From Acidobacteriaceae bacterium KBS 83 (GTDB lineage: Bacteria > Acidobacteriota > Terriglobia > Terriglobales > Acidobacteriaceae), in assembly GCA_000381585.1 (NCBI GenBank), contig KB906740.1, positions 186,001-250,000 on the forward strand: DNA of 64,000 bases. Reading direction: 5' to 3'. The position numbers and the translations under genes were made by a program. This document shows positions 1-64,000 of this stretch, piece after piece (positions within the stretch are counted from its first letter, which is position 1; each line of letters begins with the position of its first letter). The notes beneath the pieces were generated by a model. That model searched no databases. It had not been told where the DNA came from and saw only the letters and a list, made by a program, of their open reading frames with translations.

Positions 1-729
1 GCGCTAGAACCCGGCAATCTGAAGGTGGCGTTTGTGACGCACCTCCATTCTGATCACACGGCTGGGTATTCAGATTTGATCTTCACTGGATGGACTTCGG
101 GCCGGAGCACACCGCTTGAAGTGTATGGTCCGACCGGACTGAACTCGATGACCGAGCATATCCTGCAGGCCTACCGCATTGACATCGAGACACGCACGAA
201 CCCAGAGGGAAACCAGCGTGCCATCGCGGATGGCTGGAAAGTGAACGCCCACGAGATCAAGCCAGGGGTGATCTATAAAGACGCAAAGGTCACGGTCACC
301 GCCTTCGCGACGAGACACGCCATGGAGAGCTATGGGTATCGGTTCGATACGCCTGACCGCAGCATCGTCATCTCAGGCGATACAGCTCCGACGGAGGAGA
401 CAATCAAGGCTTGTAATGGCTGCGATGTTCTGGTCCACGAGGCGCAGATGCTTGAGTTGTATGAGAAGATGCCGGAACGTCTCCACTCGTTCGTAACGAA
501 ATATCACACAACCACAGAACAGCTTGGGGCACTTGCAACGAAAGCCAGACCGAAGCTTCTCATCGTCTATCACACCATAGGTTTTCGTCCTGGAATCGTC
601 CCTCCAAAATTTTTGTCCTCAATGAATGGTGTCGCCGCGTCCCGCTCTACGGCAGAAGTACTTCAGGAAGAAATCGCCTCGCGATACTCGGGACCGTTCG
701 TTATCGGGCGTGACCTGGACGTGTACTAG
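1..729 (+). CDS. MBL-fold metallo-hydrolase, 5' end outside window
   Basis: The frame is open from base 1, so the N-terminus lies upstream; the first in-frame GTG (25) is an internal valine, not a start. The metal-binding motif HLHSDH is visible within the first 20 codons. It is followed by the usual later ligands of the beta-lactamase/RNase Z-like fold: RHAMES, SGDT (bridging Asp), HEAQ and a C-terminal YHT. The family hydrolyses ester, phosphodiester or lactam bonds with two zinc ions; the substrate cannot be told from sequence. The RNase Z/arylsulfatase-like branch (AtsA type) fits better than class B beta-lactamases because of the HxHxDH spacing and the SGDT motif. No partner gene follows closely; the ECF sigma gene starts about 210 bases later. 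Confidence 0.85.
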   Translation, partial: ALEPGNLKVAFVTHLHSDHTAGYSDLIFTGWTSGRSTPLEVYGPTGLNSMTEHILQAYRIDIETRTNPEGNQRAIADGWKVNAHEIKPGVIYKDAKVTVTAFATRHAMESYGYRFDTPDRSIVISGDTAPTEETIKACNGCDVLVHEAQMLELYEKMPERLHSFVTKYHTTTEQLGALATKARPKLLIVYHTIGFRPGIVPPKFLSSMNGVAASRSTAEVLQEEIASRYSGPFVIGRDLDVY

Positions 730-937
730 GGATCTAACAGACCAAAGTTTTCAGATCATCGCATCGCATTGCAGACGATCGCGATCGAGTGGCTGGAGGA
801 TTTGCGCAGACATACGCCTGGCGCAAAGCACCAATAAAAGCGGCGGGATGGCCGTTTCTCGCAAAGCCGTGTCACAAAAGAGTCCGCTACCTGGTCCAGA
901 GAGATGAATCTCTCTCTGTGAGTGAGGAAATGTCATT

Positions 938-1924
938 GTGAGCCGAGACGATTCCGCCGAACCTATCGAAACAGAACCGGCTGACTCTGAGACCGCGGTT
1001 CGGCTGGCTACATTCGACCAGTACCGCGGGCTGCTTTTCTCCGTGGCCTACCGGATGCTGGGCAGCGTGGCGGATGCCGAGGACATGTTGCAGGAGACCT
1101 TTCTTCGCTGGCAGCAGGCATCGATCGAGGAGATTCGGTCGCCGCGTGCGTTTCTGGTCACGATCATCAGCCGGCTTTCGATCAATCATCTGCAGTCGGC
1201 GCGGGTCGCGCGCGAAGAGTACTTCGGCGAGTGGCTGCCGGAACCGCTGGTGACGCATGACGGGAAAGACCCGCTGTCGCTTCTGCGCATGGACGAGACG
1301 TTGTCGATGGCATTCCTGGTGCTGCTGGAGAGGCTGACTCCGGTGGAGCGCGCGGTTTTTCTGCTGCGCGAGGTGTTTGAGTACGAGTATGCAGAGATTG
1401 CGAGCATGCTGGGACAGAGCGAAGTGAATTGCCGGCAACTGCTGCGGCGAGCGCGGCAGCATGTCAGGAGCATGAGGCCACGCTTTGCGGCTTCGCGGCA
1501 GAAGCAAACAGAGCTGCTGGAACGGTTTCTTCGCGCAACTGGAAGCGGCGATATGGGCGGATTGCTCGATTTGCTGTCTGCGGACGTTGTGCTCTACGCC
1601 GATGGAGGCGGGAAAGGGCCGGCCGTGCCCAATGCGATTCGCGGTGCAGATAAGGTGGCGCGAGGCATTCTGGGTGGTCTTGAAAAGCTGGTCCCGAAGC
1701 GTGTGGTGCGACGCATCGTCGAGGTGAACGGCCAAGCAGGCGTAGCCGGCTACCTCGATGGGAAGCCGTTCTCGGTAATCACGCTCGAAGGCGAGGACGA
1801 TGACGGGGCGGTGGAAGGGGCGACGTGCGGGACGGCGAGCAGGACGACGATTCGGGCGATCTATATGGTGACGAATCCGGAGAAACTCTCGCGGCTGCCG
1901 GGCCTGGTCGACGATGTGAACTGA
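938..1924 (+). CDS. sigJ: ECF41-type RNA polymerase sigma factor (SigJ-like)
   Basis: Sigma factor of 328 aa with sigma-2 (about residues 25-95), sigma-4 (about 120-180) and a SnoaL-like C-terminal extension. The hallmarks of group ECF41 are present: WLPEP in the sigma2-sigma4 linker (99-103), DGGGK (222-226) and NPEKL (313-317) in the extension. In this group the fused domain replaces an anti-sigma factor and tunes core binding. The GTG at 938 is chosen because GAGGAAA lies 7 bases upstream. The next gene, a DoxX-like membrane protein 74 bases downstream on the same strand, is a plausible target; ECF41 factors usually control a single adjacent small redox or membrane gene. Function assignment is strong at family level; the regulon is inferred. 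Confidence 0.93.
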   Translation: MSRDDSAEPIETEPADSETAVRLATFDQYRGLLFSVAYRMLGSVADAEDMLQETFLRWQQASIEEIRSPRAFLVTIISRLSINHLQSARVAREEYFGEWLPEPLVTHDGKDPLSLLRMDETLSMAFLVLLERLTPVERAVFLLREVFEYEYAEIASMLGQSEVNCRQLLRRARQHVRSMRPRFAASRQKQTELLERFLRATGSGDMGGLLDLLSADVVLYADGGGKGPAVPNAIRGADKVARGILGGLEKLVPKRVVRRIVEVNGQAGVAGYLDGKPFSVITLEGEDDDGAVEGATCGTASRTTIRAIYMVTNPEKLSRLPGLVDDVN

Positions 1925-1998
1925 AGGCCTCTGTCACAAATGGAACTCGTCTCCGGTCTCCGTGGTGAGAACAGTCAGTTCGTTCTCACGGAGGAATC

Positions 1999-2391
1999 AT
2001 GAGAGGGAAAACTGTCGCCTATTGGATCGCAACCGCCTTTGTTGCTTTTATTATGACCGTCTCGGGCGGACTGGCGCTGAGTCATACGCCACGCTTCATG
2101 ACGGCGCTTGCCCACCTTGGGTATCCTGTGTACTTTTCTAATCTGCTGGGGGTGGGAAAGCTGGTTGGCGTGGGTGTTCTGCTTGCTCCGGGGCTGGGGC
2201 GGTTCAAGGAGTGGGCCTACGCAGCTTTTGGCATTGTGGTGCTGAGCGCCTGCTATTCACACCTTCTTTCTGGGGATGGAGTGATGGCACTGGAGCCGCT
2301 GGTGACGGGGGCTGCGCTGGTGATCTCGTATGTGCTGCGGCCAGCCAAGCGAAGGATGGCGGTTGAGTCGCAGGTGGCGGTTGGGGTGTAG
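1999..2391 (+). CDS. DoxX-like small integral membrane protein
   Basis: Protein of 130 aa made almost wholly of four hydrophobic segments (about residues 8-28, 45-65, 70-90, 98-115), with the typical N-terminal pattern of the DoxX_2 family (WIATAFVAFIMTVSG, then an invariant LGYPVYF-type stretch). GGAGGA lies just upstream of the ATG. DoxX-like proteins sit in the cytoplasmic membrane and are linked to quinone or thiosulfate redox chemistry in some lineages, but this subfamily has no proven activity. It follows an ECF41 sigma factor, the usual arrangement for a sigma factor and its target gene. Confidence 0.85.
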   Translation: MRGKTVAYWIATAFVAFIMTVSGGLALSHTPRFMTALAHLGYPVYFSNLLGVGKLVGVGVLLAPGLGRFKEWAYAAFGIVVLSACYSHLLSGDGVMALEPLVTGAALVISYVLRPAKRRMAVESQVAVGV

Positions 2392-2488
2392 GGGAGGAAC
2401 AATTTCGGTTGCGGTCGATGACGAGCAGAGCGTGTTCCGCTCGATTCGGGAACGGGCGGTGCTTTCGGTGTCTGCGGTTTTGCGCGAT

Positions 2489-2776
2489 CTACCGGAAGTT
2501 GCTCGCGATGGCGTCGTTTTCGGCTTCGACGCTCGAGATAACCGGCTTTTGTGTCATGAAGCGCTCAAGAGACTGCATGGCGCAGCCTTTTCCGCAGAGA
2601 TGGCGCATTTCGGGATTGCGGCTCTGATCGGCGTTCCAGGGCATGAGGGAGAAGCGCTGCGGCACCTGATCGTCTTCGTCGCAGGCGCAGTCGGCATAGG
2701 AGAGCATCCACCAGTGATTGGCCTCTCCCTTTGTCTTTCCGCAGATATCGCAGGTGAAAGAAACATCCCAGACCAT
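2489..2776 (-). CDS. small zinc-binding protein, unknown function
   Basis: Protein of 95 aa read on the minus strand from an ATG preceded by a strong GGAGG site. The N-terminus begins with beta-strand residues and a CDICGK knuckle (C-x2-C); a second cysteine group (HLCGKGC) sits near residues 59-65, so one zinc site is likely. A long acidic insert (CDEDDQ) separates them. I do not recognise a named family. The good ribosome site and the paired Cys motifs argue that it is real rather than a shadow of the overlapping plus-strand frames. Confidence 0.7.
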   Translation of the reverse strand: MVWDVSFTCDICGKTKGEANHWWMLSYADCACDEDDQVPQRFSLMPWNADQSRNPEMRHLCGKGCAMQSLERFMTQKPVISSVEAENDAIASNFR

Positions 2777-2956
2777 AGAACCTCCGTTGTGTCGACATGC
2801 ACATGCCGCGTGAGCAGGGCATCAGCAGCAAAACCAGGCCGGGAAGCCGGGCTGGCGAACATGGTAGCGTGAAGAGGTGGCGATTCCTAGATTCCTGAGG
2901 AACGGATTGATTTCGTCGGTAACCGTCAGGCATTGCCACGCCAGAGGAGTTGGGTC

Positions 2957-3151
2957 GTGACATGCATTGACTGTGGCTCATCCAGCTTTCGACTGTCGCG
3001 CTTCCGGTTTAGCGACCTGGAGCGGCTGGCGCTGCTGCAGTATCCGGTGCGGTGCCGCAGCTGCCGCCGGCGGACATTTGTGGGCCTGCCGCTGGCGCTT
3101 GCCCTGTACCAGGCGCGGCGGTCGAAGCGGAAAGAGAGCGGGGTGTTCTGA
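2957..3151 (+). CDS. small zinc-ribbon protein, unknown function
   Basis: Protein of 64 aa. The GTG at 2957 is chosen because GAGGAG lies 7 bases upstream and the protein then begins MTCIDCGSSSF. Two C-x2-C knuckles (CIDC and CRSC) about 35 residues apart form a probable zinc ribbon, followed by a basic tail. Its TGA is immediately followed by the TTG that may open the next gene, so the two are probably coupled. An upstream TTG at 2933 is possible but lacks a ribosome site. Confidence 0.6.
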   Translation: MTCIDCGSSSFRLSRFRFSDLERLALLQYPVRCRSCRRRTFVGLPLALALYQARRSKRKESGVF

Positions 3152-4672
3152 TTGGCCACTTCATGGGCGAATGAAGGGGTCACTCTGAAAGCTCCGTTGT
3201 CGCGCAGATTACTGCCCGGTATCGCCCTGGCTGCGGTGACGCTCACGGCGATCGCTACCGTCACGGTTCCGCTTCTTTCCCATCGGATTCTCGCCTACTA
3301 CGCGGACGATTTTTTCTATTATCTGCAGATCGTCCACAATCTGGCGGAGCATGGGCGGTCCACCTTTGACGGCACCACGCTTACCAATGGCTATCATCCT
3401 CTGTGGTTGCTGGTTCTAACGGCTCTATATCTCTCCGGCGGCGATCACGCGGTCTTCTTCGGCGTCGCGGTGCTCACTGTGGCAGCCACGGTGAGCACAT
3501 ACCAGATGACACGGGTGCTCTTCGACCGCCATTCCATCGATCCTGCGATCGGTCAGTTCTGCGCGGTATGGGCTGCTCTCTTCGCGCTGTCGATGGATCG
3601 CACTGGAATGGAGGTCATCCTTACCGTTCCGTTGCTGCTGGCATTTGTGCTGTTTGTCGACGGCGGCGCTTACCTGGACTCTCCTCGTCGCACAGTGTGG
3701 GCGGGGTTTCTCGCGGCTTTGGTCGTGCTGTCGCGGCTCGATGCTGCTCTACTGATGCTGCTTTATTTCGTTGCTCTCGTGATCGAGCGTGGCCTGCTGC
3801 CGCTGAAGCGTTTTCCGTGGATCTGCGTCGGCTTGATTCCCGTTTTCGTCTATGGAATATCGAATGTCTGGTTCTTTGGAAGCCTGGGGCCGGTCTCGAG
3901 CAGCGCCAAGCATCTTGCGCCGGGGTTTGCCTTCAGTGCGAAGACCCTGGAATCTGTGTTTTACCCGCTTGGCCTGGTGGGTGTGGCCTTCCTGATTCCC
4001 GCGATGCTGTTGATCGTCACCGGGATTGCGCACGGGCTCGTCCATCGCAGGCAGCCAGCGCTCTTGTGGGCGATGCTGCTATTCACCCCTGTGTATCTGA
4101 CCGTGTTGTCCTTCTCCAGCGATTGGGGTCTTTGGATCTGGTATCGCTATCCGTTTATTGTGTCCGCCATTGCGGGCCTGCTGCTGCTACGAGAGGCGCT
4201 ACCGGGATGGACGTGGACGCAGTATGTTCTGACGCCTGCGGCACTTATTCTTTGTGCTCTCTTTTGTGCGGGGCTCCGCAAGACACCGCAAAATGCGCAG
4301 GTCCTGAATATGGCGATAGAGCTTAAGGATTTCGCGGCAGGGCATCCGGGGATCTATGGAATGGGAGACTCCGCCGGGACCCCAGCGGTGATGATGGGCC
4401 AGCCGGTTGTGCAACTGGAAGGGCTGGTGATGGACAAGAGGTTTCTAGAGAACATTCGTGAAGAGCGGAATCTAGTCGATGTGCTGAGGGCCTACGGTGT
4501 TCGCTACTATGTCTCAACTAACGCGGTGTCCTCGGGCAACGGATGTTTCAATCTGAGCGAGCCGAAGGTGGCGGGGCCGCGCTCACCGCACATGCGCGGA
4601 ACGCTGTGCCAAGCCCCGATGAAGTCTTTTACGTCCGGCGAATTTGGTGTCTGGATTTTCGATGTGCAGTGA
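3152..4672 (+). CDS. polytopic membrane protein, GT-C glycosyltransferase-like
   Basis: Protein of 506 aa with about ten hydrophobic segments. The first extracytoplasmic loop carries ADDFFYYL, the acidic motif expected for GT-C (ArnT/PMT-like, GT39-type) transferases that use polyprenyl-phosphate sugars, followed by the NGYHPLW stretch common in this group. The C-terminal 110 residues form a soluble domain. The likely role is transfer of a sugar to a lipid or surface glycan on the periplasmic face. The TTG at 3152 abuts the stop of the preceding gene; no better start with a ribosome site is visible in the first 30 codons, so the exact start is uncertain. Donor and acceptor cannot be predicted. 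Confidence 0.75.
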   Translation: MATSWANEGVTLKAPLSRRLLPGIALAAVTLTAIATVTVPLLSHRILAYYADDFFYYLQIVHNLAEHGRSTFDGTTLTNGYHPLWLLVLTALYLSGGDHAVFFGVAVLTVAATVSTYQMTRVLFDRHSIDPAIGQFCAVWAALFALSMDRTGMEVILTVPLLLAFVLFVDGGAYLDSPRRTVWAGFLAALVVLSRLDAALLMLLYFVALVIERGLLPLKRFPWICVGLIPVFVYGISNVWFFGSLGPVSSSAKHLAPGFAFSAKTLESVFYPLGLVGVAFLIPAMLLIVTGIAHGLVHRRQPALLWAMLLFTPVYLTVLSFSSDWGLWIWYRYPFIVSAIAGLLLLREALPGWTWTQYVLTPAALILCALFCAGLRKTPQNAQVLNMAIELKDFAAGHPGIYGMGDSAGTPAVMMGQPVVQLEGLVMDKRFLENIREERNLVDVLRAYGVRYYVSTNAVSSGNGCFNLSEPKVAGPRSPHMRGTLCQAPMKSFTSGEFGVWIFDVQ

Positions 4673-4959
4673 TGGGATCGAGTCAATGCCTGAGTCTTTC
4701 ATGCCAAGAGCACGACCGTGGCTCAGTGATGACCACTTTGCCGACGCCAGAACCCCCACGATCTGGGCTTTCTTGAGGTCATCCCCTGGAAGGCTAAAAC
4801 AGTTTTGTTAGCCAATTGAGCATGGACGGCATATTAGCAGCGTTTGGAAGTATCTCAACTGCAACGACAGTGGTAGCGCGAGCCGTTGGGCAGAAAGTGC
4901 GGTCAGTTCGCTGGCAGGGGTGACAGTGGTGAGCATCCCGAGTCAACCTTTTGCGAAGT

Positions 4960-6429
4960 TCAATTCAAGTCTGGTTCTAGCCGTAAATCGCCGGGGAGGG
5001 TCTGCAGATCGCCGAAGAGCGAACTGTGCATCGGGACCCGAAGCACTGTCAAAAGGATGAGGAGAAGAAAGATCGTTTTCACCTGTGCTGCAAAACCAAA
5101 AATGTGGCCAGCACTGTTAATGTTCCCATGCGAAAGGTAGTTCAGCGGGACGAAGATTACGGCGCATGAGAACAGGATTGTGTGAAGTGCCCTAGCAGGA
5201 ACCCTCACCCGGCCCGTCGCCACGTCAGCGAGAAGAAACAATAGAAACGCTCCCCACGCTAGATACATGTAGACCAGTTTGTATTCATAGGAATACTGCG
5301 GCAACACGATTACAAGAACGATATAGGCGATGAACTGGTTTAGGAGCGGTAAATGGCGCAAGCGAAACCAGTAGAGCAACACGGCTGCTATGGGGATCAG
5401 GATGGTGTATATCCGTAGTGCCCTTCTCATTCCCGGCAAGATTGGGGGGAAGGGACGGTTGTCGCTTCTATGTACGTAGTGGTATAGAGAAATAGCCTGC
5501 TTCGTCGCACCAAAGAGCGACTCATCGAAGAAGGGGCTGACGCGTGCGAGGATGAAAGTGTCGCGCAGAAATGGCGCGGTTTTCGAGCTGTCGGAGACAG
5601 CCTGACGGATGGTGGGTCCGACACCAGCGAGCGCGAGTACCGAAAACACAACAGTGACAGCTATGGCAATGGCAAACATCCGATACTTGCGCCTGGCCAG
5701 AAAGAGGACAAAAAGCAGACCGGGGCTTATCTTCATTGACGTCGCCAGCGCCCACAGAATTGCAGAAATCAGCATCCGGTTGCGCGTGTAAGCCACAATT
5801 CCCAGCAGGACGAGTACCCACATCACCGCATCAATATTCCCGCGAAAGATCAGGAATAACAGTGGATAGCCAAGAAATAGAGTGGACCAGACCGCGACTT
5901 GCGGGAGCCACCCGGGGGCGATCCTCTTTACGCGCCACGAAAAGCAACAGGTTGCTACAAAGAAAGAGAGTAGCGCGAACGTCAGAAACGCGGCCAAGGG
6001 ATTGGGAAACAGGCGAATGAAGAAGAGAAAAGCGTAGATTGTGGGAACCGGATAAGGGAAAGGCCCGTTGACATCGGGACGCGAGAGCATGTCAGGCTCA
6101 CCGAAGTGAGCGACGCGTGCGGTAAAGTCAGTAAAGTCCCTAAACGCAAAGGAGTCGGGTACCGGGATTCCTCTGGCACACCAGGCGACGATAGTCAGGA
6201 GCAATAAAGTCGCTACATACATGCAAAGGCCCTTGCGGACCTCAGTTCTTGAAAGACAGCGAGACTCACTTTCGACATGCGCCGGGTTGAAGCTTTCCTG
6301 CTTGTTCAGGTGGTCGCTCCGTTCGGAAGAATAATGAAATCGCCGCGTAGTGCGGCTTGTACACGGCTGAAGTATTGACGAGAAACGCCGCAGTGGTAGC
6401 GTTGTTGCATGCCATCCTCCCAGATGCAC
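4960..6429 (-). CDS. DUF2029/GT87-like mannosyltransferase-type membrane protein
   Basis: Polytopic protein (489 aa from the first ATG). The motif FRGNIDAVMWVLVLLG near the middle is characteristic of the GT87/DUF2029 family (polyprenyl-phosphate-mannose dependent alpha-mannosyltransferases such as PimE). The preceding loop has FPYPVPTIYAF, also typical. The first 65 or so residues are hydrophilic and poorly conserved in appearance; an internal ATG at 6222 directly before the first membrane helix is an alternative start. It stands opposite in direction to the neighbouring membrane glycosyltransferase-like genes. Confidence 0.75.
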   Translation of the reverse strand: MHLGGWHATTLPLRRFSSILQPCTSRTTRRFHYSSERSDHLNKQESFNPAHVESESRCLSRTEVRKGLCMYVATLLLLTIVAWCARGIPVPDSFAFRDFTDFTARVAHFGEPDMLSRPDVNGPFPYPVPTIYAFLFFIRLFPNPLAAFLTFALLSFFVATCCFSWRVKRIAPGWLPQVAVWSTLFLGYPLLFLIFRGNIDAVMWVLVLLGIVAYTRNRMLISAILWALATSMKISPGLLFVLFLARRKYRMFAIAIAVTVVFSVLALAGVGPTIRQAVSDSSKTAPFLRDTFILARVSPFFDESLFGATKQAISLYHYVHRSDNRPFPPILPGMRRALRIYTILIPIAAVLLYWFRLRHLPLLNQFIAYIVLVIVLPQYSYEYKLVYMYLAWGAFLLFLLADVATGRVRVPARALHTILFSCAVIFVPLNYLSHGNINSAGHIFGFAAQVKTIFLLLILLTVLRVPMHSSLFGDLQTLPGDLRLEPDLN

Positions 6430-6570
6430 TCCCCAGAGTCAATTTTCAAGGTTCATCGAATGCGGAGATCCGTTTGTCCGCTCGGAGGAATGCGTGCAGC
6501 GGCCCGGAGGCGAAGCATTGCGGAGAGTGTCCGTCTTGGTCGGGCTTAGCCGAATCTGTCGGAGCAGTTC

Positions 6571-8331
6571 ATGAATAACATGTCTATGACAACGACGGCC
6601 GTAGCCGATCCAGCTTCAGCAGCCGCAAGGTGCGATGATCCCTCGTCTGTACGAAACGGAATTCTTTGCGTTTTGCTTGTAGCAGTCTGTGCCATGGCAA
6701 TTTATCCAGTCGTGGATGGGCCATGGAGCGACGATTTCTCGTATATAAAGACGGCGTTGGACTTCGAGCGGACGGGCAAGGTTCTTTACAACGGCTGGGC
6801 TACAGCGATGTTGGGCTGGCTCATTCCATGGGGTGCTCTGTTCATCAAACTCTTTGGATTCTCTTTTACCATTTTGCGGGTATCGCTCTTTCCGATCGCA
6901 GCGGCGACTATCTATCTACTCCATCAGATCCTGCGCCGGTTCGGAATTGATCCTCAAAATGCAGTTTTTGGGACATTGGCAATAGGATTGTCGCCCCTTT
7001 TCCTTTTAATGGCGACCAACTACATGACTGATGTGCCCGGCCTGCTTGTCATACTAGTTTGCATTTACATGTGTCAGCGCGCCGTCGCGGCCCGGACCGA
7101 TAATCGTGCTCTTTTATGGCTCATTTCCGCGGCGCTGGTGAATGTTGCCGGCGGTACTGTTCGTCAGATTGCGTGGCTTGGGGCACTCGTCATGGTGCCC
7201 TCGACCGCATGGCTGCTACGTGAGCGACGCGGCACCAAAGTCACAGGCGTTCTTATGTGGCTATTAAGTCTCGGCGCCATAGTGGCATGCGTTCACTGGT
7301 TTAACAAACAGCCATATTCTGTGCCGGAGCCGATCCTTCCGTGGCCGATCGGTCTCAAAGGGCTGTTTCATCTGGCAGAGCAGGTCATCATGACTCTCCT
7401 TTGCCTCCTCCTTATCGTTCTGCCGGTTTCAATGGCATGGATGACGACGGCGCGTCGTCTGAACAAAAGTGCAAAATGGCGGTTCGCAATTGTAATGGTT
7501 TCATTAAGCTTGCTCGGCGTTTATTTGTATATGACAGGAGTCAATGATCGCTGGGCGGAGCCGTGGCTGGTTCAGCTCTTGGCGACTACGGTCTTTGGTC
7601 GAGCGTGGCTCTGGGTGAGAGCCATAATTTCGCTGCTGGCCATAGCACCGGCGGTCCTACTCATAGAGCAGTTTGTCAGCAAAGGCTGGTCTATGTCCAG
7701 CGACGCTGGACAGCCTTCGTCGTGGACTCAGTTGCGTTGGATTCTTGGACCATTTGCCCTCAGCTATCTAATACTGTTGCTTCCCCGAGCTACGTGGCAA
7801 GCGATCCAGGATAGATACCTCCTCGGTGTGGCTCCTATCGCAATCATCCTCCTGCTGAAGCTATATCAGGAGCACATCAAACCAACCTTACCTGTTGGCA
7901 GTTTCATCGTGCTCATCGTAGTCGCGGTGATCGCGATCGGAGACGTTCACGATTCATTTGCGGCAAGCCGCGCGTTGACTAATGCGGTCACAATTGTCGA
8001 AAAATCGGGCGTTCCAAAGAAATCTTTGGCGGCGGGTTGGGCGCGAGATGGATGGGTGCAAGTCGGAGACGGCGGCCACATCAATGATCCGCGTATCAAA
8101 GTTCCCATTGGGGCCTACCGGCCCTATACGCCTGATTTGAGGCTTCCGCCAGAGTGCCTGAGTTGGTTTGCGAGCTATACGCCCGCTATCACTCCCACCT
8201 ATGTCATCGTATCAACTCCGAAATCCTGCTTTGCTCCAACCAGCTTTCCTGTCATCCATTACAGAACCTGGTTCCCGCCGTTCCGTCGGATCATCTATGT
8301 GGAAAAATTGGCAACCAGTTCTACGCCGTAA
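6571..8331 (+). CDS. polytopic membrane protein, GT39-like glycosyltransferase
   Basis: Protein of 586 aa with more than ten predicted membrane segments and the loop motif GPWSDDFSYIKTALDF, an acidic pair equivalent to the catalytic motif of GT-C/GT39 enzymes, followed by the typical lipid-facing segment and the FGTLAIGLSPLFLLM helix. GGAG lies 6 bases before the ATG. It is likely to act in the cytoplasmic membrane on lipid-linked sugars. It lies 28 bases upstream of a GT8 gene, so the two may form an operon for a surface polysaccharide. No family name beyond glycosyltransferase-like is safe. Confidence 0.75.
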   Translation: MNNMSMTTTAVADPASAAARCDDPSSVRNGILCVLLVAVCAMAIYPVVDGPWSDDFSYIKTALDFERTGKVLYNGWATAMLGWLIPWGALFIKLFGFSFTILRVSLFPIAAATIYLLHQILRRFGIDPQNAVFGTLAIGLSPLFLLMATNYMTDVPGLLVILVCIYMCQRAVAARTDNRALLWLISAALVNVAGGTVRQIAWLGALVMVPSTAWLLRERRGTKVTGVLMWLLSLGAIVACVHWFNKQPYSVPEPILPWPIGLKGLFHLAEQVIMTLLCLLLIVLPVSMAWMTTARRLNKSAKWRFAIVMVSLSLLGVYLYMTGVNDRWAEPWLVQLLATTVFGRAWLWVRAIISLLAIAPAVLLIEQFVSKGWSMSSDAGQPSSWTQLRWILGPFALSYLILLLPRATWQAIQDRYLLGVAPIAIILLLKLYQEHIKPTLPVGSFIVLIVVAVIAIGDVHDSFAASRALTNAVTIVEKSGVPKKSLAAGWARDGWVQVGDGGHINDPRIKVPIGAYRPYTPDLRLPPECLSWFASYTPAITPTYVIVSTPKSCFAPTSFPVIHYRTWFPPFRRIIYVEKLATSSTP

Positions 8332-8359
8332 GCCTGCGGCCTTCAAGGAACTCATCATC

Positions 8360-9517
8360 ATGAACTCGGGCATGCTGCTCCGTCGCGGCATTGCGACGGA
8401 TTGGCGGATACAGTATGGACTTCTGGCTGGATTTCTCCGATCGATACGTTTGCGAGAGGCTGCTGCGGATTGCCTTGCGAGAACGCAAGATTCGCCCGGA
8501 GTGCTCCCGGCTGCTGTTTACGCATCTTGTGCGGAGGTTTACAGTGCCGAAACGCCGCCGTCTGGAAGAGTGGCGCCGCACGGTGAGTGCTCGACGCACA
8601 GCAACCGTGGGGAGAACACCAGGGAGCACTCCGTCTTGACGCTTGCGATTGCCTTCTGTACCGACCGGATGATGGAAGCCCCGCTCCACGCGGCCGTGTC
8701 CTCTTTGCTTACGCATGGGTCAATTGAGATCGATTTTTATTTCATGTTGAACGGCTTCGACGAAAAGCGGCGAGACCTGCTTCGGAAAAGCATGGACATG
8801 AGCGGCAAGCCGTACCGAGCGACATTTGTGGACGAGCCGAGTTCCCAAGAGCTACTGAGCCTGCGACCGTTCCATGGAAACCGTACTCCGTACTACCGGC
8901 TGTTCTTACCGGAACTGATCCCGGCGGACCGGCTGCTGTACCTCGATTCCGACGTTGTATCCGCTATGGATGTCGCACCGCTGGCCACCTTGGCCATGTC
9001 GCACGCTTCGGGATTCGTAGCTGCTGGAGTGACAGACCACTACATAGAGCGAGAGCTTTTCGCGAGGATCGGTCTTCCCCCGGACACGCCGGCCTTCAAT
9101 TCCGGCGTCATGCTCTTTGACCTTGCGGCGTGGAGGGCGCAGAACCTGGGCCGTGAGACGCTCGACTTCTGCCGCAAATATCAGGAGTATGACCAGACAG
9201 GGCTGATTGCGGTGTCTGCCGGGTGCTTCGACAGGATGGACCCGAAGTACAACATACCTCTCTACACCTCGACTGAGCTGGCATACGCCCGCGAGTACCC
9301 AGGTCTGTATCATTTCGTCGGCAGCCCCAAGCCGTGGGACATCGGCGGGCGCCAGTTTCACTCCTGCTTCAGCATCTACGCGGAGGCGCTGGAGTGGACG
9401 GTCTGGCGGCGACATACGACCGCGTACATGAGCATCGCCAACTGGAAGCGCGCCTATAAGGTGAAAGGCGGCTATGCTCGCAAGCTACTGGCGCTGGCTC
9501 GCAAGCGTTTCTCGTAA
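8360..9517 (+). CDS. glycosyltransferase family 8
   Basis: The core (from about nucleotide 8636) matches GT8, retaining transferases that use nucleotide sugars: TLAIAFCTD at the nucleotide-binding strand, YYRLFLPELI, the metal-binding DxD motif in YLDSDVV, FNSGVMLFDL, and HFVGSPKPW near the C-terminus. LPS galactosyl- or glucosyltransferases (RfaI/RfaJ, GspA type) are the nearest functional relatives. The ATG at 8360 has AAGGAA upstream and lies just after the preceding gene. The first 92 residues match nothing in the family, and an overlapping ORF occupies the same stretch in another frame, so a start at TTG 8636 is a real alternative. Confidence 0.85.
   Translation: MNSGMLLRRGIATDWRIQYGLLAGFLRSIRLREAAADCLARTQDSPGVLPAAVYASCAEVYSAETPPSGRVAPHGECSTHSNRGENTREHSVLTLAIAFCTDRMMEAPLHAAVSSLLTHGSIEIDFYFMLNGFDEKRRDLLRKSMDMSGKPYRATFVDEPSSQELLSLRPFHGNRTPYYRLFLPELIPADRLLYLDSDVVSAMDVAPLATLAMSHASGFVAAGVTDHYIERELFARIGLPPDTPAFNSGVMLFDLAAWRAQNLGRETLDFCRKYQEYDQTGLIAVSAGCFDRMDPKYNIPLYTSTELAYAREYPGLYHFVGSPKPWDIGGRQFHSCFSIYAEALEWTVWRRHTTAYMSIANWKRAYKVKGGYARKLLALARKRFS
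8415..8639 (+). other. competing small ORF upstream of the GT8 core
   Basis: ORF of 74 codons in a different frame from the GT8 gene, beginning MDFWLDFSDRY and rich in Arg, whose TGA overlaps the TTG codon that could start the GT8 core (TTGA). Third-position GC is high in both frames here, so I cannot decide by composition which is translated. It may be a separate small gene with stop-start coupling, or the GT8 N-terminal extension may be the real product. Confidence 0.3.
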
Positions 9518-9569
9518 CCCCACACCAAACACAGAATGCGCGGAACGCATTACCCGGCTGATGCGTAGT

Positions 9570-9622
9570 CCTATTGCAATGCCATAGGTGATGTGGCAGG
9601 ATTCCTATGGGTAACGCATAGG
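9570..9622 (+). promoter_or_regulatory. two tandem 19-bp dyads, candidate PadR operators
   Basis: CCTATTGCAATGCCATAGG (9570-9588) and CCTATGGGTAACGCATAGG (9604-9622) both have the form CCTAT-N9-ATAGG. Their centres are 34 bases apart, about three helical turns, and the second ends at the GGAG ribosome site of the PadR gene. PadR proteins bind dyads as dimers and commonly repress their own operon, so these are likely autoregulatory operators. Inference from position and symmetry. Confidence 0.75.
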
Positions 9623-9629
9623 AGCGGGC

Positions 9630-9974
9630 ATGGGTGACAGGGCAGATGTGTGGCAAGGGACGCTGGCGTTGATGGTGCTCAAGACAATCGAGGCAATGGG
9701 GCCGATTCACGGCTACGGCATTGCGCGGCGCATCGAGCAGACCAGCGGCGATGTGCTCTCACTGAACTACGGCACACTCTACCCCGCGCTGCTGAAGCTG
9801 GAGCAGGAGGGTGCGATTGCCTCCGAGTGGGGTGCTTCGGAGAACAACCGCAAAGCGAAGTTTTACAAGCTGACGCGCGCCGGAAGGAAGCGGCTGGAGC
9901 AGGAGGCGCGCGAGTGGCAGCAGACGACGGCGATTGTGGCGCGGTTCTTGAAACCCGGAGAGGAGCCGGCATGA
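9630..9974 (+). CDS. PadR family transcriptional regulator
   Basis: Protein of 114 aa with the standard PadR-1 winged helix: WQGTLALMVLKTI, GPIHGYGIARRIEQ (recognition helix region), then NYGTLYPALLKLEQEG (wing) and a C-terminal dimerisation helix from about residue 85. Subfamily-2 length. The ATG has GGAG upstream. Its stop overlaps the start of the permease gene (ATGA), so the two are translationally coupled. Two dyads directly upstream suggest autorepression, with the permease as the regulated function. Confidence 0.93.
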   Translation: MGDRADVWQGTLALMVLKTIEAMGPIHGYGIARRIEQTSGDVLSLNYGTLYPALLKLEQEGAIASEWGASENNRKAKFYKLTRAGRKRLEQEAREWQQTTAIVARFLKPGEEPA

Positions 9975-12619
9975 GACAGCTACGTGCGTGGTGGCAGCGG
10001 ATGCGAGGGCTCGCTCGCGGATCTTCCCGGGAGCAGGAGATGTCGGACGAGATCGAGAGCCACATCCAGATGCAGTCGGAGGAGAACCAGCGCGCGGGAA
10101 TGACGCCGCAAGAGGCGCGTCGGCGCGCCATCCTGAAAATGGGTGGCGTGGAGCGGACGCGGCAGGCGTATCGCGAGCGGGACACGCTGCCGCTGATCGA
10201 AAACCTGCTGCAGGATCTGCGCTTTGCCTTCCGGCAGCTGGGGAAGAATCCTGGTTTTGCGGTAACGGCGGTGCTGATCCTGACGCTGGGGATTGCGGCG
10301 AGCGTGGCGCTGTTTGCGTTTGTGGATGCGGCGCTGTTGAAGCCGCTGCCGTATGCGCAGCCGAACCGGCTGGCATCGGTGTATGAGAACGCCGCGGCTT
10401 TTGCGCATTCGAACCTGTCGTACCCGGATTATCTGGACTGGAAGCGGATGAACAAGTCGTTCCAGTCGCTGGATGCGTGGGACGGCACCGGCTATGCACT
10501 GCGCGCAGCGGATGGTGTGGAACCGGTGTCAGCGATCCGGGTGACGGACGGATTTTTCAAGACACTCGGTGTTGCGCCGATACTGGGCAGGGATTTCTAC
10601 GCGGGCGAGGACCTGCCGAGCGGGCCACGGACAACAATGCTGAGCTACACAACCTGGCAGCATCGCTTCGGTGGGCGCGCGGACGTGATTGGACAGGTCA
10701 TCACGCTGAGCGATGTGCCGTACACGATTGTGGCGGTACTGCCGAAGGGGTTCAACTTCGCTCCGCGAGGCACGCCGGAGTTCTGGACGCCGCTCCATGC
10801 CGAGAGCGAATGCGATCTGCGGCGAAGCTGTCATGGCATGTACGGCGTGGGGCGGCTGAAGGACGGCGTGTCGCTGGCGCAGGCGCAGGAGGATTTGCAG
10901 GGCATCGCCGCGCAGTTGGCGAAGGTATATCCGGGATCGAACCTGGGGCAGGGTGCGGCGCTGCTGCCGCTGAGCGAAGCGGTCGTGGGGTCGGTGCGGC
11001 CGATCCTGCTAGTGCTCTTAAGCGGCGCGGGATTGTTGCTGCTGATCGGGTGCGTGAATGTGTCCAGCCTGCTGCTGGTACGGGCGGAGAGCCGGCGGCG
11101 CGAGATGGCGGTGCGCGGTGCGCTGGGCGCATCGCCGCTGCGGCTGGCGCGGCAGTACGCGACAGAAGGGTTCGCGCTGGTGGCGATCGGTAGCGTAGTG
11201 GGACTGGCGACGGCGCTGGGTGTGATGCAAGTGCTGCTGCGGCTGATCCCGAAACAGGGGATCCAGCAGATGCCGTTCCTTGAGGGGCTGGGGCTGAACC
11301 TGCATATTGTGCTCTTTACGGTGACAATTTCCGCGATGGCGACGGTGCTGTTCGCGCTGACGCCGTTGGTGCGGCTGCCTACGCGTGAACTGCATGAGGG
11401 GCTGAGCGAAGGCGGACGCGGCGCGGCGGGCACGTTGTGGCGAAAGCTGGGATCGAACCTGGTGGTGGCGGAGCTGGCGATCGCAATGGTGCTGCTCGCC
11501 GGGGCGGGTCTGCTGGGCAAGAGCCTTCATCGGCTCATGCGTGTGGACCTGGGTTTTGTGCCGGATCACCTGGCGAGCATCGATGTTTCGGGATCTCGCG
11601 CGGTCTACAACAAGGACGAGGATATACGGCGGCTGGACCGCGACCTGATCGATCGATTGAGCCGAATGCCGGGAGTGGAATCGGTGGCGCTGACGTCCGA
11701 TGAGCCTGTAGGGTACAACGGCGATACGGATTGGCTGCGCTTCGAGGGACGTCCCTACAATGGCGAGCACAACGAGTCGTTAGAACGCGACGTCACGCCG
11801 GACTATTTCAAGACGATTCAGGCAAAGCTCCTGCGAGGGCGCGTGTTTGCTCCGAACGACGACGCGAGTCACCCCAGGGTCACGATCATCAACGAGGCGC
11901 TGGCGCGGAAGTATTTTCCAGGCGAGGATCCGATAGGGAAACGCGTGGGCAACCTTGACCTGAAGCCGGATTCGATGAAGACCATCGTGGGCGTGGTGGA
12001 CAACCTCCGCGAAGGGCCGCTCGATGAAGATATATGGCCGGCGATCTACTACCCGATGTATCAGAATGCGGATAGTTTTGTTTCTGCGATTGCGCGTACA
12101 AAGGGATCGGATGCTGCGATGCTGCCGGCAATGGCGGCTGCGGCGCGCAGTGTCGATCACGATCTGGGCGTGACCAACGAAACGACGATGACTGTGCGCA
12201 TCGAGGAGTCTGCGTCTGCGTATATGCGGCGCTCAGCTACCTGGATGGTGGGGAGCTTTGCCGGGCTGGCTGCGCTGCTGGGGGTGGTGGGTCTGTACGG
12301 CGTAGTGGCGTACTCGGTGGGACAGAGAACGCGGGAGATCGGAGTGCGGATGGCGCTGGGGGCGCAGCGCGGGATGATCTATGGCCTGGTACTGAAAGAG
12401 GCGGCGCGATTGACCGTGCTCGGGGTGGCGGCGGGGCTGCTGTGTTCCGTGGCGGTGCTGTCGCTGATGGGCAAGCTGCTCTTCCAGGTGAAGGCGTGGG
12501 ATCTGCCGACACTTCTCGGCGTGTCGCTGCTGCTGGGCGTGGCTGCGCTGCTGGCGAGTTATTTGCCTGCGCATCGTGCGGCTTCGGTGAATCCGGTGGA
12601 GGCGCTCCGGGCGGAGTAA
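9971..12619 (+). CDS. ADOP family permease (MacB/FtsX-like)
   Basis: Protein of 882 aa. The order is an N-terminal cytoplasmic helical segment with SDEIESHIQM (about 20-60), a first membrane helix (about 88-115), a MacB-type periplasmic core, an FtsX block (about 335-460), a second periplasmic core, and a C-terminal FtsX block ending AHRAASVNPVEALRAE. This is the duplicated-permease layout called ADOP (acidobacterial duplicated orphan permease), which lacks its own ATPase. The start is the ATG that overlaps the PadR stop. The family is linked to ABC-type efflux or mechanotransmission across the envelope; the substrate is unknown. Confidence 0.92.
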   Translation: MRQLRAWWQRMRGLARGSSREQEMSDEIESHIQMQSEENQRAGMTPQEARRRAILKMGGVERTRQAYRERDTLPLIENLLQDLRFAFRQLGKNPGFAVTAVLILTLGIAASVALFAFVDAALLKPLPYAQPNRLASVYENAAAFAHSNLSYPDYLDWKRMNKSFQSLDAWDGTGYALRAADGVEPVSAIRVTDGFFKTLGVAPILGRDFYAGEDLPSGPRTTMLSYTTWQHRFGGRADVIGQVITLSDVPYTIVAVLPKGFNFAPRGTPEFWTPLHAESECDLRRSCHGMYGVGRLKDGVSLAQAQEDLQGIAAQLAKVYPGSNLGQGAALLPLSEAVVGSVRPILLVLLSGAGLLLLIGCVNVSSLLLVRAESRRREMAVRGALGASPLRLARQYATEGFALVAIGSVVGLATALGVMQVLLRLIPKQGIQQMPFLEGLGLNLHIVLFTVTISAMATVLFALTPLVRLPTRELHEGLSEGGRGAAGTLWRKLGSNLVVAELAIAMVLLAGAGLLGKSLHRLMRVDLGFVPDHLASIDVSGSRAVYNKDEDIRRLDRDLIDRLSRMPGVESVALTSDEPVGYNGDTDWLRFEGRPYNGEHNESLERDVTPDYFKTIQAKLLRGRVFAPNDDASHPRVTIINEALARKYFPGEDPIGKRVGNLDLKPDSMKTIVGVVDNLREGPLDEDIWPAIYYPMYQNADSFVSAIARTKGSDAAMLPAMAAAARSVDHDLGVTNETTMTVRIEESASAYMRRSATWMVGSFAGLAALLGVVGLYGVVAYSVGQRTREIGVRMALGAQRGMIYGLVLKEAARLTVLGVAAGLLCSVAVLSLMGKLLFQVKAWDLPTLLGVSLLLGVAALLASYLPAHRAASVNPVEALRAE

Positions 12620-12630
12620 GTGCTGGCCCC

Positions 12631-13136
12631 TTAGTACCGGGTGAGGTGTTGGATGATGTTGAGATGTTGCGGGTAGTGCGCAATGAGCTCTTCGCGCTTT
12701 GCCATCTCGAAGTCGGCGAAGTCGAAGCCGGGGGCTACGGTGCAGCCGACGAGCGCGTACGTATCGGGATAGAGCAGTGAGGAGCCGAACCAGCATCCGG
12801 CGGGGACGACTGCGTGGAAGCTCTCGCCGTTCGCGGCGTCGCCGCCGAGTAGTATCTGCTGATACTCGCAGTCCGGTGTGATGACGTGCACGCTCAGAGT
12901 GGAGCCGGCGTAGAAATGCCAGAGCTCGTCCGAGCGGATGCGATGGAAGGCGGAGAATTGATCGCCGGCGAGCAAGAAGTAGATGGCGGTGGAGGCGGCG
13001 CGGTCTCCGCCGTGTCTGGGAAGCCTGAGGGCGGCAGTATGAGCGGAGCGCGGTAGGTCTCGCGGAAGTAGCCGCCTTCGGGGTGGGGCTGGAGGTGGAG
13101 GCGGTCGATCCAGTCCTGTGCCGTTTCGGTACGCAT
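12631..13136 (-). pseudogene. DUF985 cupin gene broken by a frameshift
   Basis: The 5' part, starting MRTETAQDWIDRL at 13136, has the family start (HPEGGYFRETYR). The rest (TAIYFLLAGDQFSAFHRI, DELWHFYAG, then GCWFGSSL) is intact but in another frame ending at 12631. The two frames join if one base is restored near 13020-13028, where the conserved run would read SGLPRHGGDRAAST. The family is a single-domain RmlC-like cupin of unknown substrate. It could be a sequencing error rather than a true mutation, since all other residues look conserved. Convergent with the ADOP gene. Confidence 0.8.
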
Positions 13137-13192
13137 TTCTTAACAATACTCAAGCGATCGGCTATGGACAGATTGCATGAACCGCGTGTGTG

Positions 13193-13780
13193 ATGCTGGG
13201 GATGCGTCCGAAGCATGCGTTGGGTTCAGTCGTGGTGCTCGTTCTGCTGGCGGTGGTCTGGCTGTGGACCAGACATCCGGCATTATCGCCGCGCCCGTCG
13301 TCTTCCACAACGGCTCCGGCGGCTTCCGCTACTGCTGAGGTGCGAAGGAATGGCCGCGATGTGGCGGTGCCCGCGAGTTGTACGCCCGAGGTGAATCAAA
13401 AGCTGGCCACGCTGCTGGCGCAACAGACGCGGAGAGACGTGGACAACGTGATGGTCTGCGGGTTGACGACGAGTCATTCACGAACCCAGCGCGGCGGTGA
13501 GCATGGCAGTCACCAGGTGCTGCCGCTCATGGTGACCCTGCCGGGTGCGGAATCGAAGCTGGTGGAGGTAGTGACGAATGACGATTTGGACGGGGTGGTG
13601 ACCGCGCCGAAAGGCGCGCAGGTGTTTGCGTACGGACAGGCGTTCTTCGACCAGGGCTCCCGGTATGCGGCCGGGATCCATGATGTGCATTGTGCGACAC
13701 ATCGCACGGCGGACAATGGCTGGGTGGTGGTGAATGGGCAGAAGTCTCCGGCGAGCTGTGCTTCTTATCAAAACCGCTGA
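13193..13780 (+). CDS. secreted or membrane-anchored protein, DUF3465-like
   Basis: Protein of about 195 aa with an N-terminal hydrophobic helix (VVLVLLAVVWLW) and then a Ser/Pro/Ala linker, so it is probably anchored in the membrane and faces the periplasm. The C-terminal half (VFAYGQAFFDQ, then IHDVHCATHRTADNGWV) resembles the DUF3465 pattern but I am not sure. Three cysteines may form disulfides. The ATG at 13193 follows a GTG; the ribosome site is poor. No neighbour suggests a role. Confidence 0.6.
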   Translation: MLGMRPKHALGSVVVLVLLAVVWLWTRHPALSPRPSSSTTAPAASATAEVRRNGRDVAVPASCTPEVNQKLATLLAQQTRRDVDNVMVCGLTTSHSRTQRGGEHGSHQVLPLMVTLPGAESKLVEVVTNDDLDGVVTAPKGAQVFAYGQAFFDQGSRYAAGIHDVHCATHRTADNGWVVVNGQKSPASCASYQNR

Positions 13781-13810
13781 GGGCTCTTTATGAAAACCGC
13801 TGAGGGCTCT
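13770..13810 (+). repeat. 18-bp direct repeat, two copies, 23-base period
   Basis: AAAACCGCTGAGGGCTCT occurs at 13770-13787 and 13793-13810. The first copy contains the stop codon of the preceding gene. It looks like a recent small tandem duplication; no function is evident. Confidence 0.9.
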
Positions 13811-13896
13811 GTACGGTTAGTGGCGGACCACATAGCGACGGATCATGGATACGCAGCAGCGTTGCTGCAGAAGTTCGGAACTGAGAGGGGCGGCAT

Positions 13897-14796
13897 ATGA
13901 AGACGGCTGTCGTTGTCAGTTCCGTGAACCGGCCACAGGTGCTGCATGAAACGGTGCTTGCTCTCGGCCGGCAGACCATTCCCCCGTCAGCGATCATCGT
14001 ATCCTTGTGTGACACTTGCAGCATATTGCCGGAGACGTCGTGTCTTTTTGGCGTCAAAGTCGTCCAAGGTCAACCAGGACTGACAAGGCAGCGAAACGCG
14101 GGCCTGAGCGCGGTGCCTTCGGGAGCCGAATACGTGCTGTTTCTGGATGACGATACGGAGCTTGCGCCGAATTACCTGGAAAGCATGGAGCGATTGTTCG
14201 ACGGCCGAGACGACCTGGCGGTTGCCAGCGCCGTCTTCGCGATGGATGGCCTTCGCATTGGACGCCCTCTGAGCCGGGAAGAAGCCATTGCGGCGGTCAG
14301 CAGCCAGGCATGTGGGTGCAGAACAGAGCCGGCGGAAGGCATCACGGGATGCAACATATTTGTAAGACGTCCCGTAGCGGAGAGTGTGCGATTTGATGAA
14401 CGCCTGCCACTCTCCGGCTGGCTGGAGGACTTTGACTTCTCCGTCCGATCCAGAGCGCATGGGAGCGTGGTTTGGAATTTCGAAACGTGTGCTGCCCACC
14501 TGGGCATTCAACGGGCGAGCCGGGAACGGGGGTTCCTTGTGGGTTACGCACAAGTCGCAAACTCTTATTATCTCTGTCAGAAGGGGATCATTCCGTCGTT
14601 CAGCAACCTTCTGGGCACATATTGGCTGCCTATGTTTCGCCAGAATCTCCACTGCTTGCTTCGTTGCGCGCTCTATAAAAATTCTCCATGGAATCTGGTG
14701 TTCGACCCACCAGGCAGGATGGCGGGAAGTACCCGGGCACTGCTGGACGCGGCTCTGCGCCGACTGAGACCTGAGAGGCTGCTCGATTTTGTTTAG
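13897..14796 (+). CDS. glycosyltransferase family 2
   Basis: Protein of 299 aa starting with the GT-A nucleotide-binding strand (TAVVVSSVNRPQVL). It has TRQRNAGL at the usual position before the metal-binding FLDDDTE motif (about 80-86), then an acceptor-side GCNIFVRR and a catalytic-region WLEDFDFSVR. The C-terminal 90 residues are amphipathic. Inverting GT2 enzymes add sugars to polysaccharide or lipid acceptors in the cytoplasm. It is separated from the glycan genes at 3-9.5 kb, so membership in that pathway is only suggested. Confidence 0.85.
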   Translation: MKTAVVVSSVNRPQVLHETVLALGRQTIPPSAIIVSLCDTCSILPETSCLFGVKVVQGQPGLTRQRNAGLSAVPSGAEYVLFLDDDTELAPNYLESMERLFDGRDDLAVASAVFAMDGLRIGRPLSREEAIAAVSSQACGCRTEPAEGITGCNIFVRRPVAESVRFDERLPLSGWLEDFDFSVRSRAHGSVVWNFETCAAHLGIQRASRERGFLVGYAQVANSYYLCQKGIIPSFSNLLGTYWLPMFRQNLHCLLRCALYKNSPWNLVFDPPGRMAGSTRALLDAALRRLRPERLLDFV

Positions 14797-14829
14797 CCGC
14801 GTCGTCACGGTTGCTGTGTTCTGACGAGA

Positions 14830-15519
14830 CTAACCAGGTTCACCCTGAAGGTATTCGCGCATGCTGGTGCGCTGCGGGTGAATGCGGAAGCTGCCATACA
14901 GCAGCAGGCGCAGGATGGCATCGGGGCGCAGGTGCCAGCTTGCCCAGCTAAGCGGGGAGTCGCCGTTGGCATCTTTCGCGTAAATTTTGGCGCCGGCCTC
15001 GAGGAGTAAACGGATCGCTTCTTCATCGCCGAAGGCGGCGGCGCGGTGCAGCGGGGTTTCGCCGCGGGTGCGGACGTCCCGCATGAAGCCACCGGTCTCG
15101 ACGCCGGGTTTCGTGGCCCGGTTGGGATCGGCCCCGTGAGCGAGCAGCACGCGCATGACGCGGTTGTGCGCGACGCGCTCGGTGGTGCAGAGAGCAGAGT
15201 GCAGCGGGGTCTCGCCTGTATCGGGATCGGTGTAGTTGGCATCGGCACCCTGCTCCAGCAAGAACTGGGCGAGCCGCCAGTGGCCGTGGAAGCAAGCGCC
15301 GTTGAGGCCGAGGTCCTCACCGAGAACGGAGAGCGCGGCGCCGTTGGCGAGCAGGTGGCGGATCGCGCTGACGTCGCCGTAGTAGGCGCAATGCTGGAGG
15401 AGCGAAACGCCGTTCGCATCAGCAGCGGTGGCGGGGTTGCCGGCGGTGAGGTATTCGAAGACGAGGTCGGTGCGGCCGCTGGCGATGCGTTCGAGCAGGG
15501 ATGTGGAATCGGTGGGCAT
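14830..15519 (-). CDS. ankyrin repeat protein
   Basis: Protein of 229 aa made of five to six ankyrin repeats. The repeat signatures are clear: GVSLLQHCAYYGDVSAIRHL, FLLEQGADANYTD followed by GETPLHSAL, VLLAHGADPNRAT, then GETPLHRAAAFGDEEAIRLL. The ATG at 15519 is chosen because AGAGGTG lies just upstream and the protein begins at the first repeat; the frame is open further upstream but that part reads as shadow of the opposite gene. Ankyrin arrays bind other proteins; no enzyme domain is attached. Divergently oriented to the DUF4126 gene. Confidence 0.85.
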   Translation of the reverse strand: MPTDSTSLLERIASGRTDLVFEYLTAGNPATAADANGVSLLQHCAYYGDVSAIRHLLANGAALSVLGEDLGLNGACFHGHWRLAQFLLEQGADANYTDPDTGETPLHSALCTTERVAHNRVMRVLLAHGADPNRATKPGVETGGFMRDVRTRGETPLHRAAAFGDEEAIRLLLEAGAKIYAKDANGDSPLSWASWHLRPDAILRLLLYGSFRIHPQRTSMREYLQGEPG

Positions 15520-15628
15520 GGGCACCTCTGGGAACATTTGGTGGCGGGTCGACGCTCCTCCCTTGTACGCCGGGTGCGGAACATGCGTGAAGCGTAAAGC
15601 GTAAGATGTGGGCCACCGGAGGTCTGCC

Positions 15629-16246
15629 ATGCACTTTTCTCCGAGCACGATTGCGGCGCTGGTAATTGCAGCCAGCTTTGCCGCGGGCCTCAATGTGTAT
15701 GCAACGGTCCTGACGCTTGGTGTGCTGGCGCGGCTGCACTGGGCGGTGCTGCCCGGCGGCCTGGAGATGCTGGGCGACTGGTGGGTGATAGGGGCGAGTG
15801 GGGCGCTGTTCGCGGCGGAGTTCGTCGCCGACAAGATTCCAGGCCTCGACATGGTGTGGAATGCGCTGCACACGTTCGTACGCATTCCCGTGGCGGCGCT
15901 GCTGGCCTATGGCGCGACGACGCATCTGACACCCCAGATGCAGTTGCTGGCAGTGGCGGTGGGGTCAGGTATCGCGCTCGCAGCGCACGGATCGAAGACC
16001 GCGGTGCGCGCGGCGGTCACGCCGAGTCCGGAGCCAGTGTCGAATATCGCGCTGAGCACGACCGAAGATGCGATGGCGGTGGGGCTGAGCTGGCTGGTGA
16101 CCGTGCATCCCTGGGTCAGCGCATCGATTGCATTGGCCGCGGTGCTGGTGGCGGTCTTTGCGGTGCGCTGGGTGGTGCGGGTCTTTCGACGGATGTTCGG
16201 GCGCACGGGGAAGGGACTGGCCGCTCCGCAAGCGAAGAGCGCTTGA
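15629..16246 (+). CDS. DUF4126 integral membrane protein
   Basis: Protein of 205 aa with several hydrophobic segments and the DUF4126 pattern (AAGLNVYATVLTLGVLARL, then FVADKIPGLDMVWNALHTFVR). The ATG at 15629 has GGAGG 7 bases upstream; the GTG at 15608 does not. Function is unknown; the family is common in Acidobacteriota and Actinobacteria and lies in the cytoplasmic membrane. The last 35 residues are basic and probably cytoplasmic. Confidence 0.85.
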   Translation: MHFSPSTIAALVIAASFAAGLNVYATVLTLGVLARLHWAVLPGGLEMLGDWWVIGASGALFAAEFVADKIPGLDMVWNALHTFVRIPVAALLAYGATTHLTPQMQLLAVAVGSGIALAAHGSKTAVRAAVTPSPEPVSNIALSTTEDAMAVGLSWLVTVHPWVSASIALAAVLVAVFAVRWVVRVFRRMFGRTGKGLAAPQAKSA

Positions 16247-16432
16247 TCCGGAAGGAATTGGTTCGGACGGCAGACGATTTTCCGTCTGTCCGGGTCTCGA
16301 AAACGCAAATTCGATTGCCCAGGATTTCCCCAATTGGTGACGTCGCGATTTACCCCAGCATCAGCAAGTGGGCTGGTGAGTAGAAGCGAGCCGTCAGGAA
16401 TCGGGGAGCAGCGTCATGACAGGAGGGAGCTG

Positions 16433-17251
16433 ATGAAGAACCACAAGATCGCAGGCGGCGGTGGAGTACAGCTCCACCTTGTTGAGAGCGGCAACCCAAG
16501 CGGTCGCACAATCATGTTCATCCATGGCGTTTCGCAGTGTTGGCTCACATGGAGCCGGCAGATGAGCTCGGACCTGGCAGATGACTACCGGCTTGTCGCC
16601 ATGGATTTGCGGGGTCACGGTCTTTCCGATAAACCGCGAGAGGGCTATACGGAGTCGAAATTGTGGGCGGATGATGTCAATGCAGCCATAGAGGCTCTGC
16701 GCCTCGATCACCCGATTCTCTGCGGCTGGTCCTACGGACCCCTCGTCATCCTCGACTACATCCGGCATTACGGCGAGGCGGACATCAGCGGGATCAACTT
16801 TATCGGTGGGATCACGAAGCTTGGCAGTGACGAGGCGGCGTCGGTTCTCACGCCGGAATTTCTCAGCCTCGTCCCCGGGTTCCTTTCCACGGAGGTGGAA
16901 GAGAGCGTGCGCACCCTGGGGTCGTTATTGCGACTCTGCTTCGCGCGTGAACCCTCGGCCGAAGAGCTCTACCAGATGCTGGGATACAACCTGTCCGTTC
17001 CGCCGTATGTGCGTCAGGGGCTGTTCTCCCGCTCTTTCGACAATGACGACCTTCTGCCGCGAATCCGCAAGCCGGTGCTGATCACGCATGGGGCGAAGGA
17101 TGCGGTTGTCAAACTAACTGCCGTCGATCAGCACAAGGCCGGCATGGCCCATGCTCAAGTTCAAGTACCCAATGCGGGACATGGGCCTTTCTGGGATGAT
17201 GCGGCGGCGTTCAATCAGAGCCTTCGGAAGTTTTCCGAAGGTCTATCATAA
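16433..17251 (+). CDS. alpha/beta hydrolase
   Basis: Protein of 272 aa with the complete alpha/beta-hydrolase fold signature: oxyanion-side HGVSQCW (31-37), nucleophile elbow GWSYG with Ser100, acid Asp223 in HGAKDAVV, and His250 in NAGHGPF. The ATG at 16433 follows an AGGAGGGAG site; the longer frame from 16334 has none. It resembles epoxide hydrolase, haloalkane dehalogenase or non-heme peroxidase-type members. The residue after the nucleophile is Tyr rather than the Met or Gln of perhydrolases, so plain esterase activity is the simplest guess. Confidence 0.88.
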   Translation: MKNHKIAGGGGVQLHLVESGNPSGRTIMFIHGVSQCWLTWSRQMSSDLADDYRLVAMDLRGHGLSDKPREGYTESKLWADDVNAAIEALRLDHPILCGWSYGPLVILDYIRHYGEADISGINFIGGITKLGSDEAASVLTPEFLSLVPGFLSTEVEESVRTLGSLLRLCFAREPSAEELYQMLGYNLSVPPYVRQGLFSRSFDNDDLLPRIRKPVLITHGAKDAVVKLTAVDQHKAGMAHAQVQVPNAGHGPFWDDAAAFNQSLRKFSEGLS

Positions 17252-17306
17252 GCATGACGAATCACGGCGTTTACGTTTTCGAACGCTAAGACTCGATTCG
17301 ATTTGA

Positions 17307-17331
17307 ATTGGTCGGCCCTAGCGGACGATTT
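17307..17331 (+). repeat. dispersed 25-bp repeat, copy 1
   Basis: The core ATTGGTCGGCCCTAG followed by CGGACGATTT recurs with one base change at 19191-19215, and its beginning again near 19025. All copies are intergenic, next to small secreted-protein genes. Probably a short REP-like element. Confidence 0.7.
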
Positions 17332-17440
17332 CAGAACCTTTCTTAGCGAAGCGGCGTGAAGCAAACGACCCGGCTTAGCTTCGCGAATCCGAGTCACCGA
17401 CCTGCCTCATACGCCAAGCGGTTTGGGAGAGGAGAAAGGG

Positions 17441-17902
17441 ATGAAGAGAGTCCTTTCTGCAGTTGCTACCGTGGGCACAATCGTTGCGGCAGTTGCATGG
17501 ACTGCAAGCTTTCCCGAACGGAGCCAGAAGGAGATTGTCGGGTCAACCCCAGATGAAATACGGTGGTTTACTCCGCCTTACTACAACGACGGCAGACAGC
17601 GGGCGAAGCTGTTCGGCGACTCAAGCCAGGACGGTACCTGGATCGATCGGGCGAAAATACCTGGCGGCGCGCGTGTCCTTGCGCATACACACCCGCAAGA
17701 CGAACCAGTTACGGTGATCGAAGGCACTTGGTATTTGGGCGAGGGAGCGAAATTCGACTCAGCAAAGCTAAAAGCTTACCCGCCGGGTAGTTTCATCATC
17801 ATTCCGGCTGGCATCCCTCATTTTGCCGCAGCGAAGGAAGGCACTGTCATCGTTCAGCTAAGCGGCATCGAAAGATTCAAAACAAACTACCTGGAGAAAT
17901 AA
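17441..17902 (+). CDS. secreted cupin-domain protein
   Basis: Protein of 153 aa with a signal peptide (MKRVLSAVATVGTIVAAVAWTA). The cupin core has GGARVLAHTHPQDEPVTVIEGTW (motif 1, with two His and a Glu as metal ligands) and PPGSFIIIPAGIPHFAA (motif 2 with its His). The ATG at 17441 follows GAGAAAGG. A single-domain periplasmic cupin of this kind may be a dioxygenase, isomerase or sugar-binding protein; the sequence does not decide. Stands alone between repeats. Confidence 0.82.
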   Translation: MKRVLSAVATVGTIVAAVAWTASFPERSQKEIVGSTPDEIRWFTPPYYNDGRQRAKLFGDSSQDGTWIDRAKIPGGARVLAHTHPQDEPVTVIEGTWYLGEGAKFDSAKLKAYPPGSFIIIPAGIPHFAAAKEGTVIVQLSGIERFKTNYLEK

Positions 17903-18182
17903 ACCCTCCACTCGTCCGCGCGAGCGAATCGAGGAGGGCGTCGAAGCCGTCGCGCATTGATACCAAGCTCCCCCTGGAGCTTTGACCAAGCGGTGCCACT
18001 CTAAGGCTCACGATGGATAGCTGCGATGCCGGTGGGGTGGACTGCCGCCCGGACGAATCTCCGCGCCTGTCACTACTGTCAGTTGTGACGTATCAGTCGC
18101 TCTCTGATAATCGGGTTTGGCCTACCTGCCTATTTGGCGTCGACAAGCAGAAAGATCGGGGCTCGATGAAAGGGAAACAACG

Positions 18183-18935
18183 ATGAAGCTAGTTGAAAAA
18201 TCCTTCATGCGCCCGCTCCTGTTCGGAACGATGGTGGCTGCGATAACAATGCAGTCCGGACGCGCGCGGGCTCAGCAGGCGACTACTCCCGCCGGGGGAA
18301 ACGACGTTACGGCCATCGACATCCTGCTTGATCCGGACGCAACGATGATCCAACACGCCCAGGCGGCCAATGCCCGACTCCTCCAGAATTACCCGAAGGG
18401 TTTCGCATTGGGCGGCATACACACACCACATATCTCAACGCTGCAGCGGTATGTCAAAACAGCAGACCTTCCCAAAGTGTATGCAGCAGCCGATAAAGTG
18501 TTTGCGAAGGAGAATCCAACCAGTTGGAAGCTTAAGGCGTTCAAGTATTACTACATACCTGACAAACCCTTGGGGCTCGGCGGCATCGTGATTGAACCAA
18601 CAGCCGACCTGCTCAGGCTACAGCAGGAATTGATTGATGCAGTCACGCCGTACACGGCGTCCACAGGGAGTGCCGCCGCATTCGTCACCACTCCCGAGGA
18701 CCCGGATATCATCCCGCCGCTGATTCATTACGTCGAAGTGTTCGTTCCCGAGCACAGCGGAGAGCATTACAGCCCGCATGTCACGATTGGCTTAGGCACT
18801 ATGGACTTTTTGAACGCCATGGTTGCCGCGCCATTCGAAGACTTTACCTTCTCGCCCGTTGGAGCATCCGTCTATCACCTCGGGAACTACGGCACTGCAA
18901 TGAAGAAATTGCATTCCATCCCGCTCAAGAAGTGA
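18183..18935 (+). CDS. secreted 2H phosphoesterase-like protein
   Basis: Protein of 250 aa with an N-terminal signal peptide ending near ARAQQ. Two H-x-S/T motifs about 125 residues apart, HIST after GGIHTP and HVTIG near the C-terminus, are the hallmark of the 2H superfamily (2'-5' RNA ligase / cyclic phosphodiesterase fold). The ATG at 18183 precedes the signal peptide directly. Export makes an RNA-repair role unlikely; a periplasmic cyclic phosphodiesterase is a better guess. It sits alone, flanked by short repeats. Confidence 0.78.
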   Translation: MKLVEKSFMRPLLFGTMVAAITMQSGRARAQQATTPAGGNDVTAIDILLDPDATMIQHAQAANARLLQNYPKGFALGGIHTPHISTLQRYVKTADLPKVYAAADKVFAKENPTSWKLKAFKYYYIPDKPLGLGGIVIEPTADLLRLQQELIDAVTPYTASTGSAAAFVTTPEDPDIIPPLIHYVEVFVPEHSGEHYSPHVTIGLGTMDFLNAMVAAPFEDFTFSPVGASVYHLGNYGTAMKKLHSIPLKK

Positions 18936-19005
18936 GCGATATATTTCGCAGAACTGTTCGCTGATATCAGCAAGCAGAGAAAGCACGGAATTACGCTGCC
19001 ACTAA

Positions 19006-19033
19006 GTGCAATGAGGATTTGAATATTGGTCGG
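19006..19033 (+). repeat. dispersed repeat, copy 2 (left part)
   Basis: GTGCAATGAGGATTTGAATA followed by TTGGTCGG matches 19172-19199 with two changes; downstream of this the copies diverge. Confidence 0.7.
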
Positions 19034-19171
19034 GACGGGCAGATTCGACGGTGCCGAACACGGCTACACCGCTCCCCTCGCAAGTCTTTCCTTCTGCGCC
19101 TCCGCTGCGCGGCGTCGTTCTATTGGGGCGCTTCGCGGATCGGCAGTTGCAAAGAACTGCTTCTGCGTGAA

Positions 19172-19215
19172 GTGCGATGAGGATTTAAATATTGGTCGGC
19201 CCTAGTGGACGATTT
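19172..19215 (+). repeat. dispersed repeat, copy 3 (longest)
   Basis: Combines the 28-bp left part shared with 19006-19033 and the 25-bp core shared with 17307-17331, so it links the other two copies as one element family. Confidence 0.7.
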
Positions 19216-20104
19216 TCGAACTTTTGACCCTGCGCAGAAGGGACTCTTAGGGTTCCTGAGCCCTGGCTGAAGCCGCGGTAAAAGGGCCCTTGAACGGGCT
19301 GACCGATAGGACCCAATCGGTAGTGGAACCGGGGCCAGGGTGGTGCGCGGAAACGTGAAGGGACGGCACTCTGATCGGTTGCGAAGGCCAACAAGGACTT
19401 GGAAGCCGGCGGACGGGGACATTTGGCTGATGAGCCTGTTGAGCATTGAAGTCTGATCGTCGCGAAACAGGGCGGCGGAGCTCGGCCAGCTCCGCGCGAC
19501 TCGATGAACAGAAGGTCCGAACCGATCGCGCATGTCTGCGATCCAGGGAAGCCGGAGCGGATAGCGAATTCCTGAACCGGTTGGCTTTTGCTGCGTCCAA
19601 GAGAGGTGCGGAGAGAATGCGAGCCTCCGACCCCTGGTCCCGAAGATTGCGTTCCACAATTCTGTATTCTTTGGACAGAGCTGTAGGCCCTTGTTTTGCG
19701 AGGATTTGTCCGCCTTCAGGCAAATGGTTCTCAGCGCCAAAACAAGTGCTTCTAAACGGGCACAGGGCACAAATGTGGGCACACTAGCAACGCCCAACGC
19801 GGTAGTCCTCGAAAGGCGCTCAAAACCAGCAAGGAGGACGCTACTCTCCCAGGAAGGTTGTACCAGTCTTCATTGTCCCGATCTGGCACCACTCTTTGTC
19901 AATGCCAATTTCCCGTAAGTCATTGATTGCACTTAGCTTTTTAGTGCCATATCCGATGCGGCTCGGGTGTAGTATTAAGGTATCCCTTGGGCACCGCAGT
20001 GCTGGTTTTATATTTGACACTCTGGTGCCATTAGGTGCATCTTATGGATGTACTCGCAGGAAGGAATTCCTGCTAAACCCTCAACCAGGGAATAATATGG
20101 TGAG

Positions 20105-20129
20105 AAGGGGTCGCCTTGAGCGACCCTTT
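20105..20129. terminator. hairpin downstream of the 20132-20719 gene
   Basis: AAGGGGTCGC, loop CTTGA, then GCGACCCTTT forms a 10-bp stem with one mismatch, three bases past the end of the minus-strand gene. The T-run is short, so termination strength is uncertain. Confidence 0.55.
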
Positions 20130-20131
20130 CG

Positions 20132-20719
20132 CTATTTGGCCCATAGGATAACGGCCAATTCTTCCTTCTTAAACCGTTCACGGGGGAAGATTGTGACCGG
20201 CATCCGGGTCTTTCCCGCGATAGCGCATATGAGAACCCGATACCTCGGCCTCTTATCGGAGCCGAACTTTCCGATATAGGCTTCGCCCGGATTGGCCTTT
20301 CCCATCGGCTGCCAATTTGGCACGATCATCCATGGCGATTCGATGATCGTTCGAGCGGCAGAAAGCTCTCGCGCGCGTTGTCGCTCGAAGTTGGCGGGCC
20401 AGTGCTTCGAGCCATGGAAAATCTTCAATTCACCTGCCCTTATTTGCTGGACGGCCCTCCCGCGATGCTTGGGCTCCTTCTGGTACCTGTCGGTAAGTTT
20501 GATTAGGTGGATGAAGTCCTCGTGCCTGAACTCGACGAGATTCCCGCGGCAATCTCGAATTTCTGGCCGACACAGATTCCGATCGTACCAATTGAACAGA
20601 TCCAGCATTGAATCGAGAGGAAGGAGATCAGGTGCTCCCTCCAGAGGTTCAGCATCCCCCGCTACCTCCTCCTCAGCCTGCTGATTGTCCATTGGTCTGG
20701 AACTTGTCACTGCACACAT
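20132..20719 (-). CDS. conserved hypothetical protein, possible PBECR-like domain
   Basis: Protein of 195 aa, cytoplasmic, no signal. The N-terminal half has a DLFNWYDRNLCRPEIRDCRG segment and the C-terminal half a strand-rich part (SPWMIVPNW, EAYIGKF, YRVLICAI, PVTIFPRERF). The ending, a basic domain with alternating strands and a late Arg/Lys cluster, is reminiscent of phage-type barnase/EndoU/RelE-like (PBECR) nuclease domains, but no catalytic set can be assigned by eye. It is divergent from the small zinc-ribbon genes and may belong to the same accessory cluster. Confidence 0.6.
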   Translation of the reverse strand: MCAVTSSRPMDNQQAEEEVAGDAEPLEGAPDLLPLDSMLDLFNWYDRNLCRPEIRDCRGNLVEFRHEDFIHLIKLTDRYQKEPKHRGRAVQQIRAGELKIFHGSKHWPANFERQRARELSAARTIIESPWMIVPNWQPMGKANPGEAYIGKFGSDKRPRYRVLICAIAGKTRMPVTIFPRERFKKEELAVILWAK

Positions 20720-20817
20720 TTTAGTGCTCTCCGGAAAACTAGCCTGTGGGAACCCTGGACAGGGGAATTTTCGCCTTTTCTTTGCCTTTCCACATCCTAT
20801 GGAGCTAGGCTGCCGGA

Positions 20818-21003
20818 ATGCGAGTTTTCCTTCATCAGCGGCAAGCTCTCGTTCGGTGCAAAGTCTGTCGCGCCGCCATTCCCAGCCTTACGCGCGGGCG
20901 GCCCATGCTCCCCACTCCGGTCCTCTGCAACGTCTGCGGAGCCAAACGCGCCTACCGGCCATCGGAAGTCTTCATTGGCACGATCCGACGTGTCTGGAAG
21001 TAG
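20818..21003 (+). CDS. small zinc-ribbon protein
   Basis: Protein of 61 aa with two C-x2-C knuckles (VRCKVCRA and VLCNVCGA) separated by about 25 residues, then a basic tail. Ribosome site weak (GGAGCTAGG region is distant). It is followed 14 bases later by another Cys-rich small protein on the same strand. Role unknown; similar in build to the zinc-ribbon protein at 2957-3151. Confidence 0.55.
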   Translation: MRVFLHQRQALVRCKVCRAAIPSLTRGRPMLPTPVLCNVCGAKRAYRPSEVFIGTIRRVWK

Positions 21004-21016
21004 ACAGGGCGGTCCC

Positions 21017-21397
21017 GTGGAAGCGAATGACAGCCCTCCATACCGGCACTGGCATGTTGTCTGCGCAGCGTGCGGCAAGATCGCTCTCGCGCGTCCTCGT
21101 GCACCCCGTCGCGAGATCGAGCCGGTGGAACACAACCCCGTGGTGAAGTGTCAGCACTGCGAGGACACACGCCAATACCTAACGAAAGACTGCTTTCTGG
21201 CGCCTCTCTCCGTAGCAGGCTCGACAGACAAATCAGCGGGAGCCCTTGCGGTGGTGGCCGGTCTCATCGCGGCTGTGAAACAGGCGCGGGTGGAATCGGG
21301 AGAATTGCAGAGCCGGAGCCCGCGGGTGAGGTCGGCAATCGCTGACTCGATTACGATCGCAAAGATGGTGATTGCGGAGGCGAAAACGCGGCAATGA
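21017..21397 (+). CDS. small protein with N-terminal zinc ribbon and C-terminal helix
   Basis: Protein of 126 aa from the GTG at 21017 (AGGGCGG upstream). It has VVCAACGKIALA and VVKCQHCEDTRQY knuckles in the first 50 residues and an Ala-rich, probably helical C-terminal half. An upstream TTG (20975) would overlap the previous gene. Its last codons overlap the start of a 34-aa gene (ATGA). Probably nucleic-acid or protein binding; I cannot name the family. Confidence 0.6.
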   Translation: MEANDSPPYRHWHVVCAACGKIALARPRAPRREIEPVEHNPVVKCQHCEDTRQYLTKDCFLAPLSVAGSTDKSAGALAVVAGLIAAVKQARVESGELQSRSPRVRSAIADSITIAKMVIAEAKTRQ

Positions 21398-21498
21398 CGA
21401 ATCAGCAGATAGAGGCGGAGGCGTTGCGCATCGTCGAAGAGGTGGCTCGCAGAAAATCCGATCTCGAACTGACCGAATACCATGACGAAGTTCGTTAA
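21394..21498 (+). CDS. 34-aa acidic peptide, coupled by ATGA overlap
   Basis: MTNQQIEAEALRIVEEV and so on to TAA at 21496, mostly acidic helix. The start overlaps the stop of the previous gene by four bases, typical of coupled genes. Too short to classify. Confidence 0.45.
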   Translation: MTNQQIEAEALRIVEEVARRKSDLELTEYHDEVR

Positions 21499-21519
21499 CG
21501 TGCCGACCATCCGCCCGGA

Positions 21520-21612
21520 ATGAAGATGCGGGATCACAACGCAATCGTCCGTGGGGCGATGCGTGAGGCCATCCGTCGAGGGATTTTCTGCGTCCACAGC
21601 GTGGTGAGGTGA
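21520..21612 (+). CDS. 30-aa basic peptide upstream of SRAP gene
   Basis: MKMRDHNAIVRGAMREAIRR and ten further residues. It ends 5 bases before the SRAP start, and its 3' end carries the GAGGTGA ribosome site of that gene. A leader or coupling peptide is possible; it may also be chance. Confidence 0.35.
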   Translation: MKMRDHNAIVRGAMREAIRRGIFCVHSVVR

Positions 21613-21617
21613 CTGCT

Positions 21618-22355
21618 TTGTGCGGAAGGTATGTTAGACGATCAGACAAGCAACGCATCACCGAACACTTCGCTGTTCATGGCCCGTCTCTGCCTGACTT
21701 TGGGCCGAGCTGGAACGTCGCGCCCCAGACCTTCCAACCCATCGTCCGGTTGAATCGCGACACCGGAGAGCGCGAGCTGGTGCTCATGCGGTGGGGCCTT
21801 ATCCCCTTTTGGGCCAAAGACCCGAGCATCGGACTCCGCACGATCAACGCGAAAGCCGAAACGGTTACGACAGCACCCGCGTTCAGGGAGGCGATCCAAT
21901 TCCGCCGCTGTCTCGTTCCTGCGGATGCGTTCTACGAATGGCAGAAGCTGGATGCAAAAACAAAGCAGCCCTTCGCGATTGGGATGAAAGACGGCCAACC
22001 TTACGCGCTGGCGGGATTATGGGAGAAGTGGAAGGATCGCAAGGCTGGTGGAGAGTTGCTGACATTCACGGTGATCACTACTGACCCGAATGAGGTTGTG
22101 CAGCCGCTCCACGACCGAATGCCTGTCATCATCCCAGAACGCGATTATGACCGCTGGTTGAAAGCTGATCCAGAGCGTCCCCCGATTGACCTGCTTCGTC
22201 CTTTCGAGGCGGACAAGATGACAGCGTGGAGAGTGGACAAGGCTGTGGGCAATGTGAAGAACGATTCGCCGGAGTTGATCGAGCCGGCTTCAGCAACGCC
22301 CGAATCGTCGGAAAATCGCTCCCCAGATACTCCAGGATTGCTATTCGGCGCGTAG
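21618..22355 (+). CDS. yedK: SOS response-associated peptidase (SRAP, YedK/HMCES family)
   Basis: Protein of 245 aa. The TTG at 21618 is the start because it gives MCGRY, placing the catalytic Cys at position 2 after Met removal, with GAGGTGA 6 bases upstream. The other SRAP residues are in place: WNVAP (32-36), Asn77 in TINAKAET, Glu107 in ADAFYEWQ and His165 in PLHDRMPVI. The protein forms a thiazolidine crosslink to abasic sites in single-stranded DNA and shields them. The C-terminal 30 residues are a Ser/Pro-rich tail. It lies at the end of a run of tiny zinc-binding genes and overlaps a convergent gene by 15 bases. Confidence 0.95.
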   Translation: MCGRYVRRSDKQRITEHFAVHGPSLPDFGPSWNVAPQTFQPIVRLNRDTGERELVLMRWGLIPFWAKDPSIGLRTINAKAETVTTAPAFREAIQFRRCLVPADAFYEWQKLDAKTKQPFAIGMKDGQPYALAGLWEKWKDRKAGGELLTFTVITTDPNEVVQPLHDRMPVIIPERDYDRWLKADPERPPIDLLRPFEADKMTAWRVDKAVGNVKNDSPELIEPASATPESSENRSPDTPGLLFGA

Positions 22356-22580
22356 CGTTTCCATTTCGGCCTTGGCACGTCTGGCGTGGGCCGCTCTTTG
22401 CGCTGCTCTCTTCCTTCCTTCGACGGTGCGCCTGTCGAATGGGTCTCCGAACTTGACCGGCTTGTGGACTTTGCCGTCCTCGTAACCAGAGTTTGCAGCA
22501 CGGGTGCATGCCAGATCCGCAGCGGCGTTGCCGGCGTCTCGTCTCCGGTGTGAGAGAAGTCGCAGAATCAGTGCATGCAT
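22341..22580 (-). CDS. small basic hypothetical protein
   Basis: Protein of 79 aa, starting MHALILRLLSHRRR at an ATG with GGGGAAG upstream, and ending in a Lys/Arg/Ala-rich helix (EGRKRAAQRAAHARRAKAEM). Its 3' end overlaps the SRAP gene by 15 bases. Charge suggests nucleic-acid binding. Not recognised; kept because of the ribosome site. Confidence 0.4.
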   Translation of the reverse strand: MHALILRLLSHRRRDAGNAAADLACTRAANSGYEDGKVHKPVKFGDPFDRRTVEGRKRAAQRAAHARRAKAEMETLRAE

Positions 22581-22817
22581 ACAACTTCCCCTTTCCGTTG
22601 ATTCAAACCTTGCAGCCGGCTTGCGGCGCTTCCTGCGCTGCACCAGCCTGCCTTCCTTGGAGACCACTCAAACCTCTGCACAAAAGTTGAGTCTCGATCG
22701 CAGGAAGGATTTTGCGAAGTGTCGGCTACCGGACGGAACCCAGTAAACCCTCGTCGTAGCTTCTGATATCAAAATCGGAGCAATGGCTGTTCAGCCCTAC
22801 TCCAAAGGGACGAAGCT

Positions 22818-23030
22818 ATGGACTTTCCGCTCATATCTAAACCCTTCCCCCATCGAAAAAACCCAGACGGAACCTTTGATTCCATCTGCCCTGTTTGCTT
22901 CCTAACTGTCGCGCGCCGACGGGAGGAAATGCAGCTTCGCGAGATAGAGCTAAGACATGTATGTGAGTTACAGTACCTGGGATTTGATAGCACCGGGATT
23001 GACCTTTCAAATCTCCACAGCCAGGAGTAG
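22818..23030 (+). CDS. small Cys/His protein, acidobacterial type
   Basis: Protein of 70 aa: PFPHRKNPDGTFDSICPVCFLTVARR, then ELRHVC. The HR-x2-DGT-x-DSIC-x2-CFLTVA pattern is one I associate with a short conserved family found in Acidobacteriota; it probably binds one zinc ion through C-x2-C and the later H/C pair. Function unknown. Lies alone in a gene-poor stretch. Confidence 0.65.
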   Translation: MDFPLISKPFPHRKNPDGTFDSICPVCFLTVARRREEMQLREIELRHVCELQYLGFDSTGIDLSNLHSQE

Positions 23031-23179
23031 CAACCGCTTCCGCGCGGCCCGCGTTTACGAGGGATCAGGTATTTCACGCGCGGTCAACCGCGCGGTGGGT
23101 CCGGTGACCGGCTTCGGGGGAGGACAGAGAGACCGGCCCACCCGCGCCAACTACCAGGCGGCTTTCGGATCGCCTTGAC

Positions 23180-23368
23180 CTAAGCTGAAAGCGCCTGAGA
23201 GAAGCTAGGGTGAGACTTGGGAACGAATGGCTTTGCTTCTCTGTAGATTCCGAGAGCGTTGAGATGTCTGCATGGCTTATTAGTCTTCTGAAAATAGCTG
23301 CAATCACAACTCCGACGATCCAAAGAGATGTTGTACCAAGCACTGCCGGTGAAGGATTTCAGGCGCAC
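23180..23368 (-). CDS. small SWIM-type zinc finger protein
   Basis: Protein of 62 aa from GTG 23368, preceded by a strong AAAGGAGG site (about 23379-23386 on the complement). The motif SCDCSYFQKTNKPCRHLNAL fits the SWIM finger CxCx(n)CxH. SWIM domains occur in MuDR-like transposases, SWI2/SNF2 helicases and RecA-regulators (Shu2/Sws1), where they bind DNA or proteins. Here the domain stands alone. Probably real despite its size. Confidence 0.6.
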   Translation of the reverse strand: MRLKSFTGSAWYNISLDRRSCDCSYFQKTNKPCRHLNALGIYREAKPFVPKSHPSFSQALSA

Positions 23369-23631
23369 AAGATCAAGCCTCCTTTTGGTTAAGGGGCCTT
23401 CGCGGGTGGATTCAAAAGCACCCTGTGTATTTATTTAGTTGTATTAGTTAGATGCAATTGAGAACTTGCTTGACTTTTAGAGTTACCCAGATTTGCTCTA
23501 GTTATAGTCACTTATTGCGCCTGGAGAATCGATGCCTCAGCCGAGGACCGCTTTCCGCTAAGTACGTGAACGATGTTGTTGCTCGCTCCGTTCGCTTCTA
23601 TCAGGAAGTGTTCGGATTCGGTCAGATCTTC

Positions 23632-25920
23632 CTAGCGGAAGTACTCTACCATCTTGATCGCGCTCTGGGGATCGAACTGAGTGTAGAAGACGGTGCGCCC
23701 GTCTCGCGACGCGCTCAGGCTGGGCTGCCAATCACTGGGTTTCTGTTCAAGCGACAGGACTCGCGCAATGCGGCGGGTGGCGAAGTTGTAGAACTCGATC
23801 GTGGGACGTGGTTCGGCATCGGCGTCGAGCAGGTAGAGTCCGCTCTCTGTAACGGCCCAGTGTCCCCAGTAGCTTACTTGCGGCTTGCCGGTCACCACAA
23901 CCGACTCGTTCCCTCCGCCTGCGGGCATGCTCCATATTCCAGGTTCGTCAAATTTGCTGTAGTAAATCGTGCGCCCGTCGTAGGACTCGAAAGGATCAAA
24001 GCCGCCATGTTCGGTCAGCTGGATCTCTGAACCGTTCCCAAGAGACTGCTTCCAGATCTGCCGGCTTCCTGTACGGCTGGAGGCAAAGTAGATGGACTTG
24101 CCGTCGCGGGACCAACTTGGCACGTAGTTATCCGAGTCACCATGCGTGATCGCATGAAGATTCCTTCCTTCCGCATCGACGACGTAGATGTCCTTGTGAT
24201 CCTCTATATCGGCGTCGAAGGCGATCCATCCTCCATCGGGCGACCAGCGTGGAGTGCCCGCGTGCGCGCCTATATTCGTCAGTTGCATGGGATGATCGCC
24301 GTCAGTACTGTTCAGCCAGATCTGGCCTGTCCCGGAACGGTTTGATTGGAGCGCCAGGAGCGTCCCGTCTGGAGAGGGCTGCGCACTATCCTCCAGGAAC
24401 TGTGAATAGATGAGCTTCCTTGTACGAAGCACCGGACCGCCTGCATTTGAGAGATCCGCTCGCCAGATTACCGCGGGAAGATAGTGACTGGAAGAACTCC
24501 CAGCCTGCCTCTCTGCATAGGCGAGCTTCCGCCCGTCCGGGGAGATGGATCCCAATCCCGGGTAGACCATCTCAGGTTCGACCGGGCCGCCTGCGGCCGG
24601 CACCCTCCAGGCGCGCACCATGTTTCCCCGGTTGGAATAGAAGACGATGTCCTTGCTGTCGGGCGTCCACATCGGCTGCCATATGCCATCTCTTCCGGAA
24701 GCGAGGCGCCTCGGTGCTTCGCCAGAGAGCGGTACGGCATGCATCTCGCTATAACCTGAGTCGGGAAAGTGCGAAAATGCAACCGTTCGTCCGTCAGGGG
24801 AGAGCGCATTGTCGGCGGCAAAGTCTCCGGAAGATCCCGCCGCCAGACAGCGCTTCTGGCCGGTTGCGAGAGAGAAGAGCACAACGCCGCGCGGTCCACC
24901 GGGGGTGCACTGGTCGAGCATCACCATGGACTTGCTGTCCGAAGTCCAGGAAGGCCGCCCCGCGACCCAGTCGCGGCACGGCGAGTTCGTCAGTCTACGC
25001 TCAGCACCGCCGAGTGCGGGGACCGTGTAGACCCCATCGCGTTCGCCATTGCAGCGTGAAAAGGCAATCTCCCGCCCATCCGGCGACCACTGCGGTGGTC
25101 CGGGAACACCATCGCCGCTCTTGTGGTGTGTGAGTTGCAGCGGCGTCTCGCCCCCCACCAGCTGCACATAGATGTCGTAGTGTTTGCGTTCCACGCCATC
25201 CCAGACGAACGCGATCTGGCGTCCATCCGGCGAAAACGATGGGAAATTCGCGTCTCCGGGCGCGCTCGTGAGAACGGAAGAACGCAGATTCGAAGACATC
25301 ATGTTCGCCTCGCCGGCGGATTGCTTAGGCTGGCTCCCCTTTTGAAAAAGGGCAGATCGACGAGATGCAGATCGAATCAGGGCGGCAATTCCAATTGCAG
25401 ACACGACTAACAGGATCAGAACGGCTACCTTCCTGGAGAGCAGGCTTCGATGGCCTTGCTTCTCGTCAGGCGTGCCGGGAGGAACCGCCACACTGCCATT
25501 GCTCTGTTCCCGCGTGTTGTATACAGGCAGCTCGGGCCCCGCAGTCGATTGAGATGAAGCGCCGCCATTCTGAGGATCGGCCGGGTGGGAGACGGGCGCG
25601 ACAAAGCGATAGCCTTTTCTAGGGACGGTTTCGATGTAGAGAGGCTTGTCGGCCGAATCGCCCAGAACTTCCCGAAGCTTCATGACCGCAGTATTCAGAC
25701 TGTGGTCGAAATCGACGAAGGTGTCGGATGGCCAGAGATGCTGACGCAGTTGCTCCCGCGTGACCATCTGACCGGCGTTCTCCAGCAGCAGGAGGAGAAT
25801 GCGCGCCGGCTGTTCGCGCAGCTTGACGATGGTGCCGTTGCGGCGCAGTTCTCCACTTGGTGCGTCCAGTTCGAAGACGCCGAAGCGCCAGGCCCGTGGC
25901 GTGTTGACCGGCATGCCCAT
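23632..25920 (-). CDS. winged-helix regulator with PD40/TolB sensor domain
   Basis: Protein of 762 aa. The N-terminal OmpR/CadC-type winged helix (about 8-105) has FGVFELDAPSGELRRNG and ends RKGYRFVAPV. One membrane helix (VAVLILLVVSAIGIAAL, about 165-185) follows. The rest is a beta-propeller of PD40 repeats (FSPDGRQIAF, WSPDGREIAFSR, WTPDSKDIVFYS, SPDGTLLALQS and others). This is a one-component membrane regulator with a periplasmic TolB-like domain. ATG 25920 is chosen because GGAGG lies 9 bases upstream and it leads straight into the domain; the frame is open for 76 more codons. It diverges from a secreted-protein gene 243 bases away, a likely target. Confidence 0.88.
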   Translation of the reverse strand: MGMPVNTPRAWRFGVFELDAPSGELRRNGTIVKLREQPARILLLLLENAGQMVTREQLRQHLWPSDTFVDFDHSLNTAVMKLREVLGDSADKPLYIETVPRKGYRFVAPVSHPADPQNGGASSQSTAGPELPVYNTREQSNGSVAVPPGTPDEKQGHRSLLSRKVAVLILLVVSAIGIAALIRSASRRSALFQKGSQPKQSAGEANMMSSNLRSSVLTSAPGDANFPSFSPDGRQIAFVWDGVERKHYDIYVQLVGGETPLQLTHHKSGDGVPGPPQWSPDGREIAFSRCNGERDGVYTVPALGGAERRLTNSPCRDWVAGRPSWTSDSKSMVMLDQCTPGGPRGVVLFSLATGQKRCLAAGSSGDFAADNALSPDGRTVAFSHFPDSGYSEMHAVPLSGEAPRRLASGRDGIWQPMWTPDSKDIVFYSNRGNMVRAWRVPAAGGPVEPEMVYPGLGSISPDGRKLAYAERQAGSSSSHYLPAVIWRADLSNAGGPVLRTRKLIYSQFLEDSAQPSPDGTLLALQSNRSGTGQIWLNSTDGDHPMQLTNIGAHAGTPRWSPDGGWIAFDADIEDHKDIYVVDAEGRNLHAITHGDSDNYVPSWSRDGKSIYFASSRTGSRQIWKQSLGNGSEIQLTEHGGFDPFESYDGRTIYYSKFDEPGIWSMPAGGGNESVVVTGKPQVSYWGHWAVTESGLYLLDADAEPRPTIEFYNFATRRIARVLSLEQKPSDWQPSLSASRDGRTVFYTQFDPQSAIKMVEYFR

Positions 25921-26162
25921 GAGCACGCGCCTCCGGGCTGGAGAAACTTTACACCGTTTCCCGATCGGCAGCCGAGAAGAACTCGAACTGACGATTGATT
26001 CGACGCGCAAATCCTTTCGTATGAAGAGCGGAGAGCGCAATGAGTAAATGATGACGGAATGATCTCCAGAGCATTGAGTGAATTGCGGCAGCGGCTCAGA
26101 TTGCAGATATCCAAGCGGCAGTTGAAGCAGCGCAAGCCGCCGGATCATCGAGGAGGTTCGTC

Positions 26163-26585
26163 ATGTTCCGTACATCGACCATCCTTACCTGCGCAGCTCT
26201 GACATTCTCGCTCGGCGTGGCGATCTCAGGACCAGCGGCAGCACGGGCTCAGTCGGTAACCGTCAGGATTCCATTTAACTTCTCGGCTAACAACCAAAAG
26301 GTACCTGCAGGCATATATCGCATCTCACTGCAGGCCCCGCGATATCTTTCGTTCGTCGACACCCAGTCCACCAAGAAGCAGTACCTGATGCTAGTCGAGC
26401 CCACCGGGGAGCAAAACAGTCAGGATGGGGGACGTCTTACGTTTCGGCGCTATGGAGATAGCAACTATCTTTACCAAGTCTGGATGCCAGGCCAGGGTGA
26501 GGGGCGACAGTTCGTACGCAGCCGGGGCGAGCAGGAGATGCTGCGGGGGCTGAAATCCCCAGCGGTAGAGATATCGATGCGGTAA
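26163..26585 (+). CDS. secreted protein, unknown function
   Basis: Protein of 140 aa with a signal peptide cleaved near ARAQS, then a strand-rich domain (VTVRIPFNFSANNQKVPAGIYRI) of a type common in Acidobacteriota secretomes. GAGGAGG lies 6 bases upstream of the ATG. Divergent from the winged-helix/PD40 regulator, whose start is 243 bases away. No known enzymatic motif. Confidence 0.8.
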   Translation: MFRTSTILTCAALTFSLGVAISGPAAARAQSVTVRIPFNFSANNQKVPAGIYRISLQAPRYLSFVDTQSTKKQYLMLVEPTGEQNSQDGGRLTFRRYGDSNYLYQVWMPGQGEGRQFVRSRGEQEMLRGLKSPAVEISMR

Positions 26586-26820
26586 TGGAGTACGCTCTTT
26601 CTTGCACCGACGGTCAGGTTGCGTCCCCGAGCGGTCATTTGTCATGCCAGCTTTTGGTCAACGGGGGATATTGCCCAGTAGGTTCCAGTAGGTTCTGGTA
26701 CGCAGTCGCAGCAGGTGCTGGTATTTCCAGGGGAGACCGATTCTCATTCACGGAACCGGCTGCCTCAATCTGCTTCCGGTGCGTCAGTCCGAGGCCATCG
26801 GCGAGAGCTATCGCTGCTAA

Positions 26821-27024
26821 GCCAGAGTCGTCATAGTTGGACAATCCGTCGCATTCGCAATTCCAGCCGACGAATTGCCCAATTGGGAGTCGTGGCTCCA
26901 CCAGCGAGGGATCGCCGTGGAAGAGAAGCGCTCGTGGGAATCGAGAGGGTGGAGCCTCTACTTTCGGGACCCCGACCGCCACTTGCTCGAAGTGGCGACC
27001 CCGGGTACTTGGTCCGTGTACTGA
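26821..27024 (+). pseudogene. C-terminal fragment of a VOC (glyoxalase-type) protein
   Basis: The in-frame stretch reads VAFAIPADELPNWESWL, then a C-terminal half with YFRDPDRHLLEVATPG, the standard end of a vicinal-oxygen-chelate protein; the Glu of LLEVATPG is the usual metal ligand. A TAA at 26818 closes the frame upstream and no intact N-terminal half with the FY-x-DVLG motif is found, so the gene is a remnant. The 430 bases that follow to 27456 hold no gene that I can support. Confidence 0.7.
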
Positions 27025-27456
27025 AAATATGTGGTGTTGGGAATCCGCACGACTGCAATTCGGACTATTCGGACGTTAGCATCGCCGACCAGATTACTTC
27101 CTGTTTGCCGACAGTCCTACCGGAATTGCCCGAGGCGCTCCGTTAAGGGCTCAATGAGCGCATCGCCCTGTTCTCGCCGACTGAGAAATCGATGTTGCCG
27201 AAAAGCGACTTTTCAAGGCAGTTCGATCTCACCTTTCCGGATAGCCGGTTTTACGTCCACTTGCCAAGACATAGATCCATCTGAATGGCTCGATAAGGCC
27301 TTAGCCTGTTTACGTGATTGCCAGATGTGCATACACTGCAGGCGTGCTCCCGACGGGGTACTCCGCTTCCCCGAACGAAACAAAGTCCAGACCAGCGTTA
27401 CTTCGTCCCAAGTTTTATTCCTTTCTCGGCGAAGGCGGCAGGCCGGAACAGGCATC

Positions 27457-29112
27457 TCATGCCTTCGCGCTGTTCGACACCGACGATGCCTCTAACCTGT
27501 GCTCCTTCCGCAAGGCTTCCGCGGCACGCTCGCCGATGACGATGCAGGGAGCCATGGTATTGCCGGTGGTCACGCGCGGCATGATCGAGCCGTCTGCAAT
27601 GCGAAGGTTTTCGATCCCATAGACCTTAAGTTGACCGTCTACGACCGACATCGAATCGCGCCCCATTTTCGCGGTACACGTCTGATGGTGGTAAGTGGAG
27701 GCGGCATCACGAATGAAGTCTTCCAGTGCAATTCCTCTGAGGTTGCCAGGCATGATTTCGCGTTTTGTGAAGGGTCGAAGTGCAGCCGAATTTCCGATCT
27801 CGCGACAAAGTTCCACGTGCGCTACTGCGGCCTTCATGTCGTCCGGGTGGGACAGCGTATTGGCTTCGATCTGTATAGGGTCGTCAGGGTTGAGTCCGGT
27901 CAAGCGAATCTGACCGCGACTTTTCGGCCGTACGAGACCTCCATACAATGTCCATGAAGCCGGCGATGGATTAAACTTGGCGCCTGTCTCGGCACTGCAC
28001 AGCGGAACTTCCACCTGGCAGGTCTGCAAATCCGGAGTGTCAAGACCAGGATCGCTCTTCCAGAAGAACGTTGCCTCAGCTCCATTGTTGCGAGGAGCGA
28101 GCGGTTGCTGATACTCCCAGACACAGCCGACACCAAAGTGATCCTGAAAGTTCTGTCCCACACCTGGAAGATGCTGGACGACCGGAATGCCCAGACGTTG
28201 TAGCTCCGCCTGATCGCCAATGCCGGAAAGCATCAACACCTTTGGTGTGTGGATCGCGCCCAACGACAGGACAACCTCGAGTCCAGCCGTGATGCGTTGG
28301 ATTTTTCCGTCAAAAGCGATCTCTACACCAGTGGCTCGCTTTCCCTCTAAGGTGAGCCTGGCAACCAATGCGTGCGTGAGCACGGTCAGGTTGGGCCGGT
28401 CCATGTAGGGGAAGACATAACTTCGAAAGACGGATAGGCGCTTTCCATCGCGTACGTTCACATCGATAATAGAGGCCCCGCCACCGTCTTCCATCAGACG
28501 GCCATTGTTGCTTTCGAAGGTCGGCAGCCCAATGGAACGCGCTGCTTCCACCATGGTGGGAGCGATCGGATTCGGGTCAGGCGCGGACTGCACGAAAACC
28601 AACCCGCCGGTTCCGCGACGCGTGGGGTCAGGTGCTCCCTGCCAGTCTTCAATCCGGCGGTAGATGTTGAGGACGGACTCATAGTTCCATGCTGTGTCGC
28701 CGGACTCGGATGCGAAGAAATCCCAATCGTTCTTATGTCCACGCGCCCAACCCGTCCCATTGATGCTCGATCCCCCGCCAAGCACCTTGCCCATACTCAG
28801 CGGCATAGCACGTCCTTTGAGGTGTGGATTGGGTTGGCCCACAAACTTCCAATCGCGCTCGGTCCCCAGGTTTTCAACCCAGCGAGCCGCTTCCGTCACG
28901 CTTGGCACATCGTCGCTGCCGCCTGCTTCGAGCAAGAGCACGCTGACGTCGGGATTTTCGGCCAGGCGGCGTGCGACTACTGATCCGGAAGAACCTGACC
29001 CACAGACGATGAAGTCGTACTGCGACGCTAGACCGTCCCTGAGCTTCCGCTGGTTCCCACGAACGCGCTCCGCGAAATCTACCGCCGATTGTTTTCCATG
29101 ATTGAAACTCAT
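27457..29112 (-). CDS. GMC family oxidoreductase
   Basis: Flavoprotein of 551 aa. The FAD-binding Rossmann motif GSGSSG is at 38-43, followed by the LLLEAGG strand. The GMC signature (GKVLGGGSSINGTGWARG) and the second signature (SLGAIHTPKVLMLSGIG) are clear, and the C-terminal active-site region has TYHHQTCTAKMG and the final NTMAP. Such enzymes oxidise alcohols, sugars or choline. ATG 29112 has AAGGAG 7 bases upstream. An 82-bp element shared with the aldehyde dehydrogenase gene lies 40 bases upstream, so an alcohol-to-aldehyde-to-acid route under one control is likely. No signal peptide. Confidence 0.92.
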   Translation of the reverse strand: MSFNHGKQSAVDFAERVRGNQRKLRDGLASQYDFIVCGSGSSGSVVARRLAENPDVSVLLLEAGGSDDVPSVTEAARWVENLGTERDWKFVGQPNPHLKGRAMPLSMGKVLGGGSSINGTGWARGHKNDWDFFASESGDTAWNYESVLNIYRRIEDWQGAPDPTRRGTGGLVFVQSAPDPNPIAPTMVEAARSIGLPTFESNNGRLMEDGGGASIIDVNVRDGKRLSVFRSYVFPYMDRPNLTVLTHALVARLTLEGKRATGVEIAFDGKIQRITAGLEVVLSLGAIHTPKVLMLSGIGDQAELQRLGIPVVQHLPGVGQNFQDHFGVGCVWEYQQPLAPRNNGAEATFFWKSDPGLDTPDLQTCQVEVPLCSAETGAKFNPSPASWTLYGGLVRPKSRGQIRLTGLNPDDPIQIEANTLSHPDDMKAAVAHVELCREIGNSAALRPFTKREIMPGNLRGIALEDFIRDAASTYHHQTCTAKMGRDSMSVVDGQLKVYGIENLRIADGSIMPRVTTGNTMAPCIVIGERAAEALRKEHRLEASSVSNSAKA

Positions 29113-29151
29113 CTCAATGCTCCTTCTGATGTGAGGCATGCCAATCGTCCC

Positions 29152-29233
29152 AAAAACATCAGAATCCATCCGGCGGTATCCCATGTTCGCTTTTGTCCGT
29201 TACGTTTCAATTCATCTGGAAATTTCTGCGACC
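29152..29233 (-). promoter_or_regulatory. 82-bp shared control element, GMC copy
   Basis: Aligns without gaps to 32110-32191, with about 85-90 % identity by eye. It sits 40 bases before the GMC start, in the direction of transcription. Conserved blocks include AATTGAAACG (possible -35 TTGAAA) and GGATACCGCC. Likely a common promoter and operator. Confidence 0.7.
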
Positions 29234-29473
29234 GTGGTGCAGCGATGAAGAGCGGACGTTAGAACAGGAGAAGCACTGTCGCAAGGCCACAATCGCTAAC
29301 GCGACCAGTCTTCGTGCTCTCACCGCAATCGATGCTGTCCAGATGCGGTTGATGAAACTCGATCTGTTTTTCGTGACCAAATGACTGGTGTTCTTGCCGG
29401 ACGAGAACCGTCTCACCTGGTTCTGTCGCGATAGGGAGGTCAGGGCGAGAAGAGAGGTCTGATGTGACAGGGA

Positions 29474-30370
29474 CTATAGCTGAGTGCGATACACGGAAGG
29501 CGGGACGCCCACAGAGTTTCTGAAGACTGTTGCGAAATGCTGTTGATTGCGGAAACCCACTTCCAATCCGACGTCGAGAACGGAGAGGCGGGAATCTGTA
29601 AGCAATTCCTTACTTCGCTCGATGCGGAGCTGAAGCATGTATTGGTGGGGGCTCCGGTTTGTGCTTGCGCGAAATTGAAATGAGAAATGGGATAAGCTCA
29701 GGCCCGCACAGTCAGCGAGGTCCTTCAAGCCGATTTGTTTGTCCAGGTTTGCGTGCATGAACTCAATAACGCGTCGAAGGACACTAGGAGCCATGCCCCC
29801 TCTGCGGGGAATCGATCTCGGAGCGACGGCGTTGAAAGAGGTTATGAGTAAGTTGGCCAATGCAGTTTCAATGCAATCAACAAACAGTTTTCCTGCCGAA
29901 TAGCCTCTGGCTCGCTCCGCATCTAGGGCAAACAACAAATGGGTCAGCCGGTCGTCTGTAACCACGTGCTTCGGCACGATTTCGAGTGATCCATTCCTGA
30001 GACGTTCGCGTGCCGCTTCCATGAATGCGGAGTCCGGGATTCTGATTGAAAGCACACTGATCCCCTCGTCCCATCGAATGTTGTGCCATTCTCTTCGAGG
30101 ACAAAACACGGCTTGGCCATCGGCTACGGGAATCCTGGCAATGGCTCCGTCTTTCAACGAAAAGCCAATCATGGCGGGCTTCATAAAAAAATGGAAAAGC
30201 TGGTCTTCAAGAAGATGCGATTGCCAGCTTATCGGTTCGAGGTCGCGGCGTTCCACAAGCAGGGATGATGAGGGAGATAAGGGCCCGATGGGGGCCGCAT
30301 CAAACATCGGCTGCACGCTACCCTCTCGACGAGAGAGGATGCGGAATGCGCTTTCTTTCTCAGTAATCAT
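29474..30370 (-). CDS. AraC family transcriptional regulator
   Basis: Protein of 298 aa with an N-terminal sensing domain (about 1-195, with a PVADGQAVFCPRREWHNI cupin-like strand) and C-terminal double HTH (about 200-298: IGLKDLADCAGLSLSHFSFQFR and the second helix with VLDVGLEVGFRNQQHFATVFR). Ends PPSVYRTQL. It lies between the GMC oxidoreductase and aldehyde dehydrogenase genes, which share an upstream element, so it is the obvious candidate to control both. Ligand unknown. Confidence 0.92.
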   Translation of the reverse strand: MITEKESAFRILSRREGSVQPMFDAAPIGPLSPSSSLLVERRDLEPISWQSHLLEDQLFHFFMKPAMIGFSLKDGAIARIPVADGQAVFCPRREWHNIRWDEGISVLSIRIPDSAFMEAARERLRNGSLEIVPKHVVTDDRLTHLLFALDAERARGYSAGKLFVDCIETALANLLITSFNAVAPRSIPRRGGMAPSVLRRVIEFMHANLDKQIGLKDLADCAGLSLSHFSFQFRASTNRSPHQYMLQLRIERSKELLTDSRLSVLDVGLEVGFRNQQHFATVFRNSVGVPPSVYRTQL

Positions 30371-30531
30371 CTTTTGTTTCGCAACTATTCGATGGTCACC
30401 TCCTCGGTATGGATTCGCTTGAATTTGTCACACAGCCGATGTGGAGAGCGCAAGGAACGATGTCCGGCGCGCAATCTCGCTGGTCTCCTCGTCGATATCC
30501 TCCTTGGCACGTGTGATTTATTTCCCTGGAC

Positions 30532-30561
30532 AAGCTGGTTCTGCGATTACAGAACCAGCTT
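30532..30561. terminator. perfect 12-bp stem hairpin
   Basis: AAGCTGGTTCTG, loop CGATTA, CAGAACCAGCTT, directly after the aldehyde dehydrogenase stop. T-rich on the plus side (TTATTATTT) but not on the minus side, so it may act as RNA-stabilising or bidirectional terminator. Confidence 0.6.
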
Positions 30562-30567
30562 TATTAT

Positions 30568-32052
30568 TTATCGTCTATTCGCTATGACCTGCACATTGCA
30601 AAATTCTTTGAGCCCATCTGCGCTGAATTCAATGCCAATCCCTGAATTCTTATGGCCGCTGAATGGAATATTGGGATGGACATTGATGTGTTGGTTGATC
30701 CAAACCGTCCCGGCATCAAGCCGACGTGCAACGGCGTCCAGTGCCTCTTGATCTGTACCCCAAACGGAAGCTCCAAGGCCGTATGGAGTCCCGTTGGCTA
30801 GCCGAACGGCTTCGTCAAGGTCCCGATACTTGATAACCGCCCGCAATGGTCCAAAGTTTTCTCGGACTACGTAAGCCGCTTCCGCAGGCGGATTGTCCAG
30901 GAGTGTGACAGGGAAAAACATGCCTGCACCCTCTGATGGAACTTCCCCTTGATAGAGAATCGGAGCCTTCGCCTCTTGAATCTCCTCCCATGTTGTTTGC
31001 ATGCGAGCGAACTGGGGCCGGTTCTGTATGGGCCCCAGGGTGGTCTCGGGATCAAACCCATCGCCGAGTTTCTGACGCTGAGCACACGATATGAGTGCTT
31101 TCGTAAGAGCTTCATACATGCTCTCATGCACGAAAAGGCGTTTGAGAGTGACACACCCCTGGCCACTGAGTAGGAACATGCTTTGAAACAGGTACTGGAC
31201 GATTGCCTGAGGATCGGCATCCGGAAGGACAATACCGGCATCGTTCCCGCCTAGCTCAAGGGTCAGGTGCTTCAGGGTTGCAGCCGCGGATGTGAAGACC
31301 TTGCGTCCGGTCTCCGAAGATCCTGTGAAGGAGACCTTCTGGAAGTCCGGGTGGGACGTCATCCACGGGCCAAGGTCATCCCCTCCGCTGATCACATTCA
31401 AAACGCCGGGCGGAAGCATCTCACGAATGGAGTCGATGGCTCGCAGTACCGTAAGAGGGGTAAAGACCGCAGGCTTCAGGACAACGGTGTTACCGGTCAG
31501 CAGAGCAGGCAGCACTTTCGTAAATGACAGCCAGAACGGAAGATTCCACGGACTGATCGCCGCGACAACGCCCAGTGGAACATGCCGTTTTGTGATCTGT
31601 CCGACACCGGCTTCATTCCATGTCGTATCTGGCAGTTCCATCTGAAGTAACGCCGGGACATAGGTCTCAAGAATCCAATTGATCTCGAACTGCGCCATGC
31701 TATAAGGCCGGCCATTTTCCGCTGTCAGGATCGTGCAAAGCTCATCGGTGTGAGCTTTGAGCTCTTCCATGGCATTTCGAATAAGAACCCTTCGCTCGTT
31801 CCAGGTCTTGCTACTCCAAAGGGGAAACGCTGCCTTCGCAGCCTGAATCGCCCGCTCGAGACCATCCTGCTGGGTGTCGGTCACGCTTGCAAGTTCTTCT
31901 CCAGTTACAGGATCGGAAATCTTTATCCGCCTAGAAGAATCGATTCTTTGGCCGTTCACGATATTCGGAAACCCCGCCGTCAGACGAGCCTTTTTTAGCG
32001 CTTGCTCACGATTGGGATGAGGTATAGATGGGGAAGCTGAATTCGAGTTCAT
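30568..32052 (-). CDS. NAD(P)-dependent aldehyde dehydrogenase
   Basis: Protein of 494 aa of the ALDH superfamily. Visible motifs are the substrate-channel SPWNLPFW, the cofactor loop FTGSSETGRKVF, the general base in LELGGNDAGIV, the catalytic Cys in SGQGCVTLKR (Gly in place of the more usual Val before Cys), ENFGPL, and the C-terminal IPFSGHKNSGIG. AAAGGAC precedes the ATG. The product oxidises an aldehyde to an acid, probably the aldehyde formed by the GMC enzyme. The same 82-bp element precedes both genes, with the AraC regulator between them. Confidence 0.93.
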   Translation of the reverse strand: MNSNSASPSIPHPNREQALKKARLTAGFPNIVNGQRIDSSRRIKISDPVTGEELASVTDTQQDGLERAIQAAKAAFPLWSSKTWNERRVLIRNAMEELKAHTDELCTILTAENGRPYSMAQFEINWILETYVPALLQMELPDTTWNEAGVGQITKRHVPLGVVAAISPWNLPFWLSFTKVLPALLTGNTVVLKPAVFTPLTVLRAIDSIREMLPPGVLNVISGGDDLGPWMTSHPDFQKVSFTGSSETGRKVFTSAAATLKHLTLELGGNDAGIVLPDADPQAIVQYLFQSMFLLSGQGCVTLKRLFVHESMYEALTKALISCAQRQKLGDGFDPETTLGPIQNRPQFARMQTTWEEIQEAKAPILYQGEVPSEGAGMFFPVTLLDNPPAEAAYVVRENFGPLRAVIKYRDLDEAVRLANGTPYGLGASVWGTDQEALDAVARRLDAGTVWINQHINVHPNIPFSGHKNSGIGIEFSADGLKEFCNVQVIANRR

Positions 32053-32109
32053 ACAAAAAGTCCTTTCGTCAAGCCGTAATGAGGAGCGTCATCTCGCGCA
32101 ACGTTCCCT

Positions 32110-32191
32110 AAAAACATCAGAATCCATCTGGCGGTATCCCGTGTTCGCTGTCATCTGTTGCGTTTCAATTCGTCTGGAAATCTCGGCGACG
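32110..32191 (-). promoter_or_regulatory. 82-bp shared control element, ALDH copy
   Basis: Second copy of the element at 29152-29233, 58 bases upstream of the aldehyde dehydrogenase start. The remaining 400 bases to the LysR gene show no convincing gene. Confidence 0.7.
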
Positions 32192-32588
32192 GTGTTGCGA
32201 TCTGCTGCAGAGGAACCCCCTATCCAAATCCGCACCGCAAGCTTAAGAACTTGCGGGATCGGGCAGGGCTCTGTTGCAAAAACTGAGGAGGCAGAGGGAA
32301 ATGTCAGGGAGTTGGAGAACGGATTGGTGACTGGAGACGATCTCTTTGAGCCAGGGTTGCTTCCAGATGTCGCGAGTTTGCGGATTGTGGTCGGATGACG
32401 AGCTATACGGAAGTTGCCCCCATCTAGGGCATAACTTCCTGTTTGCCAACGATCCACCCCAACACGAACCAATGGCTCCTCGATGAGCGCATTGTTAGCG
32501 TCAGTTGAGAATTAATTCCGGCTTGCCTGTGACTCGGGAACTGCTTGCGGCGTTACCGTAGCGCAATCCGATTCAGTCGATAGGAAGA

Positions 32589-33503
32589 TCATGAGCCGAT
32601 CTTCTTGCCAATTCTCCTGATCTCACATCGAAGCCATGCATGCGCGGCATCCGTATTGACTCGCGGATGCCAGATCATCAGGTACTTGAAGCCGGTTATC
32701 TCTCCCGGCGCCTTCAACAGCTTGATTTTGCGATTTTCGGCCTCGGCTCTTGCGAATCGCTGCGGTGCTGTCAGAACCAGTTTGGTTCCAGGAATGCACC
32801 GCGTAGCCGCGCCGAAATATGGCAGGGTAATCACGGTACGACGGCGATGACCGTGCGCTGCGAGACGCTTCTCCGGTATATGTTGCGAACCTTCGACGAC
32901 GTCGACGCCAATGTGTTCGGCCGCGAGATATTGCTTCAAAGTGAGTTGACGCTGGTAGGGCGCGTTCGCTGCCACAATACAGACAAGTTCCTCCTCATAG
33001 ATCACTTCGGTCAGCAGCGGCGATGGCACATGGCCTTCATCCCCGATCAAGGCAAGATCGAGCCGACCGTGACTCAGGTCCTCGAAGACATCTCCTCTCC
33101 AACTTGCGAACGTGAAGCGAACCTGTCGCGCCATCGGGAGAACTTCGCGGCAGAGAACGGGAGCAATGATCGAGGTCGCATTGTCTGTTGCCGCAATCCG
33201 GAAGGAAGAATGTTCCGTCACCGGGTCGAAGGTCGAACCCGAGATGAGCCGATCCAATTTCGGCAACATGATCTCAAGCTCTTGAAGAACACGTTCCCCT
33301 TGCGGCGTTGGTTCATAACCCTTTGCTGTTCGGACCAGCAGATCATCGTGAAATGTATCCCGCATCCGCTGCAAGGCGCGGCTCACCGCGGGCTGGCTCA
33401 ATAACAACCGCTTGGCGGCACGGGATACGTTGCGCTCCTCGGCAAGCACCGAGAAGACAACGAGGAGATTCAGGTCTGCCTGGCGTAGCTGCGTTACACG
33501 CAT
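32589..33503 (-). CDS. LysR family transcriptional regulator
   Basis: Protein of 304 aa with an N-terminal winged helix (about 8-66: DLNLLVVFSVLAEERNVSRAA, LSQPAVSRALQRMR, YEPTPQGERVL) and a two-lobed effector domain, NodD/DntR/PnbR-like in pattern (DVFEDLSHGRLDLALIGDEG). The ATG at 33503 begins MRVTQLRQ; a GTG at 33518 is an alternative. The gene is divergent from an SDR 104 bases away, with a palindromic box between them, so it probably controls that enzyme and itself. Confidence 0.92.
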   Translation of the reverse strand: MRVTQLRQADLNLLVVFSVLAEERNVSRAAKRLLLSQPAVSRALQRMRDTFHDDLLVRTAKGYEPTPQGERVLQELEIMLPKLDRLISGSTFDPVTEHSSFRIAATDNATSIIAPVLCREVLPMARQVRFTFASWRGDVFEDLSHGRLDLALIGDEGHVPSPLLTEVIYEEELVCIVAANAPYQRQLTLKQYLAAEHIGVDVVEGSQHIPEKRLAAHGHRRRTVITLPYFGAATRCIPGTKLVLTAPQRFARAEAENRKIKLLKAPGEITGFKYLMIWHPRVNTDAAHAWLRCEIRRIGKKIGS

Positions 33504-33517
33504 AGCGAATATTAGCA

Positions 33518-33536
33518 CTATGCATTGGACGTATAG
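33518..33536 (+). promoter_or_regulatory. LysR-type box, CTAT-N11-ATAG
   Basis: CTAT (33518-33521), eleven bases, ATAG (33533-33536) in the divergent intergenic region, matching the T-N11-A rule for LysR binding. An overlapping ATAGCTAT palindrome lies at 33533-33540. Confidence 0.75.
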
Positions 33537-33607
33537 CTATGTCGGGTTCAATCTCTTTTTAGCGACGGACTTCAAGTTCGAAGAAGTCGCCAAGAAGGAG
33601 AACCATC

Positions 33608-34336
33608 ATGAGAAAGACAGCTATCGTAACCGGCGCATCCCGCGGCATCGGACGTGCCATCGCTCTTCGCCTCGCGGCTGACGGATTCGGCGTCGTCGTC
33701 AACTACGCCGGCAACAAAGCCAAGGCGGAAGAGGTCGTCAACGAGATCACCAGCGCTGGAGGCCGCGCCCTCGCCATCCAGGCCGACGTCGCCAATCCCG
33801 AAGACGTCAAGCAGCTCTTCGAGAAGACCCTGAAGGCCTTCGGCCAGATCGATGTCGTCGTCAACAACGCTGGCATCATGCAACTTTCACCCATTGCCAA
33901 GGGCGACGTTGAAACATTCGACAAGGTCATCGCCACCAACCTGCGCGGGACCTTCATGGTCTTCTCGCAGGCAGCACAGCACGTCGCCGAGGGCGGCCGT
34001 ATTATCGCCTTCTCCAGCAGCGTCCTCGCCAGGAGACTTCCCTCCTACGGCCCCTACATCGCCTCCAAAGCAGGTGTCGAAGGGCTCGTCCCTGTCCTCG
34101 CAAATGAACTTCGCGGACACAAGATCACCGTCAACGCCGTTGCCCCAGGACCCATTGCCACCCCGCTATTCTTCGAGGGCAAGAGCGAAGAATTGATCAA
34201 GCAGACCGCTAGCATAACTCCGCTCGAGCGGCTCGGCGAGCCCGACGATATTGCCGGCGTCGTCTCCTTCTTAGCCGGACCCGATGGCGGCTGGATCAAC
34301 GGGCAGATACTCCGCCCAAACGGCGGCTTGGTATAG
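33608..34336 (+). CDS. SDR family oxidoreductase
   Basis: Classical short-chain dehydrogenase/reductase of 242 aa: cofactor motif TGASRGIG (8-15), VNNAG near 86-90, catalytic Ser in AFSSSVLA, Tyr and Lys in YIASK, and the C-terminal GQILRPNGG. An Arg right after TGAS and the Asn at the end of strand 2 (VVNYAGNKAKA) favour NADP(H). AAGGAG precedes the ATG. FabG-like 3-oxoacyl reductases are nearest, but a divergent LysR gene points to a detoxifying or catabolic reductase rather than fatty-acid synthesis. Confidence 0.92.
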   Translation: MRKTAIVTGASRGIGRAIALRLAADGFGVVVNYAGNKAKAEEVVNEITSAGGRALAIQADVANPEDVKQLFEKTLKAFGQIDVVVNNAGIMQLSPIAKGDVETFDKVIATNLRGTFMVFSQAAQHVAEGGRIIAFSSSVLARRLPSYGPYIASKAGVEGLVPVLANELRGHKITVNAVAPGPIATPLFFEGKSEELIKQTASITPLERLGEPDDIAGVVSFLAGPDGGWINGQILRPNGGLV

Positions 34337-34397
34337 ACGCCACACATCGCCCGCCGCCAACCTTTTCATTCACAAAGCCGGAAAACAGGAGAATCGA

Positions 34398-34724
34398 ATG
34401 AAGAACATCATCGTAATCACTGGAGCGTCAAGCGGTTTTGGTTCCCTTACCTCACATGCTCTTTCCCGGGCGGGTCACACCGTCTTCGCGGGTATGAGAG
34501 AAACTACAGGTCGCAACGCCCCGCAGGTTGAGGAAGCCAATCGCTTTTCAAAAGAGTACGGCGTCGATCTGCGAACCATAGAGATGGATGTATCCAATCA
34601 GCCCTCCGTCGATGCCGCGATCAAGGCCATTATTGAACAGCAAGGCCGTATCGACGTGCTGATCCACAACGCTGGGCACATGGTCTTCGGGCCGGCGGAG
34701 GCCTTTACTCCCGAGCAACTCGCC
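34398..34724 (+). pseudogene. SDR gene truncated after about 109 codons
   Basis: MKNIIVITGASSGFGS, VFAGMRE, then VDVLIHNAGHMVFGPAEAFT-type sequence is a normal N-terminal half of an SDR. It stops at PEQLA and runs directly in frame into unrelated Ig-like sequence. The catalytic Tyr-x3-Lys half is missing. AGGAG upstream is intact. Confidence 0.85.
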
Positions 34725-35080
34725 GGCTCCCACCACATTGGGGTGTTTGCCGCCGGATGGGACAATTCGCTGGAGTCGAGATCCTACACCCTCAACGTCA
34801 CCGCATCTTCCTGCGCCGCGCCCAGCTCGCCCGGCGTCCACGTCTGCTCGCCCGCCAATGGGTCCACCGTCCACTCCCGGTCCGCCTCGAAGCGGCAGGT
34901 ACAGTCGCCGGAACGCTCGCCCGAATGGAAGTATGGGTCGATGGGGTAAAGAAATACACCGCCGCAAAACACTTGGACACTACCATTCCGCTCTCCGCCG
35001 GAAGCCATCGCTTCGGCTTTTTCGCAGTCAACACCAACGGACAAATCTGGCAGACCACTGTCGACGCCACCGTCCAATAA
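34725..35080 (+). pseudogene. fragment of a secreted Ig-like repeat protein, frameshifted
   Basis: The sequence GSHHIGVFAAGWDN, then SYTLNVT, VHVCSPANGSTV, and after one frame change AAGTVAGTLARMEVWVDGVK and LSAGSHRFGFFAVNT, is the pattern of the Ig-like domains that repeat in large acidobacterial secreted proteins. A single base missing near 34876 separates the two frames. It is joined in frame to the truncated SDR, so a deletion or recombination brought them together. The following 500 bases hold no supported gene. Confidence 0.75.
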
Positions 35081-35577
35081 CCCCAATCGGGGCCGCAAGG
35101 CCATCCCGGCTGCCTCCCCCGCAGCCGGTATTAATCCGTCAAGAGAATGTGAGAAGCATCGTCTATCTCAAAATTGAATGGCAGCTGTCCTTCGAAGTCT
35201 CGCTCGTAACTGCTATGAGCGAACATTCGTAGAGGTCAGACGAACGCAATGCGTTCGCTTCGCCTCATGCATGACCTCGCCGCGATTCTGGAGATGCCTC
35301 GACTTAGCTGCGCAGCCTTTCGAGGGGTCAGGTCAAATTCGTTATTTCAACAAGCGCCGAGTCGGCTTTGAAGCGACGCTCCACAGCCATTATTCCCCGC
35401 ATGCACTGATTGAACACCTGGAGATGAAGGTTCATGATCTCAAGGCAAGTTGCCGGATAGTCGGTTTTACAGACAAGTGGTGGGTCCGCTCAAGGACGTG
35501 CATGATCAGGGCATCAGCGCCGGTAATCCCATGCTGACTGTTCGCGTTAAGTTAGAACACACTCCCGCCAAACATCT
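35081..35577. other. gap with possible decayed coding remnants
   Basis: One plus-strand stretch near 35420-35560 reads DSRFYRQVVGPLKDVHDQGI, which looks like coding sequence without a start. Nothing can be named. Confidence 0.35.
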
Positions 35578-37674
35578 CTATTTCTGCTCCAGGGTGAGGG
35601 CGTAAATATCGTTGCTTGAAATATCGCGGAGCAACAACGGCGCATCTGTGGGATCAAGTCCCATCCAGTCCCACGGTCCCGCTATTGGCCAATTCTTCAG
35701 ATCGACAACCTTCTCTAACTCTCCCCCCTTGACGCGCATCCGATACACGGCCGGCTCGTCCGGACCGTGCTTGAAGTAAATAAAGTGGCTATCCTTTGAC
35801 CACTCGGGATAGCTCATTCCAATCTTCGGCGGTAGCGCCAACCATCGCTGCGTCCCGAAGTCGAAGATATTCATCGTAAGCAGGTCGAAAGAGTTTGCGG
35901 CGATGGACCGCCCGTCTGGAGACCAGCGCGGATCGGTCATGCCAGCCGATCCGGGAACAATAGTGATCTGGCGGCTGTCGAGGTCGAAAATGCGTATCAC
36001 GCTCTTTGGATCCTGGCCTCCTAGTGAAGAACCAAAGACAATCTTGTGTCCGTCGGGCGACCAGTCCGGGTCGCTCTGCACTCCGGTGCCTTCGGGAAGC
36101 AGCTTGCGCGGGGCGCCGCCTCGCGTAGAGACGATGTTCGCTTCACTTCGGGAAGTAGGGCCCCAGAGAGTGTCCGAGAACAGAATCTGTGTGCCGTCCG
36201 GCGACCATCGGGGCATGAAAGGTATGCCCGAAGGGTCGGTCAATTGCATGCGGTTGCTCCCATCCCGGTTGGCCTTCCACAGGATGCCGTCCGGGTAAGT
36301 GACATAGGCAACGAAATTGCCGTCTCTCGAAAAGGAAACAGACTGAGCGGAAATGCCGCCGAGGAAGGGCTGGAATTGTTTGGTCTGCGGGTCGAAGCGG
36401 GAGAGCTCGCCACGTCCGGTTAACCCGTCCGCGAAGATGGTCTTCCCGTCCTTGCCGGGAATTGGTTGGCTCCAGGTGAGTGGCCCCGTAGTCAATTGAA
36501 TCGGATTTGCAGGCGGCTTGCGAAACATTCCGCGCCGCTCGTCGAGAGCCCAAATCTGGTTTCCCGTGCCCCTATCTCCGGACAGGAAAAGGAAGAATCT
36601 TCCATCGGGGGTCCAACGGCCGCAGCATTGAAAGCCGAAAGGGTGCCAGTTGGAAAGCAACTGATGAAGATTCGATCCGCTCGACGACATCTGCCAAAGC
36701 TTGTCATCCTTGTAAAACCGGATGAGGGTCCCATCTGGCGACCAGACGGGGCTCCCGGGAGAGGATCCGACCGAGGCCAGTTTGTGAGTTTCGGTCCCAT
36801 CTCTCCGAACGACACAGATATCTCCGCCCAGCGTGATGTAAATGACGGATTCTCCATCGGGGGAGTAGGCTGCCTCGAAGCCGTCACCCAGGCGGCGAAG
36901 CGGACCTCCAGGGATGCGGACGGTCCATAATGCCCGTGGGATTGTGAACCAATCTGTTTCGCCTGATTCTACGAGGAAATTGGACCCGTCGTGCGAAACG
37001 TCATCCAGGGAAAGTAAGAACGGCACCGCAACAGGGATCTGAACGATCTCTCCGCCGGCTATCGCAACCTGAGCAACGGTAGTTGGCGGGCTCTGCGTGA
37101 AATAGACCCTGCTCCCATCCGTTCCGGCTGGGTCCTTCTGGTGGCCGTCGTGGGTGATCTGGTCGTATCTCGTAATGCGCGGCGGGGGCAGCGGGCGACG
37201 CAGCGTCCACACTGCGAAAACGAGCCCGATCGCCGAAACTGCGGCACCAACCAGCCACCATCGCCCTGGACTTCGCGGCTTGGCCTGGATTGCTCCATTG
37301 GCGATCTCAGCGCCGACATGTGCTGCTTCGCAGCCATATCCGGCGTCCTCCGAGACTTCCACCGGACACACGAACCGGTATCCGACCGTGGCCACGGTTT
37401 CGATGTAGCGCGGCTCGTGGATGTCGTCTTCAAGCAGGCGGCGCAGCAGCCAAATGCAGCGCGTCAGGGAACCTTCGGTAACAGCAGCATCGCCCCATAA
37501 GGAATTGAGCAGTTCTTCCTTCGAGATCAACCTTTGGGGATTGTGCAGCAGGAATAACAGGGCGCGAAACGCCTTTGGCTCGACCGCCAACACCTTGCCC
37601 GCTTTGATGAGTGTGAACTCCCGCTCCCGAACCTCCACGTCGGCAAAGCGGAAAACAAAGGACTTATTCCCCAT
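35578..37674 (-). CDS. winged-helix regulator with PD40/TolB sensor domain
   Basis: Protein of 698 aa. Winged helix (about 5-105: FRFADVEVREREFTLIKAG, SKEELLNSLWGDAAV, ATVGYRFVCPVEV), a linker, a membrane helix (WWLVGAAVSAIGLVFAVW), then a periplasmic propeller with many WSPDG repeats (SPDGESVIYI, WSPDGTLIRFY, WTPDGRFFLFL, WSPDGHKIVFG). Membrane-bound one-component regulator of the ToxR/CadC kind. Its start is 127 bases from the divergent aspartyl protease gene, which it may control. Confidence 0.88.
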   Translation of the reverse strand: MGNKSFVFRFADVEVREREFTLIKAGKVLAVEPKAFRALLFLLHNPQRLISKEELLNSLWGDAAVTEGSLTRCIWLLRRLLEDDIHEPRYIETVATVGYRFVCPVEVSEDAGYGCEAAHVGAEIANGAIQAKPRSPGRWWLVGAAVSAIGLVFAVWTLRRPLPPPRITRYDQITHDGHQKDPAGTDGSRVYFTQSPPTTVAQVAIAGGEIVQIPVAVPFLLSLDDVSHDGSNFLVESGETDWFTIPRALWTVRIPGGPLRRLGDGFEAAYSPDGESVIYITLGGDICVVRRDGTETHKLASVGSSPGSPVWSPDGTLIRFYKDDKLWQMSSSGSNLHQLLSNWHPFGFQCCGRWTPDGRFFLFLSGDRGTGNQIWALDERRGMFRKPPANPIQLTTGPLTWSQPIPGKDGKTIFADGLTGRGELSRFDPQTKQFQPFLGGISAQSVSFSRDGNFVAYVTYPDGILWKANRDGSNRMQLTDPSGIPFMPRWSPDGTQILFSDTLWGPTSRSEANIVSTRGGAPRKLLPEGTGVQSDPDWSPDGHKIVFGSSLGGQDPKSVIRIFDLDSRQITIVPGSAGMTDPRWSPDGRSIAANSFDLLTMNIFDFGTQRWLALPPKIGMSYPEWSKDSHFIYFKHGPDEPAVYRMRVKGGELEKVVDLKNWPIAGPWDWMGLDPTDAPLLLRDISSNDIYALTLEQK

Positions 37675-37801
37675 AAGAAATTCCTAATCCGCCCTAAGAA
37701 ACTCTTGATCGGCGTCAAGACATTGATGAGGAGGCCATCAAGACCAAGTAGAACCACGCGCCCAGAGTGCCCTCAGCCTACCCGGCTGAGGAGCTCTCGC
37801 G

Positions 37802-38725
37802 ATGACAACTTTCAAGTGGTTCGCTTCCCTGGTGCTCGCGACAACTATCGTCCCGGCGCTGTTGGCTGAAACCCATTGCCCCGGAAATCTCGCCAGTGTA
37901 CCGCTCCGCCTCGTGAACCGCTACCAGATTGTCCTGGCCGTCTCCATCAACCATTCCGGTCCTTACGACTTTCTCCTGGATACAGGCACCCAGATCACCA
38001 TGATGGGCCCTTCTTTGGCTGCCGAGCTCCACCTAAACACTAAGGACGCGGCCGTGGTTTCGGGCGCTGGATTCCATGAATCTGCTTCCTTCACCCAACT
38101 CGACCTTATTGAAGCCGGTTCCCATGCCGTTCCCAACCAAAAGGTGCTTGTGTACGGTCTGCTGAACCTTCGCTCTGTAGATCCCCACATTCGCGGCATC
38201 CTCGGTGAGGATTTCCTTGAGCACTTCGACATGTTGATCGACTATGCGCACCGACTGCTCTGTCTCGACAACTCGGCCGCCATGCGTACAGAGATAAAAG
38301 GAGCGCATATCGCGCTGATCACGCCGCCGGCGGACGGCGCTTCGTTGCCCAAGTTGCTCATCATCGCAGCGCATCTATCCGGCGAGACGCGGCCCGTTCG
38401 CCTGATGCTCGACTCCGGCGCGAACATCCCCTATCTCTACAACACCTCTCAACGCCTGCTGCCTCAAACTATGGCACCGGCATCGTTGGGGGGCAGGTCT
38501 TTGGTTGGGGGCGGCGCCGATGGAAACCAACATGTCTTTTCAGCCCTGCCGCCGCAAGCGGTGAGGATTGGGTCACTCGAACTCCCCAGCGTAACCTTCT
38601 TCACCCTCGCATACGCCCGGAAGGATTCCCGCACAACCAAGTTCGATGGACTGTTAACCACGGATCTCTTCCGGCGTGTGTTCATCAGCCACGCCGACCA
38701 CTTTGCCGTTCTTGAGCCACGATAG
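37802..38725 (+). CDS. secreted retropepsin-like aspartyl protease family protein
   Basis: Protein of 307 aa with a signal peptide (first about 24 residues). Two D-T/S-G triads are visible, Asp60 in FLLDTGTQ and Asp204 in MLDSGAN, as in tandem or single-chain retropepsin-like families. GAGGAG lies 8 bases upstream of the ATG. Divergent from the winged-helix/PD40 regulator. The last 230 or so bases of this gene, from 38495, recur as a degraded copy at 49121. Probably a periplasmic peptidase; some members of this fold are inactive. Confidence 0.82.
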   Translation: MTTFKWFASLVLATTIVPALLAETHCPGNLASVPLRLVNRYQIVLAVSINHSGPYDFLLDTGTQITMMGPSLAAELHLNTKDAAVVSGAGFHESASFTQLDLIEAGSHAVPNQKVLVYGLLNLRSVDPHIRGILGEDFLEHFDMLIDYAHRLLCLDNSAAMRTEIKGAHIALITPPADGASLPKLLIIAAHLSGETRPVRLMLDSGANIPYLYNTSQRLLPQTMAPASLGGRSLVGGGADGNQHVFSALPPQAVRIGSLELPSVTFFTLAYARKDSRTTKFDGLLTTDLFRRVFISHADHFAVLEPR

Positions 38726-38951
38726 GAAAAAGAGGCGGGCCATTCCGGGTGGATGGGGTGAGCCGCAAGTGATTCAAGGATTGACACTTTTTGTTCCTGC
38801 ATCGAACTACCCGGAAAGGTGGTTATAGGTAAGTTCGCCGGATTGTAGGTATGGTCTTCTCTCCGGTTCACACATCAAGTGGTGCATCATCACTTGGTCA
38901 ACTGTTTTCATCCCAATAGATCCAATTCTTTTGGTGAATGGGCCTTGTGGG
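38495..38951 (+). repeat. about 455-bp repeat R1, copy a
   Basis: Covers the 3' end of the aspartyl protease gene and the spacer after it. A near-identical copy lies at 49121-49577. See the mosaic-repeat finding. Confidence 0.85.
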
Positions 38952-39051
38952 CGATCAGAGATGCCTGTAAATCGTCGATTTCACTAGGAGGAAGCATGAT
39001 GCCCATCCCGTCGACAAGGACGTTGTACTTCTCGTTGAACCCTCCAACCAT
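38908..39051 (-). CDS. 47-aa conserved-looking small protein
   Basis: Starts MVGGFNEKYNVLVDGMGIML after an AGAGGA site and ends with AHKAHSPKELDLLG. The C-terminal part resembles a stretch of the ORF at 44179-44463 (AYTPHLESELEAIG), so they may be related. Small, of unknown role, and partly inside repeat R1. Confidence 0.45.
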   Translation of the reverse strand: MVGGFNEKYNVLVDGMGIMLPPSEIDDLQASLIAHKAHSPKELDLLG

Positions 39052-39126
39052 AAATTTCCTCTCTGAGCACCAAAGTGATTCTGTTTATAAGTGAGGCGTA
39101 GCCTTTGCCCCAAAAGTGGCTAGATT

Positions 39127-41465
39127 CTATTGAAGTGCGTGGTATTCCGCTTTGGCCGAGATCAAAATCGGTACGTCTGGATCAGCTGACGCCCATCTAC
39201 TGAAGAAAGCTTCGTAGGCAGATCGGGTTTTGATCCTGTCCCCGATCAAAGCATATGCGCGTCCGATCTGGAGTGGCGCGAGTGAGCCCAATGGATCATT
39301 GAATCGCAATCCTGGGTGATCGAGAAGCTTCTGAAACTCCGATAATGCTTCCGATGCATGACCCGCACTGAGAAAGGCTTCGCCCCGCACGTAAGGTGAA
39401 TGCACGTTGCCCAATATTGCAGATCCATCTCCCACCAGCGCCATTTCACCTGAAAGAGCGGGTTGCAAGAGATCGATAGCTGTTTGTGGGGCCCGATTTT
39501 TCATGGCGATCACAGCTCGGAGCACGGGTAGATAAAATCGATTGACCACCGTATCCTCAGGAAAACGGAATTGCAAAACTCTTGATAGCTCCTCGGCCTG
39601 AGAGAGATCGCCTGCCGTTCCAAGTGCCAGCCCGGCTGCGTACTCAATGTCCCTACCTCTCGAGAGCTTGAGTGCAGCGGATGCGCGGCCTATCGCTTCC
39701 CGCGGATAGCCGAAAAGAGCCTGATATACAGCGAATGAAGCTTCGTATCCCGCAGCCCGATCAGGCTGCCCGGCTCGAAGCGCAAGGTCGACGGCTCTCT
39801 GCGAAAGCCTCCGAGCGAGTTGCAATTGTCCGGCGGCGGCGGCGGTCAGCGCCTGTGCCTGACTGATCCAATCCTCTGCCCACGGTTTGCCCTGCGACAG
39901 CGCCACCACACGATTCATATCATCCGAGTTGTTTCTGTGGAACGCGATCGAATAGCGAAGGAAGAGCATTTCCGGTGGGTTAAAGCCGCGCTCCGATGCA
40001 CGCCGGATTATCTTTTCTGCTTCGCTGGCACGGCCGAGCGCAAAATAGCTGTATGCCATGTTGACGTAGGCAGGGCCCAGGTCTGGATCCATGGCGATAG
40101 CCGTCTCGGCTTCTTCAATCGAGCCTTCGAAATCACCGACGCCTTGAAGGATTCCTCCGGAGGACAGCGAATGGGGCAGGGCGTCACGTGGATACGTCCG
40201 GGCCCAAAGGAGGCAGGTTTGTTGCGCCCGCTCCAGGTTTCCTGTGACGATTCGGTCGAAGATTACAGAAATGAAAAACTTCTCTCGGTCACTGACCCGA
40301 TCCCGCAATTCGTAAGCCTGCCTGGCGCTTTCGAACGCCGGTCCCGATTGTCCCGAATTCGCGTACACGAGGGCGACGTGGGCGTGCGCGAGGGCGAACT
40401 TCGGATCAAGCTCGATAGCACGCCTGAAGAAGGTAGCCCCCATGACAAAACTGCCGCTCAACACAGCGCGGACTCCCAGACTGTACGCTCTCAATGCATC
40501 CAGGGAAGAGGTAGTTGCCTCTTCAAGCGGCTTGTCATGCATCTGACTGGTGGTCAACGATTCCCCGACCCTGTGCCGGAAACGGCTCGCCATGTGGCTT
40601 AGAACATCCAGAACTTGTTCTTTGCTCCTGGCAGTTGCCTGCTCGACAACAAGCAAGTCGCCGGTGTCGCAATGGGTTGCTCTCAGCCCAAGCACATATT
40701 GCTGGCCCAGACTTGCAATCGAACCTTCGAGCAAAGCAGTCGCGCCGATTCTCTGACACACCTCGCGGGCAGCAGCTGCCGCGAACTGCTCATTCGGTGC
40801 TTTACCCATAAGCTGAAGAACGTGGTGGACTCGTTCGTCGGAAACAATCTGCAGAAACGGAGACTGCTCGAGTTGTACGGCCAGGCCTTGTCTCAAGGCC
40901 TCATCGAAAATTGGGTCTCCGGTGGAATTGGAAAACTCTGCGATAACGACTGCGTCTTTCTCCGTCAAATGAGGGGTACGGCGAAGGACAAGATAGATCA
41001 CGACAAGCGCAATCGCGAGGATACTGGTCGCGATGGTCAGCATATCGATCCATCGCCTCGGTTTGCCTTCCTCTACCTGCAATTCCACGGTCGATCGGGT
41101 TGCAGCCAAAATCTCGACGTCGTGTTGAGGAACGCTTTGCGCCCGTTCGGCGAGCCGGTAACCCCCCCCGAAACGGTAATGATGTATTGGTTTTCGGGTG
41201 ACTCTCCCAATGCCTTCCTCAGACTGAAGATGTTGCGAGTAAGATTCGTCTCTTCGACGAACGTGTCGGGCCAGACCGCCTTCATGATTTCGTCTTTGGT
41301 GACCAGTTCGCCGCTGCGGCGCACCAATGTAAGCAGGATCTGAAACGTCTTCGGGGTAAGAGTGACCGGCTGGCCTGCCCGCAACAGGAGTTCTTTTTCG
41401 GCATCTACGCGGAACGGTCCGAATTCGTACAGTTCTCTTCCGGATTTATTTGCAACTCCGGACAT
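39127..41465 (-). pseudogene. winged-helix/TPR regulator broken at a poly-G tract
   Basis: Read on the minus strand, the 5' part (41465 down to 41169) is a winged helix (FGPFRVDAEKELLLRAGQP, TPKTFQILLTLV, NPENQYIITVSG-type end). The 3' part (41109 to 39127, 660 aa) has a membrane helix (ATSILAIALVVIYLVL), a FlgO/TolB-like part and TPR repeats. The two frames join at a run of eight G (C at 41162-41169): with nine G the frame would read SGGGYRLAERAQS, the expected end of the domain. One gene is therefore split by one base. It may be a mutation, a phase-variable tract or a sequencing slip. Confidence 0.82.
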
Positions 41466-41558
41466 TGTCCTGTACCTCCGCCGCGAGAGTGGCTCGTGGC
41501 CTCGAATGTATCAGCTGATGGTGGCGAAGCCGCGCCCCCGCTGCGTAACCGCAACATC

Positions 41559-41798
41559 CTATACGACGTTACTCCACTCCAAGAAAATCCAAGAATTTCC
41601 CTTAAGGCTGACAAGGATTTCTTCCGGACCTCGATGCATGCTGAGGACGTTCTGTAAAGCAAATCCAGCGACGAAAGCCAGATATATGGCGAAACGAATG
41701 ACAATCAAGATCACCAGCGAAGCATTCCTTCTTCTCCGCGGTTCCAGTACCCAGGTCGGCTGGTGTCCTTCTTGCGTGAGGGAGAGCGAGATGCTCAC
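41559..41798 (-). CDS. possible small membrane protein
   Basis: 79 codons from a GTG with a weak ribosome site; one clear hydrophobic helix (LVILIVIRFAIYLAFVAGFAL). Same direction as the broken regulator downstream. No family recognised; may be spurious. Confidence 0.3.
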   Translation of the reverse strand: MSISLSLTQEGHQPTWVLEPRRRRNASLVILIVIRFAIYLAFVAGFALQNVLSMHRGPEEILVSLKGNSWIFLEWSNVV

Positions 41799-41987
41799 CC
41801 TGGAGCGGGCCTGTGCATTTTACAGAGGCGAATCGGCCTCCCTTGTGGAGTGGCTCGAGTTAGCCGATGTGCACCGCTCCAGGGCTGCTGACGGCTCATG
41901 GCTCATATGCCTGCGATCGTTGCTGGATTGCTTGCAGAACAAAAACACGCCTTGACTCCCGGTCATGGATCTGAAAAGGAGAATCCC

Positions 41988-43262
41988 ATGAGATTTCGTG
42001 CCTCGTTCGTTAGCTTCCTTCTCGTATCGCTCTGCGCGGTGTTACAGGCGCAAAACAAGCCTCCACGGTATGTCGTCAAAGACCTCGGTGCCCTACCGGG
42101 CTCCAGTTTCAGCCAACCTGGTCAGTTAAGTAACAACGGCATTATCGCCGGATTGTCGATTGCCCCCGATGGATACCAGCATCCCGTAGTCTGGCTAGAC
42201 AACCACATCATCGATCTGGATTGGTTGGGGGATCGAGGACTAAACGCGCAGGCATTCGGCATCGATTCCCTTGGGCGTCTCTCGCTCCAGAAGGAGAGCG
42301 CTTCCTATGATCCTAACGGCGAAGACTTCTGCGCATACGGCACGCATCGCGTGTGTACTGCGGCTATCTGGCAGCGGGGCAAATTCATTAACCTGCCGGC
42401 ACTCGGAGGAAATAACAGCACCGTGGGAAATGTGAATAGCTTTGGGCAGATCGCCGGACTTGCAGAGACGGAAATCATGGACGAAGCCTGCGGTTCACTT
42501 ATTCCCGCGCAGAAACTTCGCTTCCAGGGCGTCATCTGGGGACCAGCACATCGTGAAATCCGCCGCCTTCCGCCGCTCAGGAACGACACGGTGAGCCTGG
42601 CACTGTGGATCAATGACCAAGGGGACGCTGTAGGCTCTTCCGGCCGGTGCGGCAATACAGCGATACCTCCCCTGGCATTCGGTCCCCGCGCTGTACTTTG
42701 GGACAGGGACGGCGCTCCGCACGACCTCGGAAATCTGGGCGCGTCGGTCATCAACGCCGGTCTTGGGATCAACAACCGGGAACAGGTAGTCGGCGCGTCG
42801 TCTCTGCAGAACAACAGCACGCCATTCTACAAGACGCACGGCTTCCTCTGGACAAGGGAGCGGGGCATGGCTGACCTTGGAACTCTTCCCGGCGATGCAG
42901 CAAGTGGGGCGCTGGGCATCAACGAGGAGGGGGAGATTGTTGGCATTTCGATCGATCCCTCCGGAAATCCTCGACCGGTCTACTGGCACAAGGGAGTTCC
43001 AGTTGACCTGAATACCCAGATTTCTTCCGATTCAACGATATACCTAGTCTGGGCGCAAGCCATTAACAACCACGGGGAGATCGCGGGTTGGGGCGTGGAC
43101 AAAGCCACCGGGGACGTTCACACCTACCTGGCCATCCCCAATCGATGCTCAGACGGTACTATTCCCCCAGTGAACTTCAACGCCGGCGTCAGTACACCGG
43201 CTCCGCTTCCAGAACATATTCGCAGATTCCTGCAGCGGGGCTACCGCAAGCCGGGATCTTAA
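41988..43262 (+). CDS. secreted HAF-repeat protein
   Basis: Protein of 424 aa with a signal peptide (FVSFLLVSLCAVLQAQ). It has several copies of the HAF pattern: GFLWTRERGMADLGTLPGD and similar (AVLWDRDGAPHDLGNLGAS), interspersed with INNREQVVG, INEEGEIVGIS and INNHGEIAGW. These form a beta-propeller-like extracellular protein of unknown role. AAAGGAG precedes the ATG at 41988. It lies downstream of the broken regulator and opposite in direction. Confidence 0.88.
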   Translation: MRFRASFVSFLLVSLCAVLQAQNKPPRYVVKDLGALPGSSFSQPGQLSNNGIIAGLSIAPDGYQHPVVWLDNHIIDLDWLGDRGLNAQAFGIDSLGRLSLQKESASYDPNGEDFCAYGTHRVCTAAIWQRGKFINLPALGGNNSTVGNVNSFGQIAGLAETEIMDEACGSLIPAQKLRFQGVIWGPAHREIRRLPPLRNDTVSLALWINDQGDAVGSSGRCGNTAIPPLAFGPRAVLWDRDGAPHDLGNLGASVINAGLGINNREQVVGASSLQNNSTPFYKTHGFLWTRERGMADLGTLPGDAASGALGINEEGEIVGISIDPSGNPRPVYWHKGVPVDLNTQISSDSTIYLVWAQAINNHGEIAGWGVDKATGDVHTYLAIPNRCSDGTIPPVNFNAGVSTPAPLPEHIRRFLQRGYRKPGS

Positions 43263-43394
43263 GATGCTCGTACGTGACTTTCCATATGAACTAGGCCTGC
43301 TCGTCTGGACGATGCAGCAGGCCCACACTCGCTTCGCGCAAATCGCCAACGCACTCAGCAAACACTGCGGACGGAGAAAATTCCGGATTTGGAA

Positions 43395-43985
43395 TCAGGG
43401 CGCCAGATTCCTAACAAGGCTGATCGATCCCAGACCAGGAGTTCCTCCAGGTGCGCTGCGAATGAGCTTCGCCTCCACGTAATACGCGCAGCATCCGCCT
43501 TGATCCTGAGTTCCGTCTATTGGACCTTGGGCAAACGAAAAATTGAAGAAACCGCCCGTGCTTCGCGGCAAGCCTTCCTGGAATGCTGATTGTGGCGGGT
43601 ACTGGTTGCTATCGAAGGCCGCCAGTGTGGTCAGCTGCCCGGTTCTCACGTTGAATTGCTTCAACGTGACAATTACCTGAGCTCCGCTGCCGTTGTCCAG
43701 GAATCGAACCACCAGACTCCTGCTTTCGCAGCAAGGTTGGGTGATAGGCTTCAGCAGATCCCCCGCGGGAAACACGTTATAGCGCAGCGTTACGGTTCCT
43801 GTTTTAACCGCGGGCTGAACATAGGCAAGCTGGCCGACGAACAGGTAAGTTGAGAGGCTCGATGGATCCACCGTTCCAGTGGATGCGATCCAGACCTGCG
43901 CCGCACCTATTCGCGACAAGACGGCGAAGCAGAGTGCCAACATAGCCACGCGCTTGCAATTGATGAGAGTTCGCAGCATTTTCAT
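43395..43985 (-). CDS. secreted protein, unknown function
   Basis: Protein of 196 aa with a signal peptide (VAMLALCFAVLSRIGAAQ) and a strand-rich mature part with two Cys-Cys pairs (QPCCES and GGCCAY). GGAGAAAC precedes the ATG. No family recognised; a periplasmic or extracellular role is suggested by the signal and cysteines. Confidence 0.75.
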   Translation of the reverse strand: MKMLRTLINCKRVAMLALCFAVLSRIGAAQVWIASTGTVDPSSLSTYLFVGQLAYVQPAVKTGTVTLRYNVFPAGDLLKPITQPCCESRSLVVRFLDNGSGAQVIVTLKQFNVRTGQLTTLAAFDSNQYPPQSAFQEGLPRSTGGFFNFSFAQGPIDGTQDQGGCCAYYVEAKLIRSAPGGTPGLGSISLVRNLAP

Positions 43986-44178
43986 CTTGTTTCTCCTTTC
44001 TCCCGTTCGGAAGGAACTTTCCTCAGGCGATCGGCATGATAAGGAGGGACGGCGGCAATACCGGGCGTCTTATATCGAAACCGCCTGTGGGAAGGTGCTC
44101 ACAAAGCGGGGAGAAATCGTGACACTGATAGATCATGGCTGTCAACCAGACCTCAGCCCGAGGTCATGCCAAGCTGTT

Positions 44179-44463
44179 TTAATGTAAACACGGATAAGGA
44201 CGCGACCTCATGCACGACCACCCCATAGGATCGCGGGGTGGCTTTTTGCAATTAATTGCAAAAATCATGTCCGTGCCTGAGTGCTGTGCCAGGATTCCGG
44301 CTACCCGTAAACCGATCGTGGTGAACTGCGAAGCCATCGAAGGATGACGCTCCTCAATCAATTTCTTTCCAATGGCTTCCAATTCACTTTCCAAATGGGG
44401 CGTGTAGGCAACAGGAGCAGTTTGCAATTCCTTGATCTCACCTGTAGTTCGACCGACAGTCAT
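44179..44463 (-). CDS. small hypothetical protein inside repeat R2
   Basis: 94 codons: MTVGRTTGEIKELQTAPVAY, ESELEAIGKKLIEERHP, then SGTDMIFAINCKKPP. Coding-like to about residue 78; the tail is the antisense of the R2 hairpin. A frame-broken relative lies at 49560-49690. May be a gene fragment carried by the repeat. Confidence 0.35.
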   Translation of the reverse strand: MTVGRTTGEIKELQTAPVAYTPHLESELEAIGKKLIEERHPSMASQFTTIGLRVAGILAQHSGTDMIFAINCKKPPRDPMGWSCMRSRPYPCLH

Positions 44464-44525
44464 CAATCTACATGGATGCAGGTTCTGCCAACCACCCCTA
44501 TCCTAAGGGTCATCATCTCTTGACC
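44211..44525 (+). repeat. mosaic repeat R2, longest copy
   Basis: Bases 44211-44304 recur at 45314-45407; bases 44371-44525 recur at 49540-49696. The element contains a terminator-like hairpin and a 22-bp palindrome in its left part and a small ORF on the minus strand. Confidence 0.8.
44217..44264 (+). terminator. hairpin and perfect 22-bp palindrome in R2
   Basis: CCACCCC (44218-44224) pairs with GGGGTGG, followed by CTTTTT, a Rho-independent terminator shape. TTTTTGCAATT at 44243-44253 is followed at once by its reverse complement (to 44264). Confidence 0.6.
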
Positions 44526-44537
44526 GAGGCGGACTAA

Positions 44538-45236
44538 GTGAATAGGAGGGTATCGCGCTCGCACGCTGTCCATTTCAGCATCTTGAACCATCTCTGGCCG
44601 CATGGGTGTTTAGTTGTCACAATACTTGTCCTTTGCCCGGGAGAACTTGCTTCTCAAGCCGCTACCCACCCTACCTCCCAGTCCAGGCCTCTTCGGATTG
44701 ATGTCACCCCGCTCATCGGCTATCGAACGAGCATGACCTTCCCCGCCGGGCAGAACGGGGTAGCAACCTCCAGCCTCAGCCTTGACGCGAGTCCGAGCTA
44801 TGGGGTTGCAGCCGGGGTGCGACTCAACGAGGAGGACCTGGTCGAGTTCCGCTGGGCAAGACAGGACACTCATGTCCATCTGGCAGGTTCGAGTGAAAGG
44901 GTGATCCTGAATCAATTCCACGGTGATTTCACGCACGAGTACATTCCAGAAGACTGGCCGGCTTGGGCGAGGCCATTCGTGATCGGCAGCGTGGGTGCAA
45001 CTCATCTCGACGCCGGACCGAACAGCAGCTTCACGCGTTTCTCGTTTGGGCTGGGCGGGGGTATCAAAGTCTACTTCAATCGCCACATGGGCTTGAGGAC
45101 GCAAGCGGAATGGTTGCCGCTTGTGATCAACCCCGAGGTCAGTTCGTTGGTTTGTGGAGCCGGCTGCGTCGTTCACTTGAATGCCACGATGGTTTCGCAA
45201 GGCGAGATCGCAATGGGGCCAATCTTCCGGTTCTGA
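44538..45236 (+). CDS. outer-membrane beta-barrel protein
   Basis: Protein of 232 aa. A hydrophobic N-terminal signal (VVTILVLCPGELASQAA) is followed by alternating-pattern strands (LRIDVTPLIGYRTSMTF, SYGVAAGVRL, LVEFRWARQ, GGGIKVYFNRHMGLRTQAEW) ending in the C-terminal GPIFRF, with the terminal Phe expected for barrel insertion. Start GTG 44538 has GAGG upstream. No enzymatic residues seen. Flanked by two copies of the R2 repeat. Confidence 0.75.
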   Translation: MNRRVSRSHAVHFSILNHLWPHGCLVVTILVLCPGELASQAATHPTSQSRPLRIDVTPLIGYRTSMTFPAGQNGVATSSLSLDASPSYGVAAGVRLNEEDLVEFRWARQDTHVHLAGSSERVILNQFHGDFTHEYIPEDWPAWARPFVIGSVGATHLDAGPNSSFTRFSFGLGGGIKVYFNRHMGLRTQAEWLPLVINPEVSSLVCGAGCVVHLNATMVSQGEIAMGPIFRF

Positions 45237-45313
45237 GAGAAGAGCTGGGCCGTCCCTTATATTCTTTTCCTGACTCCAACGGTCGTTGACGATGTGTGGC
45301 GGCGGGTCTCCTT

Positions 45314-45407
45314 GTGCACGACCACCCCATAGGATCGCTGGTGGCTTTTTGCAATTGATTGCAAAAATCATGTCCGTGCCTAAGTGCTGTGCCAGGGTTC
45401 CGACTAC
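45314..45407 (+). repeat. mosaic repeat R2, short copy
   Basis: Carries the same hairpin (shortened) and an imperfect version of the palindrome. The IS630 remnant begins at the next base. Confidence 0.8.
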
Positions 45408-45540
45408 TTCTTAAAATGGCCCTTCCACTGGACCAAATCCGCCGGCCAGATCCTGGCCTCCATCGCTCGCTTCGCCACCTCTACTCTCGCTGCTCATCAA
45501 CCCAAAACTTATACGAGAAATCAATGACTCAGGTGACTAG
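45408..45540 (+). mobile_element. C-terminal remnant of an IS630-type transposase
   Basis: Reads PFHWTKSAGQILASIARFA, then after a +1 frame change LLINPKLIREINDSGD and stop, matching the usual IS630 ending (PFxWTKTADxILxSIxRF, RISDSGH). Only about 40 codons remain. Confidence 0.65.
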
Positions 45541-45548
45541 AACCGATC

Positions 45549-45960
45549 TCATAAATGCCTCAGCAGGATCAGAGACGAGGCGAGTTGAAGCATACCAACA
45601 AGGTTCTCCGCGTGACGTTCATATCTAACGACCAGACGCCGGAAGTTCTGCAACCAGGCAAACAGCCGCTCGATCTTCCACCTTCGTCGATATCGCTTCG
45701 GCCGACGTCCATCCTGAGTCGAATTCCTTCGGGTTCGACGATGTGGAGCGATAACTTTAATGCCGTAGAACCGCAGTTCTGCATCCAGGTGGTTGGAGCC
45801 GTAAGCGTTGTCACCGATCAAGTTCTGCGGGGCGTCGGAAACAACCGTCTGCAGCAGGGTGGAGATGGCTAACGTCACTTCCTCCGGATTGGCATTCTCG
45901 GTGCGCGCTGCACCACGGACGGTGATGGAGCGCTGGTAGCCAAGTCGCGTAATTTCGCAA
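45549..45960 (-). mobile_element. C-terminal remnant of an IS5-family transposase
   Basis: The minus-strand frame carries NLIGDNAYGSNHLDAEL (second catalytic Asp), RRYRRRWKIERLFAWLQNFR (catalytic Glu region) and RLVVRYERHAENLVGMLQ. The N-terminal half with the first Asp is missing; homology fades near 45960. Non-functional. Confidence 0.85.
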
Positions 45961-46057
45961 CATCGCGCGGGGGCCGAACTGAGATGTAAAATGGCGGCCA
46001 CTTTGAATCCAAAGGAAATTCAACATTTAGATTTGCGAAAAGATTTAAGGATTTATT

Positions 46058-48232
46058 ATGCGCCGCCTAATGGAGTCCTTGCTCGTTCTCGCCGTAATCG
46101 GCGCTGATCTTGCTGTTGCACAATCCAAACTGCCCAATACACCCGTGCGTGAAGTGACGGAGGACTACTTCGGCACAAAGGTAATGGATCCCTACCGGTG
46201 GCTCGAAAATACAAAAGATCCCGAGGTAGCAGCCTGGATGAAGGCGCAGAACGACTACACGCGTGCGGTCTTGGCAAGCATTCCCGGCCGTGATCAACTG
46301 CTGGATCGGATTAAAACCTTGGATAACGCAGGCAGCGTGGTCTCGGGCCTCCAGGTCTGGGGTGGGCGCTACTTCTACTTCAAGACCGAGCCCGGCTCAG
46401 ACAATCGCAAGCTTTACACGCGGGACAATCCTAACGCAGCGGAGCGACTGCTCGTAGATCCTGAGAAGCTGACCACGGCAGATGGCGAGCATTTTTCAAT
46501 TGATTACTTTCAACCCTCGCTTGATGGGAAGTATGTTGCCTATGGGATTTCTCCCGGAGGGTCGGAAGATAGTGTTTTGCACGTGATCGAGAGTGCGACC
46601 GGCAAAGTATTGAGCGACACCATTGATCGCGCCCAGTTTGGACAGCCCAATTGGTTGCCCGATGGTTCGTTCTTCTATACCCGCACACAGAAGTTGCCAC
46701 CCGACGCGCCGCCCACGGCGAAGTATCAAAAATTACGCTCATATCACCATGTGTTGGGCACCGATCCCGACACAGAGACTGCTGTCTTTGGATATCAGGT
46801 ATCTCCCGATGTAAAGGTAACGGAAGATGATTTTCCTATGGTTGGCTTTTCTCCGGGCGCTCCCAAGTACCTGTTGGGATTGCTACTTCACGGGGTCAAG
46901 CGCGAGGTCGATTTATATGCCACGACGCTTCAGGGCGACGCGAGCGCGAAGATGATGTGGAAGAAAGTTGCGGATGAAGCTGATGCGGTTACTGACTTCA
47001 ACTCGCATGGGGATAGTCTTTACCTGCTCTCGCACAAAGACGCGTCCCGTTTCAAGGTTTTGCGCACCAGCCTGGAAAATCCCGATCTTGCCCATGCAAC
47101 GACGGTTGTTCCGCCGAGCGACAGGGTGGTTGTCGGCATAGCTGCTGCAAGCGACGCGCTCTACGTGCAAGACCTTGACGGCGGCATCGGACGGCTGCGA
47201 CGTTTGCGCTATCACGGGGGCGCCATTCAGCCAGTGAAGCTTCCATTTGATGGAGCCATTCAGTCGCTGTTCGCGAATCCGACAGAATCGGGGGCATGGC
47301 TGGAGCTGACGTCATGGACAAAATCGCCGTTGTGGTACTCGCTGGATGCCAATTCCGGGAATCTTACTGACACCCGCCTGGTGGCGCCCTCTCCCGTGGA
47401 CTATTCACAGGTGGAATCCGAAGAGGTCAAGGCGAAGAGCGCGGACGGCACCATGGTGCCGCTCTCGATTGTTCACAAACGCGGAATAACGCTAGATGGA
47501 TCGCATCCCGCCTGGTTGGAAGGCTATGGCTCCTACGGGATCACGCTCTCTCCGACGTTTCGCCCGACGTTGCTTGCATTTTTTGAACGCGGCGGAGTAT
47601 TCGCCGTGGCGCACGCCCGAGGCGGCGGGGAATACGGTGAGGATTGGCATTTGAGCGGCCAGAAACTGACCAAGCAGCACACGATCGATGACATGCTAGC
47701 CGGCGCTCAGTATCTGATCGAGCACAAATACACTTCGGCGGCGCACCTCGCCGGCGAGGGCACCAGCGCGGGAGGAATCACCATCGGCGGTGCCATTACC
47801 CAGCGTCCTGATCTGTTCGGTGCAGCCCTGATTCGTGTAGGCGATTCTGATTCGCTGCGTTCCGAACTCATGGCCAGCGGGCCCGCAAACATTCCAGAGT
47901 TTGGCACAGTCAAGGACCGAGACGGCTTCAAGGCGCTGTATGCCATGGATGCCTATCAACACGTAAAACCGAACACGGCATATCCCGCGATATTGCTCAC
48001 GACGGGCGCCAACGATCCTCGTGTGGCACCCTGGCAGGCAGCCAAAATGGCGGCACGTTTGCAGGCATCCACCAATAGCGGCAAGCCCGTGTTGCTGCGC
48101 GTAGATTACGACGCGGGACACGGGCTTGGCTCAACTAAAACGCAGCGCGACGAAGAGCAGGCTGATGAAATTGCCTTTCTGTTCTGGCAGCTAGGCGAGC
48201 CCGAAATTCAGCCGGCGCAAGCACACAAGTGA
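46058..48232 (+). CDS. prolyl oligopeptidase family serine peptidase (S9A)
   Basis: Protein of 724 aa with a short signal peptide, an N-terminal propeller beginning DYFGTKVMDPYRWLEN (family signature) and a C-terminal catalytic domain. The triad is Ser570 in GEGTSAGG, Asp653 in GANDPRVAPW and His688 in DAGHG. The substitution of the more usual GGSNGG by GTSAGG is unusual but keeps the elbow. HARGGGEYGEDWH is also typical. AAGGAT precedes the ATG. Likely periplasmic cleavage of proline-containing peptides. Confidence 0.93.
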   Translation: MRRLMESLLVLAVIGADLAVAQSKLPNTPVREVTEDYFGTKVMDPYRWLENTKDPEVAAWMKAQNDYTRAVLASIPGRDQLLDRIKTLDNAGSVVSGLQVWGGRYFYFKTEPGSDNRKLYTRDNPNAAERLLVDPEKLTTADGEHFSIDYFQPSLDGKYVAYGISPGGSEDSVLHVIESATGKVLSDTIDRAQFGQPNWLPDGSFFYTRTQKLPPDAPPTAKYQKLRSYHHVLGTDPDTETAVFGYQVSPDVKVTEDDFPMVGFSPGAPKYLLGLLLHGVKREVDLYATTLQGDASAKMMWKKVADEADAVTDFNSHGDSLYLLSHKDASRFKVLRTSLENPDLAHATTVVPPSDRVVVGIAAASDALYVQDLDGGIGRLRRLRYHGGAIQPVKLPFDGAIQSLFANPTESGAWLELTSWTKSPLWYSLDANSGNLTDTRLVAPSPVDYSQVESEEVKAKSADGTMVPLSIVHKRGITLDGSHPAWLEGYGSYGITLSPTFRPTLLAFFERGGVFAVAHARGGGEYGEDWHLSGQKLTKQHTIDDMLAGAQYLIEHKYTSAAHLAGEGTSAGGITIGGAITQRPDLFGAALIRVGDSDSLRSELMASGPANIPEFGTVKDRDGFKALYAMDAYQHVKPNTAYPAILLTTGANDPRVAPWQAAKMAARLQASTNSGKPVLLRVDYDAGHGLGSTKTQRDEEQADEIAFLFWQLGEPEIQPAQAHK

Positions 48233-48400
48233 GTTCGTTGTCCAAGTAGATTGGCACTGTCGTCCGTATGCGGCCCGGCATCCAGCTTCGCTTCCTTGGC
48301 CGTGGATCCATCTCCACGAAAGCCGACGTAGCATCCTGCTTGCGCCATGCCTTTATTGGTCGGCGTGGTTCCATTGATGGCCGCTATTGAGGAGAGTTCC

Positions 48401-48916
48401 ATGGCTCAGAGTGATCAGGATTTCGGTAGGCTGAACGCTAAAGCTCCCGCCGAGCTTTCTCGGTTTGCTTTTCTCATCGACAAATGGGAATGCGAGGCCA
48501 AGTTGATGTCAGCGAATGGAACGTGGCAGACATATAAAGCGGCATGGCTAGGGCGCTACATCCTTGATGGCTACGCGATCGCTGATGAGTATCGAATGTT
48601 TGGGCTTTCAGGCGAGCTAATCGTTCTCGGCATGAATTTCCGTACATACGACGCCGCTAAGCGAACCTGGAACATTCGATGGCTCAATGGATTGGCTGGA
48701 GACTGGACGGATCTCGCGTCGGAGCAATTGGGCGGAGTCAAAATCGATGGCTCATCGATCATTTATGCCTTCAAAGAGCCGGTTGCTGGCCACTCATATA
48801 CGCGGGCCACATACACGACGCACTCTCGGACGCACTTTACCTGGCGAGGCGAAAAGTCTGACGACGCCAAGGGTTGGAGCGAATTCATGATTGTCGAGGC
48901 CCGTAGCGATAGCTAG
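48401..48916 (+). CDS. DUF1579-like protein
   Basis: Protein of 171 aa starting MAQSDQDFGRL at an ATG with GAGGAG upstream. FLIDKWECEAKLMS, LDGYAIADEYR, RTYDAAKRTWNIRWLNG and a final THFTWRGEKSDDAKGW match the lipocalin-like DUF1579 pattern. Cytoplasmic, no signal. Function unknown; possibly binds a small hydrophobic ligand. Confidence 0.75.
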   Translation: MAQSDQDFGRLNAKAPAELSRFAFLIDKWECEAKLMSANGTWQTYKAAWLGRYILDGYAIADEYRMFGLSGELIVLGMNFRTYDAAKRTWNIRWLNGLAGDWTDLASEQLGGVKIDGSSIIYAFKEPVAGHSYTRATYTTHSRTHFTWRGEKSDDAKGWSEFMIVEARSDS

Positions 48917-49118
48917 CCAGCGGATCATTCTCAAACTTTGCGCTTGACACTCCCCGGCCTTCTCATGGAAGGCCCGCAGAGATTCTCTCTCGCTTGTCTA
49001 GGCTTTTCTTTTCTCTTTAGGGTTGTCCAGAGTGGATATTTCTCTTTTCAGAGGGTGCGCAGCGAGATCATGAAAGCAAACGAGCTGCTCATCTCAGCCG
49101 TAGGACCTCCGTGCCAGG

Positions 49119-49349
49119 GTAGGTCTTTGGTTGGAAGCGGCGCCGATGGAAACCAACATGTCTTTTCAGCCCTGCCGCCGCAAGCGGTGAGGATTGGGTC
49201 ACTCGACTCCCCAGCGTAACCTTCCTCACCCTCGCATACGCCCGGAAGGATTCCCGCGCGACCGAGTTCGATGGACTGTTAACCACGGATCTCTTCCGGC
49301 GTGTGTTCATCAGCCACGCCGACCACTTTGCCGTTCTTGAGCCACGATA
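49119..49349 (+). pseudogene. degraded 3' copy of the aspartyl protease gene
   Basis: Nearly identical to 38495-38725, but one A is missing at the codon pair after RIGSL, so the frame ends at RIGSLDSPA. The upstream part with both active-site Asp residues is absent. Confidence 0.85.
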
Positions 49350-49696
49350 GGAATGGAGTGGGGCCATTCCGGGTGGATGGGGCGAGCCGCAATTGATTCA
49401 ACAATTGACACTTTTTGTTCCTGCATCGGAACTACCCGGAAAGGTGGTTATAAGTAAGTTCGCCGGACTGTAGGTATGGTCTTCTCTCCGGTTCACACGT
49501 CAGGTGGTGCATCATCACTTGGTCAACTGTTTTCTTCCCAATGGATTCCTAATTCACTTTGGTGAGTGGGCCGTGTGGGCAACAGGAGCAGTTCGCAATT
49601 CCTTGATCTCACCTGTATTTTGACCGACAGTCATCAATCTACATGGATGCAGGTTCTGCCAACCAAGCCTATCCTAGGGGTCATCATCTCTTGACC
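49121..49696 (+). repeat. mosaic repeat: R1 copy b joined to R2 copy c
   Basis: 49121-49577 matches R1a (38495-38951); 49540-49696 matches the right part of R2a (44371-44525). The two homologies overlap by about 38 bases and run without a break. Confidence 0.82.
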
Positions 49697-50355
49697 TGCC
49701 CTTTGAGGGTTGCCACAAAACGATTCATATCGCTAATAAAGAGATCAGAGTTCCACGGGGGCGCCTCCGTAAAGTCTCCAGAAATTTTCGCATCGATCAA
49801 TAGCGCCTTGAGTTTGGACGCTCGTCCCTCAGACGACCAAGTTACCCGCTGGGTAATGTCATACAGCGGGCGATATGTCTTGATGATCTCGTCCGTTAGC
49901 GGAACGCTCGAGAGCCCCGCCTTCCACTTGATCAACTCTTCAACTTCGGCCCGACGTTCTAGCAGCACACCGCATTCTACATTCGCCGATAGACCACCTG
50001 ATGTCAGATTGCCGGAGCCGATGATTGAAAACCAGTCCCCGTTGCTGCGGCGAACGAGAATGACCTTGGGATGAAAGACCGGATCGAGGGGTGCCACGCG
50101 AACCCTGAACCTGTTGGGCCGGCTCTCTTGTAACGCTAACCACTCACTGAGAACGTCGGGATCCGTGATACCGAAGTTTAAGCCAACGACAATGTTGATC
50201 CTTTTTTGTCCTGTCAGTAACGCATCTCTCAGCTGCATCCAGCCGCTGCGCTTCGCAAAAGCAACGATGATCTCAATCGTTTGCGCCATCCGTATAGACT
50301 CGATCAGGTCAAAACCATCTCTCAAGCCAATGATCTTTGCCACAGGCGTGTTCAC
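49684..50355 (-). CDS. phospholipase D-like protein
   Basis: Protein of 223 aa. A single PLD motif is present: His95-x-Lys97 in FHPKVILVR, then GSGNLTSGG (113-121). The N-terminal half is a Rossmann-like sheet (IIVAFAKRSGW, INIVVGLN). One HKD motif suggests a homodimeric nuclease such as those fused to DEAD helicases or in restriction systems. No helicase or methylase is nearby. The last codons lie in repeat R2, so the C-terminus may have been altered. Confidence 0.75.
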   Translation of the reverse strand: MNTPVAKIIGLRDGFDLIESIRMAQTIEIIVAFAKRSGWMQLRDALLTGQKRINIVVGLNFGITDPDVLSEWLALQESRPNRFRVRVAPLDPVFHPKVILVRRSNGDWFSIIGSGNLTSGGLSANVECGVLLERRAEVEELIKWKAGLSSVPLTDEIIKTYRPLYDITQRVTWSSEGRASKLKALLIDAKISGDFTEAPPWNSDLFISDMNRFVATLKGQVKR

Positions 50356-50427
50356 GATTGGTTCTCCGTTTTAGCCAAGGATGGTCAAGCCGCCCCTTCG
50401 AGCATGGAACTATTTCAAGGGAGAAGT

Positions 50428-50875
50428 ATGATGTCAAGACCGCCGAACGCCCTGGTCGCATCGACGGATAGTATCCCGCAAAACCTCCTCTATTCGGGAA
50501 CCTCTCCGACTGAAAGGGAGCGCCGCGAACATTTCATCTGCGATCTCGTCGTGAGTGCGCAATTGCCCATCAGAAGCGACCCAGTTGTAGAGCTCTCTAA
50601 GTTCGCCACTGGTGTAATCTCCGATGCCGCGAGCGCCCTTGCCAAACTTTCACAAATACAAGAAAAGTCTAACTTTCAGGCTCCCGTCCTAGTAGGTATC
50701 TCTAGCGACGAAGCGCCCGATTCTGAGAATAGAATACCTGCGCGCAAAGGATGCGCTGACTCCAGCCGAGCGGTTAGCCATGGCAGGCGTTTTCGTTGTG
50801 CTAACGGGCTTTATCGGAGGAAGGAAGAAGATCAACGAAAGCACCGCAAAGATGCGATCAAAAGAAGTCCAGTAG
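50428..50875 (+). pseudogene. hypothetical gene with a frameshift near 50700
   Basis: First frame: MMSRPPNALVASTDSI to VLVGISSDEA. Second frame after 50702: EYLRAKDALTPAERLAMAG, then VFVVLTGFIGG and RKKINES, ending at TAG 50873. Both halves look coding, and the second frame is closed upstream by TAGTAG. GGGAGAAGT precedes the ATG. No family recognised. Divergent from the PLD gene. Confidence 0.45.
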
Positions 50876-51100
50876 CGGTGTAGGGGGGCCGTCGTCGAAA
50901 AATGGCATCCACAGCAAAACGCTCACGATCAGGCCCAATCCCAAATAGATCGTCCTTCCACCCCAGCGTCTTACTTGCTCCGCAATCTGTGCTTGGAGTT
51001 CCTCGTCGCTCTGCTCGTCTTCGCTCTTCCGGACAAGGAGACGGGCTCCTCCCAGCCTGCAGCCAACCCCAAATGCGCTTCTGCGCTCCACGCAAAGCAA
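50858..51100 (-). CDS. possible small membrane protein
   Basis: C-terminal 55 residues (KSEDEQSDEELQAQIAEQV, then a helix GLGLIVSVLLWMPFF) look coding; the first part is doubtful and the start is uncertain. It overlaps the end of the convergent gene. Low confidence. Confidence 0.3.
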   Translation of the reverse strand: MLCVERRSAFGVGCRLGGARLLVRKSEDEQSDEELQAQIAEQVRRWGGRTIYLGLGLIVSVLLWMPFFDDGPPTPLLDFF

Positions 51101-51220
51101 GGTAAACCGTCTCGTCAGGAGCGGGATCTATCCCGGCATATCTTCCACATTGCCGACAATCCCGAAAAGCCGAAGTGCGATGCCACGACCAGCACAAGTG
51201 CAGGCGCAGAAGACGGGCAA

Positions 51221-53134
51221 TCACTCAAGCCCAACTCGTCGCATCAGATCCGTAAAACGGGGATCGTTACGAACAGGATCAAAGATTGGGTGCACTTTGA
51301 GGAGTTGCAAAATATTCGACTGTTCCTTGTAAGCTTCATCGAGCCAGAAAAATGCCTGCTCGTATTCACCCAAGCCCAGGTAGGCCTTCACGAAAGCGGC
51401 AGCGGGAACGTAGCCCGTCTGTTTGCGCTGCTTCAATTCCTCAAGGAGGTGAAGGGCTTCCGCGCGGCGTCCGGCCTGAGCATAAGCGTGGATCAAAAGG
51501 CCGATGAGCGCGGGGCTGCCGTCAGACGCCGAAACCCCTTTTTCCAAGACCGCAATGGCTTCTTGAGGATGATGATTGGCGATCAGTGCAAACCCCAGGA
51601 TCCAAAGAGCATATGCGTCGTCCGGTTTGAGGGCCAACACGCCGCGCAACTCCTGTACTGCGTCGTCGTAACGGCGGGCATAAAATAGGTCCCAGGCCAC
51701 GTCGGAACCGGAGACAGCAAGGGGATCAAGCTCTCGACCATGACGCCTCGTTGCTACGGCTTCCTCGACGCGCCCCTGACATACCAGCCACCAGGCAAGT
51801 CCGGAATGAGCAGTCGCGTCGTTTGGTCTCAAATCCAGCGCACGCCGATATTCAACTTCGGCTTCGGCCCAGTGCCACTGTGTCTGCAACATATTAGCGA
51901 GTTCCACGTGCGCCTCCACCAATTCTGGATCCAATTCCAACGCTTTTCGTGCCGCAATGATCGCTTTTGGGCGCTCCTCTTTGGGCACACCGCCGATGAA
52001 AACGGTGCCGAGGTACGAATAGGCGTGCGCTAACCCCAAGTAACCGGGGGCAAACGTGGGGTCTTTCCTAATGGCCTCATTGAAATAACCTATGCTCTCT
52101 TCGACGTTGGCTTTCTTATTGCCCTTGGATAGCGCAAATCTGCCTTTCAGATAATTCTCGTAGACGTCCGGCGTGACGGGACGGACAGCTGCAAGCCGCT
52201 TCTGTTCCTCGCCGGTGAGTGTGACTTCGACTCTTCGTGCGATTGCCTGCGCTACATCGCTCTGCAGGGCCAGCACGTTGCGCAATTCGCGGTCATATGC
52301 CTCAGACCAAAGGTGCTCGTCGGTCGATGCACGAATCAACTGCGCGTGAACACGAACGCGGTTTCCTTCTCGTATCACGGATCCTTCAACGAAAGCATCC
52401 ACTGCGAGTGTCTTGGCAATTTCCGGCGCCGAGAGGTGGGTGTCTTTAAATCGCATCACCGATGTGCGGGAGATAACACGGAGGCCTCGGATCGTCGACA
52501 GACGTCCGATCACTTCCTCGGTCATGCCGTCTGCAAAATATTCCTGTGCCGGATCGCCCGAAAGGTTTTTCAGAGGCATTACGGCGAGGGAATGGATCGG
52601 CGGCTGGGTCTGCTGTCGACGGTGTCGAATCCATATGCCGATGACTGCTATAAGGATTAGGCATGTGGCGAGTAGCAGCCATCGCAGTTTCAGGGTTCCG
52701 CTTTTGCTGCTGGCACCAAGGCCAACGTGGGTATCCGCAGCCTCTGCCGTATCTGAGAGTAGTCGAGTGGGAACCTTCCCTGCCTGGACCGTCTGGAGCC
52801 GGTTCCGTGACCCGCCCACGGACTCGACCCGTACGGACGGGACAGAGAATGGCGTGGGGGGCTGTGCTGGAGTGTCATCTAGAGTGGCATTCTCTCTCTC
52901 CTGCGCCGCTCGAAGTTTCCGACCGCTCACCCACGCATCCAACTCCGCCCGATATGCATAGACCGAACCCATCCTATCGTGCAGATGTCGGTGTACCGGC
53001 ATCCCTTCCCGCTTTTCCCAGCGCTGGACCGTCGTCACGTCGCGGTTGAGGTATGTCGCGATTTCCTTCCACGAACCCAGGCGGTCTCCGGATGCTCTGA
53101 CGGTTGGCAGTGTGCCTGGCGATTGTTCGTCCAT
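51221..53134 (-). CDS. HTH/TPR one-component sensor-regulator
   Basis: Protein of 637 aa. The N-terminus has an excisionase/MerR-like HTH (about 18-70: SWKEIATYLNRDVTTVQRWE, then SVYAYRAELDAWV). A membrane helix (LLLATCLILIAVIGIWI) precedes a FlgO/TolB-like domain (IHSLAVMPLKNLSGDPAQEY, FADGMTEEVIGRL) and a long TPR array (FAPGYLGLAHAYSYLG, AHSGLAWWLV and others). ATG 53134 starts MDEQSPG; the longer frame lacks a better site. Likely a membrane-bound regulator of the genes on its 5' side, namely the haloperoxidase stub and peroxidase gene, which are divergent from it. Confidence 0.88.
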   Translation of the reverse strand: MDEQSPGTLPTVRASGDRLGSWKEIATYLNRDVTTVQRWEKREGMPVHRHLHDRMGSVYAYRAELDAWVSGRKLRAAQERENATLDDTPAQPPTPFSVPSVRVESVGGSRNRLQTVQAGKVPTRLLSDTAEAADTHVGLGASSKSGTLKLRWLLLATCLILIAVIGIWIRHRRQQTQPPIHSLAVMPLKNLSGDPAQEYFADGMTEEVIGRLSTIRGLRVISRTSVMRFKDTHLSAPEIAKTLAVDAFVEGSVIREGNRVRVHAQLIRASTDEHLWSEAYDRELRNVLALQSDVAQAIARRVEVTLTGEEQKRLAAVRPVTPDVYENYLKGRFALSKGNKKANVEESIGYFNEAIRKDPTFAPGYLGLAHAYSYLGTVFIGGVPKEERPKAIIAARKALELDPELVEAHVELANMLQTQWHWAEAEVEYRRALDLRPNDATAHSGLAWWLVCQGRVEEAVATRRHGRELDPLAVSGSDVAWDLFYARRYDDAVQELRGVLALKPDDAYALWILGFALIANHHPQEAIAVLEKGVSASDGSPALIGLLIHAYAQAGRRAEALHLLEELKQRKQTGYVPAAAFVKAYLGLGEYEQAFFWLDEAYKEQSNILQLLKVHPIFDPVRNDPRFTDLMRRVGLE

Positions 53135-53319
53135 GGTGTTCTCTGTTCTCGAATTCTGGCATCCTCTGCCGTCAGAGGCACTGCAAAACACTGCATTCGG
53201 CGGCAAATCCGGGAACCTGCCGCAAATCCGCGATTTACCGCTTGCCGGTACCGCAAAAGTGTCCGAATGTGTTTGTCGTCGCCCAGCGAAGGGAGGGCAG
53301 GAAAGACAGGAGGAAAACA

Positions 53320-53557
53320 ATGAAGAGGCTGCATGAAAGTGCAAGGACTCTTGGCCCGCGCATCCCGTGCATATTGATGGCCATTTTACTGGCCGGGCCT
53401 GCCATCGCAAAGACCGATGCCGTCCTGGACTGGAACGAAGTTGCGGTAAACACAGCCATCGGTCAGAACCCATTTGCCCAAGCGCGATATGCAGCGATTG
53501 TGCAACTTGCTGTATTTGAAGCCGTCAATGCCGTCCGTGGCGACTAGCGACCATACC
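53320..53557 (+). pseudogene. N-terminal stub of a vanadium-dependent haloperoxidase-like protein
   Basis: Starts with AGGA then ATG and a signal peptide (IPCILMAILLAGPAIA), followed by AVLDWNEVAVNTAIGQNPFA and AAIVQLAVFEAVNAVRGD, the normal start of secreted PAP2/vanadium haloperoxidase proteins. A TAG stands where the family has Tyr (GDYxPYLG); the next codons still read RPYLG. The rest of the gene is missing. Such genes often neighbour cytochrome c peroxidases in related bacteria, as here. Confidence 0.75.
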
Positions 53558-53641
53558 TTGGGGCTTTCCCTCCATTTTCCGATTTAACAAGTAGGAACCC
53601 ATACAACTCGCTTCACCCGTCACCACGGCGAGAGGTGCCTT

Positions 53642-55090
53642 ATGAAGTACAAGTCTGTTTACATCGCGATGCTTTCGTTAGTGTCGCCCGCAGCCATTGG
53701 TCAACTCGTCCATGAGTCCATTCCGAACGGCCGCCCCTTCCCCAACCCATCCGGCGCTTCGAGCACATACAGCACCAGCGGAAAGATTGACCTTACCGGC
53801 CCATTCTTCCAGAGCATGGGAAGCAACGGGCGCTCATGCGGGTCCTGTCACCAGCCGAGCGATGGCATGTCTGTCTCCGCCACGCACATTCAGGAACGCT
53901 TCGACCGGAGCGAGGGTCTCGACCCTATCTTCCGCACCGTCGATGGCTCGAACTGCAACCACGATATCGATGTCTCCGCCGTCGAGGGGCGAAGGGCTGC
54001 CTACAGCCTGCTGCGGACGCGCGGTTTGATCCGCGTCGCCATCGCTGTGCCAGCCAATGCAGACTACGAGATCGTCCGCATCGACAATCCGTACTCCTGC
54101 AACGAAACCGATACGATCTCACAGTATCGGCGGCCTTTGCCCTCCACTAATCTGCGTTTTTTGAGCGCGGTGATGTTCGATGGTCGTGAATCGTCTCCGC
54201 TCACGAGCACAACGAAGATTACGCCCCAGAACTATCCAGCTTCGCTCGAAAGCAATCTCAGACATCAGTCTGTCTCTGCCACCACCATCCACGCGCAAGG
54301 CGACGGCACAAGACCAACGCCCGCGGAGCAGCAGCAGATCGTGAATTTTGAGATGGCTCTATTTACAGCGCAGACCTACGGCAGGGCCACCGGCAGTCTT
54401 GAGGCGCGCGGCGCTACGGGAGGCCCTAAGGCTCTGATAACGCAGCCCTTCTTCATCGGAGTCAATTCGCAGATTCCGGCGTTCGAGAATCCAGCCAGCG
54501 CACCGTTCAATCCAGCCATCTTCAACACCTTTGACGCCTATGACCATCTTCCACAGCGCGATCCTCGCGCCGCCATCGCGCGCGGTCAGGCCCTGTTCAA
54601 TTCCAGGCCGATCAACATAAGAGAAGTTGCAGGCCTGAATGACGACCAGGCCGCCGGAGGTCTGGTCCCAGGCGGCATTCCTGTGATCGCCGGATTCTGC
54701 GGCACATGTCACGACACGCCAAACGTTGGCAATCACTCGTTTCCCACGCCGTTGAATATCGGCACCGGCGACCCGAATCCGGGCGACCCAAGGGTGAACC
54801 TCGGCGGGCTCGACATAACCTATCTTCCGAGGATTACAGTCCGCAGCAAGATCACCGGCGAGACAAAGAACACCACCGACCTGGGGCAGGCCCTCATCGA
54901 CGGAAAGTTCGATCACGTGGGCAAGATCAAAGGCCCGATCCTGCGCGGACTCTCGGCTCGCGCACCCTACTTCCACAACGGCTCCGCCAAGACGCTGCTG
55001 GATGTCGTGCGCTTTTACGAACTGCGCTTCGGCGTCTTCTTCTCCCCGCAGGAAGAAGACGACCTCGTAGCCTTCCTGAGTTCGTTATGA
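53642..55090 (+). CDS. secreted di-heme cytochrome c peroxidase-like protein
   Basis: Protein of 482 aa with a signal peptide. Two heme c sites: CGSCH (66-70) and CGTCH (353-357). Between them lie the family's RFDRSEGLDPIFR, RRPLPSTNLRFLSAVMFDGR and RATGSLEARG stretches, and the C-terminus has GPILRGLSARAPYFHNGSA, a peroxidase-type heme-ligand loop. It belongs to the CCP/MauG superfamily, periplasmic. Substrate peroxidase, or a MauG/RoxA-like oxidase, cannot be separated by eye. Follows the haloperoxidase stub. Confidence 0.88.
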   Translation: MKYKSVYIAMLSLVSPAAIGQLVHESIPNGRPFPNPSGASSTYSTSGKIDLTGPFFQSMGSNGRSCGSCHQPSDGMSVSATHIQERFDRSEGLDPIFRTVDGSNCNHDIDVSAVEGRRAAYSLLRTRGLIRVAIAVPANADYEIVRIDNPYSCNETDTISQYRRPLPSTNLRFLSAVMFDGRESSPLTSTTKITPQNYPASLESNLRHQSVSATTIHAQGDGTRPTPAEQQQIVNFEMALFTAQTYGRATGSLEARGATGGPKALITQPFFIGVNSQIPAFENPASAPFNPAIFNTFDAYDHLPQRDPRAAIARGQALFNSRPINIREVAGLNDDQAAGGLVPGGIPVIAGFCGTCHDTPNVGNHSFPTPLNIGTGDPNPGDPRVNLGGLDITYLPRITVRSKITGETKNTTDLGQALIDGKFDHVGKIKGPILRGLSARAPYFHNGSAKTLLDVVRFYELRFGVFFSPQEEDDLVAFLSSL

Positions 55091-55287
55091 GTCGTAACCG
55101 CCACGTCGCGCTGCTTTCAAGTGCAGACCGGATCGGACGCGAGTGCCTCACGCCGAGCCAGCTTCAGACGAGCCGGGTGCTGCCACTTGCGTTCTCGGAT
55201 CGTTGCCACGCACTTGCGCAGCAGGCAGCGGCCGGACAGGCGACGGCCCATTGTGACCAGGGACGATCCTTCGCTCGAATCTTCAGT

Positions 55288-55550
55288 TAGTTGTCTCGCG
55301 GACGTACACGAGGTGATTGCCTTCCGGGGAGAGGCACTAACGCTGAAATGCCCTTAGCCAAAGTCGCGACGGGCTCGCTTTCATGGGTCCCTAAGGCGTC
55401 AATCCGCCAGATGCTGTCGCCATGCGATCGCTCCGTTCTTGTAAAACAGGATAGTTCGGCCGTCTGGCGTCCACACCGGACTCGCTGTGTGGCGGTTATA
55501 AAAAGTGAGGCGTTCGGGAGCAATCTCGGATTGTGTGTCCGAACAGTGCC
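55288..55550 (-). pseudogene. decayed C-terminal fragment of a PD40 regulator
   Basis: Read on the minus strand, short pieces in alternating frames (ASPVWTPDGRTILFYKN; SIWRIDALGTHESEPVA; SPEGNHLVYVRETT and stop) make the end of a PD40 propeller. At least two frame breaks. It lies directly after the intact PD40 regulator. Confidence 0.6.
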
Positions 55551-55553
55551 TGG

Positions 55554-57794
55554 TCATTTGAAATTGTCGACGAGGAAAAGGTCGTTTCCCGCGTGATCGA
55601 TCTGCGAATACACGATGGAACGCTCGTCAGGGGAGACAGTCAGACCGTCGCCTACAGAGGCGTTGATGATTGCCAGATCGCGAACAACGTGATCAGAGAA
55701 GCTCATGAAGCTGATCGCGAATCCGGAGCCTTCTACAGGGTGTTCGAAGTAGATTCCGCGCTTTCCGATGGCGAAACAGAGAAACCCGACAGTGTTTGGC
55801 TCTATTTTCGACTCAGCGCCACTCTCCAGATCGAGCATCCAGAGGCCCAGGTCGGTGGTCTTCGTATAGAAGATCTGTCCTCCGTCCGGCGACTCGAGCG
55901 CAAAGGCTCCGCCGTCCTTCGTCAGCCGCGTGGCCGCTCCGCCGCTTGCCGGCATTTTCCAAATCTGTTCTGTGCCGTCCCTATCGGAACCAAAGTAAAT
56001 CCATTCGCCGTCATGGGACCAGCTGGGTATATAGTTGTCCGTGCGCCCCGTGGTCAGTTGCCGGTAAGCCCCCGTTTGAACATTCACGATGTACAGATTG
56101 GCGTCTCCGGTTGGGCGGGAATGAAAGACAATCTCCTTGCCATCCGGCGACCAATGGTGCCCCGCGCTGATTGTTGCACTCAGCCTAGTCAACGGATGTT
56201 GCCCTGATCCGTCGCTGTTCGCAATCCAGATCTCGGCATCACCCGAGCGATCCGACGCGAAAGCGATCAACCTGCCGTCTGGAGAGAACTGCGGTTGCTC
56301 CTCGATGCGCGTTGAAGCAATGAGCCTGGTCGCTGTGACGCCGTGATTGGGAGTCACTCCAGAAGACGTCGAGTTGAGACTCATGCGCCAGATGTTCAGG
56401 TCGGACGCACCCTTGGAATACACAAGGCGATTACTCTGCGGAGAAAACGCAAGAGACGTAGTGCTCTCTCCAATGTTCTCAACGAGCCGGGCATCTTCAT
56501 TGCGAAACGCCGCGACTCTCCAGATGCGGGATCCACCGCGCGCTTCATTCCTGAGAAACAGGATTTCCTGCCCATCTGCGGACCAGACCGGGTTTCCGCA
56601 CCATCGGTTCCACTTGGTCAGTTGCCGCGCTTCAACCCTTGCGTTCTCTTCGTGCGGAATTTCGAGCGTAAAGATATCCGACACCTGGGGGCTGATGTGC
56701 CGTGCAAAGGCCAGATACCGTCCATCAGGAGAAAAGGACGGCTCAGAATCTGTGTAAGATCTTGAGGTCTCATAGTTCAGGTTCTTCTTTTCGCCGGTCT
56801 TTGCCGAGATCAGAATCAACTTGTACACAGCCGAGAAATTGCCGTCCGTGGTGGCGATCCAGTTCCCATCGGGTGACCACGACACCCGGGTATCATCCGT
56901 GTGCAAGAGATTGAAGGAAATGGACGCGAGCTTGCGCTCATTTCCGCCTGAAGCGGAAACAAGCATGACCGACACATTGGATCCGGAACCAAGTCGAATG
57001 AACGCGATGCTTTGCCCATCGGGAGCCCAGGTCGGGCTCATATCGTCATACGACCCGGACGTCAGGCGGACTGCTTCCTCCGATCCGATTGTCTTCACAT
57101 AGATGTGATAATGGCTCGCGCCTTCTTCGTTAAACGCGTAGGCCACCTGGTTTCCGTCGGGTGAAAAGCCGGGTTGTTTTTCATCGCCTGGATCGCTTGT
57201 CAGTGGCATCACGTCAGGCGCCGGAGATCCGGGGCCCGCCGGAGATTCGGAGCCGGCTGCTTGAATGCCAGCCCCAACCCGAACAAGGGAACCAGGCTCA
57301 GGAGGTGGGGACCGGCGGGTTTGCCATCCCCCGTAGCGAAACAGCGCGGCACCAATCAAAAGAATGAATCCCGCCAGAACTGCAAACCTGACCCATGCCG
57401 GCGACTTGAGCCGCCAGTTGGGAGGCGTTGGTTCCTCCGCGAGCTCGCCGGATGGATTGACTTCAACCAGCGCGATGAACCGATAGCCGCGCCGCGGAAT
57501 CGTCTCGACATATCGTGGACGATCCGCATTGTCACCGAGTGCCGCGCGAATCTGGTTGATAGAGAAGTTGATGCCTTGCTCGAAGTCGACGAAGGTGTCG
57601 TTGCCCCAGATGCGCTGATGAATTTCTTCTCGGGAGACAATCTGCCCGGCGCGCTCTATCAGCAGTAGCAGTACGGCACACTGCTGGGGATGGAGCCGGA
57701 CCAAGTGGCCGCGCCTGCGCAACTCACGACTGTCGGGATCGAGTGAGAAGGGGCCGAAGCGAATTATGTCCGGCTGGATACCTGGCGAGCCCAT
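55554..57794 (-). CDS. winged-helix regulator with PD40/TolB sensor domain
   Basis: Protein of 746 aa. Winged helix (about 10-110: IIRFGPFSLDPDSRELRRRG, SREEIHQRIWGNDTFV, IPRRGYRFIALVEV), a membrane helix (VRFAVLAGFILLIGAALF), then a PD40 propeller with FSPDGNQVAY, WSPDGNWIAT, FSPDGRYLAF, FSPDGRLIAF and WSPDGKEIVF blades. Divergent from the secreted protein at 57989, so a control relation with the peroxidase group is likely. Confidence 0.9.
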   Translation of the reverse strand: MGSPGIQPDIIRFGPFSLDPDSRELRRRGHLVRLHPQQCAVLLLLIERAGQIVSREEIHQRIWGNDTFVDFEQGINFSINQIRAALGDNADRPRYVETIPRRGYRFIALVEVNPSGELAEEPTPPNWRLKSPAWVRFAVLAGFILLIGAALFRYGGWQTRRSPPPEPGSLVRVGAGIQAAGSESPAGPGSPAPDVMPLTSDPGDEKQPGFSPDGNQVAYAFNEEGASHYHIYVKTIGSEEAVRLTSGSYDDMSPTWAPDGQSIAFIRLGSGSNVSVMLVSASGGNERKLASISFNLLHTDDTRVSWSPDGNWIATTDGNFSAVYKLILISAKTGEKKNLNYETSRSYTDSEPSFSPDGRYLAFARHISPQVSDIFTLEIPHEENARVEARQLTKWNRWCGNPVWSADGQEILFLRNEARGGSRIWRVAAFRNEDARLVENIGESTTSLAFSPQSNRLVYSKGASDLNIWRMSLNSTSSGVTPNHGVTATRLIASTRIEEQPQFSPDGRLIAFASDRSGDAEIWIANSDGSGQHPLTRLSATISAGHHWSPDGKEIVFHSRPTGDANLYIVNVQTGAYRQLTTGRTDNYIPSWSHDGEWIYFGSDRDGTEQIWKMPASGGAATRLTKDGGAFALESPDGGQIFYTKTTDLGLWMLDLESGAESKIEPNTVGFLCFAIGKRGIYFEHPVEGSGFAISFMSFSDHVVRDLAIINASVGDGLTVSPDERSIVYSQIDHAGNDLFLVDNFK

Positions 57795-57988
57795 ACAACA
57801 CCGCCTCGCGCAGAAGGTGATGGCATTCTATGCCACGTCCACCGGTGCTAAGCAACGATTTTTCTTGCGGTTGCTCGCTAACACCATTCGAAGGCAAATC
57901 TAAGCCCACACTCATTGATCCTCAGCGCAAAGAGCGGTTTGATGCAACGCGAAGGCAATCGAGAGTTGCCTTGAAAAGGAGAACCGCC

Positions 57989-58693
57989 ATGAAACGCACC
58001 ACGGTACTCGTATATCTTGAGGCAACCTTGACCTTGATGATCTCGACGGGTAGCGCTCTTCCCCTCATTGCTGACGAGACCTCCGGACACGACGCCCGCG
58101 TAGAGGTCCTTTACCACGGTCCACTGGTGCACGACCAGAACTGGCGGATCAAGGCCGGACCGCGCGGTCCCGAGAACCAGTTATTTCGCGCCTTCGGGGG
58201 CACGTGCTCCATGGTCCCACACAACGTCTTCAACGACACGGGCAGCGGTACTGAGCGGGTGACGTTCGAGGCCACAAGGGATGGCCTCGCGGGAGTATGG
58301 AAGATCACGTGGAAGGATACTGTCTCTGGCAAATCCACAGACGGCAATCACTATAAGTACCAACAGCGTTGGGATTACATCGGCATAACGAAGAATCGTG
58401 AAGCCCCGGAACCAAGTCACGCGATGCCCTCTCCTGGAGGAGGTAGGAGTTTTCTCGACCACGTACCCAGCAACGTCACTGCGGATGCCCTCGATTTGGA
58501 AGATTTCTTCCTGCTACTGAATCCTTCGGGGGGCGTCGTTGCCAGTTCCCACGTGCGGAACACGTTTCGTCTCCAAATTCCTCCAGTGTCGCTAGACCCA
58601 CCGCCAAACTCTTTTCCAGCGATCCTTCCGGGCGGGTACATCCTCAACACGCACGAACAACTGGCGGGGCAATTTGGTTGTGATCCGCTCTGA
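57989..58693 (+). CDS. secreted protein of unknown family
   Basis: Protein of 234 aa with a signal peptide (VYLEATLTLMISTGSA). The mature part begins with RVEVLYHGPLVHDQNW, contains the Cys of FGGTCSMV, and ends GYILNTHEQLAGQFGCDPL. AAAGGAG precedes the ATG at 57989. It lies between a winged-helix/PD40 regulator and a cytochrome c peroxidase-like gene on the same strand, 170 bases apart, so a shared role is likely. No enzyme motif identified. Confidence 0.7.
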   Translation: MKRTTVLVYLEATLTLMISTGSALPLIADETSGHDARVEVLYHGPLVHDQNWRIKAGPRGPENQLFRAFGGTCSMVPHNVFNDTGSGTERVTFEATRDGLAGVWKITWKDTVSGKSTDGNHYKYQQRWDYIGITKNREAPEPSHAMPSPGGGRSFLDHVPSNVTADALDLEDFFLLLNPSGGVVASSHVRNTFRLQIPPVSLDPPPNSFPAILPGGYILNTHEQLAGQFGCDPL

Positions 58694-58862
58694 AGTGCTT
58701 CCCTAACCCTGAGTCCGCGAATGCGCCGACAGAGTTCAGCGGCAGGGGCTGACTCGATCGCTCGAAAGCTCATCCATCGAACTTAGCCCCGGACCCAGGG
58801 TGCTCGTGTCGTGGCTCCTGGCAACACTCCGGGGCGAGTCATCCTGTCCACGAGGACGGCAC

Positions 58863-60419
58863 ATGTTCAGCCAAAGAAAGCTCGTATTCCGACTTGCAAT
58901 AGTACTCATTGCTGTTGCGATATTCCGCGGCGAGGGCGTGGCAGAAGATGATCCCATCGGCTCTCACGCTGCCGTCAGTAGCAGAGAAAATCACGACCAA
59001 ATCCTCGATCAGCAGCTGAGGCACATATTGCAGGAGGTAGGGTACACCGGTCGAGTGGAGTTCACGCTGGAGCGGCGCCTCGGCCGTCCACTCGACCCTA
59101 ATCTGGCAAACCTCGGCAGGCTCTTATGGTTCGATGTCTCCGGAGGCTTGCATAACGACAACACCTGCGGTGGCTGCCACTCGCCAACCAACGGCATGGG
59201 CGACACACAGCCGATCGCCATCGGGATACAGAACAACAATCATGTAGGAGAGAACCGCAGCGGACCGCGCAATCAGAGGCGCACACCGGCAGCAGCCAAC
59301 TCTGCCTTCTATCCCAAGCTCATGTGGAACGGGCGCTTCTCGGCAACCAGTGGCGACCCCTTTGATAACTCACGCGGCTTCTCCTTCCCGCCGCCCGAGG
59401 GGACGACGACGTTTCTACCGAACGATCCCATCATCACGCACCTGCTCATAGCCCAGGCTCACATGCCACCCACAGAACTGGTGGAGGTCGCTGGATTCAC
59501 AGGAACCGCGGGCACGATAGGTCCACGGTTTGATGCCTTCGATGACGGGAAGGGCGGGGTGGTGCCACCTCCGGACGCCTCCGGTTTCCGCAACGAACCC
59601 ATTCGTCGCGCCGTCCTCGACCGCCTGAACAATAATCCAAAGTTTCGCACCCTGTTCGGTCAGGTCTTCCCGTTCGTTGCTGCGGGCGGCGCCATTGATT
59701 TCACTCATTTCGCACGCGCTATCACCGAATTCGAATTCATGCTGACCTTCGCCGACGCCCCCTTGGACCGCTTTGCCCGCGGCGATCGACATGCCATGAC
59801 TCGTAGGGAAAAAAAGGGTGCTGTGCTGTTCTTCGGAAAGGCGGGATGCGTGGCTTGCCACTCCGTGTCGGGCAAGTCGAACGAGATGTTCAGCGACTTC
59901 CAGATGCATGTGGCTGGAGTGCCTCAGGTCGCGCCGTTCTTCGGCGTAGCGAAAGGTAATGTCATCTTCGACGGTCCCAATGAGGATGAAGACTTCGGCC
60001 TGGAGCAGATTACAGGGAATCCTGAAGACCGTTACGAGTTCCGAACATCGCCCCTGCGGAATGCGCTGCTGCAAGCTGCGTTCTTTCACGATGGCGCATT
60101 CACTCGATTGGATGATGCAATCCGCTATCACCTGAATGCTCCTGCTTCCGCACGCAGCTACGATCCCATCGCTGCCGGTCTTCCGGACGACCTGACCTAC
60201 AGGCTCGGTCCTGTAGAGCCGGTGCTTGCAAAAATCGATCCACGCCTCAAACGTCCCGTCATCCTGTCCGAGGACGAGTTCGGGAGCTTGGTCGACTTCG
60301 TTGGGCATGGACTTTTGGATGTACGAGCAAAGAAACAGAGTCTATGCCGATTAGTGCCTGCGTCCGTGCCGAGCGGGCTGCATACTATGCAATTTGAAGG
60401 ATGCCCGCCACAGAAGTAA
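58863..60419 (+). CDS. di-heme cytochrome c peroxidase-like protein
   Basis: Protein of 518 aa with a signal anchor (LVFRLAIVLIAVAIF). Heme sites: CGGCH (102-106) and CVACH (329-333). Family stretches DPNLANLGRLLWFD, LMWNGRF, GAVLFFGKAGC and RTSPLRNALLQAAFFHDGAF are present. Start ATG 58863 has GAGGAC upstream; a longer frame from 58800 lacks a site. A second CCP/MauG-type protein in this region, with a different core from the one at 53642, so they are not a simple duplicate. Periplasmic. Confidence 0.88.
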   Translation: MFSQRKLVFRLAIVLIAVAIFRGEGVAEDDPIGSHAAVSSRENHDQILDQQLRHILQEVGYTGRVEFTLERRLGRPLDPNLANLGRLLWFDVSGGLHNDNTCGGCHSPTNGMGDTQPIAIGIQNNNHVGENRSGPRNQRRTPAAANSAFYPKLMWNGRFSATSGDPFDNSRGFSFPPPEGTTTFLPNDPIITHLLIAQAHMPPTELVEVAGFTGTAGTIGPRFDAFDDGKGGVVPPPDASGFRNEPIRRAVLDRLNNNPKFRTLFGQVFPFVAAGGAIDFTHFARAITEFEFMLTFADAPLDRFARGDRHAMTRREKKGAVLFFGKAGCVACHSVSGKSNEMFSDFQMHVAGVPQVAPFFGVAKGNVIFDGPNEDEDFGLEQITGNPEDRYEFRTSPLRNALLQAAFFHDGAFTRLDDAIRYHLNAPASARSYDPIAAGLPDDLTYRLGPVEPVLAKIDPRLKRPVILSEDEFGSLVDFVGHGLLDVRAKKQSLCRLVPASVPSGLHTMQFEGCPPQK

Positions 60420-60755
60420 ACACATAGTGCGAGGACGAAATCGCTGGAAGGACGGTGGCCGTGGCTCTGGAAAAAGTGGTGCGCTGCGAGGCACACGGCA
60501 ATCGATCACTGACTGGATGATCACGGCTGGCAATCATGATGCCCCGATCGCAGGGGACGTAGAAGCTGGGCGGAAGCGCCTAAGCAATGCCACTCGGCCC
60601 TGAGGTTTCAGTGCAATACGCGACACAAGTTTGCTGCCGGTGTCACTCATCCCCGTGCGCCTCGAAGAACATCGTGTCGATCATCATGGCTCCTCTTGGG
60701 CGGGCAGCAACATGGCATCGGCTATAGTTTTTCCATCGGAGGAGTGTGGTTGCCA

Positions 60756-60817
60756 CTGGAGAAACCGTTATAGGGTAAAAAGCTCTATCGAGGGTTCGAG
60801 TCCCTCTCTCTCCGCCA
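60756..60817 (+). tRNA. 3' part of a tRNA-Ser gene (fragment)
   Basis: From the anticodon loop outward the tRNA is regular: loop CTGGAGA (anticodon GGA), long variable arm (ATAGGG/CTCTAT), T arm GAGGG-TTCGAGT-CCCTC (60790-60806), acceptor strand TCTCTCC, discriminator G and encoded CCA (60815-60817). The 5' acceptor strand, D arm and matching anticodon stem are not present upstream. Typical of the partial tRNA left by a tRNA-targeting integrase. Confidence 0.75.
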
Positions 60818-61514
60818 TCCCTCTTTTCGGACCCCGCATAAACACTCACTACAAGCCTCCAAACAGCGTTTTCGCTAGTGTTTACGCGGCTTCCCGAATC
60901 TTCCGTATTGTCCGCCTCGTACCGCCTCGTCCGACTGGGCCGCTGCTAATGGGTCCATTTTCCTTAGCACGGCGGGTTTTCTTAGCACGGAACCGACCGC
61001 CGCGCCGAGCAGCCTGTTTAAGCGGTGAAAGTCGTTCCGAGGCTTAATTTCCTAAGCGCCTCGCTGTCGCACACTCCTACAGGCTACGGAAGGCTGCCGC
61101 GCAGGACTCCTCCGTACGGGTAGTACATGGACAACGTGGCGCGATGTTGCGCGAGTCCACGCACGACTAGAACCTATATCACGTCGGGGTTGCCGACATC
61201 CATGTAAGTCATTTGTCAAATTGAGGCACGGGTGTCCCGGGCACGCTCAGGAGAGCGTGCAAGTCGACAGTCCGAGGATGTTCCACACGCAAAAGTATGC
61301 CTCTCGGCAATCGGTTCCTGCGCTCGGCAGAACCAGACATCCATTTGCTGTGTCAGACTCCGAAGAGCCGTCACAGAAGATTGAGTTTGTGTTCTCTGCC
61401 AGTCCCGAAACAATTCGTAGAGAGCCTCGGGAGTTTGATCTCCTTCGCTCAGTCGGCAAAATGCAGGACCTGGCAGTCTGCGCATGGTTCATCCTGTTTG
61501 TTTAGCGGTAGCCT
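60818..61514. other. 700-base stretch without a supported gene
   Basis: Lies between the tRNA-Ser fragment and the IS110 element. Frames are open on both strands near 61216-61500 but none reads like a conserved protein. Confidence 0.45.
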
Positions 61515-62541
61515 TCAGGCTGCCGCAGTCCTGCGTTCTTCCGCAGGGATAAAGTCTCTCTGTTCCCGATCCACGGCAAGCAGATAGGCAACCATCTTCC
61601 GGGCTACGGCGAGGGTCGCCCGATTGCCATTTCCTTTTTGCTTTTCCCGCTCGTAGATCACAGCCAGCTCATGGCTCTGTCTTGGCGCCAGCTTGGCAGC
61701 TTCGACCAGCGTTCGCTGGATATACTTGTTGCGCTGTTTCGAGAGCGGCATACGCATCGCCTTGTCCGCCGAGCTTCGTTCGTCGCCGCAGAGTCCACAA
61801 TAACTGATCGCATTTTTGATCGTGCGGAAGCGGGAGACATCGCCGATCTCCAGCGCCCATGTCAGCGCCGTGATCGACCCCACTCCAGGAATCGTTCTGA
61901 GCCGTCTAATCCTGTCGGCCAAGACAGGATCGCGCTGTAATGAACTGACCAGAGCGTACTCGGTCCTCTGGCAACGCTCGATCGTCTCTCGGCTCAGCTT
62001 CAGCAACGGCCGTATGCTCGGATGAACTCCTCATTGCTGGAGAGCAGTTCGCGGAAATAACTCACCTTGTGCAGTCGTTGCTTGTTGTACTCCACGCCTG
62101 TCTCCATAAGCAGTCCAGAGACCCGGTTCTTCATCTGCACCATCTGTCGCACCAGCAAATGCCGGTAGCGCAGGGTGCGCCGGCGATCGCGGATCTCCCG
62201 CGGCATCATGTGGCTCTCAGGCAGAAAATCACAGCGGAGACAGTCGGCGTTCTTGCTGGCATCAATCTGATCGTTCTTCTTCTTGGCTGCTGCAATCGCT
62301 CGCAGCATCAAGGGGTGAGCCACCTTGATCTGCGTGGCATGCGGAAGGAGATGGTCGTAGATCCAGCCGCTGAAGATCGTTGCCTCCATGCCCACACTCC
62401 ATGGCTGAGGCAGAGTCTTCATCCAGCAGTCCAACTCGCGTCGAGTCGATCCGACCTTGCCTCTTGCTGTATCCGGCCACTCACGTCCTTCACGCAGTAG
62501 CTGATCGTCTTCTTGTGAACGTCCAGTCCGATGTAATACAT
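61515..62541 (-). mobile_element. IS110-family transposase, two frameshifts
   Basis: Read on the minus strand from ATG 62541: MYYIGLDVHKKTISY (first catalytic Asp), frame change near 62457, then GMEATIFSGWIYDHLL (Glu) and KKNDQIDASKNAD (Asp pair), frame change near 62015, then the Transposase_20 part with RRLRTIPGVGSITALTWALE and AISYCGLC. All DEDD residues can be found but in three frames, so the gene is dead. Ends EERRTAAA at 61515. Confidence 0.9.
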
Positions 62542-62613
62542 ATGCTGTCGAGGAGCCTCCGTGGTTGTTCTCTGAATCAGCGTCACCGCTGAGTTCAGCC
62601 TATGCAACACCAC

Positions 62614-63039
62614 GTGCTCCTCACTGACTTAACATTCAAACAATTCGCCCAAAGCGTTTCGTCTAAGCAGACTGGAGAAGGAGGACTTTGTGAAACTCGG
62701 CGCATTGTCGTTGCTTTTCGGAGTGATAACGGCCCAGGCTGCGGCCGGACAGGGTCCCCCCACCCCGTCTGAGTCATTCCTCCTGCGAACTTCGGAGTGG
62801 CACACAACTTTGAAGCCAACCGCGGGACCGGACAATGTGGGCAACTGCATGATTGTGTTGTCGTTTACACCTTGAACTTCGAAGACAGGAGTTCTTCTAT
62901 GGACCGGCTAGCTTCGTCTTAGCCGCCCAGACTGAAGCTGCATTATTGACGAAGGGTCCACGTGAATACGGCGACGTTCAATCTCTTCCGCGATTCTTTG
63001 AGGACTGCTCGGATCTGCGATAGATCGATCTGAAGATCA
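62614..63039. other. gap with a REP-like sequence
   Basis: About 62760-62810 carries a sequence of the kind that mistranslates on the minus strand as CHSEVRRRNDS, common for intergenic repeats. No gene supported. Confidence 0.4.
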
Positions 63040-63246
63040 GGGCTTTGGCCGCGTCCTTTGGTAGCCCGCAGAAACCGAGTAGGAGGCCATGCCGAAGATA
63101 CCGGTAGCGGCGAGCAGTGCGGCCATGAGGCCCATGATGCCGAGAACGATGGCCGCGGTGCGGGCCGGCATCATGGAACGATCGATGGCATCGTTCCATG
63201 GGACGACGGTGATGGGTGTCGTGCTGACGACTGGGAGAGCGCCTTA
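63040..63246 (-). pseudogene. fragment of an ADOP/FtsX permease
   Basis: Minus strand: PITVVPWNDAIDRSMMPART, then AAIVLGIMGLMAALLAATG and IFGMASYSVS, the segment just before and in the last FtsX block of ADOP permeases. A TAA lies upstream in frame and sequence after SVS is unrelated. Confidence 0.75.
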
Positions 63247-63327
63247 TGCAGGGCGCATGTGATCTGGTCCTGCGGCAACGATGAGGTTGCGCTGATTAGC
63301 CGCGTGAGAAGGAGGTGCTGGTGCGAT

Positions 63328-63621
63328 TCATGAATCCATCTTGAGATGCCAACCCTCGACGACCTCGACGAGATCGTCCAGTATCCTTCCACCTGACCCG
63401 ATCATCTGCCCCCCACACTCATGAATCAGCAGCAAAAGGTATCTCCCCGCAGCATCGATCTGGACTACAGCGGAAAGATCTATGCAGACATCGCGCCTCG
63501 TTCCGTCAGAGCCTGAGGCCCGCCAGGCATCTTCCAGCTCTGAAACCCAGGCGCCGCAAAGGCTGCCTTCAAGTTTCAGCGTTATCTTTTCGTGCGCCTG
63601 GTCGACGGTGATCTTCAGCAT
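63328..63621 (-). CDS. STAS-domain protein
   Basis: Protein of 97 aa starting MLKITVDQAHEKITLKLEGS at an ATG with GGAGAGG upstream. The EGSLCGAWVSELEDAWRA stretch, DVCIDLSAVVQIDAAGRYLL and a C-terminal helix fit a STAS (anti-sigma antagonist-like) domain. The usual phosphorylated Ser of DxS is replaced by DAAG, so regulation by phosphorylation is doubtful. Found upstream or downstream of many sigma-54 activators in this group. Confidence 0.78.
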   Translation of the reverse strand: MLKITVDQAHEKITLKLEGSLCGAWVSELEDAWRASGSDGTRRDVCIDLSAVVQIDAAGRYLLLLIHECGGQMIGSGGRILDDLVEVVEGWHLKMDS

Positions 63622-63705
63622 CACGCCTCTCCTGAACTGCTGCTCAATGAGCAAAGGCAGCGCCAAACCGGCGGGGGCTCGAAACTCTCCCGTAAAAGGC
63701 CCTGT

Positions 63706-64000
63706 TCAGGGCAGATTGCAGATCATCAGTTCCCGAGCCCTCAGGATGCCCAGCTTCCTCATGCGGAACTGTAGGGTGGACCGATTCATGCCGAGCTGCG
63801 CAGCCGCGCCGTTCCGTCCGGAAATGACCCATTTGGTTTCCTTCAGGGTCGCGATGATGTGCCGCCGCTCAACCTCTTCGAGGGTTCTGCTCTTTGGTCC
63901 CTGAGGAGCTGTTGCGGTTTGAAATTGCAAATCCGCGAGGGGAACCTGAAGCACGGGACCGGGCGACATGATGATGGAACGTTCGATCAAGTTCTGCAAT
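63706..64000 (-). CDS. sigma-54-dependent activator, C-terminal part, 5' end outside window
   Basis: The minus-strand frame runs off the window; its first codons LQNLIERS belong to the end of an AAA+ domain (NVRELQNLIERS). Then TLEEVERRHIIATLKETKWV and a Fis-type HTH (GRNGAAAQLGMNRSTLQFRM) follow. Such NtrC/HydG-like activators end this way. The full protein should be 400-500 aa. Same strand as the STAS gene, 84 bases upstream of it. Confidence 0.88.
   Translation of the reverse strand, partial: LQNLIERSIIMSPGPVLQVPLADLQFQTATAPQGPKSRTLEEVERRHIIATLKETKWVISGRNGAAAQLGMNRSTLQFRMRKLGILRARELMICNLP

Follow-up and report, generated by a model that had tools for sequence, protein, structure and literature searches.

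A small zinc-ribbon and SRAP gene cluster behind a predicted LexA operator in an Acidobacteriaceae genome

We analysed a 64-kb stretch of DNA (the window, contig KB906740.1) from the soil acidobacterium Acidobacteriaceae bacterium KBS 83 and found that its cluster of small zinc-ribbon genes ending in SRAP is real, but smaller than first described. The genes from zr61 to SRAP (Table 1) probably constitute an SOS operon repressed by LexA. We predict this because a LexA-type box stands in front of zr61, with no second strong match anywhere in the window, and because the same box precedes lexA, recA and imuA-like loci of relatives.

Gene content of the cluster

The ORFs of the initial annotation are present where it had placed them, but the gene set is smaller and its peptides had been miscounted. 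The 34-aa (21394-21498) and 30-aa (21520-21612) ORFs, first taken for separate genes, are halves of a single 72-aa frame that is interrupted by an in-frame stop. The other two copies that we found are without this stop: the ORF is uninterrupted in a genome of the same genus (G001:C395), and a copy elsewhere in the own genome (C10) has no stop at that codon, though it is decayed elsewhere. We therefore rejected two separate peptides in favor of one split ORF, an example of how a decaying gene can pass for two peptides. A search of 399 genomes of the class detected one further match to it (36%).

Table 1. Features of the cluster in window coordinates
Feature	Position	Strand	Remark
zr61, 61-aa CxxC...CxxC zinc-ribbon protein	20818..21003	+	first gene 3' of operator
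Zinc-ribbon and helical protein, 126 aa from GTG 21017 (135 aa if started at GTG 20990)	21017..21397	+	
One 72-aa ORF split by stop at 21496-21498	21394..21612	+	
SRAP (YedK/HMCES family), TTG start	21618..22355	+	ribosome site 21606-21612
p195, 195-aa divergent protein, rare family	20132..20719	-	putative member of the unit
Basic ORF, convergent with SRAP and overlapping it	22341..22667	-	membership doubtful
Predicted LexA (SOS) operator	20770..20792	+	between p195 and zr61

Seven or eight ORFs of the cluster were compared with Pfam and PHROGs, and five of its proteins, the two peptides excepted, with NCBIfam and PADLOC; no protein other than SRAP gave a match at E≤0.001. Its identity is confirmed by a full-length match to PF02586 (E 2.2e-72, scoring 243.5 bits where the cut-off is 27.1, and spanning positions 1-214 of 214); it also matches three unnamed PHROGs and one NCBIfam model below cut-off. 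The gene most likely starts at TTG 21618 rather than at GTG 21609, as judged from the Met-Cys-Gly-Arg-Tyr sequence that follows and the GAGGTGA that precedes it, and this start would give the Met-Cys2 end that SRAP chemistry needs. Three other SRAP copies in the genome begin with MCGRY from an ATG, one of them being frameshifted later. With the start codon so placed, we assigned the catalytic residues by motif as Cys2, the Asn of NAKAE at 77, Glu 107 of FYEW and His 165 of HDRMP, whose roles are taken from PMC9436759.

The second Cys-rich protein is composed of a CxxC...CxxC ribbon and a C-terminal helical segment, and has the pattern CxxC...CxxC-x5-Y in common with zr61. A 125-aa protein of an Acidobacteriaceae MAG (G089) shares 53% identity with it, and a scan of genome contigs gave one true relative, in this MAG; the same scan also matched 15 residues in a Bacteroidetes MAG, which we disregarded. 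Of 150 genomes, the own one counted, 25 have a match to its helical part at E≤0.01 and 9 have a match to zr61. AlphaFold2 modeling of the 135-aa form with one relative gave poor confidence (pLDDT 47), too poor for a fold search. Codon usage alone gives zr61 no support. The dN/dS values of zr61 (0.06, window against G001:C78), the 72-aa ORF (0.13) and SRAP (0.21 between two paralogues) indicate that all three are under purifying selection. No description of the small proteins was found in the open-licence literature among the matches listed.

The overlapping basic protein proposed at the end of the cluster exists as an ORF, but codon usage is unsupportive (score -1.9) and comparison with a single copy on C5 yields a weak coding signal, with 28 codons differing 5, 3 and 12 times by codon position. 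It matches phrog_7746 weakly (E 0.0094) and is probably a remnant.

A LexA-type box in front of zr61

The box is a direct repeat, TTCGCC-N5-TTTGCC, located 25 bp 5' of zr61. The derived motif reads TTCGCY-N5-TTCGCY, and our scoring matrix was built from 28 lexA promoters, four of whose boxes (L112, L131, L133 and L139) were put in by eye. The window box scores 22.1 while the second-best site in the window scores 8.9. A score of at least 16 is reached once in the window versus six times over 100 simulated 64-kb sequences; the top simulated score of 23.2, seen in one sequence, counts against the SOS-operon reading. The lexA box of the same genome scores 20.0 when left out of the matrix, and its recA scores 14.7.

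Among relatives the box lies 5' of 29 of 30 lexA-type loci, 28 of which built the matrix; outside the matrix, L141 has a box scoring 28.9 and L140 has none. Two classes of loci are independent of the matrix. Thirteen of 22 recA-type loci reach at least 16 and three more reach 14.7-15.1, a count that takes in L176, L178 and L179 (box at two of the three), and seven of eight imuA-like loci reach at least 24, in the opposite direction. As regards membership in the LexA/SOS regulon, the operator is thus one that the lexA and recA genes of the clade have in common. Mazon et al. reportedly dealt in 2006 with the LexA box of Acidobacterium capsulatum, a related bacterium.

Relatives of the small genes carry the box as well. 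It is found at a score of at least 16 at nine of ten zr61-type loci (two own-genome loci and one same-genus locus included) and at 16 of 30 helical-domain loci, these being the entries out of 34 that came with a locus. Among the 12 best helical-domain loci the number is ten, one of which is in the own genome; six of the 12 supplied the profile that ranks them, which weighs against the SOS-operon reading. Over 449,238 bases of fetched loci we obtained 28 hits of at least 16 (with one site counted under both L052 and L071), all at lexA, recA, SRAP or a SRAP remnant, or the small genes.

Several further observations speak against an SOS operon. In the own genome five of 13 matches to the box pattern adjoin no gene for which we saw a link to repair, and a reversed control pattern gave three matches. 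The window box has a degenerate -10 part, and a scan of 19900-22700 turned up no sigma-70-like promoter. The box is present at three of six own SRAP copies, and is absent from 26 of 29 SRAP loci of relatives (present at three). The last count would fit a reading in which SRAP and the small genes are ordinary genes that became neighbors by accident and are expressed apart, as would the several zr61 relatives that adjoin unrelated genes. We regard such an accident as very improbable, given that SRAP stands at five of the 12 best helical-domain loci though just two of 56 SRAP-holding genomes have more than three matches.

The start of p195 lies 50 bp from the operator, so placed that the shared box may co-control this divergent gene. 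One of four relatives of p195 matches PBECR4 (E 0.011, 16.6 bits against a Pfam cut-off of 27) and p195 itself weakly matches PADLOC PDC-M04B (E 0.014), and it is possibly BECR-nuclease-like. Together with the divergence from the operator, these matches would suit a defence or toxin-like unit in which p195 is a BECR-type RNase held by the small proteins and freed on DNA damage. We consider this quite unlikely: p195 matches nothing in Pfam at E≤1, tblastn found no zr61, 135-aa protein or SRAP in the loci of six of its relatives, and three such loci have no box of at least 12. Relatives of p195 occur in G007, G154, G176, G210 and G221, and an AlphaFold2 model of p195 alone (pLDDT 34) was too poor for a fold search.

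Recurrence in other genomes and copies in the own genome

Part of the gene set co-occurs beyond close relatives. Other genera also pair ribbon/helical genes with SRAP (G061, G063 and G029, plus a cut-off copy in G039), and therefore the pairing extends past the closest relatives; we saw the complete gene order at no locus besides the window and the decayed C10 copy of the same genome. The latter fact counts against the SOS-operon reading, as does the 72-aa ORF of G001 in the same genus, which is not followed by SRAP. A second partner appears at two of the 12 best helical-domain loci, where a REase-ARP gene (PF22558) lies 3' of a boxed ribbon-helical gene (G089, E 2.2e-38; G029, E 9e-41). From its family name we take this to be a nuclease; the G029 protein had no match in a solved-structure search. 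The own genome has a PF22558 gene with a box at C5:477195, and the window cluster has none.

SRAP is intact three times in the own genome, which also contains numerous decayed pieces (12 SRAP matches and 17 DNA matches, window included, most of them broken or fragments). A 440-bp piece occurs at two places with 98.6% identity, and the C10 copy diverges unevenly from the window (dS of 0.53 for zr61 against 0.09 for a portion of the 72-aa ORF). These are features expected if a decaying mobile or repeat module, whether prophage, integrative element or other duplicating unit, had carried SRAP and the small genes over the genome. The mobile-element module suggested at first nevertheless seems unlikely to us, as the viral contigs and plasmids that we searched contain no relative of zr61, the 135-aa protein, the 72-aa ORF or p195, there is no tRNA in the window, and neither visual inspection of the ORFs at 18-25 kb nor Pfam searches of seven flanking ORFs showed an integrase or transposase. 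A prophage or plasmid origin specifically was set aside as unsupported. Distant phage relatives of SRAP amount to 73 records, all less than 60% identical (best listed, 45%). A DNA-processing unit, the other possibility initially raised, is supported by the presence of SRAP, the pairing in other genera and the LexA-type operator in front.

Known SRAP systems and a predicted role

SRAP in SOS-linked operons, some with Zn-ribbon-like genes, has been published (Aravind et al. 2013, PMC3765255), and because of this the initial suggestion of an undescribed system is too strong. What is known is the SOS-associated SRAP operon; what is new is a set of undescribed small proteins within a probable one. 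As in PMC3765255, SRAP (YedK/YoqW/DUF159) lies in a neighborhood with a predicted SOS link. That account also has two Zn-ribbon-like domains near SRAP with Ku. The window SRAP differs from those systems in that no adjacent Ku, DinB, ImuB or UmuC was recognised; Ku was noticed neither on inspection of the ORFs at 18-25 kb nor in Pfam searches of seven flanking ORFs, and a Ku gene (PF02735) lies elsewhere in the genome beside a box at C9:83067. 'Acidobacteri' is absent from the main text of PMC3765255. The 11-bp period of the window box resembles that of the alphaproteobacterial box GTTC-N7-GTTC given in PMC3323433. Like the YedK/HMCES shield of PMC9436759, the window protein has the full-length domain and Cys2, and its motifs provide the Asn, Glu and His; it is unlike it in its TTG start, its location 3' of zinc-ribbon genes and its several, mostly decayed paralogues.

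In an undamaged cell LexA bound at the operator would silence zr61, the 126/135-aa protein, the broken 72-aa ORF and SRAP. Upon DNA damage, activated RecA would lead to LexA self-cleavage and the cluster would be transcribed, presumably as a single transcript. SRAP would then join abasic sites in single-stranded DNA covalently through Cys2, thereby shielding them. The small ribbon proteins, which presumably bind zinc, would most likely be DNA- or protein-binding helpers of the SRAP step. More tentatively, and with considerable doubt, we propose that tiny LexA-controlled ribbon/helical proteins may be damage-induced adaptors ahead of swappable DNA effectors (SRAP, the REase-ARP nuclease, perhaps DinB and a BECR-type RNase), which they would steer to damaged DNA. 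If so, they would form a new SOS layer of proteins of about 60-165 residues.

The box at relatives of the small genes in other genera suggests that the bacterial DNA-damage response includes small proteins that are still unstudied. Orphan tiny ORFs become a testable group under a predicted LexA box in a large, little-studied phylum, and the box matrix offers a direct route to the SOS regulon of the Acidobacteriaceae. That they recur next to SRAP or a nuclease hints at partners in abasic-site protection that are likewise unstudied.

Reading frames and proteins of the cluster

The ORFs named in the initial annotation are present when the window (G000:C8:186001-250000, in a genome of 6.25 Mb and 21 contigs) is read for ORFs. 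In a Pfam search PF02586 covers SRAP end to end (243.5 bits). The gene likely starts at a TTG that opens Met-Cys-Gly-Arg-Tyr, with GAGGTGA ahead of it. MCGRY also opens the SRAP copies C3:128773 and C3:328802, whose frames are both open, and C3:155661, which is frameshifted further on. PMC9436759 describes Cys at position 2 as required by SRAP.

Features of the cluster and its surroundings in the window
Feature	Position	Strand	Description
p195	20132-20719	-	divergent 195-aa protein
Predicted LexA-type operator	20770-20792		direct repeat
zr61	20818-21003	+	61-aa CxxC...CxxC ribbon protein
126/135-aa protein	21017-21397	+	ribbon and helical parts
72-aa ORF	21394-21612	+	stop at 21496-21498
GAGGTGA	21606-21612		ahead of likely SRAP start
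SRAP	21618-22355	+	YedK/HMCES family; likely TTG start at 21618
Basic ORF	22341-22667	-	overlaps SRAP; possibly a remnant
Short ORF	23180-23368	-	SWIM-like zinc motif recognised by eye; perhaps remnant of a larger gene

The two separate peptides of 34 and 30 aa initially proposed ahead of SRAP proved to be one frame. Separate peptides are rejected on the basis of 72 continuous residues in G001:C395, from the same genus; all 72 align to the window with one internal stop in a homology search, and the decayed second copy of the cluster (C10:106.6k) lacks a stop at that codon. Damage to the C10 copy consists of a deletion that fuses zr61 with the last part of the second gene, plus frameshifts. Between the window and G001, dN/dS is 0.06 for zr61 and 0.13 for the 72-aa ORF; between two SRAP paralogues it is 0.21. 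A codon-usage score trained on eleven window genes strongly supports SRAP, moderately supports p195, the 135-aa ORF and the 34-aa half of the 72-aa ORF, hardly supports the 30-aa half, and gives no support for zr61 or the basic ORF. Differences between the basic ORF and its C5 copy number 5, 3 and 12 by codon position in 28 codons, a weak third-position excess.

zr61 and its relatives have the pattern CxxC-x(n)-CxxC-x5-Y in common with the first half of the 126/135-aa protein (11 sequences), and from it we infer zinc binding by the zr61 family and by that half. The second half is predicted to form a helical segment, whose profile A2 at E<=0.01 matches 25 of 150 genomes, own genome counted. A ribbon ORF adjoins a helical ORF in G039 and G088, and both parts lie in one protein in G029. 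The AlphaFold2 model of the 135-aa protein has strands and then helices, but at pLDDT 47.

A predicted LexA-type operator

The upstream DNA is alike among zr61 relatives of other genera, and the direct repeat seen there also precedes lexA, 37-78 bp upstream of the HTH in all 24 lexA loci where our script located the HTH. Together with four further lexA boxes picked by eye, these yielded a matrix from 28 lexA loci (consensus TTCGCCTTTTATTCGCCAATACT; left-out scores 17.8-33.6). One of two extra lexA-type loci has a box (28.9); the other, that of a second lexA-like gene in G010, lacks it. The 64-kb window holds a single strong box (22.1), the second-best site scoring 8.9. One hundred simulated 64-kb sequences gave 6 sites of at least 16, the top one reaching 23.2, and therefore the window box is not proven by its score; the argument for this putative operator rests on its recurrence and on its position 25 bp ahead of zr61.

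Two kinds of locus that did not contribute to the matrix served as controls. Of the recA-type loci, 13 of 22 have a site of at least 16 (11/19, plus 2/3 partial loci) and three more score 14.7-15.1; of the imuA-like loci, 7 of 8 have one. The imuA-like sites lie ~100-300 bp upstream and, because they are directed away from imuA, could act on the divergent gene, either in addition to imuA or in its place. All 28 hits of at least 16 in 449,238 bases of loci fall at lexA, recA, SRAP (one a remnant) or small genes, a specificity tested within loci chosen for such genes and not over random genome.

Boxes of at least 16 stand at 9/10 zr61-type and 16/30 helical-domain loci. The box is on the same strand at 10 of the 12 best helical loci, and at six weaker ones it is close upstream in the opposite direction. 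A second helical subfamily (DEGRKRVLLIAASILAAR-like; L092, L093, L095, L096, L103, L111) has boxes just upstream, opposite in direction. SRAP loci carry a box in 3/29 cases in other genomes and in 3/6 own copies; the former include G009:C90 (L080, L184), where a single box (29.8) is common to SRAP and a divergent imuA-like gene. Because the box is frequent at the small genes and mostly absent at SRAP loci, the regulated unit would be the small-gene leader, with SRAP added in some genomes.

Copies in the genome and neighbours in relatives

In the own genome SRAP has 12 matches, and the DNA of the region gives 17, itself counted. Three SRAPs are intact (window, C3:128773, C3:328802), three are long but broken (C5, C10, C3:155.7k) and the others are short fragments. 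Among 120 genomes searched, 55 others also carry SRAP, each with one to four matches. Such scattered, decayed copies show a unit that duplicates within its genome. A 440-bp stretch that takes in the last part of a 135-aa-type gene and the first part of SRAP is 98.6% identical at two distant places on contig C3 (L011:6880-7317, L049:8034-8473).

The mobile-element module first suggested was not borne out. Neither zr61, the 135-aa protein, the 72-aa ORF nor p195 has relatives in the viral contigs or plasmids searched, the single-protein viral scans detecting close relatives only; p195 has none in phage records either. Genes flanking the cluster are ordinary by Pfam.

Searching the own genome with the box pattern gave 13 matches; the reversed control pattern gave 3. 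The window and the C10 copy account for two of the 13, and six more lie at dinB, an imuA-like gene (PF00154), a REase-ARP gene, Ku (PF02735), a SRAP copy and a SRAP remnant; the remaining five are at no gene linkable to repair. The top box among them (31.6; G000:C1:300485-300507, L144:1501) has no obvious gene in its direction. A 152-aa two-CxxC ORF with a box of 27.3 lies ahead of dinB (IMS domain; L152, G000:C4:750605), and a box of 20.6 lies beside the divergent Ku gene (L154, G000:C9:83067). On G000:C3 a SRAP copy and a SRAP remnant 5.6 kb apart (L009:2870-3151 and 8508-8791) each have a box and a divergent ORF bearing CxxC. One of the two ORFs matches HEPN_Apea (E 2.3e-6); the match of the other, to LIM, is below cut-off.

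Co-occurrence of the set held in part. SRAP is adjacent or within ~1 kb at 5 of the 12 best helical loci: the window, G061, G063 (SRAP split over two frames in that assembly), G029 (SRAP convergent, after a nuclease gene) and G039:C19 (33 residues of the SRAP start, then a transposase gene). None of the loci of relatives examined had the complete set, which was found only in the own genome. The REase-ARP nuclease (PF22558) is the next gene in G089 and G029.

The p195 gene lies on the strand opposite zr61, its start 50 bp away from the operator. The family to which it belongs is rare (6/399 genomes of the class, own genome counted), and one of four relatives weakly matches PBECR4. The G007 relative lies ~0.7 kb upstream of lexA; the relative loci of G154, G210 and G221 hold no box of at least 10, and no p195-relative locus examined holds zr61, the 135-aa protein or SRAP.

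Relation to known SOS-linked neighbourhoods

The LexA box of Acidobacterium capsulatum has reportedly been published. We found no account of these small proteins among the open-licence papers listed for LexA/SOS in Acidobacteria, SRAP or REase-ARP. Aravind et al. 2013 (PMC3765255) describe SRAP in neighbourhoods linked to SOS, and also genes of Zn-ribbon-like type next to SRAP and Ku. On these grounds we count the cluster as a variant of known SOS-linked SRAP neighbourhoods, with small proteins that are apparently undescribed.
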